Source of the DNA: Lichina pygmaea
Taxonomy: Eukaryota > Ascomycota > Lichinomycetes > Lichinales > Lichinaceae
Direction of reading: 5' to 3'
Assembly (NCBI GenBank): GCA_963422465.1
Contig: OY730174.1
Coordinates: forward strand, 1,054,001 to 1,118,000
DNA length: 64,000 bases
The position numbers and the translations under genes were made by a program. Under the pieces are notes generated by a model. It saw only the letters and a program-made list of their open reading frames with translations, searched no databases and was not told where the DNA came from. Below are positions 1-64,000 of this stretch, piece by piece; the first letter of the stretch is position 1, and each line of letters begins with the position of its first letter.

Positions 1-1397
1 CGAGTCGCTGCTCAATATCCTTCGTGATGTTGTTCTCCTTCTCCCGGAGGGTATCTTGCAGCAAGAAAAGATCCGTCTCGGCCGCGCGGCCGTCCGGACG
101 CATCGACAGCCGCAGCTGAGGACCTTGCGGTCGTTGCGGCGGGACCTGGTCCACCGTTCTCTTCTTGAGCGGCTACGTCACGTCAGATCGGAACGTGCGC
201 ACGCGCCAGCTCGCGCTCATGGTTGACAGCAGGGTATTTCCGCCTACCTTCTGGTTTATCAAGTCCTCGTCATCGGCCTTGATACCAAGTCTCCTCTTGG
301 TGTCCTTGAGCTTGTTGCGCTGGTCGAATACAGCCTTCTCGGCACCGAGCACTTCCGCCTTGGTCAATTCACGCTGTTTGACCAGCATGATGAGCTTCCG
401 GGCATCATCGAGCTCCCTGCGAAGCTTTCTGAGTTTTTCGATGCTCTGCGCGTCTCGACCGCGTGTCTTGCGGGCTTGCCGCACTTCTCGCCGTCGGAAG
501 CACACGTATGGATCGCCGTCGTCCGTCTCTTGGCCGGTTTCAACCTGGACCTCCGGTCAGCACTCCCGCGTTTCCGGCTGCTGTGCATCCGCTCATGCGC
601 AGGTTTCTACCTTCAGGGTCGGCATCAAGGGCTTGTTGCCACGCTTGATGCGTTTCTGCTTCCAATGCTCATACACCTCGGCGGCAAAGGACCGAGCGTT
701 CTCGTTCACGGCCTCGTAGAACTCGGGCGTCCGACACATCTCCTCACAGCCGATGACCGGAGCGTTGTCGACGATGGCAAAGGGCTGTCTCGACCTGGAG
801 ATCTGCTCGAAGAAGTCCATGACCTCTTCAAAGTCATTCTCGCTACATCTCGCCGAGGCCGATTTCTTCTGGTTCAAAGAGCCGAGAAAAGCGTCGTCTT
901 CATCGTTCATGCAATACTGCACGCCGACGCTGTCCTCCACCGTCGACGAGAAGCGGATATAGGTGGCCGGCTGCGAGAACCGTGGCGGGTAGAGCCGGTC
1001 ATACTGAACGTCGCTCTTGATCGCATCAGGGGTCGGGATGTATATTTGGGCGACCTTGCCTCCGACGGCGGCTGCCTGGGATGCCGATATCGCAGCTTGC
1101 AGATGGTGCTCCTGTTCAACGATGAGCCATCACATTGCAGGAAGAACGCACGATGTCACGTGACCCAACGGAGCACGTGACCGAAGGAAACTCTGGATTT
1201 GGATTCAACATGACCTTAACTTCAGAAGGACTTACAATCTCCTCGGCCTTTTCGACGCCGGTATCGACCTTTGGTATGTTGCGTGGTTGGTCATCGTCGA
1301 TTTTTTCGACCTGATCCTCCCGCAGGATCTGGAGCGTTTGTTTGGTGGATAATTTGCGCTGGCGGAAGCGGGCACTCGCGCCCCCTGCCCGCGTCAT
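1..1397 (-). CDS. epl1: Enhancer of polycomb-like protein 1 (NuA4 subunit), 3' end outside window
   Basis: Epl1 is the scaffold of the NuA4/piccolo histone H4/H2A acetyltransferase in the nucleus and links Esa1, Eaf6 and Yng2. I read four exons: 1397-1236, 1111-611, 550-248 and 163-1. All junctions are phase 0 with GT..AG introns of 124, 60 and 84 nt. Visible family landmarks are the N-terminal LSTKQTLQILRED block (residues about 16-28), YPPRFSQPATYIRFSSTVED (about 95-114), the CFRRREVRQARKTRGRD block (about 238-254) and the following charged coiled region KLRKLRRELDDARKLI. About 376 residues are visible; fungal Epl1 proteins are usually near 580-600, so roughly the C-terminal third lies beyond the left edge. 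The start at 1397 gives the standard fungal N terminus. It is head-to-head with the calcineurin B gene. Confidence 0.95.
1112..1235 (-). promoter_or_regulatory. epl1 intron 1 with two CACGTG boxes
   Basis: The first epl1 intron (124 nt) holds a perfect 10-bp palindrome GTCACGTGAC at 1155-1164 and a second GCACGTGACC at 1173-1182, 9 bp apart. CACGTG is the core bound by fungal bHLH factors such as Cbf1-type proteins. The position, inside a first intron near the divergent promoter, is compatible with a regulatory role, but this is inference from motif and location only. Confidence 0.35.
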
Positions 1398-2051
1398 GAG
1401 AAAATTTCTGCGGTCGGGGCTGGCCTCACCCGGTCGGAGACGCCAGGCAGGCCACCGCCTCTGTCAACAGTATTTTGGCGGGCGACCCCCTACAAAATGG
1501 GTGCCAAACGAAAGGCCAGTCCATGCGACGATGCGTCACGGAAGGATGGCTCGAAAAAGTCGCTCCGAGGTGGAGATTTCGATGGAGAAAGTTGTTGGTC
1601 GAGCCAGAAGGTGACCGTCAGTCTTTTTTGGCGAGGTTCCTCCTTTCGGGAATACGGAAGAGGGCCCTTGGCCGCGGCGGTTTGGTTGTCGTCAAGGCAG
1701 CAACAACCAACATGGCAAATCAAAAGCGACACATACTCGTACTGTACGTTCTGTACTCGTACGTACTGTACACACGATGCGTACGCGTATGCTGACTAAT
1801 CGTCGCCTCTGGCCGCGAGCAGCTGATGCGTCGGCTTAATAAGGACTTATGTAATGAAGCATGATCTGATGTCTGCCCGCCCGTGGCTGCCTGAGTCAGG
1901 CACCCTTACTGTACGCTCTTGCGGTCCCCACCTCCACTTATCGAGGCGGCGCGGGAGGAACGAGACGCACGATCTAATCTTTCAAAGTGGGCTGTGCAAA
2001 GCAACGTCACTAACTACCTACAGCACCCAAGCTCCCAACAGGTGGAGAAGC
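1398..2051. promoter_or_regulatory. Shared divergent promoter region epl1 / cnb1
   Basis: These 654 bp separate the two start codons of the head-to-head pair. I see no supported coding exon. A cluster of GTAC/TACG motifs lies at 1739-1792, including TCGTACGTACTGTACA. No clear TATA box decides either start. The 5' UTRs of both genes must lie here. Confidence 0.55.
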
Positions 2052-3203
2052 ATGGGCACCGCTAATTCCCGATTGCTGGATGACATTGTGCAAGGTTCCA
2101 ATTGTAGGTTTTTATTATGCTCGATTTTTATTCCAAGGCGGCTATGCTTGACGTGCCCCACCCACACCCTCCCCACCTTGCCCATGCGGCCGATGCGCAG
2201 ATGGTGACAGCGATAAGAGCCGAACGCCTGGGCTGACCTGGCTTGCTCCTTCTGTGCATCAACAGTCGATCGTGACGAGGTGGACCGGCTGCGGAAGCGT
2301 TTCAGTAAGCTCGACAAAGTGTGGCCGCCATCTCATACTCGAGCCCAATTGCCTGCCCCGTCCGTCCCGGCTGCGATGCAGCGCGATGCTTTTACGATCG
2401 CGACCCGCTGACGACGAGGACGCCGCTGCGTCGGCCATTGCCTCAGGACAACTCGGGCACAATCGAGCGCGATGAATTCCTCAGCCTCCCGCAGATATCG
2501 ACCAACCCGCTCGCCACGAGGTTCGGCCTGTCCCCCTTTCTCGTCGCGAATCGCCGAGCGTCGTGGACGCTTTGATCGCTCGCCGCTCCGTGCTGATGTG
2601 CTTCTCTCGCCCCGTTGCAGAATGATCGCCATCTTCGACGAGGATGGCGGCGGTGACGTCGACTTTCAAGAATTTGTCTCGGGCCTCAGCGTCTTTTCGA
2701 GCAAGGGGAACAAGGAGCAGAAGTTGCGGTTCGCGTTCAAGGTGTACGACATCGACCGGGACGGCTACATCTCGAACGGCGAGCTCTTCATCGTGCTGAA
2801 GATGATGGTCGGGAGCAACTTGAAGGACCAGCAACTGCAGCAGGTAAGGTCGAGCAGGAGTGGACTGTATCTTGCAGGCGAGCGGGTCGATGGCATGGTG
2901 TCCGCTGGCTGGCTGGCTGACCGGTGACCGATGACCGATCCGGCCGGCACAGATCGTGGACAAGACCATCATGGAGGCCGATCACGACAAGGACGGCAAG
3001 ATCAGTTTCGAGGAGTTTACGAAGATGGTGGAGAACACCGATGTGTCGATGAGTATGACTCTAGGTGGGTTTCGCGAATGTGCATCGGCATGCACGTCAC
3101 TCGTCCCTGATCTCCCTTCTTACGCCTCCCCGTCGTCTTGCGCCACGACGCGGAATGTACACGGGGCTGTCGAGGCTAACATTCTCCCGCAGATCAATTC
3201 TAA
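2052..3203 (+). CDS. cnb1: Calcineurin regulatory subunit B
   Basis: This is the Ca2+-binding regulatory subunit of the calcineurin phosphatase, which partners the catalytic A subunit and calmodulin at membranes and in the cytosol. Six exons: 2052-2103, 2266-2318, 2447-2520, 2621-2843, 2953-3064 and 3193-3203, giving 174 residues, the usual length. The protein starts MGTANS, an N-myristoylation-type start (Gly2, Ser6). Four EF-hand loops are visible at residues 34-45, 66-77, 103-114 and 144-155, each with the acidic 1, 3 and 12 positions. Intron 2 splits EF-hand 1 and uses an unusual GTGTGG donor; the others are ordinary. The last exon encodes only the terminal D(split)QF and TAA. The exon structure rests on my reading of conserved residues across every junction. 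Confidence 0.96.
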
Positions 3204-5881
3204 GCTTGTATGACATCTCACCGTCCACTCTGTCCCCTCGCCCTCTGGCACGTGATCGTCGGTCGACTGCAAGTGCTGTGAACGATAAAGCGGCCCTTTT
3301 CACGCGTGATCAGGTAAGTTGTAGAACAAGTTTACATCTCATGCTTCCCCATCCCAAGTCCTGAATCACGCCGAATCAAGTTGTCCGGGTGCGTATGGAC
3401 CTCTACCTCCACTTCTTCGTGTGTTCATGGGTATATAAACATATGGATGAATGGATGGATGTGCGGATAGATATCGTAGATGGCCGGATGGCTGGATGGA
3501 TGATGGCCGGATAATCATATGGACGTGTGGATTGGCATGGCACAAAATCCGAGCCATCTTCTTGGTGTTTTTTGTTTGACATTGATCCTGCTGCTGCCGC
3601 ATAGCGCTGCCGATGCCGCATGAAGCCGCCCAGTGCCGTCTCTGCTGTCTCCCGTCGATGCTGCATGGATCCGCATCGTGCCTTCTAGAGCCTTCTGTCG
3701 CTCTAAGGCAAACATCAGCTTCGTGTCTACATATAGATGATTAGCTAGTTCTCTCTAATCAATCTATCAGTTGTGACACTCATCTCCTTCCCGCTGCTCG
3801 CTGTAGCATTCACAGTCGAACAATTTTTTCACAGAGTGCAAGTAAGTACTTGTTTCATACATTTACCTGGGATGAGTAGTGATCCTGGAGGGGTGACCTG
3901 GGAGTGGTGATCCTGGAGTGGTGATCCATTAGATTTATCTCGAACACTGCTGGCACACTCCATCTCAGTCATACTACAAAATAAACACGGTACTGAAGTC
4001 CAACACAGTAACGGCATGCTTATTCTGTGCAGGTTTAGCACAACAGCATTGTGTACGGGGAAGGGCAGAAACATCTCGGTCGTCACTATTCTGTTTCGGT
4101 TGGGTGAGAGAAAGGTAAATAAACCCCCCCCCCCCACTAACAGCGGTTCCTGTGCGTTGTAGGTTTTGGTTGACGATGTGTGCTCTGTCGGAGTGTTCGT
4201 GAATTGTGATTCGTGACTGACTGATTAGCACCAGAATAAAGAATCCCCCTCTCGACTGCGAGAAAGTGGTGGGAACTCATAGTGTATGTGGGTTCAGTTG
4301 TTCTTGTGAGGCGTATGCTCGGTGGACACCGACGTGTCTGGGACACCTACATACTCGTACGTACATGTCAAGACATCAAGATATCAAGTCATCAAGATGT
4401 CCAGACATCAAAACTTTGAAATCCTTAGGAGTATTCGTTGGCAGAATACTCACGGGCACTCATCGGCCCCGAACACACTGGAAACGACTAATCTCCACTT
4501 TCCGCCCACTCCAGAGTGTAGAGTGACTATCTTTACGGTTGTCATGCGACACACCTCAGGTAGCGACGACGCGAGAAGCGAGGGGAGAACATCTGCGCAT
4601 CTGAGCATCTCGTCTGAAACAAGCCGCGCAGCTTGTGCCCTCCTTCCTGCCACCGCTGCTCACTGTCTGCCGTCGTTTCCACCATCCGGTGTTCCGGTGG
4701 CGACCGTGGTCTAGCACTTCTTTACGCCAGAATCTCTCTCTTCTCGCGACGGTCTTTCCTTGGAGGTGTTCCTCGTCCAGGTCTGGTTTCCTGTCTCGTT
4801 GCCGCTGCTGCTGCTGTTGTCTTCTTTCGATCCCCCAAACTGTAATTCACGTGGTTGCCGATTGTCCCCTGCGTCGGCATGACCTGCTGTGCGGATCGAA
4901 AGATATCAGACCAGCAAGCCTTCGACAACTCCTTCTCCGTGTCCTGGACCCTTCGAAAGAATATGAAACCCCGTCAAGGTGAGATCCCCCGAGCGATACC
5001 AAGAGAGATGTGACGGTCCACACAAGGAGAGAAGGCTAGGCTGTGGCATCCTTTCGCTGAAGATAAAACTCTGCTCGTCGCCTCAACAAAAAAAGGCCGA
5101 CTGGGCAACGCCAGCCCAGCAGACATCGACAATCTCGTAGACACATGACGCGTACCCAGCACATGCCTGCCTTGCAGCCAGCTGCCGCGGGTCTCATCAT
5201 CAGAAGAATGCGACAGAACAGAGAAAGCTGCCTCACAATACAATGCAGAAAGAGGTATATCCTTAAAGAGCATGAACACAAGCGCACCCTGCAAAGTAGT
5301 TTGCCCAAATCCAGATCCAAACCCGAGGAGAAAAAGAAAAATACCGCCTTGATCATACACATACAAGGGGTTCATCAACCGGACGTTGAAACGAAAAGAC
5401 AAGCAGAACGACCAAACCGGCCAGTAACGACGAAAATAACGCCTTTTTTCGTGTTCGTACACAACGTGACGCCGGCCCTGGCCCCCTGACGCCGCGCTGT
5501 CCTGTCGTAAATTTCAATCACAGTGAGGAGGTAATGCAAGGGGAAGCCCCTAAATGCGAGGAAGGGGTGTGTGCGCCGTTCTCTAGATGATCAGGCAGGG
5601 ATGTTCAAGGGAGGATCTGATCTTCAGGGTTTGTTGGGAAATGAATCGGTCCGTCTGTAGTCGCACCGTGACGCGTATGAGCCAACGGCTGACATAGCCC
5701 ATTGAGTAATTGGCAAACCCCCCAGGGGGGTTGAACTGGGCCCCCACCGGACGAGGTAGACCAAGCCGTCTGGTGGAGTGACCCGTCGCTGGTAGGCGTC
5801 CTTGTGGTGAAGCACGCTGAGAATCCACTGCCGAGGTGCGGATGGACGGAAGCCAGAGTGAAGAAAGATCGCCCGGACGCC
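3204..5881. other. Intergenic, repeats only
   Basis: No gene supported over 2.7 kb between the convergent calcineurin B and polyglutamine-protein genes. It holds GATG-rich tandem sequence (3443-3512), a near-tandem GTGATCCTGGAG block (about 3874-3935), a 12-bp poly-C (4124-4135) and an ATCAAGA-rich stretch (4370-4410). A minus-strand open frame of 162 codons ends at 4974, but it has no recognisable domain and looks like chance. Confidence 0.5.
3443..3512. repeat. Imperfect GATG tetranucleotide repeat
   Basis: Repeated ATGGATG/GGATGGCC units downstream of the calcineurin B gene, interrupted and degenerate. It is a simple-sequence tract with no visible coding role. Confidence 0.7.
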
Positions 5882-6668
5882 TTACGACGGATTCCCGAGG
5901 CTCAATGCCGCGGGGCCCTCGGTCGCTGCTGGCACATGCGCCGAGCCGCTGGGTTGTTGCCCGCCGACGTCGGCGCCGGAGCTCATGAGATCGAGGCAGT
6001 CCTCCAAGACTGGGGGATCATCGTCAGCGAACGAAAGAAACACGACGAACGAGGACCGGCAGATCTCGAGGGCCCGCACCGCTGATGATCTCCTCCTCCC
6101 AGACGCCCATTTCGTAGTCGACGAGCCCGTACTGCTCCATGCCATCGCACAGCCGAACGAGCTGAGAGCCCATCTTGTCGAGAAAGTCTTCGCCGAGCAG
6201 GGCGTGCGGCGGAGCGGGCCTCTGGCCCGTCCGCAGCATGTCCTGCGTCAGCTCCTTCTGCCGCTGCAGCACCGATAGCCAGCAGACGTTGAACTCCCTC
6301 CACAGTCGAAGGCGATCACTGTGCAGCTCTTGCGCGTCGCGCATCAATCCTGCCACTTCATCAACACCGGCAGAGAAGTCAACACCCCCAGTAACCGGTT
6401 ACGTGTGGGGGGGCGGGATGGGGTCCGGGGGCTCTGGAACCGAGGAATGGCCTTACCGAGTTCGGCTGCGTGCGTTAGAAACCAGTCGGAGATATCGAGA
6501 AGCGTCTGACCCGCATCTGCCAGCTGGCCGGCGTGGATCTGCTCAAAGGTACGTTTCAAATTGGCCTGGTACCAGTTGTAGGCGGCCTCGTAGTTTGGCT
6601 GCGCTTGGCCATATTCCGAGCCTGCTGCCTGCTGCTGTTGATGCTGTTGATGCTGTTGATGTTGTTGA

Positions 6669-6714
<46 letters not shown>

Positions 6715-7375
6715 GATGTTGCGGCTGTTGTTGGTGATGGTGATGTTGCGGCTGTTGAGACGCCGTACCCTGTGAAAGGTCACTCATGGGGGGCGCGTAG
6801 GCTGGTGCCATGGTCGACTGTCCGGCAGGTGTGTGTTGAGGGAAGGCCAGCGAAGGAAAGGTAGAAGGAACATGTTGGGTCGGGACGGCGGCCGTGGTTG
6901 TGATTGGCTCATTCGGGACGTAGAACGGTTGCACATTAACAAATTGCGCGGGGAGGTCCATGGCTGCAGGCCTCCGCTGATGCTGGTAGTGTAGTACAGG
7001 GTCATACGGCGGTGGATTCTGGGATATCTGCTGGCCGATACCGTAAACGATGCCGGACCCATACTGGGGGACGGACGACTGCCGGGTCTGATAGGTCGGC
7101 TCTTCGGACTGATAGTGAAGGGGGTTCGGCGCCACCGGCAGGGAGCTCGGATGCGACCCTTCGTCGTAGAAGCCGTAGGCCGACGGCGTTGCTGTCTGCT
7201 GCAGCGTCGGCGCCGAACTCGATGCATGCGCGCCATGCATCGGTCCCAGCCTCGAGCTCTCGATCCCTGCTCTCGCCGACGGACGTTGTGCCCCTTCGGT
7301 GACGGTGCCCAAGGGAGGGATGCCAGGATATCCGGGAAGGGCATGCTGCTTACGATGTCCCTCTCCGTCGTCCAT
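5882..7375 (-). CDS. Polyglutamine-rich conserved fungal protein, function unknown
   Basis: Three exons, 7375-6457, 6349-6080 and 6009-5882 (introns of 107 and 70 nt, phases consistent), encode 438 residues. The first half is low complexity, rich in Pro, Gln, Ser and Tyr, with a His/Gln tract (about residues 205-250) from a (CAA/CAG)n run. The C-terminal third is ordered-looking: YNWYQANLKRTFEQI, ISDWFLTHAAELG, then RDAQELHSDRLRLWREFN, a helical WLSVLQRQKE stretch and VRLCDGMEQYGLVDYEMGVW. I remember similar C-terminal blocks in uncharacterised filamentous-fungal proteins but know no function. The layout (disordered Q-rich N terminus, helical C terminus) resembles transcription co-regulators; that is only a suggestion. 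The start at 7375 is an ATG opening a long uninterrupted first exon. Confidence 0.82.
6632..6755 (-). repeat. CAA/CAG microsatellite inside coding exon
   Basis: A run of TTG/CTG/ATG triplets on the plus strand, read as Gln and His on the minus strand. It stays in frame with the host gene, so length change alters only the polyQ/H tract. Confidence 0.85.
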
Positions 7376-10300
7376 GCCACGACCTAACCCTCGACCGATG
7401 GGAGTTCGTCTTCTTTTGTGGAGAGAGAGGGAGCCTCGAGGGGTCGATGAAACGGGCTTCGGCGAAGTCGCACCTTCCCCCCTCCCCCCCTCCCCCCCCG
7501 GACGGCTAACACAACGCGCGTCCGAGTAGAGAAAAATAAAAAACGTTCTCGGAGCGTGGCCTGAGTCTGGTGGGATGATGGACGGCCAGTAATGGAATTT
7601 TATGTGCCGACGGCTAATATTTCGCCGAACGACTCGGTCGTTTCTTGGATCAAATACGCCGACGCTGCTCCGGACAGGGCAGTGTTAGGAAGTCCGCTAG
7701 GAAGTTGGCGATCAGCATGGTTCCAGGATCGGACAGCAAAGCGCAACGTCGTTCTTCTCCCAAAAAGGCCAATATGAGGCCGGGGGATTGGGACGAAAGG
7801 GGCCCTCGTACCTCAAAAGCTGTCTATTGGCCATGCCGACGCCCGAACTCGCATATCATCGCTCAACGGCAAATGTAGATGAGGAAGCCAATGTAATATA
7901 TTCATAAAATGGCTCAAGTGAGTATCATCGACCGCGGCGAGCATCTCGAGACGCCCGTATATACTCGACAATGCCCCTTTGACCGTGTCGAAGGCCATAG
8001 TGCGCTTCCCAAGCTTCGTAACGTCAGCCGCCGCTCATGGCTTATCGCCTCCGCAATCTCTTGGACGACAAGAGAAGAAACTCATGGCGAAAAGAGATAA
8101 AAAAGGGCGCCCGGGGGGGGGTATAGACGAGCTTCAACTGACAGCGGGCGTGGCGCTTGAAGGGTCTCAGCGGCGGCGACGCGCCCCGGGGGGTGGTCGC
8201 CTCTTTGTTTTGACACAACTCTGGAGCTTGTCGCAATGCTCGGCGGCCGCGGGGAAGGAGAGTGAGAGTTGTCGCGCCTCTTCGTTTCGTGAAATGATAT
8301 CCCTGAAGCACCAGCCACACGAACAGACATCCGGGATAGCGAGCACGGGTCTCCGCGTATAGCGAGGGAGGTCGAAGCGCATCCAGTACGTACGAAGGGT
8401 ACAACATGCAGCTCATCCAGTCGAGGCGTTCGAATCGCATGTGCCCTGTACGAAACCCATTTCCAAACACGTCGGCCTCCCGTGGACCCGAACGAAGAAT
8501 CCGAACGAGCGAGCGGCTTTTAGGGCAACGCGAGGCCTGAAATGCCAGCAGCCGAAAGAAATGTGGGCGAGGAAGAGATACGCACATACGTGCGTCTGCA
8601 GGTATGGAGTACCTCTGTTCTCCGGGCCTGCCACCTCTCCGTCGGGTCCAAAACAGTCCATGGTTCCTGAGGGGGGTCTGTTCGCAGAGTTCCTCGGGAG
8701 ACGAGTCCCACCGACATAAGCGTTACAGGGGCATCCCTGGATGAGCACCTCATCAGGCGAAGACCCAAAAATGCCCGGAAGTTCCAGATATTGTACGTAC
8801 TGCAGCAAGAAGGCTTCGCCTACCACGAGCAACATCGTGAAGACGGACAAAACGGTATAGCCTTTCCGGACTGGAGAGGCTGCGCCCAGCGCGTTCCCTC
8901 ACGCCTCTTCTTGTCTTTCTTCTTTCTTTCATCCTCTTCCTTCTCAATGTGATCTCCCGTCTTGACTGCCATCACGGCTTTTCTGCCTCAGTCAGGTGGG
9001 GGAAAAGGAGAGCAAGACCAAGAGAAGCAATCAAGGCCCGCGCGAAGAGAGAGAGGTCCTGTCGTACAGTAGCGGGAAGTTTGCTCTAACCCACACGTGG
9101 AAATGGCCAGACAGAAGAGACAACAGCTGTCTGATGAAGCTGCTAATACGGACTTGCCAACCTTCCCCAACGTGCAGCCGCGCTCGGCCGACGCTGAGAT
9201 CTCTATCGAACGACTGAACGAAGGTCCTTCTCGAGGGCGCTTTACGAAGCCACCGAGATAGAAAGTACGATTGGAGACCTCGGCATATCGAAAGGTGTGG
9301 GCCTTGGCAACGCATGGCCAGAGCAAGGGACCTGCGCCACTGGCCAAGGTTGGCCGCATCAGAGGTTCGAATTCTGTAGAAAAGGCTAAAGTCGAGAGAA
9401 GAGTGAGTGAAAAGGAAATTCTGTCCCACGATCCGTCAGAGGGAAGCACGGGGAAGGTCGATGCCGCGATCGAGGGTCACATACTTTGCGCAGTCTCCGG
9501 GAGCATGCCTAGGCGTGCTAGGTTACGGGCGTCGTCCGACAGCCTCTCGCCTTACGGGGTACGCAAGTACGTACGTACCGTACGTACGGGCCGGAGATTC
9601 CCTTCGTCGTGGGGACGCCGTCGAATCCAACGGTGTCAGGGTCCGTATGGGACTGGAAGTAGTCTGGACCTACTCGTCATGTCAGAGTTGCCCTCGCCGA
9701 GGATAGGTCCGGGCACAGGAAGTGAGACGTGGCCTCAACATCAGGCGTTCCCCGGCTACCAGGTTGCCCCGCCACTGCCCCGCCACCGCTGCGCCGAGGA
9801 CGAGATAGAGAGGCAGACGACGATGAGAGTGTCTTGATGAAAACCGCGACATCTCCCATCCCCGGAATGAAGGTCGGTCGCCTGGAGTCGGCTGTGTACT
9901 CGTCGTCCGTACAAACGTACGAAGTACGCTGCGCAACTCGCTCGAACCAAGACGGATTCAAGCGTCCGAATTTCCGTATTGGATTGTGCCTATTTGGGGG
10001 AGTGGCTTCGACACGCGAAGCGGACAGTACCATGCAGATCCCGCCTTCTATTCGAGCCTGGTCGGCTCCCATCTCGTTCCAACTTCAGCATCGGTCAATT
10101 TCGACATGACCATCCGGGCAACCAGGCTCACTCGCCGCGTAGACTTTTTCCTTCCGTCATTACCCTGAACATCTCCTTTGATCCATTCGTTTCCGTCGAG
10201 TCCGAGATGACCGCTCCTCCAGGCTGTTGTGGCTGTTTCACGCGCTGCCCTGACTCGGCCATGTATCAGAAGATCAATAGGCGTTCTGATCTTGTTGCAG

Positions 10301-12246
10301 CACGAGTCGTGTCGATGTTGAGGACATCGATGTTTCTTTCGATGTTCCTTTTCTTCAACAGGCATCTCAAGCTCGACGGGACGAAGGTCTTTGCTTTTTG
10401 CGTCGCGCGTGCGAAGGTCGTATACAGGCATCGTTCCTCGACGGAAGGACCTGCTCTGGGGCGTACGGTGGTACGGACGTAGTGTCATACTGTACTGGTT
10501 CTCTCCGCAGGAAAACAATGGAGAACAAACGTCGTTGCGGATGTGGCCGGAGATACTCGTGGTCGGCTGGGACCCCGGCCGGCTTGCTGCTGGGATATCG
10601 TCCAAGTACCCCTTGGAAGGTCTCTCCCATATCGAGCATCGCCTTACTGAGACGTCGCATGCGAGACCTTGTCTCTGACCGGGGCAGACGAGATCCCTGG
10701 CGGCTGCCCGCGTGCTCTGTTCTCGTTGCAGTGCTGCAATGTCGCAGTGTCGCAGCATGTTTCATGGTGTGGCGTCATCTATGTAAAGAAACAGCCCTAG
10801 ACGACCCCGATGCGGCGTTCTGCACACATGCGCCTGAGCGGCTATCCGCACATTCCACGTGCAGAGAATTCGATGGCGCGTGGCTCGGCATGGGGATGAT
10901 AGAAGAAGCATGACATCAAGGTGGACCTCACGCGCGCCAACGCCTTTTCTCAAAACATGTCACATTGTGTCTGGAGGCGATACGGGGAAGCTCCCACGAG
11001 CTTGAGGCCGTCGCTGTTTCACGTCGCTGTGATCTACGTTGGCTGCAGGGATCGGAATGCGAGGGAGCCGCGGCCCCTGGCTTTGTTTCAAGCAGGAGGC
11101 TAGCTTGCTCTCGAGGTTCTGGAGCAACGCTACTCTCTACTTCGTAGCTCTCTCCAACACGTCAGTCTGGGAGCTGAATGGCGACTATGAGCTACTGGGC
11201 GGTCGGCCGGCTGCCGGTCAGACCTCTCTGGACTACCGGTACCTTTGCTCCTGACGGAAGCGCATCAAGGCCCGGATTATCCTGGTCGGGATTCGCGATG
11301 GACGATATATCCGCAACGACCGGCCAGCCCTAGCGTTCGCACGTCATCCGGAGCCGATGTGGCAGCCGGCGAACGTCATCTCATCTCGGTATGTGCCTTG
11401 GTCGTGGACGTTGTCGTATGGCGGGGTTTGTTGAAGGACGACCAGGTCTTGCTTGGCCGGTCTTGCAAGATCTCGGCCTTTCAGGTTCTAGAGAGGCGGC
11501 CTTTGGCCCATCTTCCTGCAATGTCGATTGCTGCAGCATCATTCTGTACGTACTATGCCCTGGGTGCAGGTGTACGGAGTACTGTGAAGCACGTACGTGT
11601 GGAACCGCGCTCTCGCCAATGTCGGCTCTCATGCCACTGTACTTCCGTACTTACAGTATCTACGTATGTACTGCAACCTACCGCGTCGCCTGAACCTCCG
11701 AGCATCTCGACGTTCTGCAGTCGCTGACAGGCGCGACTGAGGCGTGTGAGGCTCTTCCTAACCGAGACGCGCCCGCCCAGGCCCGTTAGGCAGTACCGGT
11801 CAGACGTGGGCGCGCGACGCTTGCATCAGCCACAGGCACATCCAGCACCGAGCAGCCGCGAGCGAGCCAGCAAGCGAGCGAACGGAAGAGAGAGAAATGA
11901 ATTAAAGGCCTCGTCGACGGAAGCGTATGCAGGTGCCAGTTCTCGCCGGTCGCGCCGAGGAGCCTATTTCTCTCTCGAACACTCAAGGCTGCAGAAAGCT
12001 GCGACTCTACTCGTATACCAAGACTGTCGATTTATACGGCTCGAGACAGCCTGGGAGATGGGAACTCTAGCCCGTACGGGTGGAGTCGAGCGGAACGCCA
12101 CGAGCTCGAGCCGGACGTCGTCGACATCACGACCGGCTGCGGGTTTGACCCCACGGAGAGAGAGTCACGCACGGGCGTGGGAAGTGGCAGCGCAACGCTA
12201 GATGCTTCCATTTCATGATCCTTCGTACAATACGTTACGTACAGTA
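7376..12246. other. 4.9-kb intergenic stretch without a supported gene
   Basis: Several open frames of 130-240 codons exist on both strands (for example 8042-8587 minus, 9271-9837 plus, 10048-10758 minus). They overlap one another, lack recognisable domains and have no coherent exon chain. The region is GC-rich, so long chance frames are expected. GTAC/TACGTAC clusters recur at about 8786, 9560-9590, 9907-9925, 11546-11600, 11655 and 12223-12246. A fast-evolving gene could be hidden here, but nothing supports one. Confidence 0.45.
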
Positions 12247-13376
12247 CTATCGCTTTACCCAAGCCGGCATCTTGCGTGCCTTTAATTTTCCCGGCTTCTT
12301 TCTCTCCACCACCCGAGAGTCTCGTGTGACACATCCAGCTAGAAATCCACGTCAGCTCTTTCTGCTCCCGAGAGTGGCAAAGGACGGAAGAGGAGGGAGA
12401 GGAAGAGAAAGGGGGAGAGAATGAGTCACGGGAATGCAGCGTAGAGCCGGTTCATGGCTGTGGGAGACCCGGCGCATCCGATCCTGGGTGCGACGATAGG
12501 AAAGGACGGGACCGAGAGGAACCTACCGCGTCGTAGCGCCGGCTTGAGCAGAGGCTCGTGGACGAGCAACGCGCTGGCGACCGCAAGCGTCAAGGCCTCG
12601 GCTTGGCCGGTGGTCCCTCCACCTTCCACCAGCGCCCAGACGTTGTACTTGTCGAGTCTCCCGGTGGCCTTCAGCGCCCACAGCGCACTCTCCCGGTCGT
12701 GGACTCGACCGAACATGGTCGTCAGGCTCTTGCCGTTGATCAGGACCTCGCCCTCGCCTTCCACCAGCCAGGCCCTGGCCGTCGAGCACTTCCGCTCTCC
12801 GTGCCCCGTGGCCCGCCCGAACTCATCCACTGCCCGCGGTCTCGGTCGGTTGGTCCTTGGGTCGACATCTCGTTTGTAAACCTCCATCGCCCTTCGGATC
12901 TCCGTCGGCATCACTGACGGATGGATGCGGTTCATCCGTTGGAGGACCCTGATCACCCTTCGATGTCTTGCGGCCTTTACCGGCTCGCCGACGAGCACTC
13001 GATACTCTCTCAGGGTCCTCCAGCTCACTCGGGGTGCGTCGGCTCCCGACAAGGCCGGCAGAAACTCATGCTTGCGCTGAAGGTTCTCGAGGTAAAGGTA
13101 GTCATCCGTCGAGTCCGGCTTGGCGCTGAAGTAAGAAGGCGATGCAGGTACCACGCGTACGTTGGGCATCGGCGGAGAGTCCTCTGGCCTGGACGAACCT
13201 CGTTCCAGTCGCAGCTCCGATCTGCATGCCGTGGTCGTAAAGGGAGAACTGGAGCGATGCGGCCGCTGTATTCGGCAGGAGTGACGGGCGCCGTTGCGTG
13301 CTTGGGAGAGACATAGCCTCGGCATCGCCGTCCGAGCAATGCATTGAATGCTCTTTGCGAATGAGCCCCGACCCAT
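12247..13376 (-). CDS. mrps9: Mitochondrial small-subunit ribosomal protein uS9m
   Basis: This is the mitoribosomal homologue of bacterial S9, near the decoding site of the small subunit. Exon 1 is 13376-12527 and exon 2 is 12338-12247, joined over a 188-nt intron (donor GTAGGT, acceptor TTTCTAG), giving 313 residues. The N-terminal about 60 residues are basic and Ser-rich, fitting a mitochondrial presequence. The S9 core is clear: [18 protein letters not shown], then [36 protein letters not shown] and [11 protein letters not shown]. The short second exon supplies the diagnostic tail [17 protein letters not shown] and ends KMPAWVKR, the basic C terminus that reaches the tRNA in S9 proteins. 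Without that exon the protein would end in unrelated sequence, so the splice is well supported. Confidence 0.94.
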
Positions 13377-15716
13377 GATCGCCGATGGGGTCCAGAGTGT
13401 GTGATGTGAACTATCGCGCGGCTATACGCCCATGAGCTCCGCTGCCACGGCTTGTTGTTGCCTCGTCGCCTGGGCGTTCAGCAAGCGCAAAAGTCTCTGC
13501 ATCGGGACAGATGAAGCACTTTGCATGACATAATCGGTACTGATGACTCAGCAATCCGTCTCTTGAGCACGTGACTAAGTACGGAGTACGGAGCTACAGT
13601 ACGGAGGACTCGCACTTAGAATCCATCGTTTCGCATCGCTGCTTAATAGGTTGAGATCTGGTTTCTTGACCACAGCAGATTTCAAGGTCTCAGGCCACTG
13701 TCCTGGCACCGACTTTCATTCCAGTCTCTTATTACGGTAGGGCTTAATTCATATTAGAGTTTCCTGCTGCCTTCTTCTTTCATACGGTACAGGTTACGTA
13801 GGCTTGTTTACGTGACTGGCGACATACAGTACGATACGACCGCGCGTGCCGTGGTCGCCTTCCTATTGCTTGCTACTGCAGTGGCAACAAGCTGTTACAC
13901 TGGATCATTCCACTCTGCCCTTCGAGATAGACTGCTTTCTGCAGGCTTTACATCAGCCTATTCTTCCAAGGACATACTGGAACGGGAGAGCCAGAGGCAT
14001 AACGAGAGCCTTGGCTCTTGATCCTGGCTCTTGGTCCTGTCGGCGATCAACGGCCTCGCAGAGCTTTCTTACACCACTCACCCTTCGTTCCGGGGGTACT
14101 GTGCATGCCGTACTTTCATTAGGCTCGAGGTCGCTCCGTCGGAAGTGCATCATTGGCCACAACAGGAAGTCTGCTGTGGGCTGGCCACTTTACTGGTGGT
14201 ACCGATCGATAAGCAGCACCCTTGGCGCTGGGTTGTTTTCCGCTAGCACCGACCCCTGGAGAACCCCTCAAGAGGGAAGTTCGGACGAGACATCTTGTTT
14301 GGAATAGTAGGCATACAGCCTACTGGTGAATGGCATTCCCGCAAGGGGCAGCTACAGTACTATGCAATGCTGGCGTCAGGGGGGAGAATCATCTCCGCTC
14401 TTCCACGTGTTCCGATGAAATCAGGTTTATGGACGGAAAGAAGTCATGGCTCCCGTCCGGCTTAGCCTCATTCGATTCTCCACCATGGCACTGAGTTGGA
14501 CATCTTCGTATTAGCTTCTGCAGACTGCTGCCGCAGTTGAGTTGAAGTGATTTCAACTAGGTAAATGCGTGCTGTTCTACTATCTCAACTTACGAGGCAC
14601 TACACATACAACGATCTGGGTCCTTGGGTCTCCAAGTCACTGGCTCTTTAGAGGCGCCGGAACCATCGGGCATGAATCACAGGGCTCAACCTTCGTGAGG
14701 TCGACGTTGATGTCGTCGATCAGCACTATACAACCCCCGCAAGCCATTCGCTGGATCTATCAACCCACGACCACCCTATCTGCCAATCTATCCCTCAGAA
14801 CAGCAATCGAATCAGCTGGACCCTTGATTTAACCGATCCACTGTAGGTTACACCTCCATTGAAGCTCGGCCATCTTGCTACGCTGGCCCTAGCCTTGGTG
14901 GCTATAGCAGCCGAGAAATGTAAGCTACCAAGCACAGCAAAACGGCCTTGGTAACGACTTATGTGCTGACGTGCCAACAACTACCAGTTCTGACTCTCAT
15001 TCAACAATGCATTGACGTCAATCCCAACGTTTTCCACCAGGTCATCGCCGACCCTTGCGACGCTAGCAGGGATCGGCGTTTTGTTAGCCAGGTCAACCCC
15101 GAGGGAGCTGGCGGCCGAAGGGTCCATGAGGCGAGGCTTGGCCTTGTCTCTCGTCTGCCCTTAGCATGAGCGGCCGTGAGAAGCAGCCGGCCGGTTCACC
15201 GGGAGTGAAGGAAGGAGGAGCCGCCTCGGATCTGACATAGTCCCGAAGCCCATTGAGAGTCGTTAGGCTTGTGGACTTGCACCCTTTGACCTTTTCATCG
15301 AGGCATCTCTGCACTATATGTATGCTCCAGGTCTGTGCCTCGAAGGAAAATAAAGTGGAGCGTTTCGGTCAGGGTCATCAAGTAGGCTCAATCATTTTTT
15401 ATGGGTGAATATACATGTTGTTGGCTCGTTGAATCACCAAGAAGATTCTTTGTGATGCTATCTTTGGACCGTGCGTCTGTTCATTGTCATACTACGGTGT
15501 TGCTGATGCTGATCCATTACCAACTTTCGCGGATACCAGGTACCAAGCTACATCTGTAGCAACCACCGTAAAGATACTGAAGCAGTCCCTCACGTGATGT
15601 TTGAGCCAAACTCAAGCTTAGTAAGAACGAGCTAGCGGCTATTGCGCACAACCTGCCCACCCAAATTCATCGTCGGCAGTCGAATCCGTAGATCAATCCG
15701 AAAAACAGCAAGCATC
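13377..15716. other. Intergenic, nothing recognised
   Basis: 2.3 kb between the divergent uS9m and eEF1B-gamma genes. Stop codons are frequent and I see no domain. GTAC motifs lie at 13572-13606 and 13785-13800. The last 100-150 bp before 15717 must hold the eEF1B-gamma 5' UTR; no diagnostic TATA box was found. Confidence 0.5.
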
Positions 15717-17528
15717 ATGCCTTTCGGCAAGCTCTACACCAAAGAGGTCTGTAGTGACTCGATCCGTGGCGGATATTCATGTCACGGCTGAACTGACAAA
15801 GGGTGGAAACAGGCCAACGCTCGCTCCGTCGGCATTCGGGCGGTGGCCAAGGCCAATGACATCGACCTGGACGTCGTCGAGACCAAGACCGGTGCCGATG
15901 CTCCGCCGGAGTATCTGAAGCTCAATCCTCTTGGCAGGATTCCTACCTTCGAAGGCGAGGATGGCTACGTTCTGACCGAGGCAATCGCCATTGCCATCTA
16001 CAGTAAGTGGGGCAGAAGCCAAACATCAGGACCATACCTACCGCCCCCCGCGGCTCGCTACCACGATGAAAACAAGTTATCCCTGTCTGATCACAAGTGT
16101 TGATGCTTTTTAACTCTGACTGCGCTTTTGAATCCCACTCGAGACGTCACCTACGATTTTCTTCGCGGCTGGGCTCGTCACTGACCGCAGCTTAGTTACC
16201 TCGCAGAACGGAAAGACGACCTTGTTGGGCAAGACCAAGCAGGACTACGCTTCGATCTTGAAGTGGATGTCCCTTGCCAACTCGGAGGTCCTTCCGAGCC
16301 TGAGTTCCTGGTTTGGGCCTCTGATTGGCCGTGATTCCTACAACAAGAAGAACGTCGAGGAGAGTGCCAAGGCCACGAACAAGGCCGTCGGCGTCCTGGA
16401 GGGCCATCTCTTGCTCAATACGTATCTGGTTGGAGAGAGACTTACCTTGGCGGACATCTTCAGCGTTGGTGTCTTTACTCGTGGCTTTCAATACGTAAGT
16501 GTCCTTGGAAGCCGTCATTTGAGGGATGCGCGTCTTTGGGGCGACTCTCCGAGCAGCATGTCCAAGTCGACGTTCTAGATGAGGGGCTCAGGCTAATGCT
16601 GCCGTGTGCTACCAGGTGTTCGACAAGAAATGGCGTGACGAACACCCCAACGTGACTCGTTGGTACGAGACCGTCTACAATCAGCCGATCTTCTCCGAGG
16701 TCGTCCCAAAGCTCAGCTTCATCGAAGAGGCCGTCAAGTACCAGCCGCCGAAGAAGGAGTCCGCTCCGAAGAAAGAAGCTGCGCCCAAGGCGGCGGTCAA
16801 GACCAAGCAGAAGGACGCCGATGAAGACGAGGATGAGGACAAGCCAGCGCCGAAACCGAAGCATCCTCTCGAGGCTCTCGAGAAGCCTACCTTGATCCTG
16901 GATGACTGGAAACGCAAGTACTCCAACGAAGACCTCCGCAAGGTGGCCTATCCGTGGTTCTGGGAGAACCACAAGCCGGAGGAGTATTCGCTGTGGAAGC
17001 TCGAGTACAAGTACAACGACGAGCTGAACATGGTCTTCATGTCGGCCAACTTGATTGGTGCGTTTTATTCTCTTTCTTTCCGTTCCCTGGTTCAGTGCTA
17101 TTTTCTGCAATCGTCCATCTCTTAGCGCCGCGTGCTCATCGGTAATCCGTTGGAACCAGGTGGCTTCTTCAACCGTCTGGAAGCGAGCCGAAAGTTCCTC
17201 TTCGGAGCGGCATCGGTCTATGGAAAGGCCAACGAGTCGGTCATCGTCGGGGCTTTCCTGGTCCGAGGTCAAGAGGCGCAGCCTGCGTTCGACGTCGCCC
17301 CTGACTTTGACAGCTTCAACTTTGTCAAGCTGGACCCCAGCAAGACGGAGGATCGCGAGTTTGTCGAGGATCAGTGGGAGCTGGAGAAGCCGGTTGTCGT
17401 CAACGGACAGGTACGTTGCTCAGCTTCCTTACGCCGATGTCGTACTGTTCTCTGGGCCAGAGCTTTCCAAGTTAATTTGCTGTCTCGTCCAGGAGTATCC
17501 TTACGCCGACGGCAAGGTATTCAAGTAG
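15717..17528 (+). CDS. Translation elongation factor eEF1B gamma subunit
   Basis: This is the GST-like subunit of the eEF1B guanine-nucleotide exchange complex that recycles eEF1A during translation elongation. Six exons: 15717-15746, 15813-16002, 16196-16494, 16616-17057, 17160-17410 and 17493-17528. They give 415 residues, normal for the family. Visible parts are a GST N-domain (about 1-80, LNPLGRIPTFEGEDGYVLTE), a GST C-domain (about 85-215, LNTYLVGERLTLADIFSVG), a Lys/Ala/Glu-rich linker and the conserved C-terminal EF1G domain (from about 255: LEKPTLILDDWKRKYSN, WFWENHKPEEYSLW, GGFFNRLEASRKFLFG). The acceptor at 16195 was chosen because it alone restores the frame into ITSQNGKTTLLGK. The last exon is 12 codons (EYPYADGKVFK, then TAG). 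Confidence 0.96.
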
Positions 17529-17678
17529 AGGCGTCAGGTACCAGCCGGACTCTACGTCGACGGCAGACTGGAAACAGTCGTTCGTTTAGCATTCGGATCA
17601 CTCTGAAACGAGTGATGAGCTTCCTACGGACGGGGCCTAAACTAGACGGCACAATGGAAGTGGCACTACCCTGCGCAG

Positions 17679-17732
<54 letters not shown>

Positions 17733-18910
17733 TCTAGAGTGACGTCCATCGTACCCTCTCCAACTTCATCCGCCCCTCTCGACGACGAACTAAGCCACCC
17801 ACAGCTCGGCAGGACACACTTCCTTTAGTCCGTAGCCTCCATCCTTAGTTGTCCTTGCCCCCCGCCCCATTTTCATTTTCAGTTTCCCAGTACCGTGGTC
17901 ATGCCAAGAACTATCTTCGACGTGGTTATTCTGCAACAACAACAACAACAACAACAACAACGATAGCAACAGGGCGTCGCCATTTCCTGTTCTTTCGTCG
18001 TCCTTCCAGGGCTATTCGGTCCGTCCTCCTCCTTTCATACTCACAGACTGTCGCAGGATGGTAGGGAGGGAGGGGGGAATGCATGTCTCTTGTCTTGTTC
18101 ACCTTCTTCTTCTTCTTCTTCTCCTTCTTCTTCTTCACACACCCCGCTTCTCCTTCTTGCTTTCAAAGTGTGTATGTGAGATTGATCTTTGTCGGGGAAA
18201 AGAGAGCGCAGGAAGGGAATAGGCGAGGGAATGAGGAAGGCAATGGGGACGGAAAATTACTCCGCCACGTATCGTACCCCCTCTACGAGTACGTACGTAC
18301 TGTACGTACTTACGTACTGTAGATTTCTTGCCTTTGTGTCCCCCACACCATGCTCCCACGCGAGAGACTATTAAGTGTACGACAACTCAATTCGTCGTCT
18401 TGTTCCCCTCCGTGTCACAGTCTGAAGATCCTTGCGCGCCCTGGTGTCCGATCACTCGTGTCAAGATCGCCATCGTCGTCGCCTAGTCTACGAGCTGTGT
18501 GAAGCCTCGTGTTCTTGTGTATTTGTGGAACAGTACGTACGTACCTTCGTACCCCTGTCTCCCTCCCGCACTTAATGTCCGGCATGACGAAAGGGGACTC
18601 GAGGCCAGGAGGACTTGGGGAACGCTACGCAGCACTACCCGTACAACTGATCCTGACCTCCAGCAGGCCAAGAAGGACTAATCAAGCTGGCCTCGTTTGA
18701 TACCGTACATATCGGACAAGATGACAAGTTTTCGAGAGCTTCTTGTACTGTACGTGTTACCAGTCCCCTCGTGTTTGTGACTGAGCACTGAATGCATAAG
18801 AAGGACCTCTGGACCATCAGAGACCTATCACCCCGACTCGCTCCTTGTTCCGACGTCGTCGTTGTTTGTTCGGCATAAAAGGAGAGACTCTGCTTGGAGA
18901 ATTCCAAACC
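17529..18910. other. Intergenic with dense microsatellites
   Basis: 1.4 kb without a supported gene. It contains (CT)n followed by (TA)n at 17681-17733, (CAA)n at about 17935-17961, (TTC)n at 18104-18137, and TACGTAC clusters at 18288-18321 and 18533-18552. A TATA-like CATAAAAGG at about 18874-18882 precedes the secreted-protein gene. Confidence 0.55.
17681..17733. repeat. Compound (CT)n(TA)n microsatellite
   Basis: About 13 CT units run directly into about 13 TA units, roughly 150 bp after the eEF1B-gamma stop codon. A pure simple-sequence tract. Confidence 0.9.
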
Positions 18911-19726
18911 ATGGCTGTCGTCACTCTCTACCTTCAGTCTCTACTGGTCTTACTGCTCGGCCTGTCCCACCTCGTACATGGACGGTCACTTTTGCTTCCA
19001 CGCGATCTTCAGCCAGTGACGAAGCCCAACCAGGCTCTAGGCTTTATCGATCTGAATGACCTCATCGCCAAATCATTGCTGTCTCAGCACTCCAAATCAA
19101 AGGCGCGACAGCCTGGTCATTTTCAAGGCCAGGGTTACTTGGAAGTCCGGGATGTTACCATTCCCACCTTCACGCGTGGGCTCAAGATAGGACTTCGCCC
19201 GGCCGGCTGGCTCAACTCGTATGGGGAATGGACAGCTCAAGAACGTGATCGAGCGGTCTTCGAGGCGAAGGACAGTAGTATGTTGACCCGGCATCTTCTC
19301 CGACTCCGGCAGCAGAAATTTCAGCCTTCGTTGCTGACGCGGTCTTTTCCCCGTGCCCCTAGAGGTATCTGGAATCGCTGTTCCCAGCTCCCCCCAGGGT
19401 AGTTGCTTCATCCGGACCGAAGATGGTCAGTTGGACTGCACTGTAGGGGCAGGAAATGTACGTCTTGCCAGGAGAATGCAAAATATACGTGCGTCCTTGT
19501 GGCCGACCAGCTAACACGAGTCCTTCAGAACCCCTACGACGTTTTCTCGTGCACGCCTATCCGAGTCGTACGCCACCACGTCCTTCAGGAGTTCAGCGCT
19601 GAGTACAAACCTGAAGCGGCGGCTTCGGTGCCTCTGACGGCTGTCCACAAGAACAAGCCAGCAGGCCACCATGTCTTCATACAATGGGTGCCCGTGAAGG
19701 GGGGGACCCAGCCGGGGAACTTTTAA
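18911..19726 (+). CDS. Predicted small secreted protein, family unknown
   Basis: Three exons, 18911-19277, 19363-19457 and 19529-19726 (introns 85 and 71 nt, phases 1 and 0), give 219 residues. The first about 25 residues are a strong signal peptide (MAVVTLYLQSLLVLLLGLSH, then LVHG). There is no further membrane segment. The only cysteines, three of them, lie in a cluster spanning exons 2 and 3: GSCFIRTEDGQLDC, then GAGNNPYDVFSC. The end is HHVFIQWVPVKGGTQPGNF. I recognise no family. An extracellular product or host-interaction effector is possible but only inferred from the signal peptide and size. A TATA-like element about 30 bp upstream and clean GT..AG introns support a real gene. The exon chain is my own and needs transcript support. 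Confidence 0.65.
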
Positions 19727-19962
19727 GTAATCCCAGCCAGCATCCCTTTGTCCGTCGCAGAATTATCATCTGCACGTAGAAAGGGAGTTTGCTCTAGGGA
19801 ACTTTTCCGGTGAATTTGAGGGTCACTTCAGTGGGACCGTACTAGGGGGATGAAAACTGCAAGGACCGGATGGCGCTGACTACGCCGAGACCCTTGCTTC
19901 GCTTTTTGGGGAATGTATCTGGAAGTCGCCTGTGTGCGGGTCACAGGGTGAGACGTGCCTGA

Positions 19963-19987
19963 GGGGGGGGGGGGGGGGGGGGGGGGG
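19963..19987. repeat. 25-bp poly-G tract
   Basis: An uninterrupted homopolymer of 25 G between convergent genes. Such tracts are often mis-sized by sequencing, so the exact length is uncertain. Confidence 0.85.
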
Positions 19988-20399
19988 CAAGGTTGTCGAT
20001 TACAGTAGGCAAGCGGATCAAACGGTGGCATGAGATACCAGCAGCAGCAGCAGCGGCGGCGGCGAAGCAATATCGTTCAGAAGGTGCATCAGCATCAAAG
20101 GCAGCGGTCATGAGAGACCAAGACATAACTCCGGATGAATGGGCACTGGCATCGTAGCAAGGAGATGTCCGACGACGACGACGACGACGACAACGACGAC
20201 GACTGAAAGGGAAGGCAGGGCAATGCAGGGCAAGGCAAGGCGAGGCAAGGCAGGGCAAGGCAAGGGAAAGGGGAACTGAGCCGACAACGTGAATTTTGAA
20301 AAAGAACAAACGTACTGCGTACTGTAAAAGGGCGACGATACTATGTCAGATCCAGACAGACAGGAATCGGGGAGGCGCGGGAAGGGACGAGACGAAGAT

Positions 20400-20498
20400 G
20401 GTAATGACGATGATGACGATGATGACGATGATGACGATGATGACGATGATGACGATGATGACGATGATGACGATGATGATGATGATGACGATGATGAC

Positions 20499-20551
<53 letters not shown>
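20400..20551. repeat. GATGAC / GAT microsatellite array
   Basis: About 150 bp of alternating GATGAC hexamers that resolve into pure GAT trinucleotides at the right end. Divergent hexamers on one side and pure trimers on the other suggest recent expansion of the right half. Confidence 0.9.
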
Positions 20552-20552
<1 letters not shown>

Positions 20553-20939
20553 GAAGACGGGCATGGAACTCGGGGGGAGGGGGCACGCGGGCAGGTCCCA
20601 TGTCATGGCATGTCCCAAGACATCAGAAAACCCGGGGAAGATCTGAAAAGGTGTACGACCTAAGCCCGGAAGAATAAGTCGTGCGCATCAGGGACAGGGA
20701 TACGTAAACGGGGATGCTTCTCTTTTTTTTTTTTTGTCCATTTGACTCTACTCTTTCGTCACATCGTCACATCAGCGTCAGACAAACTCGCCCTCACCCT
20801 CACCCTCACCCACCCACACCCACCCCAAGACGTCCCCTCGCCACACGACATCGCCTCTCCTTTCCTCCTTTTCCTCTTCCTTCCCTCTCTCCCTACCTAA
20901 CTTCGCCCTGTAGGGCAGCCCGAGAAGAGAGCCCAGCCG

Positions 20940-22806
20940 CTACACGTCCTTGACGTCGGTCGGCTTGTACATGATGGTGGTGAGGTACTTGTTCTGGTAG
21001 CGCGTGGTGACGCTGGTGGCGAGCACGTTGTCCTTGATGCTGCTGGTCGCGAGGTGGTTGAGCACGGTGTGGTTGGGCATGTTGAGCACCGAGCTGTCGT
21101 CCTTGATCGGCGTCGTGCCGTTGAGGATGGACCGTCCCAGGAACCCCGGCAGGCCCGGCGGCGGCGGCATCTGGCCCATCGCCTGCGTCACCCGTCGCTG
21201 GTCTTGGCTCCCCTCGGCCGCGTCCAGGTCGCGCAGGTAACGCGGCACTTCCGTCGTCCAGTGCCGCACCGCGTCTTCGGCGGACAAGCGTTCCGCTGCT
21301 GCCGCTGCTGCTGCTGCTGCTGCTGCCGCCGCCGCCGTCGCCTCCTCATCGTGGTGGTCGTCTCGGTCTCCGCGGCGGCTCTGATCCTGGGCACGCGCTC
21401 TTTCGGCGGCGGTGGCGGTCGAGGCGACGTGCGCGTCGCCGAGAGATTGGCCGTGTCTGGCAGCGTGGATGGTGTCGTCCTCGGCGTGGTAGCCCTGGGA
21501 CCTGGCGGGTGGGACCTGAGCCGGGTGGACGTCCGACGGCGCAGACTGCTGCGGCCTTGCGGCCTTGATGTCGATGGGTTTGCTGCCCGAACGATGCTCG
21601 TCGGCGCGGACCTCGATGTAGTTCACGAGCACGTTCGTAAAGTCGACCGCCGTCGGCAGATGGTCGGCCGTCCGCATGTCCCCGTCCACGAGAAACTTGA
21701 GATGATGGGTCCCAGGCGCCAATTGGATGACGGTCGACAGTCCGTCCTTGCCGTCACTGGTACGACCTGCCCGTCAGCGTGGGGCTCGTCCAAATAAACA
21801 GAGACCACAAGGGCCTGACGCCTCGTCCTCTGCGGCGACGATAGGGCGACGCTCCAACACTCCCGGAGCCACCGCATCCAAAGGGCTGGGGGGAGAGGTG
21901 GGGGAAAAGAAATTCGGGATCGACGACTCACTTCCGATGCAGCCGATACTTCTTGTTCCAGCCTGCAAAGGTGCCCGTCACGTAGACCTTGTCTCCCCTG
22001 CCTTTCCACTCGACCAAGGTCGGCACGGCGCGCTTGACGCCGGGATCTGCGTCGTACGGCTGCAGCTCGTTGCCGGCCTCCTCGTCGTCGGCGGTGGTGC
22101 TGCTGAGCAGCGAGCTGCGTCGAGGCAAGCCCGTCTCGAGCTGGTCCTGGTTCAAGGCCAAGGTGATGTCGGCGGGCGAGATGATGGGCGAGCCCGGCGT
22201 GTAGACCTCCTCTTCGATGGGCAAGGGCAGCCGAGGAGGCCGATGCGCCTGAGGCGGCGGGACATAATCGCGGTCAGGCGGCGGCGGTGCGCCGGACCTC
22301 GCCCACGACGATTCGTGCTTGGCCGCGCCTGCGCCCGCCACATCTTTGGCGTTGGGGTCGCGGACACCGGCGCCGCTGCTGCTGCTGTTGCTGCTGCTGC
22401 TGTTGCGCGCTGGGACCGGGACCGGCTTTGACGGTGTGAACGGTTTTGGCTCGGCATGTTCTGGCCTCGCACGGGAGCCTTGATTGCCCATTTCGTCGAG
22501 CGGGGTCGTCGTCGGTAAGAATCCGTCGTCTCGTGTTGCGTGTTGCAGTTGCTGCTGCTGCTGCTGCTGCTGCTGTTGTTGTTCCTGCGGACGCGGGCTG
22601 GATCTCTGATCTCGATGCGCCAGCTGTTGCGCCGCATGCGCTGTCGCACTCTCGTGGGATTCGGATGGAGGAGCAGTGGTTGCTTTTACACTCTCCCTCC
22701 GACGTGGTTCGCGGCGCGCTGGCGTCGTCGCTGTTCCCACCGCATGCCACCCCGGCGAAGACGGTTGTGGCTGGTCATGATGCGATCTCGAGTGTGAACT
22801 GCCCAT
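20940..22806 (-). CDS. Snf1/AMP-activated kinase beta subunit (Gal83/Sip2 type)
   Basis: This is the scaffold and targeting subunit of the Snf1 kinase, which governs glucose derepression and energy stress. Exon 1 is 22806-21932 and exon 2 is 21756-20940, over a 175-nt intron (donor GTGAGT); 563 residues. The N terminus MGSSHSR is a plausible myristoylation site. A long disordered region with polyQ, Ser and Pro tracts follows to about residue 250. The CBM48 glycogen-binding module comes next (about 255-345: PTLVEWKGRGDKVYVTGTFA, GW, then APGTHHLKFLVDG). The C-terminal ASC domain (about 465-563) has PRYLRDLD, PGFLGRSILNG, NMPNHTVLNHLATSSIKDNV and YLTTIMYKP, used to bind alpha and gamma subunits. 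A poly-Ala run (about residues 400-415) separates the two. The intron falls inside the CBM48, as the restored YRLHRNDGKDG shows. Confidence 0.95.
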
Positions 22807-23157
22807 CGCTGCGGCACTAGCATCGGATAGCTCCGTCGGCCGTAACTACCGTGGATGTGTCTGTATCGCAATCGAGTCTGTCACTCTCCTCGCAGTTGCG
22901 TTTGTCGATTCCAGGACATGAAGGCTGTGAAGAGCACAGCCGGGGTAGACGAGCACGATGAGGTCATGATGGTCAGACCCTGAGCGTTTCGTTTACGGTA
23001 TGCGGTCAACGTCAGGGTCCATCTCTCTACCAGTTGAGGGCAGCTACTCCAGCCGTCCGTATGCACCACTGCCGTCCTTTTGCACCGTGTCACAAGGGCC
23101 AGTGCGCAGAAATATGCACACTGTTGTCGTCCTCGTAGCTGTTGTTGTTGTTGCTGC

Positions 23158-23193
<36 letters not shown>

Positions 23194-23912
23194 GGTTGCT
23201 GTTGCGGTTGCTGTTGCTATGGCCTTTCGACGATTGAGGATCTGCTTCATTCCCTGTTGACTCATCTCCTTGCTGAAGATCGACTCGAGCCCACTGTCTC
23301 TCCGCCCCTGTACTTCCGTACGTACAGTACGTACCTCGTATGTTAATTGCTGAAGTACGGACGTAGATATCCCTTCACTTTCCGGCCGAGCTAGGCAGTG
23401 TTACCTGAAGCTTCCTATGACTAATCAAACGCTATATTCTCGCACGAGACCACTTTAGACCTCGGCGTGCTCGGGAAGTGTTGCCTGTAGATCCTTTTTT
23501 CAGCCGGCTTAACGTTTTCAGACAGGCACTGTCCCAGCGTCAGTCTGCTTAAATGACATGTGTATCGATGTTATCATACACACCATGTATGGTCCAGCCA
23601 GAGTGCATGGTTTTGTTCTTTGATGCTCTGCAGCTCTCATCGCCCTGACATCACATTGAGATTCGTTCCATACGTACGGAAGTACTTCCGTACACCAGTT
23701 ACTGTCGCTGCTGGCATGAGCGTTGCAGCAGACTGATGCACGTGATCCATCTCGGATTATCTGCAGGGTCGGAATTTTGATATCCCGGAGCCGCCCAGAT
23801 CTCTCCGGAGGCGCACACGTGCTTATGTGGCAACCGCCTGGCCAGACGTGTCGACCGACGATGATGGCGATGTGATCGACCTGAGAGAGTGATCCTTTGG
23901 TCGGCCGATTGT
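22807..23912. other. Divergent promoter region, microsatellites
   Basis: 1.1 kb between the kinase beta-subunit gene and the small membrane-protein gene, which diverge. It includes a GTTGCT hexamer array (about 23140-23218) and TACGTAC clusters at 23316-23336 and 23671-23695. Frames through the hexamer array give only repetitive peptides. No gene seen. Confidence 0.55.
23140..23218. repeat. (GTTGCT)n hexanucleotide array
   Basis: About twelve units of GTTGCT with occasional GTTGCG variants, upstream of two divergent genes. Confidence 0.88.
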
Positions 23913-24482
23913 ATGGCGGCCTTTTCCTACTATGCCGCCATGGCTATGCAGGCTGCTCTGTATCCAATAGGTCTCGTCCTGGGCTGGCTGATGGTGGCTC
24001 TTTCGCCGATATGGCACCTGCTACGACTGTTGCTGTACACGCTACGCATCCACCTACGTTTCATTGCAACCCTTCAGGTCTGCGATCGCGTTCTGCTATC
24101 TTCTAGCATTCGACATGGATCTTGTTGCTGATTTGTGTGACAGCCGTTGTATGTCTACCTCGGCTGTGCCGTCGTTGTGGGCATCGTGGTGGGAGCCGTG
24201 ATGTACCTGATCAGTTCGGCCCTGATCACAGCCCTCCATCTCTGCCCAGCCGCGGATGAGGATGGTTCTTCCACTACCGTATCTATCTCCAAATCCAAAG
24301 AGAGGAGAGAAGGGCTTGTCGGTCGATCACGTCACCCTCCATCTGCCCCGCGGTCATTGCTCTATGATGGCAGAAGGCGAAGATATGGCGAACGACAAGA
24401 TCAGATTCGTGCACCGGCGAAAGGGGGTCTTTTGTCGCAGATCATCCTGGAGGAAGAAGATGACTCCGATGCGATTTCTTAA
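23913..24482 (+). CDS. Small conserved-looking membrane protein, function unknown
   Basis: Two exons, 23913-24077 and 24144-24482 (66-nt intron, phase 0), encode 167 residues. The first about 85 residues hold long hydrophobic segments: MAAFSYYAAMAMQAALYPIG and LVLGWLMVALSPIW, then LYVYLGCAVVVGIVVGAVMY and LISSALITALHL. This predicts two to three membrane helices. The remainder is hydrophilic and charged, ending EEEDDSDAIS, probably cytosolic. An in-frame ATG 24 bp upstream (23889) could add eight residues; 23913 was preferred because hydrophobicity starts there. I associate this arrangement with uncharacterised fungal proteins, possibly of the endomembrane system, but cannot name a function. 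It converges on the seven-helix protein gene with 227 bp between stop codons. Confidence 0.72.
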
Positions 24483-24709
24483 ACAGCCGGAGAAGTCAGG
24501 AAAGGGCGCTTGTCTGACCGAGATACCCTTGACTGGATGACCTGCCCTTAGGCACTGCGCGCAATCAAGCCGAGATGCGACGGCGTGGCGATCAAGATTA
24601 TAATCATTCTAGCGTATATGCAGAGACTACCGTAACACATCAAGGCGCCCAAACGCCTCGCCTGTGGTCATATCCGAGACGATGCGCTCAGGAGAGCCGT
24701 TTCGATTGA

Positions 24710-26057
24710 TCATTCAACTGGCCGTTGGTGGACTTGCAGCTCCTTGCCATCCTTTCCGGGGATCGAGAAGCCGCTATGAGGGCTGATGCTTCCCGTCGCC
24801 CTCCGCGGTTCAGAATCAAGCTCTTCGGGGCTCTTGGTGAGCAAGTGGATCACGACAATGGTCCATGTCACTGCAACCGTTGGGTCAGCTGTCAGCCTTG
24901 GGGACGCAGAACTGGCGATCGTTTTGGCTTTTGTCGAGGCAAGAGCGACCCACCGTCGATTGTGCAGATCGTGAAGCATAACCAGCTCAACTGGTGACCG
25001 TCCATGCGGAACAAGATGGCCAGGTTCACGACGGTGGATATCAGGATGGCGACACTGCCTATTAAAGACTTCCAGATCAGTCGTTCGAGCCGGCTCCCCG
25101 GATCCGCACCGCTGGTGGCCCCATCGGGGTCCGGCACCCGCGGATTCACCAGCCGGCGGATTCGTCTCCAGCCATGGCCCAGCGACACCGGGAGGTACGA
25201 ACGCCATCCGTGTTGGCGCAGGTATGGCCAGACGAGAGTGACAAAGAGCGCGGTCATGCTGAGATTCATGGCGACGTCATAGATCAGGAGCGGCAGCGTC
25301 ACCCGGAAGGGTAGGCCGATCCGACACCTGCCGTCGTCGCCCGAGATCTCGAAGACGGGCACGATGAAAGCGAAGACGGCGATGGTGCCGAACCCCAAGA
25401 TGACGATGGACATGGTGACGATGTAGAGCGGGTCCTGATACCGTCGATGGCGGTTGGCTCGCAGCGCGTACATGCGCTCGCAGAGGAAGACGTAGCTCAG
25501 GACCTCACCCCGCGAGTCAGCCATTCGGGCGGAGACGGCATACGATGCGAGCAGGCCCTGACGACTCACCTTGCCCCCGACATAGAAGACCAGGCAGAGA
25601 TAGATGGCGGTCTTACAGCGGTCGAGCTTGGTGATGCCGACGCCGACCAGAAGAATCAAATCGGCGACGACGAAGCAGATGCCGACTAGGTATATGCCCA
25701 GGACCAGCGCCCTAAGTGCGTTCATGTTCCGAAAGCTGTCGACACGAAAGGCCCTCATCCGTTGAACTGCGGGAATGCCGACGCATCACGGTCAGCGCCG
25801 GCGCCCACTGACCCACGGCACCAACTTGTCCTGCCGTTGCTTGGGATCCGCAACTCACACGTGCAGAAACCCATGATGGCGAGGCTAACGAGGGCGACTG
25901 CTCCGTAGGCGATGCGCCCATTCTGGAGGCTGCGATCATTCGGTGCGGGGACCGCTGCCGGAGCAGGTGCTGAGGCGTCTCGCCTTTGGAGAGCCGTGAC
26001 TGGCGGACCGAAGCTGCGGTGCGGTGATGCGTTGACCCAGGTGGCCGTCTCGCTCAT
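24710..26057 (-). CDS. Seven-helix membrane protein, uncharacterised
   Basis: Four exons, 26057-25859, 25766-25570, 25503-24954 and 24870-24710 (introns 92, 66 and 83 nt; phases agree throughout), give 368 residues. Seven hydrophobic segments are visible: AYGAVALVSLAIMGF; LVLGIYLVGICFVVADLILL; IYLCLVFYVGGKVLSYVF; YIVTMSIVILGFGTIAVFAF; LLIYDVAMNLSMTALFVTLV; LIGSVAILISTVVNLAILF; and LCFTICTIDVTWTIVVIHLL. The N terminus carries an NAS glycosylation sequon, fitting an extracellular start, with a basic intracellular loop LRANRHRRYQD after helix 3. The topology is that of GPCR-like fungal membrane proteins; no receptor class is assigned. The 66-nt intron is in frame, so retention would add 22 residues. 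The ATG at 26057 is one choice; the frame stays open upstream. Confidence 0.75.
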
Positions 26058-29000
26058 GAGGAGCAGGACGGAGGAGAGGGGCGAACGAATCCTTGTCGTC
26101 TGGACTGGGCGCCAATCGGGAGCTACTCTGCCAAGGGGCACATGCACCGGCGAGCGCATCATAGACCCGCCAAGGTCGGCGCTCAAGCCGGTCGTTGAAG
26201 GATGGAGATCTTCGAGCGGAATGGTCGCTGGGGTCGCTAGATCTTCCTCGTCCTTGTCCTCCTCTGCGATCACGACGGCGGCACCGCTGCTGCGTCGTCG
26301 CCGGCAAGACAGCTGCTGCCTTCGCGTATGAACGGTGGAATGCTCGAACAGCACACGACCTCACCCGCGGACGGTCTCAGGGTGACCGCCAATGGCTCCG
26401 AAGGCGAATGGCGTGGAACATTGACAATGGCACTTCGCCTTCTTTAGACTCGGCTCTCTGTCCACACAATTTCCATGGAGGCCGGCGAAGCCTGGGAGTT
26501 TGTGCTCGAGGCTCTATCAAGAGGCCCTTGTCGTCCCACAGCGCCGGAGAGTATGATGATCGGCCGTCGACCCTGTCTGATCGGCGAACCCTCACCTGCC
26601 TCACCAGCGAACGTGCGGCGGCGAAGGCGACGAGCGGGAGGCAGTGGCCAGACCCCTGCACACACCGGTGGCACTCATCTACGTACAGTACTTCTTGAAT
26701 GCATGATCATCATTCGAATACAGATCTGGGTCTTACTCTACAATACATGTGCCGTCCGAGTTCGAGGCCCCAGCGCGACCAGCCGGGACGAAGGTCGACC
26801 TACTGTCGACATCTCGCCCCAGAGACGGCTACGCATCGCCACTAGCGACCAACGTACCTCTCCAGGCGGCATGCCAGCTCTCAGCCATTCGGGAAAGAGT
26901 GCGGCAGGAGCGTAAGAAGGACGAACGATCTGGCTGGATGCTCCTGTACCCTCGGCCTTTCCTCCCATTGTGCGTCTCACTCGACCGAGGGCGAAAGGGA
27001 CTTTGGTCACGAACCGAGCGTTCGCTCGAAGCTACTCTAATCAATCGATGAACGTTCGTTAGAGCCATGGCCGAGATCTCTTCTCGCGGGTGGGGAGCGG
27101 CCCGCCGGCCCAATGCAGATGCGAATGCGGGCAGTGGCGGGATGTCGGGAGCGCGGCGTGCGCGGGAACGTAAGCGGGTTTGCAATGAGAAAGGGGGCAG
27201 TGGCGGACGGCAGCGGAGGCAAGACCGTCGCAGATCCCCCTCTCCCTCAGCCATCTTTTCTAGCGTGCATGTGTACGTGATATGACAGTACAGTACGCGC
27301 CAGCAGGCCCTTCAAGGGAGTTTGCGCGTGTATGAAGGTACGATGTCAGGCGTCGGGTTCACTTTCCGCGAGCAGGTCATCTCCAAACTTGGAAGAATAT
27401 CAACTGACCTGACACATGCCGGTAGAGAGAACACATCAGACGGCAGTGCTATCAACCGAGACGCGGAGATGTCTACCCACGCGAAGATGAACTCTATCCT
27501 AATGAAGTTTCCACGTCTCATCAAATGCGAGAGATGACATATGTACGAGTGGAATCATCTGCTTCGTACAAGAGGTTGACTTCAGGATTTGTCAGCTCCG
27601 CCAGACATTACCAAGTACGGGAGGACGGCGGTTCGAGAAGAACGACAGGAACACGATCCGAAAAGCAAGAAAGGGCGAACAGACAGGTCCATCCCACGAG
27701 GCACTGAACAATCGACAACAAGAAGAAAGAAAACAGGCAAGAAGAACAGGAAGAAGAAGGAGGCATGGTGGTGAAATTGAAACACGAAAAGCAAGACTGG
27801 CTGGTGTTTCCGCGGACGACCAACTTGCAGCATAAGTTGCCAAGTCAACCGCTGGCATGCTCGCACGCCTCTTTTTTTGACATGACGACCAAAGGAAGTT
27901 CCAAGAGCAGCTGATACGTAGAGGAAGGAACCTCCGGAGTGGAGTTGTCTTTTCATGCTGTCGAGGCGGACCATGGCAAGACTATTCTTTTCCTTGACAC
28001 TTTTGTCTGGGCTGACGCAGGAGGCAACGTGCGTTATATGATTCTCTAAAGATACTCAACACCTTCATCTGATGGAGAATCTCAGTGGACCTGCAAGACC
28101 AAGTCCATGTCAATCCAACATGCCTGAGAGGTATGTGTATACCAACACTCTCTACGTCCCGGAGACGAGAAGTGTACTTCATGACTATAATGTGTCATTC
28201 ACGACCATCAAGAAAAGTCTCCAGAGCTGTCTAAAACGAAGCTGAGATATTATAGAGAGCCGACAAAGCTCCAGCTAGTGGCATAGCTACAAAGGCATCC
28301 GCCTAACATCAACGGGGGGAGAAAGCCGCTCATTGAAGCCTTTGAGAAATCGGGGCCTATTAGCCCGACTACTCGCATCTAGCTGACCAGCTCTACGGTA
28401 CTGACTAAGCATGGCCTGGGTCTAGGCCAGTCTACAGCCGGAACAGCTGGCTTTTTTTTTTAGCTGAGAGCTAGAGATGAAAGTTGAATAGCTCAGATAG
28501 AGGAGCTGCTGTGCGGTAACATGATGATTGCAGTCCCGGCTGGAAAATGGCTGGTTGATGGCTTATAAGGTGGGCAAGTATACGATGTGACAGCAAACCC
28601 CCTCCCCCCACCAAGAAAAGTTGTCAGAGCCAGAGTTCAGAGAGTTGATTGCCCACGCTCAGTACGGGTATTGTTTGGGTTCTTTGAATCTATCACCATA
28701 ACAAGGGATTGAGTTCTACGAAGCATGCCCGTGCCTCAGACAAAGACATTCGAATGTGCTGAATCTCCGTTAGGATGTTCGTCACGGATTTCGATAACTA
28801 CTCCAGACTAACTACTCCAGACTTGATGGACGACGCACCGTTGTCTTGCCTCCATCCTGCACTAGCATTGTCGGTGTTCAGCTGCTCCCAACGGGCCTCA
28901 TCCCAACAGACGCGACTGGTGCCGGGCAGCGAGACAAGCGGTGCTTCGCTTTGAACCGGCCGACCATAAATCAGCAGAAACCGGACTCTTCGAGTCTGAT

Positions 29001-29189
29001 GGTGAACAGGTGTCTCACGTGGTCGAGTCTCGACGGGCTCGACAGCCTCGGCCATGGGTTGCAACTCGCTCGGTGAGGCACGGTGGTCTTTCACGTCAAC
29101 CAAACAGGCGAGGCAGAGACCATCGACCCGCGCGACTTCCGCTCCATCTTGCCGGAGGAAAGCACGAATGGCAGCGCGAGCGTATTGTA

Positions 29190-29530
29190 TTGTATTGAAT
29201 GCCTTCTCCGCTTCAGAACTAGCTAGTGGCTAGACTATGCCGGGAACACTGTGTAGCTGTATAACAAGGAAAACCTCTGGGCTCTAACACTTATGAAAGA
29301 GCCCTAAGGGCGAAAAACCTCATTGTCCCACACACCCTATAGGGCGGTAAACTGCTGGGGTAACGATAGAACAAAGAAAGAGGTCTGTAGCAGCAGAACC
29401 TCGAGATCCCTTATTCAGGGGGGGACAGAGTTGGTGGGGTTGCTGGTGTCGCCAGGCTGCGTAGTTGTGACAGGGTGATTGTACGTTGGCCAGGCAATTG
29501 AGCCCTCACTCGGCCCCGTCGCTTTCGGCT
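29190..29530 (-). mobile_element. Scrap of an LTR-retroelement end, same family as 45.2 kb
   Basis: About 29285-29527 is close to the reverse complement of 45219-45455: both hold CCCCAGCAGTTTACCGCCCT, GACAATGAGGTTTTTCGCCC and GTCGCTTTCGGC or its complement. Beyond the shared part this copy continues to about 29190 with AT-richer sequence that I take as the missing 3' end of the LTR. It is a fossil fragment; no coding part remains. Confidence 0.6.
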
Positions 29531-30171
29531 CTTTGAGAGAGTGGTGGTGGTGGTGCTGTTGCTGTTGTTGTTGCCGTTGGAGCAGCGCGAGCGTAAACTG
29601 TGGCTCAAGTGCAGTTTTGAGAAGAAGTTGGGCATCAAGAGGACAGCAGGTCCAATCTACATCTCTCCTACTGTTGGGTCCTGTTCTTGAAGAGCTGAGC
29701 CAGCCTGTACGTTTCTATTCGTGTCCTTGCTTGACATCGTGTCAGAAGGTCCAATCAACTCGGCCAAAAGACCCGACAGCCCCGATCCGGTGATCGGAAC
29801 TGCTGTTGGCTCATTACGTATGGCTGCGCAAGTTTCTTCCTGGGAGATTTGCAGTACGCAGCTTCTAGAATAGGGCTCCCTCAAGTACCCTTTTACTTGA
29901 AAATTTTACTGACTCTTCAGCAATTCCAGATGTACATTGCTCTAGACATGACTGTTGTTGTGGTATGTGATGGTCTTTAGACCTGTATCTTCAACTTCTT
30001 CTACAGACGTCATTGTGGTGGTACTGTAGTGTCAGGGAGCAGACATTTACGGAGTACCGGAAGGGTGTCCCGACCTCGCTTGCGAGGGAGTGGGAGGTAT
30101 GAAGTACCTCCAAGGCACGGGTACTACCGTGCGTACTCCGTACAGTATATACCTACTCGTACGTAATGTAC

Positions 30172-30205
30172 GCATGTACGTATGTACGTATGTACGTATG
30201 TACAG
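30172..30205. repeat. GTACGTAT octamer microsatellite in kin17 promoter
   Basis: Four tandem units of GTACGTAT/GTACGCAT about 140 bp before the kin17 start codon, flanked by more GTAC motifs (30130-30215). It could be a local expansion of the GTAC motif common in this genome's intergenic DNA. Confidence 0.75.
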
Positions 30206-30340
30206 TACCGTACTTGGTGAGCTGATTAGTAATACAATTACGGTGCACCAGTACGCCTCTTATCGCCTCGTACCTCATCGTCACCTTCGCCTCAGCTTGC
30301 ACGTCACCCTCTCATCGCCATCCATCACATTCAAGTCAAG

Positions 30341-31489
30341 ATGCCACGCGCAGAAGTAGGCACGACCAAGCACCTGAACAACCAGCTCAAGTCCAGGGGT
30401 CTCCAGCGGCTTGCCTGGTACTGTCAGGTATGCAAACGGCAGATGCGGGACGAAAACGGCTTCAAATGCCACGCCCAGTCCGAGTCGCACGTGCGCCAGA
30501 TGCTGCTGGTCGGGGAGGATCCTCGGAAGCACATTGAAGATTTCAGCAATCAATTCCGGCGGGACTTCCTGCAGCTGCTCCGCACGTCGCACGGCGAGAA
30601 GCCAGTCAACGTCAATCACTTCTACCAGGAGTACATCGCCAACAAGGAACACGTCCATATGAACGCCACCCAATGGCCGTCGCTGACCGAGTTCGCCAAG
30701 TACCTGGGCCGCAAGAGCATCTGTCGCGTCGAGGAGACGGATAAGGGATGGATGATCTCGTGGATCGACGACTCTTCCGAGGCGTTGATGAGACAGGCCG
30801 CCATCCGCAAGAAGGAGAGGCAGGACCGCGGAGACGAGCAGCGCGAACAGCGGGCCATACGGGAGCAGGTCGAGAGAGCCAAGCACGATGCCGAGCAACG
30901 ACGGAGAGAGGATGAAGGAGGCACTGGGGGGCTCCTGCCCCGGTCGTTTCTCGAACAAGAGGATGGCGAGAGGATCAAGCTGAATCTGCAGCCAAGCGCC
31001 AAGACGGAAGGGGGAGCGAGACCTTCTGGTGGCGGCCGTGCTACGGCAGGCCCCAGTCACGCAAAGGCATCATCATCCACCCCGTTGCGAGAGAGCGCGA
31101 ACGGTGAGACCGGGACAGCGCAGTCCGAGGACGACGCCATGCCGGATGCCAAGGCGAACAGCCACACAGGCGCGGTTCCGAAGGTATCTTTGACCCCATC
31201 GACCGAGGCGACGGTATCAACTCTTCCGACCGCGAGGCTCTCATCGGGCGTATCCAAATCGTTGGCGCCAACCGGCACCGGCACCGGCATCAAACCGCCG
31301 AAGAAGAATGTCTTCGCCTTGGCCGCCGCCTCGGCCAAGGCGAAGCAGACGCCTTCCGCCAACGCAAGCAAGACCGTCCCGCAGAAGAGACCGATGAGCG
31401 AAGCCGAGCGAATCATGAAAGACGAGATTGAGCGCCGAGATCGCAAGAGGCCACGTGAAGGAGGACCACCAGGAAGGAGCTATCATTGA
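30341..31489 (+). CDS. Kin17-like nuclear zinc-finger protein
   Basis: Kin17 proteins are conserved eukaryotic nuclear proteins linked to DNA replication/repair and pre-mRNA processing. A single exon of 382 codons ends in TGA. The protein opens MPRAEVGTTKHLNNQLKSRG, the family signature. A CCHH finger follows (Cys28, Cys31, His44, His50: WYCQVCKRQM, FKCHAQSESHVRQM). Next is the Kin17 winged-helix domain (about 65-160: FRRDFLQLLRTSHGEKPVN, HFYQEYI, ATQWPSLTEFAKYLGRK, GWMISWID). A charged coiled coil (about 165-210) leads into a Ser/Thr/Ala-rich tail with MSEAERIMKDEIERRDRKR near the end. I see no C-terminal SH3-like/KOW region as in the animal protein, which fits the shorter fungal form. The only intronless gene recognised here. 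Confidence 0.94.
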   Translation: MPRAEVGTTKHLNNQLKSRGLQRLAWYCQVCKRQMRDENGFKCHAQSESHVRQMLLVGEDPRKHIEDFSNQFRRDFLQLLRTSHGEKPVNVNHFYQEYIANKEHVHMNATQWPSLTEFAKYLGRKSICRVEETDKGWMISWIDDSSEALMRQAAIRKKERQDRGDEQREQRAIREQVERAKHDAEQRRREDEGGTGGLLPRSFLEQEDGERIKLNLQPSAKTEGGARPSGGGRATAGPSHAKASSSTPLRESANGETGTAQSEDDAMPDAKANSHTGAVPKVSLTPSTEATVSTLPTARLSSGVSKSLAPTGTGTGIKPPKKNVFALAAASAKAKQTPSANASKTVPQKRPMSEAERIMKDEIERRDRKRPREGGPPGRSYH

Positions 31490-32948
31490 CGTCCCTGGTT
31501 TCGACCACTCTACTTTAGTAGAGCCCTCTCCCGACACGATGACAATGACGTGGCAGATTACATCACGATGAACTTGTCGGGCTCGGTTCCCTACCGCTGA
31601 CTTGGCCCATGTCCTCTCGTCCATAACTCCTACATCTCTCACGAGGCAGCCGGTACGCACGCATGTAGCAGTATTGGCCTTGCCCCTGCTCTTCTACTCC
31701 ACGCCACCACACTCCAGTACATGCTGTCCGTACCAATACTCATCAAGAAAGAACCCGATCAATTCGGGCTGTGTGCCTTTGCTCCCGTGCGACGAGGAGG
31801 AGGAGGAGGAGGAGGAGGAGGAGGAGGAGGAAGAGGAGGAGGAGAAGGAGGAGGGGGGGGCGGGGAGGAGTCGCCTGGTATGTACAGTACGTCCGTTACG
31901 TACGTACGTACGTACCAGCAAAGGAACTAATGCTACATACATCAATCACACGATGTAGGCTTGATGCAAGAAGACCCCCGATGGCCTGTCTCTTCGATGC
32001 TCCTCTCGGAAAAGGAGTCGCGATCTCTCACACACACACACACACACACACGACATCTCGGAGAGATGGCGACGACGTGTTGTTGATTGTTGGCTGTTGG
32101 TCGTCGTGCTTTTCATATGTGTTGCGAGAGGCACCTTACGATAGCATGGGTGAAGGCCGCGTTCTTCCGACATCCCACTTTGCGGGCCCACTTCAACGGC
32201 ACGAGGGTATTTACAGTGGGCTTGGGCACATCTTATTCTTCTTCTTTTCTTCTTCAAAAGCTACGATCGTGCGACGAGAAACTTTGCTACGGAGCGAGTG
32301 CCATCCCCTCTCTCCCGCGTCGCCGGCTTGTCATCGTCACATCGTTAAAGTCATGTATTTGATCGCGGCTGGCTATTTGGCTCTGCTCTAGTAGGTATGA
32401 ATATTTGACGGCGCGGACATGTCGCAGATCGGTCGTGACGACGATCGTGATGATACGAGAGACCCGAGAAAGGGGGGGGGGGGGGTAGAAGCTACATGTC
32501 TCCATCAATTTTCGCTTCTCCCTCCTGGTCCTGTGCTCCGGGGCTCCGGGCAAGTTGCCATGCTCCACCCGCAGAGTGGGGTGGGGCCGTCGCGCTCGCG
32601 GACCAAGCATCGTGTCACTCGTTCGACCGGTGCTGCCGGCTGCGACATTGCTGTCATCTGCCGGGTGCTCGGTCGTCCGTCGCGGTGGATCTCGACAGAA
32701 TCCTCGGCTTCTCAACACCTTCCGACGGCAACCTTCGTCGCTCGTCGCGATTCTGCGGCGCGAGACGTCTCGCTGGCGACACGAGCAGACCGCTGCGACG
32801 ACCGCTCCGTAGTCGGTCGCCTGACGAGCCGCCACGTCCTTGTTCCGCCTTCGACGGGCCTGGCTCCAGGGCGGACCGGCGGCGAGGCCTCACGAGGGCC
32901 GGGAGAGATCTTCCCGCGAGACGCGGTACTTCTCGTCTCCCGTGCCTC
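31490..32948. other. Intergenic, microsatellites
   Basis: 1.5 kb between convergent genes. It contains a GGA/GAG array (31791-31859), a TACG tetramer array (about 31894-31916), a CA repeat (32029-32051) and a short poly-G (about 32474-32487). Long frames around 32496-33647 run antisense to the next gene and are not supported. Confidence 0.6.
31791..31859. repeat. (GGA)n purine tract
   Basis: About 69 bp of GGA/GAG triplets, purely purine on the plus strand, downstream of kin17. Such tracts can form triplex DNA; here that is only a possibility. Confidence 0.85.
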
Positions 32949-33242
32949 TCAGCGCCTCACCACGATCCCCTGGCGGCGGGTCGAGCGAGGGTGGCGGTCG
33001 TCGTCGGACTCGGACGAGCAGTCGGAGATGTCGGCGTAGCCGCATCGACTACCACCGCAATCGAGCTTGATGCGCTCGCCCTTGCGCGTGATGCCGTATC
33101 GATGGCACGTGCAGAAGGGCGTGGCGGGACTCGAGAAATCGCTGAGCGACGAGGCCGAGCTGGGGGAGTTGCTGTCGGACCGCGACGACAGCGACGATCC
33201 GACCGAACTGGGCGGCGAAGACGACAGGGAGTCTTCTTCCTG

Positions 33243-33280
<38 letters not shown>

Positions 33281-33835
33281 GGTGGGCCTGAGCGAAACGC
33301 GATGCCAGCTCGTCGGCGGTCGGGTGCTCGTACAGATGTCTGGTCTGATACGGCTTCGACGGCTTGGGCGACTTGATCTGCGAGGTGGACAGGGGCCGGC
33401 CCTTTGGGATCTCGAGGGACGGCAGGTTGCGGCGATGCGACCCTGCCTTGGGTGCGGAGGCAGAGCCACGGCTACGGGACGAGGGAAGGTCGAGGATGTT
33501 CAGCTCGCGGCCGGTCGTGGGCTCCAGCGTCGAGGGCTTGTCGGGATCGTGCGAAACGTGGTAGCCATCGATGATGTACTGCGAGAGGGCCGTATCAGCG
33601 GGAAGTTCGGGGTCGCTCGTTCGGCGCGCAACGGCGGACGTACGTAGTACCAGTATCTCTGGCCCAGCCGCAGGGTCGAGGCCGGGAAGCGGAAGGTGCC
33701 CTTCCACTTGCCGCGCCTGCTCGAATCCTTCGACAGGGGCAGCTGGCCCTTGTAGCCGTCCCACGACCCCAGGAGGTGGACGATTTTGACGTTGGTGGAG
33801 GTGCAGAGGTTGAAGGAGAGTTGGACGGCCGACAT
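32949..33835 (-). CDS. CBM48-like (AMPK-type glycogen-binding) protein
   Basis: Two exons, 33835-33644 and 33578-32949 (65-nt intron, phase 0), give 273 residues. The N-terminal about 110 residues form a glycogen/starch-binding fold of the AMPK-beta type: MSAVQLSFNLCTSTNVKIVH, LLGSWDGYKGQLPLSKDSS, KGTFRFPASTLRLGQRYWYY and YIIDGYHVSHDPDKPSTLEP. The centre is Ser-rich with a 12-residue Asp run encoded by a (GTC)n microsatellite on the plus strand. The tail has a Cys cluster (PFCTCHRYG, then KLDCGGSRCGYADISDC) that could bind metal. Proteins of this layout are common and uncharacterised in filamentous fungi; a link to carbohydrate stores or to the Snf1 pathway is inference. MSAVQ was taken as start because the domain begins there, although the frame extends upstream. 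Confidence 0.85.
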
Positions 33836-36800
33836 GGCGATCGCTTGGAAGAGAAGTAAAGACGGAAAGCGAAGACGACGATCGGGACTGAATTCGAAGT
33901 CGGCGTGAGACGGGGATCGCGCAAAAGGTCCGAAAGGGGGGGAGGGTTCGAAATGCGAAGGGCGGTGGATCGTCAATTCGACCGATGATTTGGAGGTCGA
34001 AGAGGACTTCGAGGTGCTACTCTCGCGCCCGTTCGCGTCGTAGAATCGTAAAGATAAAAGGTCGGCCAGCGACGTCGTTCGGCGAATCGAATATGGGCGG
34101 TGATTAAGGCAGTGAGTATCAATTAGGGTGTGGCAGAGACCAGCTCTGGTTCGAAAAGAAGAGAAAACGGACGAGAAAACGGACGAACACAAAGACGATG
34201 CTGATGGAGGAACTCGGACGTCGGACAAGGAGCGGAAGAGGAGTCGGGAGGCGAGGGCGCCCTCTTATGGACCTCGCCAGAGCCGAACGCGGTGGGGGGG
34301 GGGGGGGGGGGGGGGGTCCTTCCCTCGCCCCGCCGTCGTCGGCTCTCCGTGGCTCGCACCGGCTCCGGCCGTGCGCCTGCCTGCATGAAGGCGTGCATGA
34401 GACTACTGTACTACTACGTACGACTACTGCCTCCCCATGTCCGTCGGCGTTCGGCCTTGTTTTCCACAAGTTATGTCCCTCGGCAACGGTCATCTTCCTT
34501 CCAGACCGCATCTCTCCATGTGCCACCGAGCTGCAGCCTGCTTAGCCGCATCGAGCGGTACCCGGACGATGTCGTGTCCCAGTCACAATGCGACGGCCTT
34601 CGGTCCACGCCCGGGGTCCCTCGAATCAGAATGTGCGATCACCTCGGGTCGGCTTCTCCCTGCGTCGGCGCTTACCAGTAGGCCAGAACGACAGGGAAGG
34701 TTCGAGGTACGTAGTACGTACGTACATACAGTACATACGTACCTTACGCAGGCGCAACTCGACAAAGTACGACGACATCGTACTTCGACCGCACGACCGT
34801 CGCTGGGAAAGCCCCATTGGCGAACCGGCGGCGGAAAGACCGGCTGACCATGTCTGCCGGTCCGACCAGCGCTGGCCGATCAACGCCGCCCTCTCCGACC
34901 TTGGCTGGGGACGGACATGTTGAGCCTGACCGCATCCGGTTAGGCCGTCGCTCTATGGGCTGACCCGTCCGGCACCTTGTTTTAGCGCGGGCGGTTAAAC
35001 CAACTTAGACGGCTCGTCCTGCCGTCGGCATCCCGACCAAGGTTGACGATATCCAGGCTACCATGTCATTGTGCGGAGGCGAGCTTCGGACAATCGAGAG
35101 CAGGCACTGGCTGATTACAGACAAGCTGTGGGATGCTTCGGAGCCGAGGGCCATGTTCGTGAAGGGCGTGTGAGGTGTGAGGAGGGGGTTGTGATGTCCG
35201 CTGGGAAGGTCATCGGCCTTGGTGTCGACTAAGCCGGATCCTCAGCCGGCCCGGTCAGTGTATACGAGTACGGCAGCCCATCTTCGATTCTTTTGTTCGG
35301 CAGGCAGTCTGGGCCTGCGGTGCTTCAAAAGTGATGAGCTTGGACGTACCTGCCCGTACGGTCCGTAATTCAGTGCGAGTACCTCTACCCTGAGCCTCGT
35401 GTTAGAGGTGTCACGTGCTCTCGTGCGGACCACTCGTATGCATGCATCGTCAGCCGTGGCCGGTTCAGGTCCTGCCAATACGTACTGTACTGGTAAGTGA
35501 TCTGGACGTCTACATACGTATAGCGATATGGTCTACGAGTACATACGTGCCGTAGGACTGCTTCGACGATGCAATGTCGACCGGAAAAACATCGTGGGAG
35601 GTAAGGATCCAAGCAAGATCAAGTCTCGAGATGATTAGGACTCATTCTACGGAGTCGTCTGTTCCATGCAATGGCTTTGCCACCAGCGCGTCCCGAGCCG
35701 GCCTCGCCACAGTTGCATGCCCGGCGTGATCATGTAGCGTAGGTGGAGATGGGGAAGAGTCAAGCCAAGCGCGCAGGCTGTGGGGCCGACATCTGTAATC
35801 ACTGCCGGGAACGATAAGCTACCGCCGCCTTCGGAGACTAAAGTAGGCGCTCGATGACTGTCACATCTGCCCTTCCTGCCCCTGTCACCGATGGCCGCAC
35901 CCGAAAGCTTTTCCACACCCGGTCGATTTGCCGCCGACAGGCTGTGGGTCTGGCCTGTCGGCACTCTGCAACTCCGCGAGGCTGAACTCTGCGAGTGCGC
36001 AAGCAAGCACTTCGACTGAAGTACCTTCGCAGCTAGCGCGAACTCTCTGCAGCACCTCGCAATCTCGCGACAAGGAGGCTTTGGAGGTTCAAATCTTGAT
36101 TGAATGCGCTCTGGGCTGGGACGCGGCGGCTTGGCGGCAGTACCGTACAGGGTCCGATGAGAGATCTGACGACGGTACTCCGTAGCCCCCGCCCAAACAC
36201 CGCGGCGCAGCGAGCTGTTGTCGGCTTCGGCGTTCGACGTTCTTCTGGATTGTATTGCAGAGAGTGTCGTTGTACATACGTACATGTTTCAACTGCTGCT
36301 CTGCGTTGCTGCACAGGAACCTGCTCCGACAAAGTACACAAGGGTCAAAGGGAGACCCTAGCCAGTGCAGGTCACGTTGTCTGATGCCGCAGTCATGCAC
36401 TCAGTGTACAAGGACCATGAGACCAAATGGTCCAGTGGGGTCGGGTCTGACCCGCCCCTACAAGACCCGAGCCGGCGCCCAGAGCAGCCTGTTCAAGGCT
36501 CACGACTGGCCCTGACAAGTTGGCTGCTGGCTAGACGGTCCAACATCCCCAGGAGATGAAGGCCAGGATGGCCGCGACGAGCGCCTGCTCGGCGTTATGG
36601 AAAGGTAGCCTGGCGAGGCGCATGCTGACTCCGAGCACATCGGCTCCTGGCTAGACATTGCCTCTGTAATGCGGACCGTCATTTCAGGTTGTCCGGTGTA
36701 CCATCTTGCTCGGAGCATGCTTATCGCGGAAAGAAATTTCTTGCTTGAGCGTACGGTGGCCGTGAGCAGCCGATCAAGACTTGGAGCTCCAAACAACTAG

Positions 36801-37533
36801 AAAACTGTAGTTGATGCATCATGCAGCAGGCGAGACCGAGGCGGGAGCAGTATTTGGTTGTCCATAAAGCATGGTGAGGATCCCTCGATCTACCTACTAT
36901 CGATGGATCCTTGAAAAAAGCAGGAACACTGCAACCAGCCGCCTCGATCACTTCAGCTGCCATGTTAGCTCTGAGATTGGGGTTCGAAGACTTCTTGACT
37001 CTCTCGCTGCACAGTGTTTCAGTAAGGCGATATCTGATGAAGTCAGCATGAAGTCTTTGCTTCACGAACTGTGGTTTTTGGCGTCATAGCTGATCTTTCC
37101 CGATGCCTCATATCTCATCGTAATTCTCGGTCAAACACTGAGGCTCTAGGGAGCTTTCATGTTGACCGGCTTGAGGTTGGAAAGTGGACCGTCATTGACT
37201 GAGGATGGAAAGCAGAGAGAAGCTTGACTTGCCTGCAAGCAGCTATGGGCAACGAGGCGTAGAGAGGCCTTTCTTGACGTCTATAAGTGATGAGGAGCGC
37301 GCTTGTACTCCTGTGCCAGGTAAAGAATCGACAGGAAACAGAACCTATCAGCTCAAGAACCCTTGAGAGTTACTCGTGCACACGTAGGAGCGGTAAGTGC
37401 TGCCGATGCGAGCGCGCACAGTGCCTACGACAAAGAAAATGCCAAGTCCAACAAAATATGATGCTTGTCAAGGCAGACGCCGCACTGACCACCAATTAAA
37501 GGGACTCATTGCAGTACTGTAGCTCAGGGAAAG
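33836..37533. other. 3.7-kb intergenic stretch without a supported gene
   Basis: No recognisable gene. A poly-G tract of about 25 bp lies at 34292-34317. TACGTAC clusters are at 34418-34428, 34708-34745, 35478-35495, 35513-35547 and 36272-36284. Open frames of 100-210 codons are present but have no domain and conflict with one another. The first few hundred bases must contain the promoter of the CBM48-like gene. Confidence 0.45.
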
Positions 37534-37542
37534 TCAGAATAA

Positions 37543-38295
37543 CGGACAATTGCTCCGGTACCCCCCATCATGCACGTTTCTTTCTTCCATGCCCCCCTCC
37601 ATCCCGTGTCTCACTGAGATAAGCGAGATACTTTGCATACCACCACATCACTCATATGAACTAAGGTACCACTCAAACCTTGAGCTGTGCTATTGGGGTA
37701 CCTCTGCTATCATACTAAAACCCATACAAGTAAAAGTCTCTCAGCCTCTCTTCAGTTTGTCAAAAGAAAACTTGGTGGAGTACTTGTCTTATCGCAATAG
37801 TTTCATACAGTTCAGAAGTACCTGTGACGCACTGCTCTATCACCCTTGCCATCACTACTGTCGCTATTGCTGTCGCTGTCGCTGTCGCCGTCGCTGTCGC
37901 CGTCGCTGTCGTCGTCGCTGTCGCCATCGCTGTCGCCGTCGCTGTCACTGTTGCTGTCGCTGCCCTCACCGTCACCCTCACTGTTGCTGTCACCTTTACC
38001 CTTGCTGTCGCAGTCGCTGTCACCGTTGCTGCCACCCCACTTGTACTCTGAATTTACCTAGTACTTTCATCTGTTGCACTGTTGGGTAGTAGACTAAGTA
38101 CCGGGAGGAGGGGGGTACAGAATACATCCTGTGACTTAAATTTAGACAGATACTTCAGTCACTACGGAAACTGTGGGGTACGACAAGTACCTCGCTTAGC
38201 TGAGTGAGACACGGGATGGAGGGGGGCATGGAAGAAAGATGGGGGGCATGGATGAAAGAAACGTGCATGATGGGGGGTACCGGAGCAATTGTCCG
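37543..38295. mobile_element. Non-autonomous Mutator-type transposon (MITE-like)
   Basis: A 753-bp element with long terminal inverted repeats: the left end begins CGGACAATTGCTCCGGTACC and the right end is its reverse complement. The inverted similarity runs about 100 bp inward (CATCATGCACGTTTCTTTC, CCCTCCATCCCGTGTCTCAC), with one about 20-bp insertion in the right arm. It is flanked by TCAGAATAA (37534-37542) and TCAGAACAA (38296-38304), a 9-bp target duplication with one transition. Nine-bp duplications with long inverted ends are the hallmark of Mutator-like elements. There is no transposase; the interior is a hexanucleotide array. The single mismatch in the duplication and the well-matched arms suggest a fairly recent insertion. 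Confidence 0.85.
37855..38035. repeat. GTCGCY hexamer array inside the transposon
   Basis: About 180 bp of GCTGTC/GCCGTC/GTCACC-type hexamers fills the core of the 753-bp transposon. All three frames stay open over much of it, giving Val-Ala or Leu-Ser dipeptide repeats, so those frames are artefacts. Confidence 0.85.
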
Positions 38296-38467
38296 TCAGA
38301 ACAATCGCAGAAAAGGACTCCCAGATCACGTGAACTGCCAGTTACTCACCTCGTCCACGTGACAGATGAGTCAGCACTTCTTCAATCTTAGTACGAGTAC
38401 GTATCTCACCGCTGCTTACGTACTTCGTACAGTACCAGGGATGGGAAGTGCTGTACGTACCCATACG

Positions 38468-40254
38468 TACCGTAGTCGATCACGTGACGCTCGTTATCAC
38501 CCAACGCTCGGTTGAGCGACCAAGCACCCCCTCGACAAAAAGTTGAATAACTCAATAGATATTTGTTGGAATCATCTCAAATTTGGATATGTGATAGAGC
38601 AGCATGTATAGAAGAGATATTGAGCAATAGAAATATAGTGTACAAAACATGATGGCTTCTTCATAACCCGGCCACGTGAAGTCAGTTTGAGACTGTCCTT
38701 CCTGGAGCTCAACTTATCTCCGTCATCTTCAACAACAGGACCTTCCTGGCTTGGTGGAAATGATTCCTCGATAGGCCCTGAATATCTCTGAACCTTCTCT
38801 TTCTCTGCAGTCTGCGTACTATAGTCAATTACATAACACTTGGTATCACTCAACACTCAGTTGATGACTACCTTGATAAAAACTTGAATATCACAACAAA
38901 TCTTTGTCAGAATAGTCTCAGACTTGAATATGTGGTGGATGAGAATATATAAAAGAGATAGGGAGTATTAGAAGTCTAGTGTACACAGGATGATAGCTTG
39001 CTCAAGACTTGGTCATGTGAAGTCAGTTTTAGAGCTTCCTTTTCTGAATTCTACTTTTTTCCGGCATTTTTAATAAGACAGGTCTTATTACTTGGTGGAA
39101 AAGAGTTCTTAATAGTAGCTGAGCTTTCCTGAACCTTCTGTTCTTCTCCTATCTGATCATTGGATTGCTTAACTATGTACAACCAGAGTCACAAACTGCC
39201 AACTTTAACTTGGGTGATTGGAGGTGTTACTGACTATTCAGGATAAATCAGAGTACTGGTCTTGTTGTTTGTTGTAGTCAGGCTACTCCTGAGAGTGGCT
39301 GTCTATATAGCTACTACTCTCTCGCTAGGTAGAAACTATTGTTAATACAATAGTTGATCACACATCTTCTCCTGCATGGTGAATACTATCAGAGCAAAAA
39401 CTTGTAACTGACATCATATCCTTCAAGTAGATTAAGTTATTTTCCTTGTCACTTCTTCTTCTCCAAGTTCCTGGAAGTATTTTTCTGTTAAAGAGATGAA
39501 AAAACTAACATCAAGAGGTTGATTGATTGATCAGCTTGAGATCTCTCAAGCTGAGCTATCCATCTACCAAATATGGTGCCTTCCTGGCCCGGCCTGTCCA
39601 AAGTGGCAGGTGGCGGGTGGCAGGTGGTCTCTGACAATCTCTTGGGTGAAGAGGTATGTGCACGTCACACTAGGCATGCCCCATAGCAATAGTGTTTGAA
39701 AAATCAACAAAATTTAGTCTATTATTCACGAATAAGACTAAAGAGAATGATACAAGCTTGGAAAAAGCTTTCATATAAGTTATAGACTTAGCCAGTTGTG
39801 TTCCTTATCAATAGGCTTTAATGGTAGGAAAAAGTGCGTAGTAACAAGTGCAAGAAAAGAAGACGGAAAAGTAAGTAAAAAAGATAGCTAATAGAGAAGT
39901 CAAGAAGTGATTAGAAGGAGAAAGACAAGTTCAGAAGGCTGAAAGGTCTATGAAAGAATCTTTCCTACCAGCCAAAGAGGCTTCTCCCAACGTTGGTGAC
40001 AGCAACAAGGGGTGGGAAGATGACAAGGTCCTGAACATGTATTTACATTATCACGTCACAAAGAAGCTATCATACTCTGTATACTAGAATTCCGCTGCTC
40101 AATATCTTTTCTATATATACTGCTCTATCTCATATCCAAATTTGAGCTGATTCTGACTGCTGGTTGTCGAGTTATTTCCAAAATTGTCGAGGGGGTCCTC
40201 GGTGGGTTAAGTGAGCGTTGACTGATATCGAGCGTCACGTGATCGGGTACGGTA
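38468..40254. mobile_element. AT-rich element with inverted arms, probably a decayed DNA transposon
   Basis: The left arm (about 38468-38640) and the right arm (about 40095-40254, reversed) share GATCACGTGACGCTCG, ACCCCCTCGACAA, CTCAAATTTGGATATG and GATAGAGCAG, an inverted repeat of about 150-170 bp. GTACCGTA precedes the CGATCACGTGACG end on both sides. A second, diverged copy of the left arm lies in tandem at about 38820-39100; most differences are C-to-T or G-to-A. The interior is AT-rich with no open frame, in contrast to the surrounding GC-rich DNA. No target duplication could be fixed, so the class is uncertain. Confidence 0.6.
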
Positions 40255-41486
40255 CCTTTGTACGTCACGTGCGAGATGCTGTACTGTACGAGGTCGGAGA
40301 GTGCGATGCAGCGTATCCACCCTACAATAGGCATCGATTTACGCCGTCAAAACTACTACTACTGGACTCAAACTCCGACGGGGCACACCACGTAGAGACA
40401 TCGGACAACTCAATCAACGGATTCGACTTCTGTTACATCCAGTTCAAATGAGGAGAAACGTTTCTCCGATCGTTAGAAGGCAACCCCCATATGCCTAATC
40501 GTTTTGGAGCTGCTCCTACCCTAGCAAGCCACTGAGCCGCCTGGTCCGCTCGGGCCGCGTGGGCCGCTAGATCCGATGGCCTTCACACATGTGGACCTAG
40601 CTTATCTCCAGCTAGCTTCTTTGGCCGCGAGATATGGCGGCGGTTCCCCCCCCCCCTTTAAAGCAGAATAGTGGGCACAGCCGTTGGAGAGAATTGAGGG
40701 TTGATCGACCGTGTGTCCATACCACCTACCGGTAGTGCTTACAGAGAGCTCGTAGTACGTAGCTGCCCTGGTGCGACGTGCGAGTTCTTCGTCCTTTGCA
40801 CTTGGTGGCCTTGAGCCAATGTCACCTTTTGGAGTTTGTCTAGATTCTGTACAGAGCCAGCTCTCGGGTGGCTCTTTTTATCTAGAGTGGTTTTGTCGTC
40901 TTCAGTGCTATGCGCTCGGATGGTGCTTCATCCCACCAGTGTTTCTCATTCATCTCCACAGACTTGTGCATCCTTGGGTAGTGATGCCAAAGACTACCAC
41001 CGCTTTCTACGTCCTACACTGGGGCATTGTCGAGCGTGGGGCAAGACTGCTGGATCCTCTACCACACCAGCCATGAAACAAAGCTCAATTCTTCATGCAG
41101 CTCCCAGCCCCTCTGCTCCGTATAGCTTCGTTATATGCGCCCTCATTGCATGGCCAATGTTGGCTTCTGCCAGAAATGGTCAGGCGCATCCTTCGACCAG
41201 GTTACCTGCATAAGACGGCGGGGTTCTGACGCCCGACGGCGGGGTTCTGACGCCCGACGGCGGGGTTCTGACGCCCGAGATGGTCGCCAACCTACAGCAT
41301 CTGCATGCGGTATCATGCAGAGAAAACTCATCCCGGACCCTCCTCATTGATCAACTGGGCCAAGACAGAAACGACCTCGCCCGCTCTGGAAGGTTGCGGT
41401 ATTAAACCCTGCTCTATCCGCCTTGCTGATGCATTCTCTGGAACGTTTCCGCCACCGTTGGTTTCCATTCAGGCGGTACAGACAAG
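40255..41486. other. Upstream region of the P450 gene
   Basis: 1.2 kb with no supported gene. Contains GTAC motifs (40258-40290, 40752-40760) and a triple 21-bp tandem repeat (41214-41278). The last few hundred bases presumably hold the P450 promoter. Confidence 0.45.
41214..41278. repeat. 21-bp tandem repeat, three copies, in P450 promoter
   Basis: Three near-perfect copies of CGACGGCGGGGTTCTGACGCC, about 210-275 bp before the P450 start. Perfect short tandem copies in a promoter can multiply a factor-binding site; no known site is recognised with certainty. Confidence 0.85.
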
Positions 41487-43409
41487 ATGCCGATTCAATC
41501 GACAGGCGACGTTATCGCGCTACTCTTTTCAAAGCAGTTCCTCGCAACAGCCATCGGGCTTGCAGCCTTGTATCTGGCTGTTACTGCTGTGTATCGCTTG
41601 TACTTCAGTCCGATCGCCCGGTTCCCAGGACCTCGATTGGCTGCCTTAACGTTCGGGTATGAGTTCTATTACGACGTGATCAAGCAGGGCAGGTTCACTT
41701 GGAGGATCCGCGAGCTACACCGGCAATATGGTCAGTTGACCCGGCTGGTCCGTTCGTCCATGCCAATTTCTGTCGGCTTATGTTGACATGCATCAAACCG
41801 TCAGGGCCCATCATCCGTATCAATCCGTACGAGCTCCATGTCTATGACCCTGACTACTACGATGAGATCTACCCTGGTCCGTCCAAGAAGCGCGAGAAAT
41901 GGCCTCCACATGCGGGTGCCTTCGGGAACAGCAAGTCAATGTTTGCAACGGTAGACCATGATCTTCATCGTCTGCGCCGCGCCGCGCTGAGTCCCTTCTT
42001 CTCGAAACGATCTGTCGCGCGTCTGGAACCAGAGATCCGATCCTTCGTCGAGTCCCTCTGCCGAAGATTTCGTCAATGTCGTGAGTCTGGTGAGCCCGTA
42101 GTCGTGGATTATTGCTACAGTGCACTCACGACGGACATCATCACCGAGTATGCATTCGCGAGGTCGTACGACTGTCTTGAGCAACCGGATTTCGCACCCT
42201 ACTGGCTTGACATCGTCCATAAAGGGACCTATAGCGCTCATGTTACCAGACTATTCACATGGATACCGACCCTGATGAAGTCCATCCCTCCTTCAATCGT
42301 TAAGACGTTCGTGCCGATAATGATGCCGGCGCTTGAATTTCGAAAGGTACACTACCAATCGCCTCTGTGAGGAGAGTCCTTGTCGACCGCATCTTCTTGT
42401 CGTTTGAACTCCAATTTTTTCTCTTCTAATTTTCCCTTTCGACCATGTCGTGGGTCCTCTTGCCTCTTGCCCCTTGCCCCTTGCCCCTTGCCCCGGCCCC
42501 GGCCCTTGCTTTGAACTCTTACTTGACCCTACGTCCCCTTGGATCATCTTTATTGTCGCCACGGAAGACGATACGCTCCCTCGATTCGGCGAGACGTCGA
42601 CCGTCACGTCCCTCGATCGGTAGCGGCTAACAGCAAGGTATCCACAGAGCTTGAGGGTCCAGATCCTGGAGATAATGGATGAGAAAAATGACGGCTACAA
42701 GACTGCGTCGCACCCAACGCTCTACCACGAGCTGCTCGGGAGTGACTTCGATCGCGACAAGGTAGATTTGGTCTACCTGGTCGAGGAAGGGGTGACGATC
42801 ATTGCAGCTGGCTTGGCGACGACGGCATACTTCCTCAAAGTGGTGACGTTCCATCTCCTCGACAACCCTCGCATTCTCCAAACCCTGAGAACGGAGCTGG
42901 AATCAGCCATACCGGATCCGAACGTCGTGCCGCCGCTACAGACGCTGGAGCGGTTGCCGTACCTTCGGGCCGTTGTGCTCGAGGGCTTCCGCAAGTCGTA
43001 TGGAGTCACGTCTAGACTACCGCGGGTGGCTCCCGATGAGCACCTCGTCTATCGGGACTGGATAATTCCCGCAGGCACTCCGGTCAGTATGACGTCGTTG
43101 CACGTGCACGACAACCCGGACATCTTTCCGGAACCTGTCGAGTTCCGGCCTGAGCGGTGGCTCAAAGCAAGCGACGACGAGCCAAGGGACCGGCTCGAGA
43201 AGTACCTGTTCAACTTCAGCAAGGGTTCGAGGGCTTGCCTCGGCATCAACCTGGCTCACGCCGAAATCTACCTCACCATCGCCACTGTCTTCCGCCGCTT
43301 TGAATTCGAGCTCTACCAAACCGTCAGGTCCGACGTCGAGCCGGCACACAACTACTTGAACCCGATGCCCAGATGGGACTCGAAGGGAGTGCGAGTGATT
43401 GTCAAGTAA
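41487..43409 (+). CDS. Cytochrome P450, trichodiene-oxygenase-like (CYP58-type)
   Basis: A membrane-bound haem monooxygenase. Three exons: 41487-41730, 41805-42346 and 42648-43409 (introns 74 and 301 nt), giving 515 residues, normal for the family. The N-terminal anchor (about 10-40: FLATAIGLAALYLAVTAVY) is followed by the Pro hinge RFPGPRL. The I-helix segment AAGLATT is at about 315-321. The K-helix ExxR is EGFR (in LEGFRKSYGV), then FRPERW. The haem loop is FSKGSRACLG with Cys459. PRVAPDEHLVYRDWIIPAGT and the DSKGVRV end resemble fungal P450s annotated as trichodiene oxygenase. All catalytic motifs are present, so the gene looks functional. The substrate is unknown; it stands alone, without other biosynthetic genes nearby. 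Confidence 0.92.
42347..42647 (+). other. Oversized P450 intron 2 with CCCCTTG repeats
   Basis: 301 nt, the longest intron recognised in this window. It contains a tandem CCCCTTG/CCCCGG array at about 42467-42506. The acceptor TCCACAG was chosen because it restores LEFRKSLRVQILEIMDEKND across the junction. Confidence 0.75.
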
Positions 43410-44090
43410 GCCCACCGGGGCGGATGCGGCGACTCACGTCCTATGACATGCTGTCGACTGGGAACATGGTGAGGAGTCGCCCGGGGACTTGGGGCGGGAG
43501 TGGCTAGGGCGGCCTCCCGCTGAGCACCACACTAACTTGTCATGGTGGCATGTGACTACGGTAGTCTGCAGGATTTTCTTTCCTGTCACTTGTTGTCTAG
43601 ACCGAACAGATCAATCTACGCTCACTTCACTTGACGTAAGGTTACTCGCCACTTATAAGTTCAGAGCTACTATCCACTCCTTAAGAAAAACTACAGCAAC
43701 TAGTTGTCCATTCTCGTCCTTGAAAACAACCAGGAAGATACAACAGCCAGGACATCTGTCCTCCCTACAACAACAACAACAACAACAACAACCGCCATTG
43801 TTCTGACAAGTGCGGAAATACCACACCCTGGAATACCTGGTACATAGCAATGAAGTCAGTGATCACTCAGAGAGAAAGGAAAAATCTAGGATCAAGCACG
43901 AACGCCTACCAAGAGACTTTTCAAGATGTTTGTCTGCTCCCGATCCAAGCTTGGTTGTAAGACTAGAAGGGACAAGTCTCAGCAGTGTACGGAGTACATA
44001 CGTTTCGTACGCACCGGTAAGATTCAAGAGTTCTGACCTCGTAGGGACAAGGAAAAAGTACAGGTTTTTGCTACTGGGATCCTTCAGATG
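43410..44090. other. Transition from gene space to retroelements
   Basis: About 680 bp with no gene. Contains a (CAA)n tract (about 43768-43792) and a GTAC cluster at 43987-44016. The sequence may belong to the retroelement fragment that follows, but I could not match it to another copy in the window. Confidence 0.4.
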
Positions 44091-45460
44091 GGGCCTGCGA
44101 CGACTCAAACCTCCACGCGGTGCAGGCTGGGAACCTCGGGGCAGCGATGGCAGGCAGTCTCCCAAGCTGCTTGTAGTCGCTGCACCGAGAGCTAATTGAG
44201 TCACCGGTCGAGCTGCTGGTGCCCGTGGAGCGACGGGCCACCGGAGGTGTCGCGCAGGCACCCTGGACGCCCCCCGTGAAGCGACATCAGCAGAACAGAG
44301 GACTTCGACCAAACTGGTTACGAAAACCACCCGACGGATGTCTACCGTGTACGCTACGGCCCGAAGCCAGCCTTGCAACTGGTGGATGTGAAGTCTAGAC
44401 ACCCGACAGGGCACCTCTGGAGTAGACGAGAGGAGTTTTCATTGCACACCCCCTTCTAGCAGGGTCTCCAGGCAGCTAATGCATTGAGGATCTTCTAGGG
44501 GGGGAGTGATGTCTGTACCGCGGCGTTGTTAATCGAACGGGGACTACATGTTAAAGAGGGCGAGCAGGTGGCACGAAGGATTTCCGCCGCTCCAGTACCT
44601 AAGGGCCGTGTGATAGTCAAAGTGCTGGCTTGATGGTTTTGCCTAAGGTCTTGCCACAGATTCTCTTCGGGCCACCTACAGACCGGGGCCAGGGCACTGG
44701 AGGTTCTCCAGTGGGCCACCACGTACAACCGGGGCCCCACAGGCGACAGCGGGCAGACGGAGACTCCTCCCTACTTGGTTAGTGGGCTGGAAAGGTGGTC
44801 CTGCAGGTGCTGGCATGGCCTGCAGGGTCCGTAGAGCCTGCGAGGCATGGTCGGCCTCTGTACGAGACATCTACAGAGGTAACGCGAAACAGCGAGAGCT
44901 GCGGGGCGTGGCATATAATGGCAGTGACGGCAGTAGGGTCTGGGCCTACTACGAGACTGTCTATATGGCCCGAGAGGACGGAAGTGCATGCCGGTCCGTA
45001 CAGAGTGCAGGCTCAGGCTGCAAATGACGGGCTCAGGGAGCAAACTGCAGTTGGAGCGTGGGCTCCGGGCTGGCAACCCGGCGCTCCGAAGCAGGACCTA
45101 GGGGTGAGCGTACACGGCGGAGCGCAAAAGACCTCAGGACTGCGGGGAAGCGTGGCAGAGACCCTGCAAGGGATGTCGACTCTGCGCTATGCCTCGGCAT
45201 AGCTCAACTGTGGCCGAAAGCGACGGGGCCGAGTGAGGGCTCAATTGCCTGGCCAACGCACAATCACCTTGTCACAACTACGCAGCCTGGCGACACCGGC
45301 AACCCCACCAACCCTGTCCCTCCCTGAATAAGGGATCTCGAGGTTCTGCTGCTACAGACCTCCTTCTTTGTTCTATCGTTACCCCAGCAGTTTACCGCCC
45401 TATCAGGTGTGTGGGACAATGAGGTTTTTCGCCCTTAGGGCTCTTTTGCTTCCACGAGTG
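44091..45460 (+). mobile_element. 3' part of a degenerate LTR retroelement (repeat R)
   Basis: This stretch is shared with two other places: 44091-45214 matches 53504-52387 in reverse, and 45219-45455 matches about 29527-29285 in reverse. It reads as the end of a polyprotein region, then a purine tract TCTAGGGGGGGAG ending near 44506, then LTR-like sequence beginning TGATGTCTGTACCGCGG. The right end is cut at about 45461 by the A-rich tail of the minus-strand LINE. It is a broken fossil; the family is probably Ty3/gypsy but not certain. Confidence 0.6.
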
Positions 45461-45890
45461 TTTTTTTTGATTTTTTTTTGATTTGATTCTTACACTGTTT
45501 GTAGCTTTACAGCCATGCAGATCTTCCAGCTAATAGTGAACTTCTTCAGAAAACCTTTAAAGGAATAAAAACTGAAGACAGGCAGGTGACTAGAAAGTGT
45601 AGCAAAAGGAAATCTTGTAGTGTCTGGTAGGAAAAGCTTCTAGATGTTGGAGTGTGAATAGTGAAGTTTGAAAGCCAGATTAAATTGGTTTAGTCTTTTC
45701 AAAGACATAAACCAGTACAGAAACTTCTGTAGAAGCTCTGGGTTTGAAATAATAGTAGTGAAATCTTGGGGGTTAAAGAGAGCATGTTGTCTTTGACTTG
45801 AGTAGAGAGAGCATGAAGAGGTAATATGCTTTACTGTCTCTTCTGCTTGACCACACATACATAGGGGGGTAGGAAAGTCAGGGACTCCAG

Positions 45891-46454
45891 TGTTACGACC
45901 CAGGAGGAACACAGTCTTTATATACTCACAGAAAGCAGCAGACAGGATACTGGACGGAAGTACCAGACAGCGTGACACGGGAACCAGTCACGTGACCGGC
46001 GAGACAAACCAGGGGGTGCTCGCCGCAGCATGCATATGCGTGAGCAGAGCTCACCCAGCTCGCCGCAGCGTGCATGAACAAGTGAGCAAAGTGAGCAGAG
46101 CTCACCCAGCTCGCCGCAGCGTGCATGAACCGTGAGCAAAGTGAGCAGAGCTCACCGATCTCACCGAGTGAGCAAAGTGAGCAGAGCTCACTGTGCTCAC
46201 GAACTGAGCACTATATAGTCCGGCGATAGTTCCCTTATGGAACGATCGTCTTCAACTCATGTTGTGATCCAGACAACTAGATCTACTTCAATACAATCCT
46301 TTTGTACAAAGCCATTGATCAGGTGTCATCACCACCACGTTCCACCAAACCCCTTCACACTCCTTGACACTCCTCTCCTGCGAGAACCAACCCGCCTTCC
46401 ACATCTCGCCCTAATCCTATACTCAGATAGGACGGTACGGTACGGACCGCAACA
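45891..46454 (+). mobile_element. Solo LTR of the gypsy-1 family inside the LINE
   Basis: 564 bp starting TGTTACGACC and ending CGCAACA, flanked by a perfect 5-bp target duplication TCCAG (45886-45890 and 46455-46459). The right two-thirds (CACTATATAGTCCGG, GTTCCCTTATGGAAC, onward) match the LTRs of the element at 48366-62837. The left third carries a different version of the internal dyad-repeat array. It arose by LTR-LTR recombination after insertion into the LINE 3' region. Fossil. Confidence 0.9.
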
Positions 46455-48365
46455 TCCAGCTCTGAAAAGAAAACTTGCTAGACCAATTCTCCCAGTTCTG
46501 GTTTGCAGTAGTAGACTTGCCTCAGCTTTCTGTAGCTCTTTGTAGAGCTTTAGGTTGTTGTAGTGAGGTTTTTGGCAAAACACCTGCCATCCAGCATAGC
46601 TTTTTCTTTTCTTCTCCTCCCATTGGTTTTCCCACTCTTTAGTAAAGAGTATTTGTAGTTCTTTCTTTGAACTAGCCTGGTTAGTAGTTATTTGACTTAA
46701 CCAAGTGAACTTCCAATTAGGAGAGATAGTTGAGGATTTCTTTAAAGGTTTCCTCAGTGAAGAAGCATAGGAAGAAATAGTAGAAAAGGTACTGTCAAGA
46801 AAGTCTTTCAGAGAGGAGGTTTGGATAGAAGATAGAAAACAAGCTGTGCGAAATTTAAAATAGAGATCTAGAGGTAAAAGAAAAAGCTCACTCTCTAATA
46901 GAAAAGAAGGAGTGGCTTTGAAAGCACCCCCAATAAGTCTCAGACATTTGTTTTGGAATATGATAAGAGAGGAAATATTAGAGGATTTTCTGAGTGGGTT
47001 GAACCAAATTCCCACTGCATAGCTCAGTACAGATCTGAGTATTGCAGTGTACACAAGGCGTGCTGTGAGAACTGGAAAGCCCCAGGTGGAGTAAGAGGTT
47101 CTAGAAAGAGAAGATAGTGCTTTTTGTGCTTTTTGAAGAATAATTCTCTGGTGTTTGTGCCAGTGGAGTTTGGCATCCAGGTACACTCCCAATACTCACA
47201 CTTCTTCTTTTGGTTTTAGAATCACATTCCCAAGTCTAAGCTTAAGCTGCAGATTGTCTGATCTTCTTCTGGAAAAATAAAGTATTTTATATTTCTCAGG
47301 AGAGAAGACCATTCCATGTCTTGCAGCCCAAGATAGATATTTAAGATGTGTATTCTTCAACTTCAGAAGGTTGCTTTTAAGAGAGTGTCCAAATGCAAGC
47401 AGATTTGTATCATCTGCAAATCCCAGAGCAGAAACACCAGTAGTAGGAGAATGTACAGTCTCATGAAGTTCAGAAATATAGAATAGAAAAAGAATAGGAG
47501 ACAAAGAGGAACCTTGGGGGACTCCACAGTGAATAGGAATAGAAGAGGACTCAGAGTCATCAAAAACTAGGGTGGTGGTACGTCTGGTACAGAAAGAGAA
47601 GATCCAAGAAGTTAGCCAGAGAGGGATTCCTTTTCTCTCCAGAATCTTTTGAAGAATCTCTGGGAGAACTCTGTCATATGCTCCTGAGATGTCCAGAGAA
47701 AGTAGAGATGCAACCATGCCTTCTTTCCAGACTTTTTCCACTTGGGAAGTTAGAAGGAAAAGTGCTGATTCAGTTGATCTGCCTTTCCTGAACCCCATCT
47801 GGATTTCTGGCAAGAGTTTAGCCTCTTCTGCTACCTTGCTTAGTCTGGCTGCTGTAATAGCTTCCATCAGCTTGCCAGTTGTGTTTAGCAGAGCTATAGG
47901 GCGCCAGGCTTTAGCTTGGTTATAGATTCCCTTGCCAGGTTTTCTTAGACAGACTGTTTTGGCATTCTTGAATCTCTCTGGAAAGTATTCCAGTCTCCAG
48001 CATGTTGATGTGAGAACAGCTATAGCTTGGCAGAACTTGGGACCCAGAGCTTTCAGAAATCCATTTGGCAGCTTGTCTTTTCCTCCTGCTGTAAAAGGTT
48101 TCTTCTTGTTCAGAATTTGCTCCACTTCTTCAGTGGTAACCTCCTGAGAAAGCTGGATATCTGGGGTACTCTGGTGACTTTCTGTACTTGGTTCTGGAAC
48201 ATGTGCTTCTGGAAAGAATTGAGCTGAGAAAGATTTTGTCTTCTCCTCAAAGCTTTTGGCCAGTCCTTCTTGAGTCTCCAGATCAGGGACCAGAGGAAGA
48301 TCAGAGGTCTTGTTAGCTTTTGATTTTCCCCACTTTGCAAGCTTCCAGAATTTTGAGGAACTGGC

Positions 48366-49055
48366 TGTTATGATCCCTGGGATGGGAGCCACTTATTTAT
48401 AGGCAATCAGGCCACGGGCCAGGCAAGAGGACACTATGGAAAGTCAAGTGACCAAACTGACAAAGGGTCACGTGACTGTCAAGACAAACACGGGTGTCTT
48501 GACGCAGCATGCATTAAGACAATCTCACCAGTCTTGATGCAGGGTACAGGAAGTGTCAAGACAATCTCACCTGTCTTGACACAGTGTGCATGAAGTATCA
48601 AGACAATCTCACCAGTCTTGACGCAGGATGCATAACATGGTGGGACTGTCAAGACAATCTCACCTATCTTGACACAGTGTGCATGAAGCATCAAGACAAT
48701 CTCACCGGTCTTGACGCAGAGTGCATAACATGGTGGGACTGTCAAGACAATCTCACCCATCTTGACATCAAGACTGTCAAGACAATCTTGATCATCTTGA
48801 CAGGCCAGCACTATATAGTCTGGTGATAGTTCCCTTATGGAACAATCGTCTTCAACTCATGTTGTGATCCAGACAACTAGATCTACTTCAATAAAATCCT
48901 TTTGTACGAAGCCATTGATCAGGTGTCACCACCACCATGTTCCACCAAACCCCTTCGTGCTCCTTGACACTCCTCTTCTGTGAGAACTAACCCACCTTCC
49001 ACATCTCACCCTTAATCCTATACTCAGTTAGGACAGCACAGTACAGACCACAACA
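48366..49055 (+). repeat. 5' LTR of gypsy-1
   Basis: 690 bp, TGTTATGATC to CACAACA. It contains a tandem array of hairpin-forming units (about 48477-48805), a TATA box in CACTATATAGTC (about 48809-48820) and the probable RNA start some 30 bp downstream. Confidence 0.93.
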
Positions 49056-51900
49056 CTTTGAAGACCCTCAAAGATGAGTACCTCAGGAGTAACCAACCCC
49101 AACTTCCCAGATGGAAAGATTAGCGTTGCCAAGCCAGACCTGTTCTACAGCAAAAGGAACAAGGTTGACGACTGGCTTATGTAACTTCAAGTCTACTTTC
49201 AATTCCAACCAGAGACAAGACTGCCTAAAGAAAAGTGGCTACTCTTTGCAACCACTTACATGAGAGGTAATGCCCACTGATGGATTAAGTCTTACATCAA
49301 CAAACACCTCTCAGGAAACAGAGATCACGACAGTACATCAGAATGGATGACAAAATAGACACAATTCAAGGATAAGATCAAAAGGATTCTTGGACTATCT
49401 AACAAAGACAAAGTGGCTATACAAATAATCCAGCACATCAAGCAACAACGCTCAGCCACAGAGTATACCACACAGTTCAAACAATACTCAGTACTGACTG
49501 ACTGGGATAACAACACCCTGATGGTCATGTACCGACGTGGACTCAAGGAAAATGTGAAGGACAAGATCACCTTCGACAGACAAGCGGTCAACACACTGGA
49601 CAAGCTCATCACACAAGCAATCAACATCAACAACAAGTTATTCAAGCAAGTGATGGAGAAGTGCCACGACGGAGGATACAGCCACCCTGCATGGCATGTG
49701 AGCAACCACTACAAGCCACCTAACAAGACACCACCACATGATCTATATGACTATGCACCTATGGAACTGGATGCAGTCCACCACAGGGGAAGGTTCACAA
49801 AGGGAAGAAACAACAGAAAGGGGAAAGCACTGAAGTGCTATGCCTGTGGCAAGCTAGGCCACATGGCGAAAGACTGTTGTTCAAAGAACAAGGTGCACTG
49901 ACAGCAACTTAATATGCTTGACGGAGACTGGAATGTCATCAAGCCAGAGGACCCACCAGGAGAGGCCCAGCTATCCCTTGAACAATAGGATAATTACGAT
50001 CAAACACTCAAAGCAGTCTACCAACTGGCAACATCAGGAAGCAAGAACCTACCAGAACAGACAGGTCAGGACAAGGGACAGGAGCCCTTAACCACCTCTG
50101 ATAGGGACTGAGACAAACCTATGTCTATCAAAGAAGAAATACCACAAGGAAGCTATACTTACAGCATAGACCCACAAAACTTACAGCACAGTGAACTACA
50201 GTGGAGGTTCTGCACAAAACAGTACTGCACCTACCACAAACAACTACGAAGGTACAGAGGACATTCACCCTACCACACCACCTGCCACCAGTATTGGGTT
50301 AATTGCGAGAAGGATGCGTGTGAGATCCACCTTTGGGACAAACGCAAACACACTGCATTCCCCGGGCACACACATGATTAGCATGAACACCTCATGTTCC
50401 TACAGCAAGGCAACAACAACAACTGCTACATCAACAATTGGCAGTACTGCTTCAAACCCGGATGTGACAAGCATCAGCAAGACAAATTCATGAACAGATT
50501 CCTCAGGACTGATGGGACTGATGGGAATAGCTGGACCTATTGCCCAGTCAGTGGAAAAACACTTCAATCAGGAAAAGACTGAACTCCCTTGTCAAGGGGT
50601 GACATCAGGAGCTTAACCATATGACCCCTAGCAACGCAAAGCACCTGTGATTACCTGTGTCACTACACGCCAACACGCCAGTACAGACATACGTGCTTGT
50701 TGATTCTGGAGCCAGCGGAAACTACATTTCAAGACAACTCTACAACACTCTTGGCACTGGAAAGAAACACAAGCAGCAGCCCTACCAGCTCACAATAGTA
50801 AATAGACAGACAGAGCTAGTCTGCCATAAGACACAGCCAATGGAAATAGTTACCAGACACCATGCTGAAAGGATCCACCTTGATATTATTGAGTTGGCCA
50901 CTCAGGATATCTATTTGGGGATGCCTTGGCTAAAGAAGCACAACCCAGTTGTTAACTGGAGAACAGGAGTACTTATGTTTAGGAACTGCACTAACAACAC
51001 AGCTCAGATCTGTTACCAGCCGTAGAAGGTGTGGACAGATAAGGGAAGAAGTTCTCAGTGGAACCTCACCGACAGAAAGGACAACTCTCAAGAGAAGAGG
51101 TCTGCCTTGACAGGCACACCCCAGAACCAGGTGGCCAAACAGTCAGAGATGAAGAGAGAGGAAGTTATTAACTCTCTGGAGATCCCTGAAGAGTACTGAC
51201 CTGGGTATGATAACCTCTTTCAGGAAGAGACAACAACAGCAGTGTTGCCTAAGCACCAACCTTGGGATCATGAGATCAAGTTGCAACCAGGGACAGAGCC
51301 AGGATTTGGACCAATTTACCAGTTATCAGAGAAAGAGCTCCAAGTACTTCGTGAGTACCTGGAGGAAAACCTGAAAAAGAGTTTCATTCAAGAATCTCAA
51401 TCACCAGCAGGATACCCAATACTATTTGCACTAAAGAAAGACAGAAGTCTTCAACTTTGTGTGGATTACAGAAAACTCAACAACATTACCATCAAAAACT
51501 GATATCTGTTACCAAATACAAACAAATTGCAAGACAGGATCAGCCAAGCTACAATCTTCACCAAGCTGGACTTGAAAGGAGCATACAACCTGATACGCAT
51601 GAAAAAAGAAGAAGAATGGAAGACAGTCTTCAGAACCTGATACAGACACTACAAGTATCTGGTTATGCTATTCAGACTCACGAACACACTAGCAACATGT
51701 CAAGCATTGATCAACAACATCATCAGAGCACACCTGGACCAAACAGCTATCACCTACCTGGACAACATTCTTGTCTACTCGAAAACACAACAGGAACATA
51801 CCAAACATGTGAAGGATGTTCTACGATGCCTACAAGAGGCAGGGCTCAAGCTCAACCTGAAGAAATACAAGTTCAACAAACCAGAAGTTGAATTCCTCAG

Positions 51901-53504
51901 ATTTTATTTTTTTTTATTTTTTATTTTTTATTCTTACACTGATTTAGCTGTAGAGCCATGCAGAACTTCTAGGTACATGTTTGTTTCTCCAGAAAACCTT
52001 TGGAGGAATAAAAACTGGAGCTTGGGAGAGACTAGGGAAAATCTTGTGGAATATGCAGTAGCTAAGGAAATTTGTACATGTAGCTATTTGTTAAAACAAA
52101 CAGTTGACTTGGTAGAGCTTAGAAAGAGAGTTGGTGGGCTAGGTTGAACTGGTCAAGTCTTTTCAAAGACATAAACCAGAAAAGAAGTTTAGGAAGTAGC
52201 TTGGAGGAGAATAAGATAGATGGGAAATCTTGTAGAGGGAATTGGACTTGTTGTCTTTGGTTTGAAAATTTGTTACAGAAAAAAGTGATGTGTTGGGCTG
52301 TTTCTTCTCCAAAACCACATGTGCATAGAGGGGAGTTAAAGTCTGGAACATTTGCTCTGAAAAGAAAACTGGCCAGTCCTACCACAGTTGAGCTATGCCG
52401 AGGCATAGCGCAGAGTCGACATCCTGTGCAGGGTCTCTGCCACACTTCCCCGCAGTCCTGAGGTCTTTTGCGCTCTGCCGTGTACACTCACCCCTAGGTC
52501 CTGCTTCGGAGTGCCGGGTTGCCAGCCTGGAGCCCACGCTCCAACTGCAGTTTGCTCCTTGAGCCTGTTATTTGCAGTCTGAGCCTGCACTCTGTACAGA
52601 CCGGCATGCGCTTCTGTCCTCTCAGGCCATATAGACAGTCTCGTAGTAGGCCCAGACCCTACTGCTGTCACTGCCATTATATGCCACGCCCCGCAGCTCT
52701 TGCTGTTTCGTGTTATCTCTGTAGATGTCTTGTACAGAGGCCGACCATGCCTCGCAGACTCTACGGACCCTGCAGGCCATGCCAGCACCTGCAGGACTGC
52801 CTTTCCAGCCCACTAACCAAGTAGGGAGAAGTCTCTGTCTGCCCGCTGTCATCTGTGGGACCCTGGATGTACGTGGTGGCCCACTGGAGAACCTCCAGTG
52901 CCCTAGCCCTAGTCTGTAGGTGGACTGAAGAGAATCTGTGGTAAGACCTTAGGCAAAACCATCAAGCCAGCACTTTGACTATCACACAGCCCTTAGGTAC
53001 TGGAGTGGTGGAAACTCTTCGTGCCACCTGCTCGCCTTCTTTAACACGTAGTCCCTGTTCGATTAACAACACCGCGGTACAGACATCACTCCCCTCCTAG
53101 AACAAGATCCTCAATGCATCAGCTGCTGGAGACTCTGCCAGAAGGGGGGTGTGTGATAGGAACTCCTCTTGTCTACTCCAGAGGTGCCCTGTCAGGTGTC
53201 TAGACTTCACATCCACCAGTTGCATGGCTGGCTTCAGGCTGTAGCGTACACGGTAGACATCTGTCAGGTGGTTTTCATAACCAGTTTGGTCGAAGTCCTC
53301 TGTTCTGCTGATGTCACTTCACGGGGGTGTCCAGGGTGCCTGCACAACACCTCCGGTGGCTTATCACTCCACGGGCACCAGCAGCTTGACCGGTGACTCA
53401 ATTAGCTCTCGGTGCAGTGACTACAAGCAGCTTGGGAGACTGCCTGCCATCACTGCCCTGAGGTTCCCAGCCTGCACCGCGTGGAGGTTTGAGTCTTCAC
53501 AGGC
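51901..53504 (-). mobile_element. Chimeric retroposon: repeat-R fragment fused to LINE 3' tail
   Basis: A 1604-bp insertion in gypsy-1, flanked by a perfect 12-bp duplication TGAATTCCTCAG (51889-51900 and 53505-53516). Read on the minus strand, the 5' part (53504-52387) matches 44091-45214 of repeat R. The 3' part (about 52386-51901) is the end of a LINE ORF2 (GLASFLFRANVPDFNSPLC, then GEETAQHITFFC), its 3' UTR and an A-rich tail. The long duplication and the tail at one end show LINE-type target-primed insertion of the whole chimera. The LINE tail is related to, but clearly distinct from, the one at 45.5-45.9 kb. Confidence 0.88.
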
Positions 53505-55056
53505 TGAATTCCTCAGATACATCATAGGAATCAAAGAGATCAAGATTGACTCTGAGAAAGTCAAAGTGATTCAGCAATAGCCAACACCAACATCAGTCAA
53601 GAAAGTACAAGCCTTCCTAGAATTTGCCAACTTCAACTGACAGTTCATCAAGAACTGCTCACAGACAGCAACACCACTGACAGAACTCACAAAGAAGAAC
53701 ATAGAGTACTGGTGGACAGAGAGACAACAAAAAGTATTCCAACAGCTCAAGGACACTTGCGCCAAGAAACCAGTTCTCCTCAACTTCAAGACAGGCCAGC
53801 CAACATGAATCAAAACAGACACTTCAGACCAAGTGGTGGGAGCATGTCTATACCAACAGGCAGACGGCAAGTGGCACCCAGTTGCCTACTACTCACACAA
53901 AATGTCACAAGTAGAACAAAACTATGATATCCACAACAAAGAGCTACTGGCAGTTGTCAATGCACTCAAACACTGGAGAGTGTATGTGGAAAGCAGTTCT
54001 GAACTCACTATTCTCACAGACTACAAGAATCTGACAATGTTCACGACAACCAAGAAGCTGAACAGATGACAAGTCAGATAGGCTGAACTCCTAGGGCAAC
54101 ACAAGTTCAAGATCTTGTACACCCCCAGACAAGACAATAGGAAAGCAGACACACTAAGCTGACAAAAAGACCACATGGAAGATGATGAACACCAAGGAAC
54201 AATCTTACAGTAAGACTAGCAAGGAAACCTAGTGCCTCAACCACAGATCAACAAGCTTATGGCAGAAGACACTGAAGAACTAATAAGGAACTACCACGAT
54301 AATCCAGCACATAGTCACCCAGGAATCACCAAAACCACAGACCTTATCCAACAGGCAGGGAACAATGTCATTAACCTCTGACAACATGTCACAAGCTACA
54401 TCAGCAAGTGTCTACTATGTCAGAAAAACAAACATGGAAGACATAAGCTATACAGAGAAGGACACCTGAACACAATACCAAGAGGCTCTTGGGAAGACGT
54501 GTCAATAGACTTTATCACAAAGCTACCCAAGTCCAAAGACCCAGTCACCAGAATCACCTACGACTCAATTATAGTGATTGTGGACAGATTCACAAAATAC
54601 CTAATAGTGGTACTATTCAAGGAAACCCACACAGCAGAGCAGTTGGGACACCTCCTACTGGACAGATTGGTCAGAGACTACAGAGTTCCAATCACAGTCA
54701 TTACTGACAGAGACAAACTCTTCACATCCAACTACTGGAAAACAATCAGTGCAGCTATAGGAACAAAACCCAAAATGTCTACAGCCTATCACCCACAAAC
54801 TGACAGCCAGACAGAGTGAGCAAACCAAGTCCTGGAGACTTATTTGCAGCATTACATCAACCAGACCCACAGTAATTGGGTACAGCTATTACCAGTGGCA
54901 CAGCTGGCAATTAACCAGCACAGATCAGACTCAACAAAGGAATCGCTATTCTTTGCCAATTTTGGGTGACACGCAAACATCAGAATGCCAAGCAGAGCTT
55001 CACCAAACACAGAGAAAGCACTCCAACATGACAAGCTCCTACGACAAACACACACG

Positions 55057-55480
55057 TGTTAAGGCCTAGGCTGGAACAGCCCAGGTAAGCGAGGGAGGAG
55101 TGTTAGTCATACAGAACAACATCTGACTGATCCGGTGGACAAGCAAGAGCTAAGCGAGGAGCTTGTCCGGTGGACAAGCAGGAGCTAAGCGAGGAGCTTG
55201 TCTGGTGGACAAGCAGTCCCTAAGCGAGGAGCTTGTCCACACAAAAGGATGATACCCCTCGAGGAGACCCCCCCCTCGGGGCATCTGTATAAAGACCCCC
55301 CAAAGGGCCCGGAGAGATTAGCTCTTCAGGCTGAACACCAATGCACACATCGTACGGAGACAATAGCACAGGAGAGTTACCCCACCTGTCTATTCCTCTA
55401 CCAAGTCTCTGTCTAGAATCCACCCTGCAAAGCAGCAAGACTGTACCGCCTTCTGTGTGAACCTGGCCCGGCCTTTAACA
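55057..55480 (+). repeat. 5' LTR of gypsy-2
   Basis: 424 bp, TGTTAAGGCC to CTTTAACA, with a TATA box in CTGTATAAAGAC (about 55285-55296). It holds three copies of a 35-bp unit (GTGGACAAGC.GGAGCTAAG type) at about 55130-55235, where the 3' LTR holds one. Confidence 0.92.
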
Positions 55481-58400
55481 GTTTCAGCCTCTAACATACA
55501 GGACACTGACTTGATACGATGGTGGATCCACAAAGCCCTACCTCTTCCCAGTCAGCTCAAGCCCAAGCTGCTCAGGTGGCTCAGGCCCAGGCTGTCCAGG
55601 TGGCACCTATTGTTAACCTACCCCCAAAGCCCTTGAAGGTAGGTGCCCCAAAGAGGTACAATAGATCCAGGGGAGGACTGGAGTTGTTCTTCTCACAACT
55701 GGAGCTTTACTATAGGTTCAACACAGCCCAGTTCCTGACAGACCAGGAGAAGGTGCTATTCGCAGCCTCCTACCTGGAAGGACCAGTCTTCACTTGGTTC
55801 AACGTCTACTTAAGGGATTACCTAGACAATCAGGCAGACCCCAAGGAGTAAGAAGACAATACCCGACAGGTTATGGGGAGCTTGAAAACCTTTAAGACAG
55901 CCATGAGGAAGATGTTTGGGATCCTTGACAAGGAAAGAGATGTGGAATGAAAGCTCCAAGCACTGCGGCAAACAGGATCAGTATCAGAGTTCACGGCGAA
56001 GTTCCAACAACTAGCAGTGAGGACTCAGTGAGGGGACAGTGCACTAACAGCACTGTTCTACCAAGGCCTCAAGGAACAAGTCAAGGATGATATTGCGCAA
56101 GGAGACTGACCAACTGAGCTCTACGAAATAATCAAGACTGCGGCTCACATCGATGACTGACAGTTCAAGAGAGAGCTTGAGAAGTGAGGCAAGCAGACAA
56201 AACTATAGGTGAAGAAAAACCCAACACCTGCCAAAGATAACTACAGCTTGGTACCCATGGAAATCGATGTGACAGAACCACGAAAGAAGGAGACATGGAA
56301 GTGTTACAACTGTCAGAAAGTGGGCTACCTTGCAGTGAACTGCAGGAGCAAGAAGAAGAATAACAAGGGTAGAGGGAAGCAGTTGAATGCCACAAGTACC
56401 TGGAAAGGCAGAGAGATGGAGGAGCCCCAGAGAGCTCCCCAAGGCACACTGCCCCACAATCACCCTAAGGTGGCACTCCTCAGAGAGGAGGACAACCTCT
56501 GACAATACACTGAAAAACTCAAGACCATGCTCCAAGAAACCTTAGACTGCCTTGACAAGGTCTGAAGGAAGGTTGACAGAATCCACTGGGAGGACAACCT
56601 GATCTCCGAGTTTGACACAACTGGCTACATGGAGGAACAGGTTGATGACAAGGAAGCCCAGCCACCACCAGTCCCCAACAAACCTGTCCTTCAACAACAG
56701 GACACAACCCTATCAGAAATAGGGGAGACGCAAGTGCCACAATAGATTGACAATACTCTCAGCATCACACAGGTCAGAGACATCACCACACGATGCAAAC
56801 AACACGTGGTAGAGCGTCAGGCCCAGGGTCTAGGCAGCTCAAAAAACTAGCAGCACTCTTCAAAAAGCAGGCAAGATAACACCCCGGGAGGAAGGAGTCA
56901 AGCCAAGCCTTGACGCAACAGCCTGCAGCCCGCACTTTCACATCAAGATCAGAGTCAATGGGTGGTTGGCTAAGGCCATGATCAACTCTGGTGCGACTGG
57001 CAACTTCATGTCAGAAAGCTTTGCCAGAAGAAACAAGGTTCCAGTCCAAGGCAAGAAAGACCCTTACCAGTTGACAGTAGTGGATGGAACACCACTCTCC
57101 AAAGACAAAGGACAAGTGATGAAGGAGACCAAGAGCCTGAGACTGAGTGTCTATAGCACAACGATCAGAACAGAGAAATTCGACTTAGTCCAGATACCAC
57201 ATGAAGTTATATTGGGATTTCTGTGGTTGGAAAAACAAAACCCAAGGATTGACTGGAAAAGAAGGCAACTAGTCTTTCCAGATAAGACACTGGTCAAGTC
57301 AGAACCAGGAGTGATGATTAAGGAAATCTCACTAACACAGTGGAAGAAACACCACCAGTGCAGGGAGGCCTGTGTGGCCTGGATGAAACCCCGAACACAA
57401 CAACTTTGCACCACGCAAGACACCGTGGGCGAGACTCAGGCACTGCAGTTGCCAAGTGAGTATAAAGAATACCAGGAGATGTTCAAAGAAACAGTGATCA
57501 CAACACTACCAAAACATCAGGAGTGGGACCACAAGATTCCACTGGAAAACAGAAAAAAACCCACACACAGCCCTATCTACACTCTGTCAGCGAAAGAGCT
57601 TGAGGCCCTGAGAGACTACCTGGACAAGAACCTAGTGAAAGGGTTCATAAGACCTTCAACATCACCGGCTGGATACCTGATATTGTTTGTGCCAAAGAAA
57701 GATGGCAAACTTCGACTGTGTGTTGTTTATCAGTGGCTAAATGTGATCACAGTGAAAAACTGTTACCCGCTGCTATTGATATCGGAAATCCAAGACCAGA
57801 TCCAAGGAGCCAAATAGTTTACCAAGTTTGATATTCAAGGTGCTTTCAACCTGGTTAGGATGAAAGACAGTGAAGAATGGAAGACAGCCTTTCGTACGAG
57901 GTACAGGTATTACAAGTATACTGTGATGCCATTCAGCCTTACGAATACACCGGTGACATTCCAATCACTTATTAACGCTGTCCTCTGACAATACCTAGAC
58001 ATATTTGTCACTGCCTACATTGACAACATCTTGGTATACACCAATGGAACCTTGGAGGAGTATAAACAGCATGTCAAGAAGATCCTACATACACTCCAGA
58101 AAGCAGGCATAAGGTTACACCTTGATAAGAGTGTTTTCCACATGAAAGAAGTGGAATATTTAGGGTCAATCCTAACAACAGAAGGAATCTGAATGGACAA
58201 CACAAAGACAGCAGCAGTACAAGACTGGCCAACACCCAAAAACCTCAAAGAAGTACAATTCTTCCTAGGATTTGCAAACTTCTACTGACAATTCATCAAG
58301 GACTACTCGAGAACAGCAGCAGTCTTGACAGAGTTAACCAGAAAGAACAAATCTTTCAGGTGGGGGGAGAGCCAACAAGTGGCCTTCCAGGAGTTGAAGA

Positions 58401-60188
58401 ACAAATTCATCTCCACACCCATTTTGGCATTATTTGACTCCGAGAAGAGGATTATTTTGGAGACTGATGCCTCAGACCAAGCATTGGGATCCTGCTTGTG
58501 TCAACCAGACGCCGACAACCACTTACACCCTGTCGTGTACTGATCAAGAAAGTTCTCTGGCCCAGAACTGAGGTATGATGTTCATGACAAAGAATTGTTA
58601 GCAATCATCAACGTATTCCAAGAATGGAGGTCTTACTTGGAGAGGGCAAAATACACAGTGGACATGTACTCAGACCACAAGAACTTAGCTTACTTCACAA
58701 CAATAAAGAAGCTAAACTGACAACAAGTTCGATGGGCAGAGTTGTTGGCATCATACAACTTTCAAATCCTCTACCGGAAAGGCACTGAAAATGCTCAAGC
58801 GGACGCACTCAGCAGGTGACCAGACCTGATGGATGAAAAAACAACAGAGGAACACCCAATCCTAGCGATGAAAGGACAAACCCTGGTCTATGCCCAACCC
58901 CAACTGGCAACAACTGAAACAAAGAGTCCACTCCTTACCCTTGGCCACAAGGTGGCAAACAAAAAGGAAATTGTGCCAGAAAGAGCACAAGAGGAGGTGA
59001 TCCAGAGGCACCATGACAGACCTTTGCACAGACACCCCAGGCAAGATAAAACCTTGGAGAAAATCCAAAGGAACTACCACTTTGATGGAATGAAGCACAA
59101 GGTGACAGAGTTCATTCGCAACTGCGAACAGTGTGCGAAGAACAAACCATCAAGACATAAGCCCTACAGGCAGGCACAGCAAATGGACCTACCCGAGGCA
59201 CTATGGGAAACTATCACGATGGATTTTGTGGTCAAGTTGCCAAAGTCAACAGACTCAGCAACAAAGGTGGTATATAATAGTATTTTGGTGGTTGTTGACA
59301 AGCTCACCAAATACACCCACCTGGTCCTATGGAAAGAGTCAGGAACCGCAAACAAACTTGCGAGTGTCCTACTCAAAGAGTTAGTAAGCCACTGAGGGCT
59401 ACCAAAAACAATCATCTCAGATCAAGACAAACTCTTCACCTTGAAATTCTGGAACACGTGGACAAGGCAACTTGGCATTGATACAAGGATGTTAACAGCC
59501 TACCACCCACAAACTGACAGACAAACTGAGCAGACAAACCAGACAATGGAGCAGTATCTACAACACTACATCAACCACCAGCAGGATAACTGGGTGGAAC
59601 TGCTACCAATAGCACAGTTTACGTACAACAACCAGCAACACAGTGTGACAGGGACAACACTGTTCTTTGCAAACTACGGAAGAAACCCCTGATGGCAGGC
59701 AACAGCAGGAGGCAATATTGTCAATATTGATAAACTCGCTGCTATGCACAAGATGATGAAAACAACAATCAACTGTGCCCAGAACACTACCACCCACTGA
59801 CTGCACAACAAAAGGTTGAAGGGACCAACCCTGGAAAGGGGGGATAAGGTCTACCTATCAACAAAAAACCTGCGCTTGAAGTGACCAAGCAAAAAGCTGG
59901 ACCACGTACAAATCAGACCATTCGAAATCAAGAAGCGCACTGGGAAAGTCAACTATCGACTGAGACTACCACGAAAAGTAAGGATACACCGAGTATTCCA
60001 CGTCTCACTGCTCGAACCAGCGCCCAGCGACGCAGAGATTGAAACAGAATAGAACTTCAAGGATGATGAAGAAGAGTACAATGTTGAAAGAATCCTGGAT
60101 AGCTGAAGAAACAGACAGAAAATCAAGTACCTGGTGAAGTGGTTAGGATTTGACAAAGAGGAGAATTTGTGGGAACCAACCGAGAACT

Positions 60189-60740
60189 TCAGCCCTGCGA
60201 TGAACCAGAAGCTGGTGGATTACCACCAAGCAAACCCGCAGTGACCAGGTCTGACAGCGACAACAGCTTGAGAGGAGTCAAAGTCTCTGAGGAGAAGATG
60301 TCCTCAAAGGATAGCAGAGCAGCAGTCTGACTGGCCTCCTGTTCACAAATAACATGGAGAGTCTTCTGCTCCTGAGCATCAAGGGACTCTTGATCCTTGA
60401 TGGCTGACAGCTTACGACAGATGGCATCAGCCTCTTTCTGAGAGAGATAACCCAGCTGCCAGTGGAGACAGATCTGCCAGGGAAGTAACTTCAACAATTG
60501 GTCATCAGTCTCTTGCAGCTGAGCCTCAAGCTGCTCGCACTCAAGTTCCATCTTCTTCCATTCTGATTCTGAGAGATGAAGGTTGCAGTGACAACCCTTC
60601 TCAACACACCGACAACAAAAAGATGATGTGGAGCTCACAACACACTTGGCGTGGTCATGATGATAAGCACCGCATGCGATTTTCGATTCCTTGCCTATTT
60701 TGCCAATACAACAAGAAAGAGAACTGCGACGACAAGTTCA
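60189..60740 (-). other. Antisense Cys-rich frame of gypsy-2
   Basis: An open stretch on the strand opposite to gag-pol, between the chromodomain and the 3' LTR, overlapping the chromodomain end tail-to-tail. It encodes a Cys/His-rich start (KIACGAYHHDHAKC, then CCRCVEKGCHC) followed by an acidic coiled coil (SEWKKMELECEQLEAQLQET) and Leu-rich helices. No ATG lies at its beginning, so it may be a fossil or need upstream sequence. The same layout occurs in gypsy-1. Confidence 0.6.
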
Positions 60741-60822
60741 AGTTGTCTGATCTTGGTTCATGACAAAAAAGAAGTAGGAACAAAAAGGATCTGGGGACAG
60801 AATCCTTGGAGGGAGAGGATAG

Positions 60823-61176
60823 TGTTAAGGCCTAGGCTGGAACAGCCCAGGTAAGCGAGGGAGGAGTGTTAGTCATACAGAACAACATCTGACTGATCTG
60901 GTGGACAAGCAAGAGCTAAGTGAGGAGCTTGTCCACACAAAAGGATGATACCCCTCAAGGAGACCCCCCCCTTGGGGCATCTGTATAAAGACCCCCCAAA
61001 GGGCCCGGAGAGATTAGCTCTCCAGGCTGAACACCAATGCACACATCGTACTGAGACAATAGCACAGAAGAGTTACCCCACCTGTCTATTCCTCTACCGA
61101 GTCTCTGTCTAGAATCCACCCTGCGAAGCAGCAAGACTGTACCGCCTTCTGTGTGAACCCGGCCTGGCCTTTAACA
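60823..61176 (+). repeat. 3' LTR of gypsy-2
   Basis: 354 bp, otherwise nearly identical to the 5' LTR but with a single 35-bp unit instead of three; the 70-bp difference equals exactly two units. Confidence 0.92.
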
Positions 61177-61761
61177 ACATGATGATGAGGCACTACCTTC
61201 AAGAGACCTCAGAAAAGATACAACACCAAATAGACAAAAAATTGAAAATGGCACCTCAGCTGAAGAAGGGGGATAAAGTCTACCTCTTCACAAAAAATTG
61301 GAAAGTCAAGAAACCAAGAACAAAGAAACTAGACCATGTCAAGGTCAGACTGTTTTCAGTTGAAGAAAGAACTGGACCAGTCAACGTCAGACTGCGACTA
61401 CCGAGAGACGCTTGGGTACACCCAAACTTTCACATCTCAATGATCAAATTAGCTGACCAGAGCACACCCTTGCAGGAAACATTTCATTACCAACCAGAGG
61501 AAGAACAGGAATTCAAGGTCAAACATATTCTGAAGAGAAAAGGTCAGCGATACCTTGTCAAGTGGAAAAACTACCCAGACTCGGAAAATACCTGGGAACC
61601 ACTCAGGAACCTCACAAACTGCCAGCTCCTCCTGCAGTAGTTCTGGCAGAAGCAGGACTGAACAGCTTGGCCTGCAGTGTGGACACGTCAATGACTGTCA
61701 CCGACAAGTCTTCACCATCCACCTCTATTTCAGTAACAAGGCACTGGAGCTTCTTTCTTGC

Positions 61762-62103
61762 TTAACCCTCAGCACCTTCAAGAACCTTTCGCTTTCGGGA
61801 CACACAAGCCTGCAGCTTGGCAAGCTGCTCAACAAGAGTATCCTGCTTGGCTTCATCAACAGCCAAATCCTCGCAAAGGTTATCTTGGGTCATGTTCAGC
61901 GACTCCCAAGAAAGTGATACACAGGACTTCCCATGACAAGTGCATTCAGCGCACTTCAACTTATTGTTGTTGTCAGACATTTGGAAACAGGACTTGTGGT
62001 TCAAAACACAGAAGTCACACGGAGCAAGTGACATAAAGTTATGATCACAGATCTGGGCTGCCAGTTGTCTTCGGTAAGCAGAGGCATGTGATTTCGCAGA
62101 CAT
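61762..62103 (-). other. Antisense Cys-rich frame of gypsy-1
   Basis: A frame of 113 codons with an ATG at 62103 (MSAKSHASAYRR), on the strand opposite to gag-pol, between the chromodomain and the 3' LTR. It has a Cys-rich block (CDFCVLNHKSC, then KCAECTCHGKSC) followed by an acidic helical segment (DLAVDEAKQDTLVEQLAKLQ) and a basic end CVSRKRKVLE. The C-x2-C-x5-C plus C-x2-C-x4-K-x-C spacing suggests two small metal-binding units. The frame remains open longer than expected in such a degraded neighbourhood. Confidence 0.65.
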
Positions 62104-62147
62104 ACTCAAGAATTCATCAGGATAATAAATAAAGGAGAGGAGGGTAG

Positions 62148-62837
62148 TGTTACGATCCCTGGGATGGGAGCCACTCATTTATAGGCAATCAGGCCGCGGG
62201 CCAGGCAAGAGGACACCATGGAAAGTCAAGTGACCAAACTGACAAAGGGTCACGTGACTGTTGAGACAAACACGGGTGTCTCAACACAGTATGCATCAAG
62301 ACAATCTCACCAGTCTTGATGCAGGGTACAGGAAGTGTTGAGACAATCTTACCTGTCTTGACACAGTGTGCATGAAGCATCAAGACAATCTCACCAGTCT
62401 CGACGCAGGATGCATAACATGGTGGGACTGTCAAGACAATCTCACCTGTCTTGACACAGTGTGCATGAAGCATCAAGACAATCTCACCAGTCTTGACACA
62501 GAGTGCATAACATGGTGGGACTGTCAAGACAATCTCACCCATCTTGATGTCAAGACTGTCAAGACAATCTTGATCATCTTGACAGGCCAGCACTATATAG
62601 TCCGGTGATAGTTCCCTTATGGAACAATCATCTTCAACTCATGTTGTGATCCAGACAACTAGATCTACTTTAATACAATCCTTTTGTACGAAGCCATTGA
62701 TCAGGTGTCACCACCACCACGTTCCACCAAACCCCTTTGCGCTCCTTGACACTCCTCTTCTGCGAGAACCAACCCGCCTTCCGCATCTCGCCCTTAATCC
62801 TATACTCAGTTAGGACAGCACGGTACAGACCGCAACA
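62148..62837 (+). repeat. 3' LTR of gypsy-1
   Basis: 690 bp, the same length as the 5' LTR, preceded by a purine tract (AAAGGAGAGGAGGG). Differences from the 5' LTR are mainly transitions, some of them in paired hairpin positions. Confidence 0.93.
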
Positions 62838-64000
62838 CTGGCTAGCTCATGAACTTGTTTTCTGAAGGTGTTCTGTTTGCCTTCTCTGACAGCTTTCTTC
62901 TTGAGCTTAGTTGCTTCTTCTAGCTCTTCTTGGCTTACCTGTCCTCTGAGCACTTGTTTTCTTATTCTTCTTTCCTGCTTAACTTTAGTTTGGATCTCTT
63001 GGTTCCACCAGGGGACTGAGTGGCTAGATTGCTTCTGGAGTTCTGTGCATCTGTCTGCTATTTCTTGGAGAAAGTGGTTAAGATATTCCAAGTACTCATC
63101 CACTTCATGTTTATCTTGAAAGTGGAAGGGCAGCTGCAAATTATTACACTCTTGTTTTGCCAGATTTGTGTCCAGTGTTTTCCAGTTCCTTTCTGGCTTC
63201 CAGGTTTTTCTTGGTGAGTCCAGGTCCAGGCTAGTTAGCACAGGTCTGTGGTCAGACCTATGAAAGAACTGCAAAGCAATTTTAGAAAAGATTAGAGAGT
63301 TAGAAAGAGAAGAAGATATAAAGGAAAGATCAAAAGGTGAACAGGGTTTGTGGGAAAGAGATCTAGCTCTTGTGGGTGTAAAAGGTGCAATAGCTAACTC
63401 CAGATTTGAGTTTTTCATTAGAGTTTGGAACTTGTGTGCAGTGTCAGAATATAGTCTTCTTTTCTTTGACCAGTCAGAGTGGTGAAGATTTGAGTCTGTA
63501 AGAAGAATATACTGCCCTTTTGCTTGTAAAGCATTTTGGAGTAGACAGAGAAGAGCTTCTGATGCTTGTAGGTAGTTCTCTTGACTTGAGGGAGTGAAGT
63601 ATAGATTATGCACTCACAGAGAAGTAGAGGTGTTTTCCAGATGAATTTCAAGAGAAACAAAGTCTTTACTCCAGAAAGTAGGGTGGAGAGATGACAGTTT
63701 CAGGTTTTTGTTAATAAGAAAAAGAGTTCTGCCAATCTCTGGAGAATATAAAGGAAGAAAAGAAGAAAAAACAGTTGAGGTGCTGGTTTGAAGGTGAGGA
63801 TTCTTCCAGGGTTCTTGAAGTGCAATAATATCTACTTCTTGAAGAGTTGGGGTTGCTAGAAGTAGCTCTTGGACTGATTGGCTTTTCTGCACATTGTATT
63901 GAAGAAGTGTGAACTTTGTATTCTTCATGTAGACATTTCATCTTCAAAGATCTTGAAGGGGTTGACTGACTGCTTTCTCCCTGTGTTTGTTGATCTTGTA

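Follow-up and report, generated by a model that had tools for sequence, protein, structure and literature searches.

The window, a stretch of 64,000 nucleotides of Lichina pygmaea DNA (contig OY730174.1), contains two chromovirus LTR retrotransposons, gypsy-1 and gypsy-2, each of which carries a gene on its antisense strand close to the 3′ LTR (Table 1). LTR pairs and target duplications place gypsy-2 within gypsy-1. In both elements, Pfam identified a chromodomain upstream of the antisense frame, at the end of pol. The preliminary description had located the frames between chromodomain and 3′ LTR. This holds for the chromodomain core, but the gene does not lie wholly outside pol: in all 10 copies measured, the two genes run into each other tail to tail, with 38-146 nt in common. 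The start codon of the antisense gene was 43-61 nt from the LTR in all 13 copies measured (44 nt for the gypsy-1 ATG at 62103), so that the region 5′ of it consists of the polypurine tract and U3. The window gypsy-1 also has an ATG within its LTR (62178), which was rejected as the usual start because 15 of 15 open copies (1b) lack it.

Table 1. Coordinates of antisense genes, chromodomains, LTRs and U3 elements in the window
Feature	Position	Strand	Remarks
gypsy-1 antisense gene, window copy	61762..62103	-	114 codons, cut short by in-frame stop; ATG at 62103
gypsy-1 six-cysteine stretch, C-x2-C-x6-C-x11-C-x2-C-x6-C	61921..62019	-	
gypsy-2 antisense gene, window copy	60189..60761	-	one in-frame stop, 60738-60740
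gypsy-2 six-cysteine stretch, C-x2-C-x6-C-x8-C-x2-C-x6-C	60585..60674	-	second Cys is Tyr in window copy; Cys in 29/30 copies
gypsy-1 chromodomain	61521..61637	+	PF00385, 3.3e-13
gypsy-2 chromodomain	60116..60223	+	PF00385, 1.9e-8
gypsy-1 3′ LTR	62148..62837	+	5′ LTR 48366-49055; target duplication CTGGC
gypsy-2 3′ LTR	60823..61176	+	5′ LTR 55057-55480; target duplication ACACG/ACATG
gypsy-1 U3 inverted half-site array, mostly TYRAGAC-N10-GTCTYRA	62260..62585	.	5′ of sense TATA; related array in 5′ LTR
gypsy-2 U3 inverted repeat, GTGGACAAGC-N16-GCTTGTCCAC	60901..60936	.	
Antisense TATA-like box in gypsy-1 3′ LTR	62178..62183	-	79-80 nt 5′ of antisense ATG in 47/50 copies
gypsy-1 LTR sense TATA-like box	62594..62599	+	read directly from sequence

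Open relatives elsewhere in the genome encode full-length antisense proteins of 166 aa (gypsy-1) and 190 aa (gypsy-2), and both window copies are therefore damaged. The end equivalent to that of the 166-codon frame falls at about 61606 in the window, and the gypsy-1 frame, read past codon 114, meets one more stop close to its end. The gypsy-2 frame is open over 60189-60737, with its start likely at the ATG at 60761.

The surroundings of these genes yielded several side observations. LINE frames lie on the minus strand at either side of gypsy-1 (46329-48392, with RVT_1 at 47196-48392, and 62810-63928, with Exo_endo_phos_2 at 62810-63613; Pfam). As these same-strand frames occupy both flanks, the likely history is insertion of gypsy-1 into a LINE and of gypsy-2 into gypsy-1, giving a three-deep nest. 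Beside the LINE, LTR sequence of another family described below (L081-type), with GTGAGC arrays, occupies 45950-46454 and is perhaps a solo LTR. In the window gypsy-2, the LTRs are of unequal length (424 bp at 55057-55480 and 354 bp at 60823-61176), as if a U3 repeat unit had been gained or lost. Finally, gypsy-1 pol at about 52090-52490 of the window and the antisense frame of another gypsy-1 copy (L008) are both broken by foreign sequence of a similar kind (peptide around YSYTDLAVEPCRTSRYM / YSYSDLAGEPCRTSRYM), which looks like a mobile fragment inserted at separate sites.

When the genome (32.47 Mb, 8 contigs) was searched with the protein of each antisense frame, there were at least 150 matching places for gypsy-1 at 80% identity or more (best 150 of 511 candidates) and at least 150 for gypsy-2 at 75% or more (best 150 of 269). 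An independent start was made from chromodomains, using a genome search for PF00385 (best 150 of 966 candidates). Three of these loci (L081, L082 and L083) were picked because their pol frames were long and open and their match lengths differed, and all three carried an antisense frame at the equivalent place. L081 and L083 belong to one family, whose protein is ~70% identical to that of gypsy-1. L082 represents a further family, with a protein 55-61% identical to that of gypsy-2.

An opposite-strand match was present directly downstream, at a fixed distance, for 121 of the 150 best chromodomain matches, as judged from partial match lists (150 of 150 rows for the L081 type, 43 of 150 for the L082 type, 25 of 150 for gypsy-1, chosen by eye near chromodomain matches, and none for gypsy-2). 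Median distances from chromodomain to match were -44 nt (89 L081-type), +112 nt (23 gypsy-1-type) and -38 nt (9 L082-type). When every seventh of the remaining 29 chromodomain matches was sampled, the antisense frame was found in 4 of 4, one with an internal deletion. Matches to the L082 protein at 60-67% identity with 194-codon frames (C2:2666798, C5:3904103, C4:3627715 and similar rows) suggest at least one additional gypsy-2-like family. No relatives were detected in viral contigs (alignments A3 and A4) or genome contigs (A4); these collections are viral or prokaryotic and uninformative on fungal spread.

Many copies have decayed. Sixteen of 50 fetched gypsy-1 copies were fully open from the ATG, which overstates the open share because 20 of the fetched loci were selected mainly for having no or few stops. 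Eight of 30 fetched gypsy-2 copies were fully open, 7 of them with the ATG, and 18 of the 30 have a stop at codon 8. By hand count, the matched stretch was free of stops in 28 of 150 gypsy-1 rows (138-residue query; best 150 of 511), 8 of 150 L081-type rows (best 150 listed), 104 of 150 gypsy-2 rows (best 150 of 269, with a query taken from downstream of the stop near the N-terminus in the window copy) and, among the matches listed, 53 of 61 L082-type rows at 86% identity or more. Differences between the paired LTRs of gypsy-1 and gypsy-2 are almost all transitions. The gypsy-1 pair (48366-49055 and 62148-62837) shows 17 changes in CpG, 17 in CpA and 1 transversion, and the gypsy-2 pair (55057-55480 and 60823-61176) shows 8 in CpG, 2 in CpC and 1 transversion. 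These changes represent RIP-like decay, in a context that may differ between the two elements.

Codon-level comparison between families revealed purifying selection on the antisense frames. For gypsy-1 vs L081, dN/dS (NG86) was 0.14-0.22 across 49 of 50 fetched copies (L008 was omitted for its insertion), and for gypsy-2 vs L082 it was 0.21-0.33 across all 30. Open copies alone gave 0.14-0.19 (15 gypsy-1) and 0.24-0.28 (7 gypsy-2). As a yardstick, the chromodomain end of pol gave 0.24-0.48. Four of the five other reading frames yielded 0.80-1.89, the mirror frame, which shares its third positions with the antisense frame, yielded 0.23-0.42, and stops were present in all five. With the pol overlap removed, dN/dS was 0.066-0.107 for gypsy-1 (the 5 of 15 open-copy pairs with finite dS, 10 being saturated) and 0.184-0.218 for gypsy-2 (7 of 7 open copies). 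We also reshuffled the observed differences among sites sharing the base. In the four pairs tested, 39-51 amino-acid differences were observed, compared with minima of 58-63 over 1000 permutations.

Given this purifying selection between families, the antisense frames are, nearly certainly, genuine protein-coding accessory genes of a chromovirus lineage. The preliminary description had proposed antisense accessory genes of retroelements, and both their recurrence (at least 150 places per frame) and their constraint agree with that proposal. The comparison of synonymous and non-synonymous change that it called for came out on the side of selection (49 and 30 copies), and antisense matches between chromodomain and LTR were found in other copies (121 of 150 from the partial lists, plus 4 of 4 sampled). 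It had named missing positional homologues and unconstrained codons as evidence to the contrary; two further chromovirus families in the genome have homologues at that position, and the codons are constrained.

The proteins share a hexad of cysteines. Each hexad position is Cys in 48-50 of 50 gypsy-1 copies and in 27-30 of 30 gypsy-2 copies, and the complete hexad is present in 46 of 50 and 25 of 30, respectively. L081 has the full hexad. The fetched L082 copy is without the sixth Cys, which is present in 44 of 45 L082-type pattern matches. The spacing common to all four families is C-x2-C-x6-C-x8/11-C-x2-C-x6-C. When conserved cysteines were placed at random, this spacing arose in 0 of 200000 trials for 7 of 166 residues, again in 0 of 200000 for 8 of 190, in 1 of 200000 for 9 of 190 (with one extra gypsy-2 column) and in 6 of 200000 for 11 of 166.

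Most of the Cys columns that vary also contain Arg or His (50 gypsy-1 and 30 gypsy-2 copies), as decay of CGY codons would give. The striking Cys richness of single copies is thus partly a product of CpG decay of Arg (CGY) codons, and Cys richness by itself was dropped as a criterion. For the Cys cluster singled out in the preliminary description, six near-constant cysteines stand, but decay has swollen the remainder: of the five cysteines in CCRCVEKGCHC, two fall in columns reading C/H/R and C/H/Y (30 copies). Its account of two dissimilar peptides in the same layout was confirmed, as the two protein types occupy a common position and were not significantly alignable (hhalign P 0.086 and 0.072). 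The best alignment, itself non-significant, sets the hexads in register. Sequence homology between the types was accordingly set aside, and what links them is the hexad and the place only.

The Zn(II)2Cys6 (Gal4-type, PF00172) consensus is C-x2-C-x6-C-x5-12-C-x2-C-x6-8-C, and the antisense hexad has this spacing. The preliminary description had likened the proteins to short fungal hypothetical proteins with a Cys-rich head followed by a SEW-type coiled coil, a group to which they may belong. None of 10 sequences scanned matched Pfam Zn_clus (PF00172) or Pfam bZIP, and a PDB sequence search returned nothing below E 0.24. AlphaFold modelling of both window copies gave mean pLDDT of 47 and 42, with helices after the Cys stretch. 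Because these models are poor, the helices are a weak prediction. Given no Zn_clus match, no significant alignment and poor models, we suggest that the antisense protein may work like a Zn2Cys6 regulator and do not claim that it is one.

Candidate target sites lie in the same LTRs. Inverted half-sites occur in the U3 of all four families, 5′ of the sense TATA: TYRAGAC (gypsy-1), GTGAGC (L081), GTGGAYRAG (gypsy-2) and the GTGGACGAG form of the latter (L082). The best U3 inverted repeat was equalled in 15 (gypsy-1), 3 (L081), 8 (gypsy-2) and 3 (L082) of 2000 dinucleotide shuffles. For single repeat units the counts were 2 (gypsy-1), 1 (L082) and 22 (L081) of 2000, the L081 result being weaker. 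Inverted-repeat scores were 10-12 in U3 regions of 158-447 nt, compared with at most 8 in 30 gag-pol windows and at most 9 in 45 other windows, all control windows being 300 nt long. The four R-U5 regions scored at most 9, a value attained by that of L082.

The gypsy-1 dyads have a fixed internal spacing: of 298 close pairs of half-sites, 248 are 10 bp apart. Genome-wide, TYRAGAC-N10-GTCTYRA occurs 2,970 times and its N11 variant once; the backwards pattern, used as a control, occurs once for N10 and 12 times for N11. Successive dyads are variably spaced in the places listed (35, 42, 51 and more). In 47 of 50 gypsy-1 copies, and also in L081, an antisense TATA precedes the antisense ATG by 75-80 bp; none was found near the ATG in gypsy-2 (0 of 30) or L082. 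The gypsy-1 type thus holds sense TATA, dyads and antisense TATA within one U3.

Comparison of LTR parts revealed a contrast between R-U5 and U3 in one family pair. In 6 of 6 pairs, the R-U5 regions of gypsy-1 (window 62594-62837) and L081 (968-1215) are 97-98% identical, compared with 56-58% for U3 and 72-73% for the antisense gene. No such contrast was seen between gypsy-2 and L082 (R-U5 61-71%, U3 62-72%). The gypsy-1/L081 pattern is consistent with R-U5 exchange between families that keep their own U3 and antisense gene, as expected if minus-strand strong-stop DNA jumped between co-packaged RNAs of different families. Gypsy-2 and L082 have similar cysteine loops and the common half-site GTGGAYRAG, while gypsy-1 and L081 differ in both the first Cys loop and the half-sites. 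The apparent agreement of loop with half-site comes from these two family pairs only.

We give even weight to the proposal that the antisense protein is an accessory DNA-binding protein, probably dimeric, that is driven by the LTR, regulates itself and acts family-specifically on the U3 dyads. The preliminary description had suggested a nucleic-acid-binding regulator or a silencing antagonist; the former is compatible with the present findings and is narrowed here to a Zn2Cys6-like DNA-binding protein that would act on its own U3. Expression of the gene would run leftward out of U3 in the 3′ LTR and give a small protein (166-190 aa) with a Gal4-like six-cysteine head that probably binds zinc. 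The part behind this head would probably be helical and dimerising, and the dimer would bind the candidate inverted half-sites in its own U3. Binding might raise LTR transcription, lift silencing or set its level, the direction being one that we infer. More tentatively, and with some doubt, we put forward a fuller model, in which a chromovirus-borne antisense Zn2Cys6-like dimer, driven from the 3′ LTR, would co-evolve with fixed-spacing U3 dyads. Such a regulator-operator pair would give each family private transcription or anti-silencing, as a retroelement counterpart of VANC.

We consider it unlikely that the gene, though real, encodes an RNA- or protein-binding product (nucleocapsid-, Tat- or Rev-like) and that the U3 dyads are host transcription factor sites. 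The missing Zn_clus match would fit such a product, and Cys clusters with helices are found in RNA-binding accessory proteins too. The position of the dyads 5′ of the TATA is where host activator sites would be, and dyads inside tandem repeats may be host factor sites. However, the hexad is spaced like a binuclear zinc cluster, unlike a zinc knuckle (C-x2-C-x4-H-x4-C). Moreover, the dyads of gypsy-1 and L081 differ despite their near-identical R-U5 (97-98%), which would be odd for a shared host factor.

The same protein and sites could instead form a self-limiting repressor that controls copy number, in place of an activator or anti-silencer, which we rate as rather improbable. The L081 and L082 arrays precede the sense TATA by roughly 10-180 bp and would permit either sign. 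Convergent antisense transcription can, in addition, by itself damp sense transcription. Nothing speaks directly against repression, but with at least 150 copies of a family and 2,970 sites, copy number has not been kept low.

It is very improbable that the antisense RNA is the functional product, as dsRNA or silencing trigger, with the frame incidental. Antisense transcripts of plant elements are discussed as RNA regulators in the available parts of one account (PMC7264820). Here, however, dN/dS of 0.14-0.33 over all usable copies and a constant Cys hexad stand beside other frames that are near 1 and carry stops, and dN/dS together with the permutation result rules out an incidental frame. 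It is scarcely credible that the open frame is an artefact, produced by sequence composition or by the pol end that it overlaps: the last 31 codons (L081) or 48 codons (L082) do overlap pol, but constraint persists and is no weaker outside the overlap, which rules out pol as its source.

A DNA-binding regulator acting on its own U3 would have several consequences. With a spacing signature and defined candidate sites in the same LTR, the question is reducible to binding and reporter assays. If the proposal is true, retrotransposons bring their own regulator-operator pairs, and families that share a cell and near-identical R-U5 remain separately controlled. In that case, some orphan Cys-rich fungal proteins may likewise be element genes or descendants of them. 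An antisense gene in this position is already known in Boty (brtn), and plant elements have similar genes. New here are the hexad spacing behind the decay-inflated Cys richness, the U3 dyads of each family and the antisense TATA of the gypsy-1 type. Among the open-licence PMC papers listed, none described a Zn2Cys6-like antisense retroelement gene with cognate U3 dyads.

Among known systems, Gal4-type Zn(II)2Cys6 regulators resemble the antisense protein in hexad spacing, basic loop residues and paired half-sites in the candidate target DNA. In contrast, the antisense protein is much smaller and without a Pfam match, and its helix after the cluster is weakly predicted. HBZ of HTLV-1, the retroviral parallel, is a bZIP protein, whereas the protein here has its Cys hexad in the head and does not match Pfam bZIP. 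In both cases an antisense gene has its probable start within the 3′ LTR, and the product resembles a regulator; the HTLV antisense promoter lies in the 3′ LTR (PMC7264820), and HBZ is named in PMC11963269. The plant aORF-3R genes (Grande gene23, RIRE2, Retand and PvRetro13) include some suspected DNA binders (PMC7264820, PMC11963269). Retand, as described in the portions available, belongs to a non-chromovirus lineage and has domains such as TRP28 and SMC, among others, and a long 3′ region, whereas here 43-61 nt separate the antisense ATG from the LTR and the upstream region is U3.

A further known system is brtn, an antisense gene published in 2011 at the corresponding place in Boty of Botrytis cinerea (PMC7264820, PMC8365987, PMC4227169, PMC5987419). 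The likeness, as judged from published descriptions, is that of an antisense gene in this position. Its descriptions, in the parts available, do not mention the features found here, namely the Cys hexad, U3 dyads and antisense TATA. The parallel for proteins that an element carries together with family-specific motif arrays is VANC of the Arabidopsis VANDAL transposons, whose binding and anti-silencing have been shown experimentally (PMC5735166). VANDALs combine an element-borne gene with family-specific short motifs as tandem repeats in the non-coding DNA of the element, and family-specific motif arrays are likewise present here, in the U3 of four families. VANDALs differ in not being LTR elements, and fixed-spacing dyads go unmentioned in the available account.
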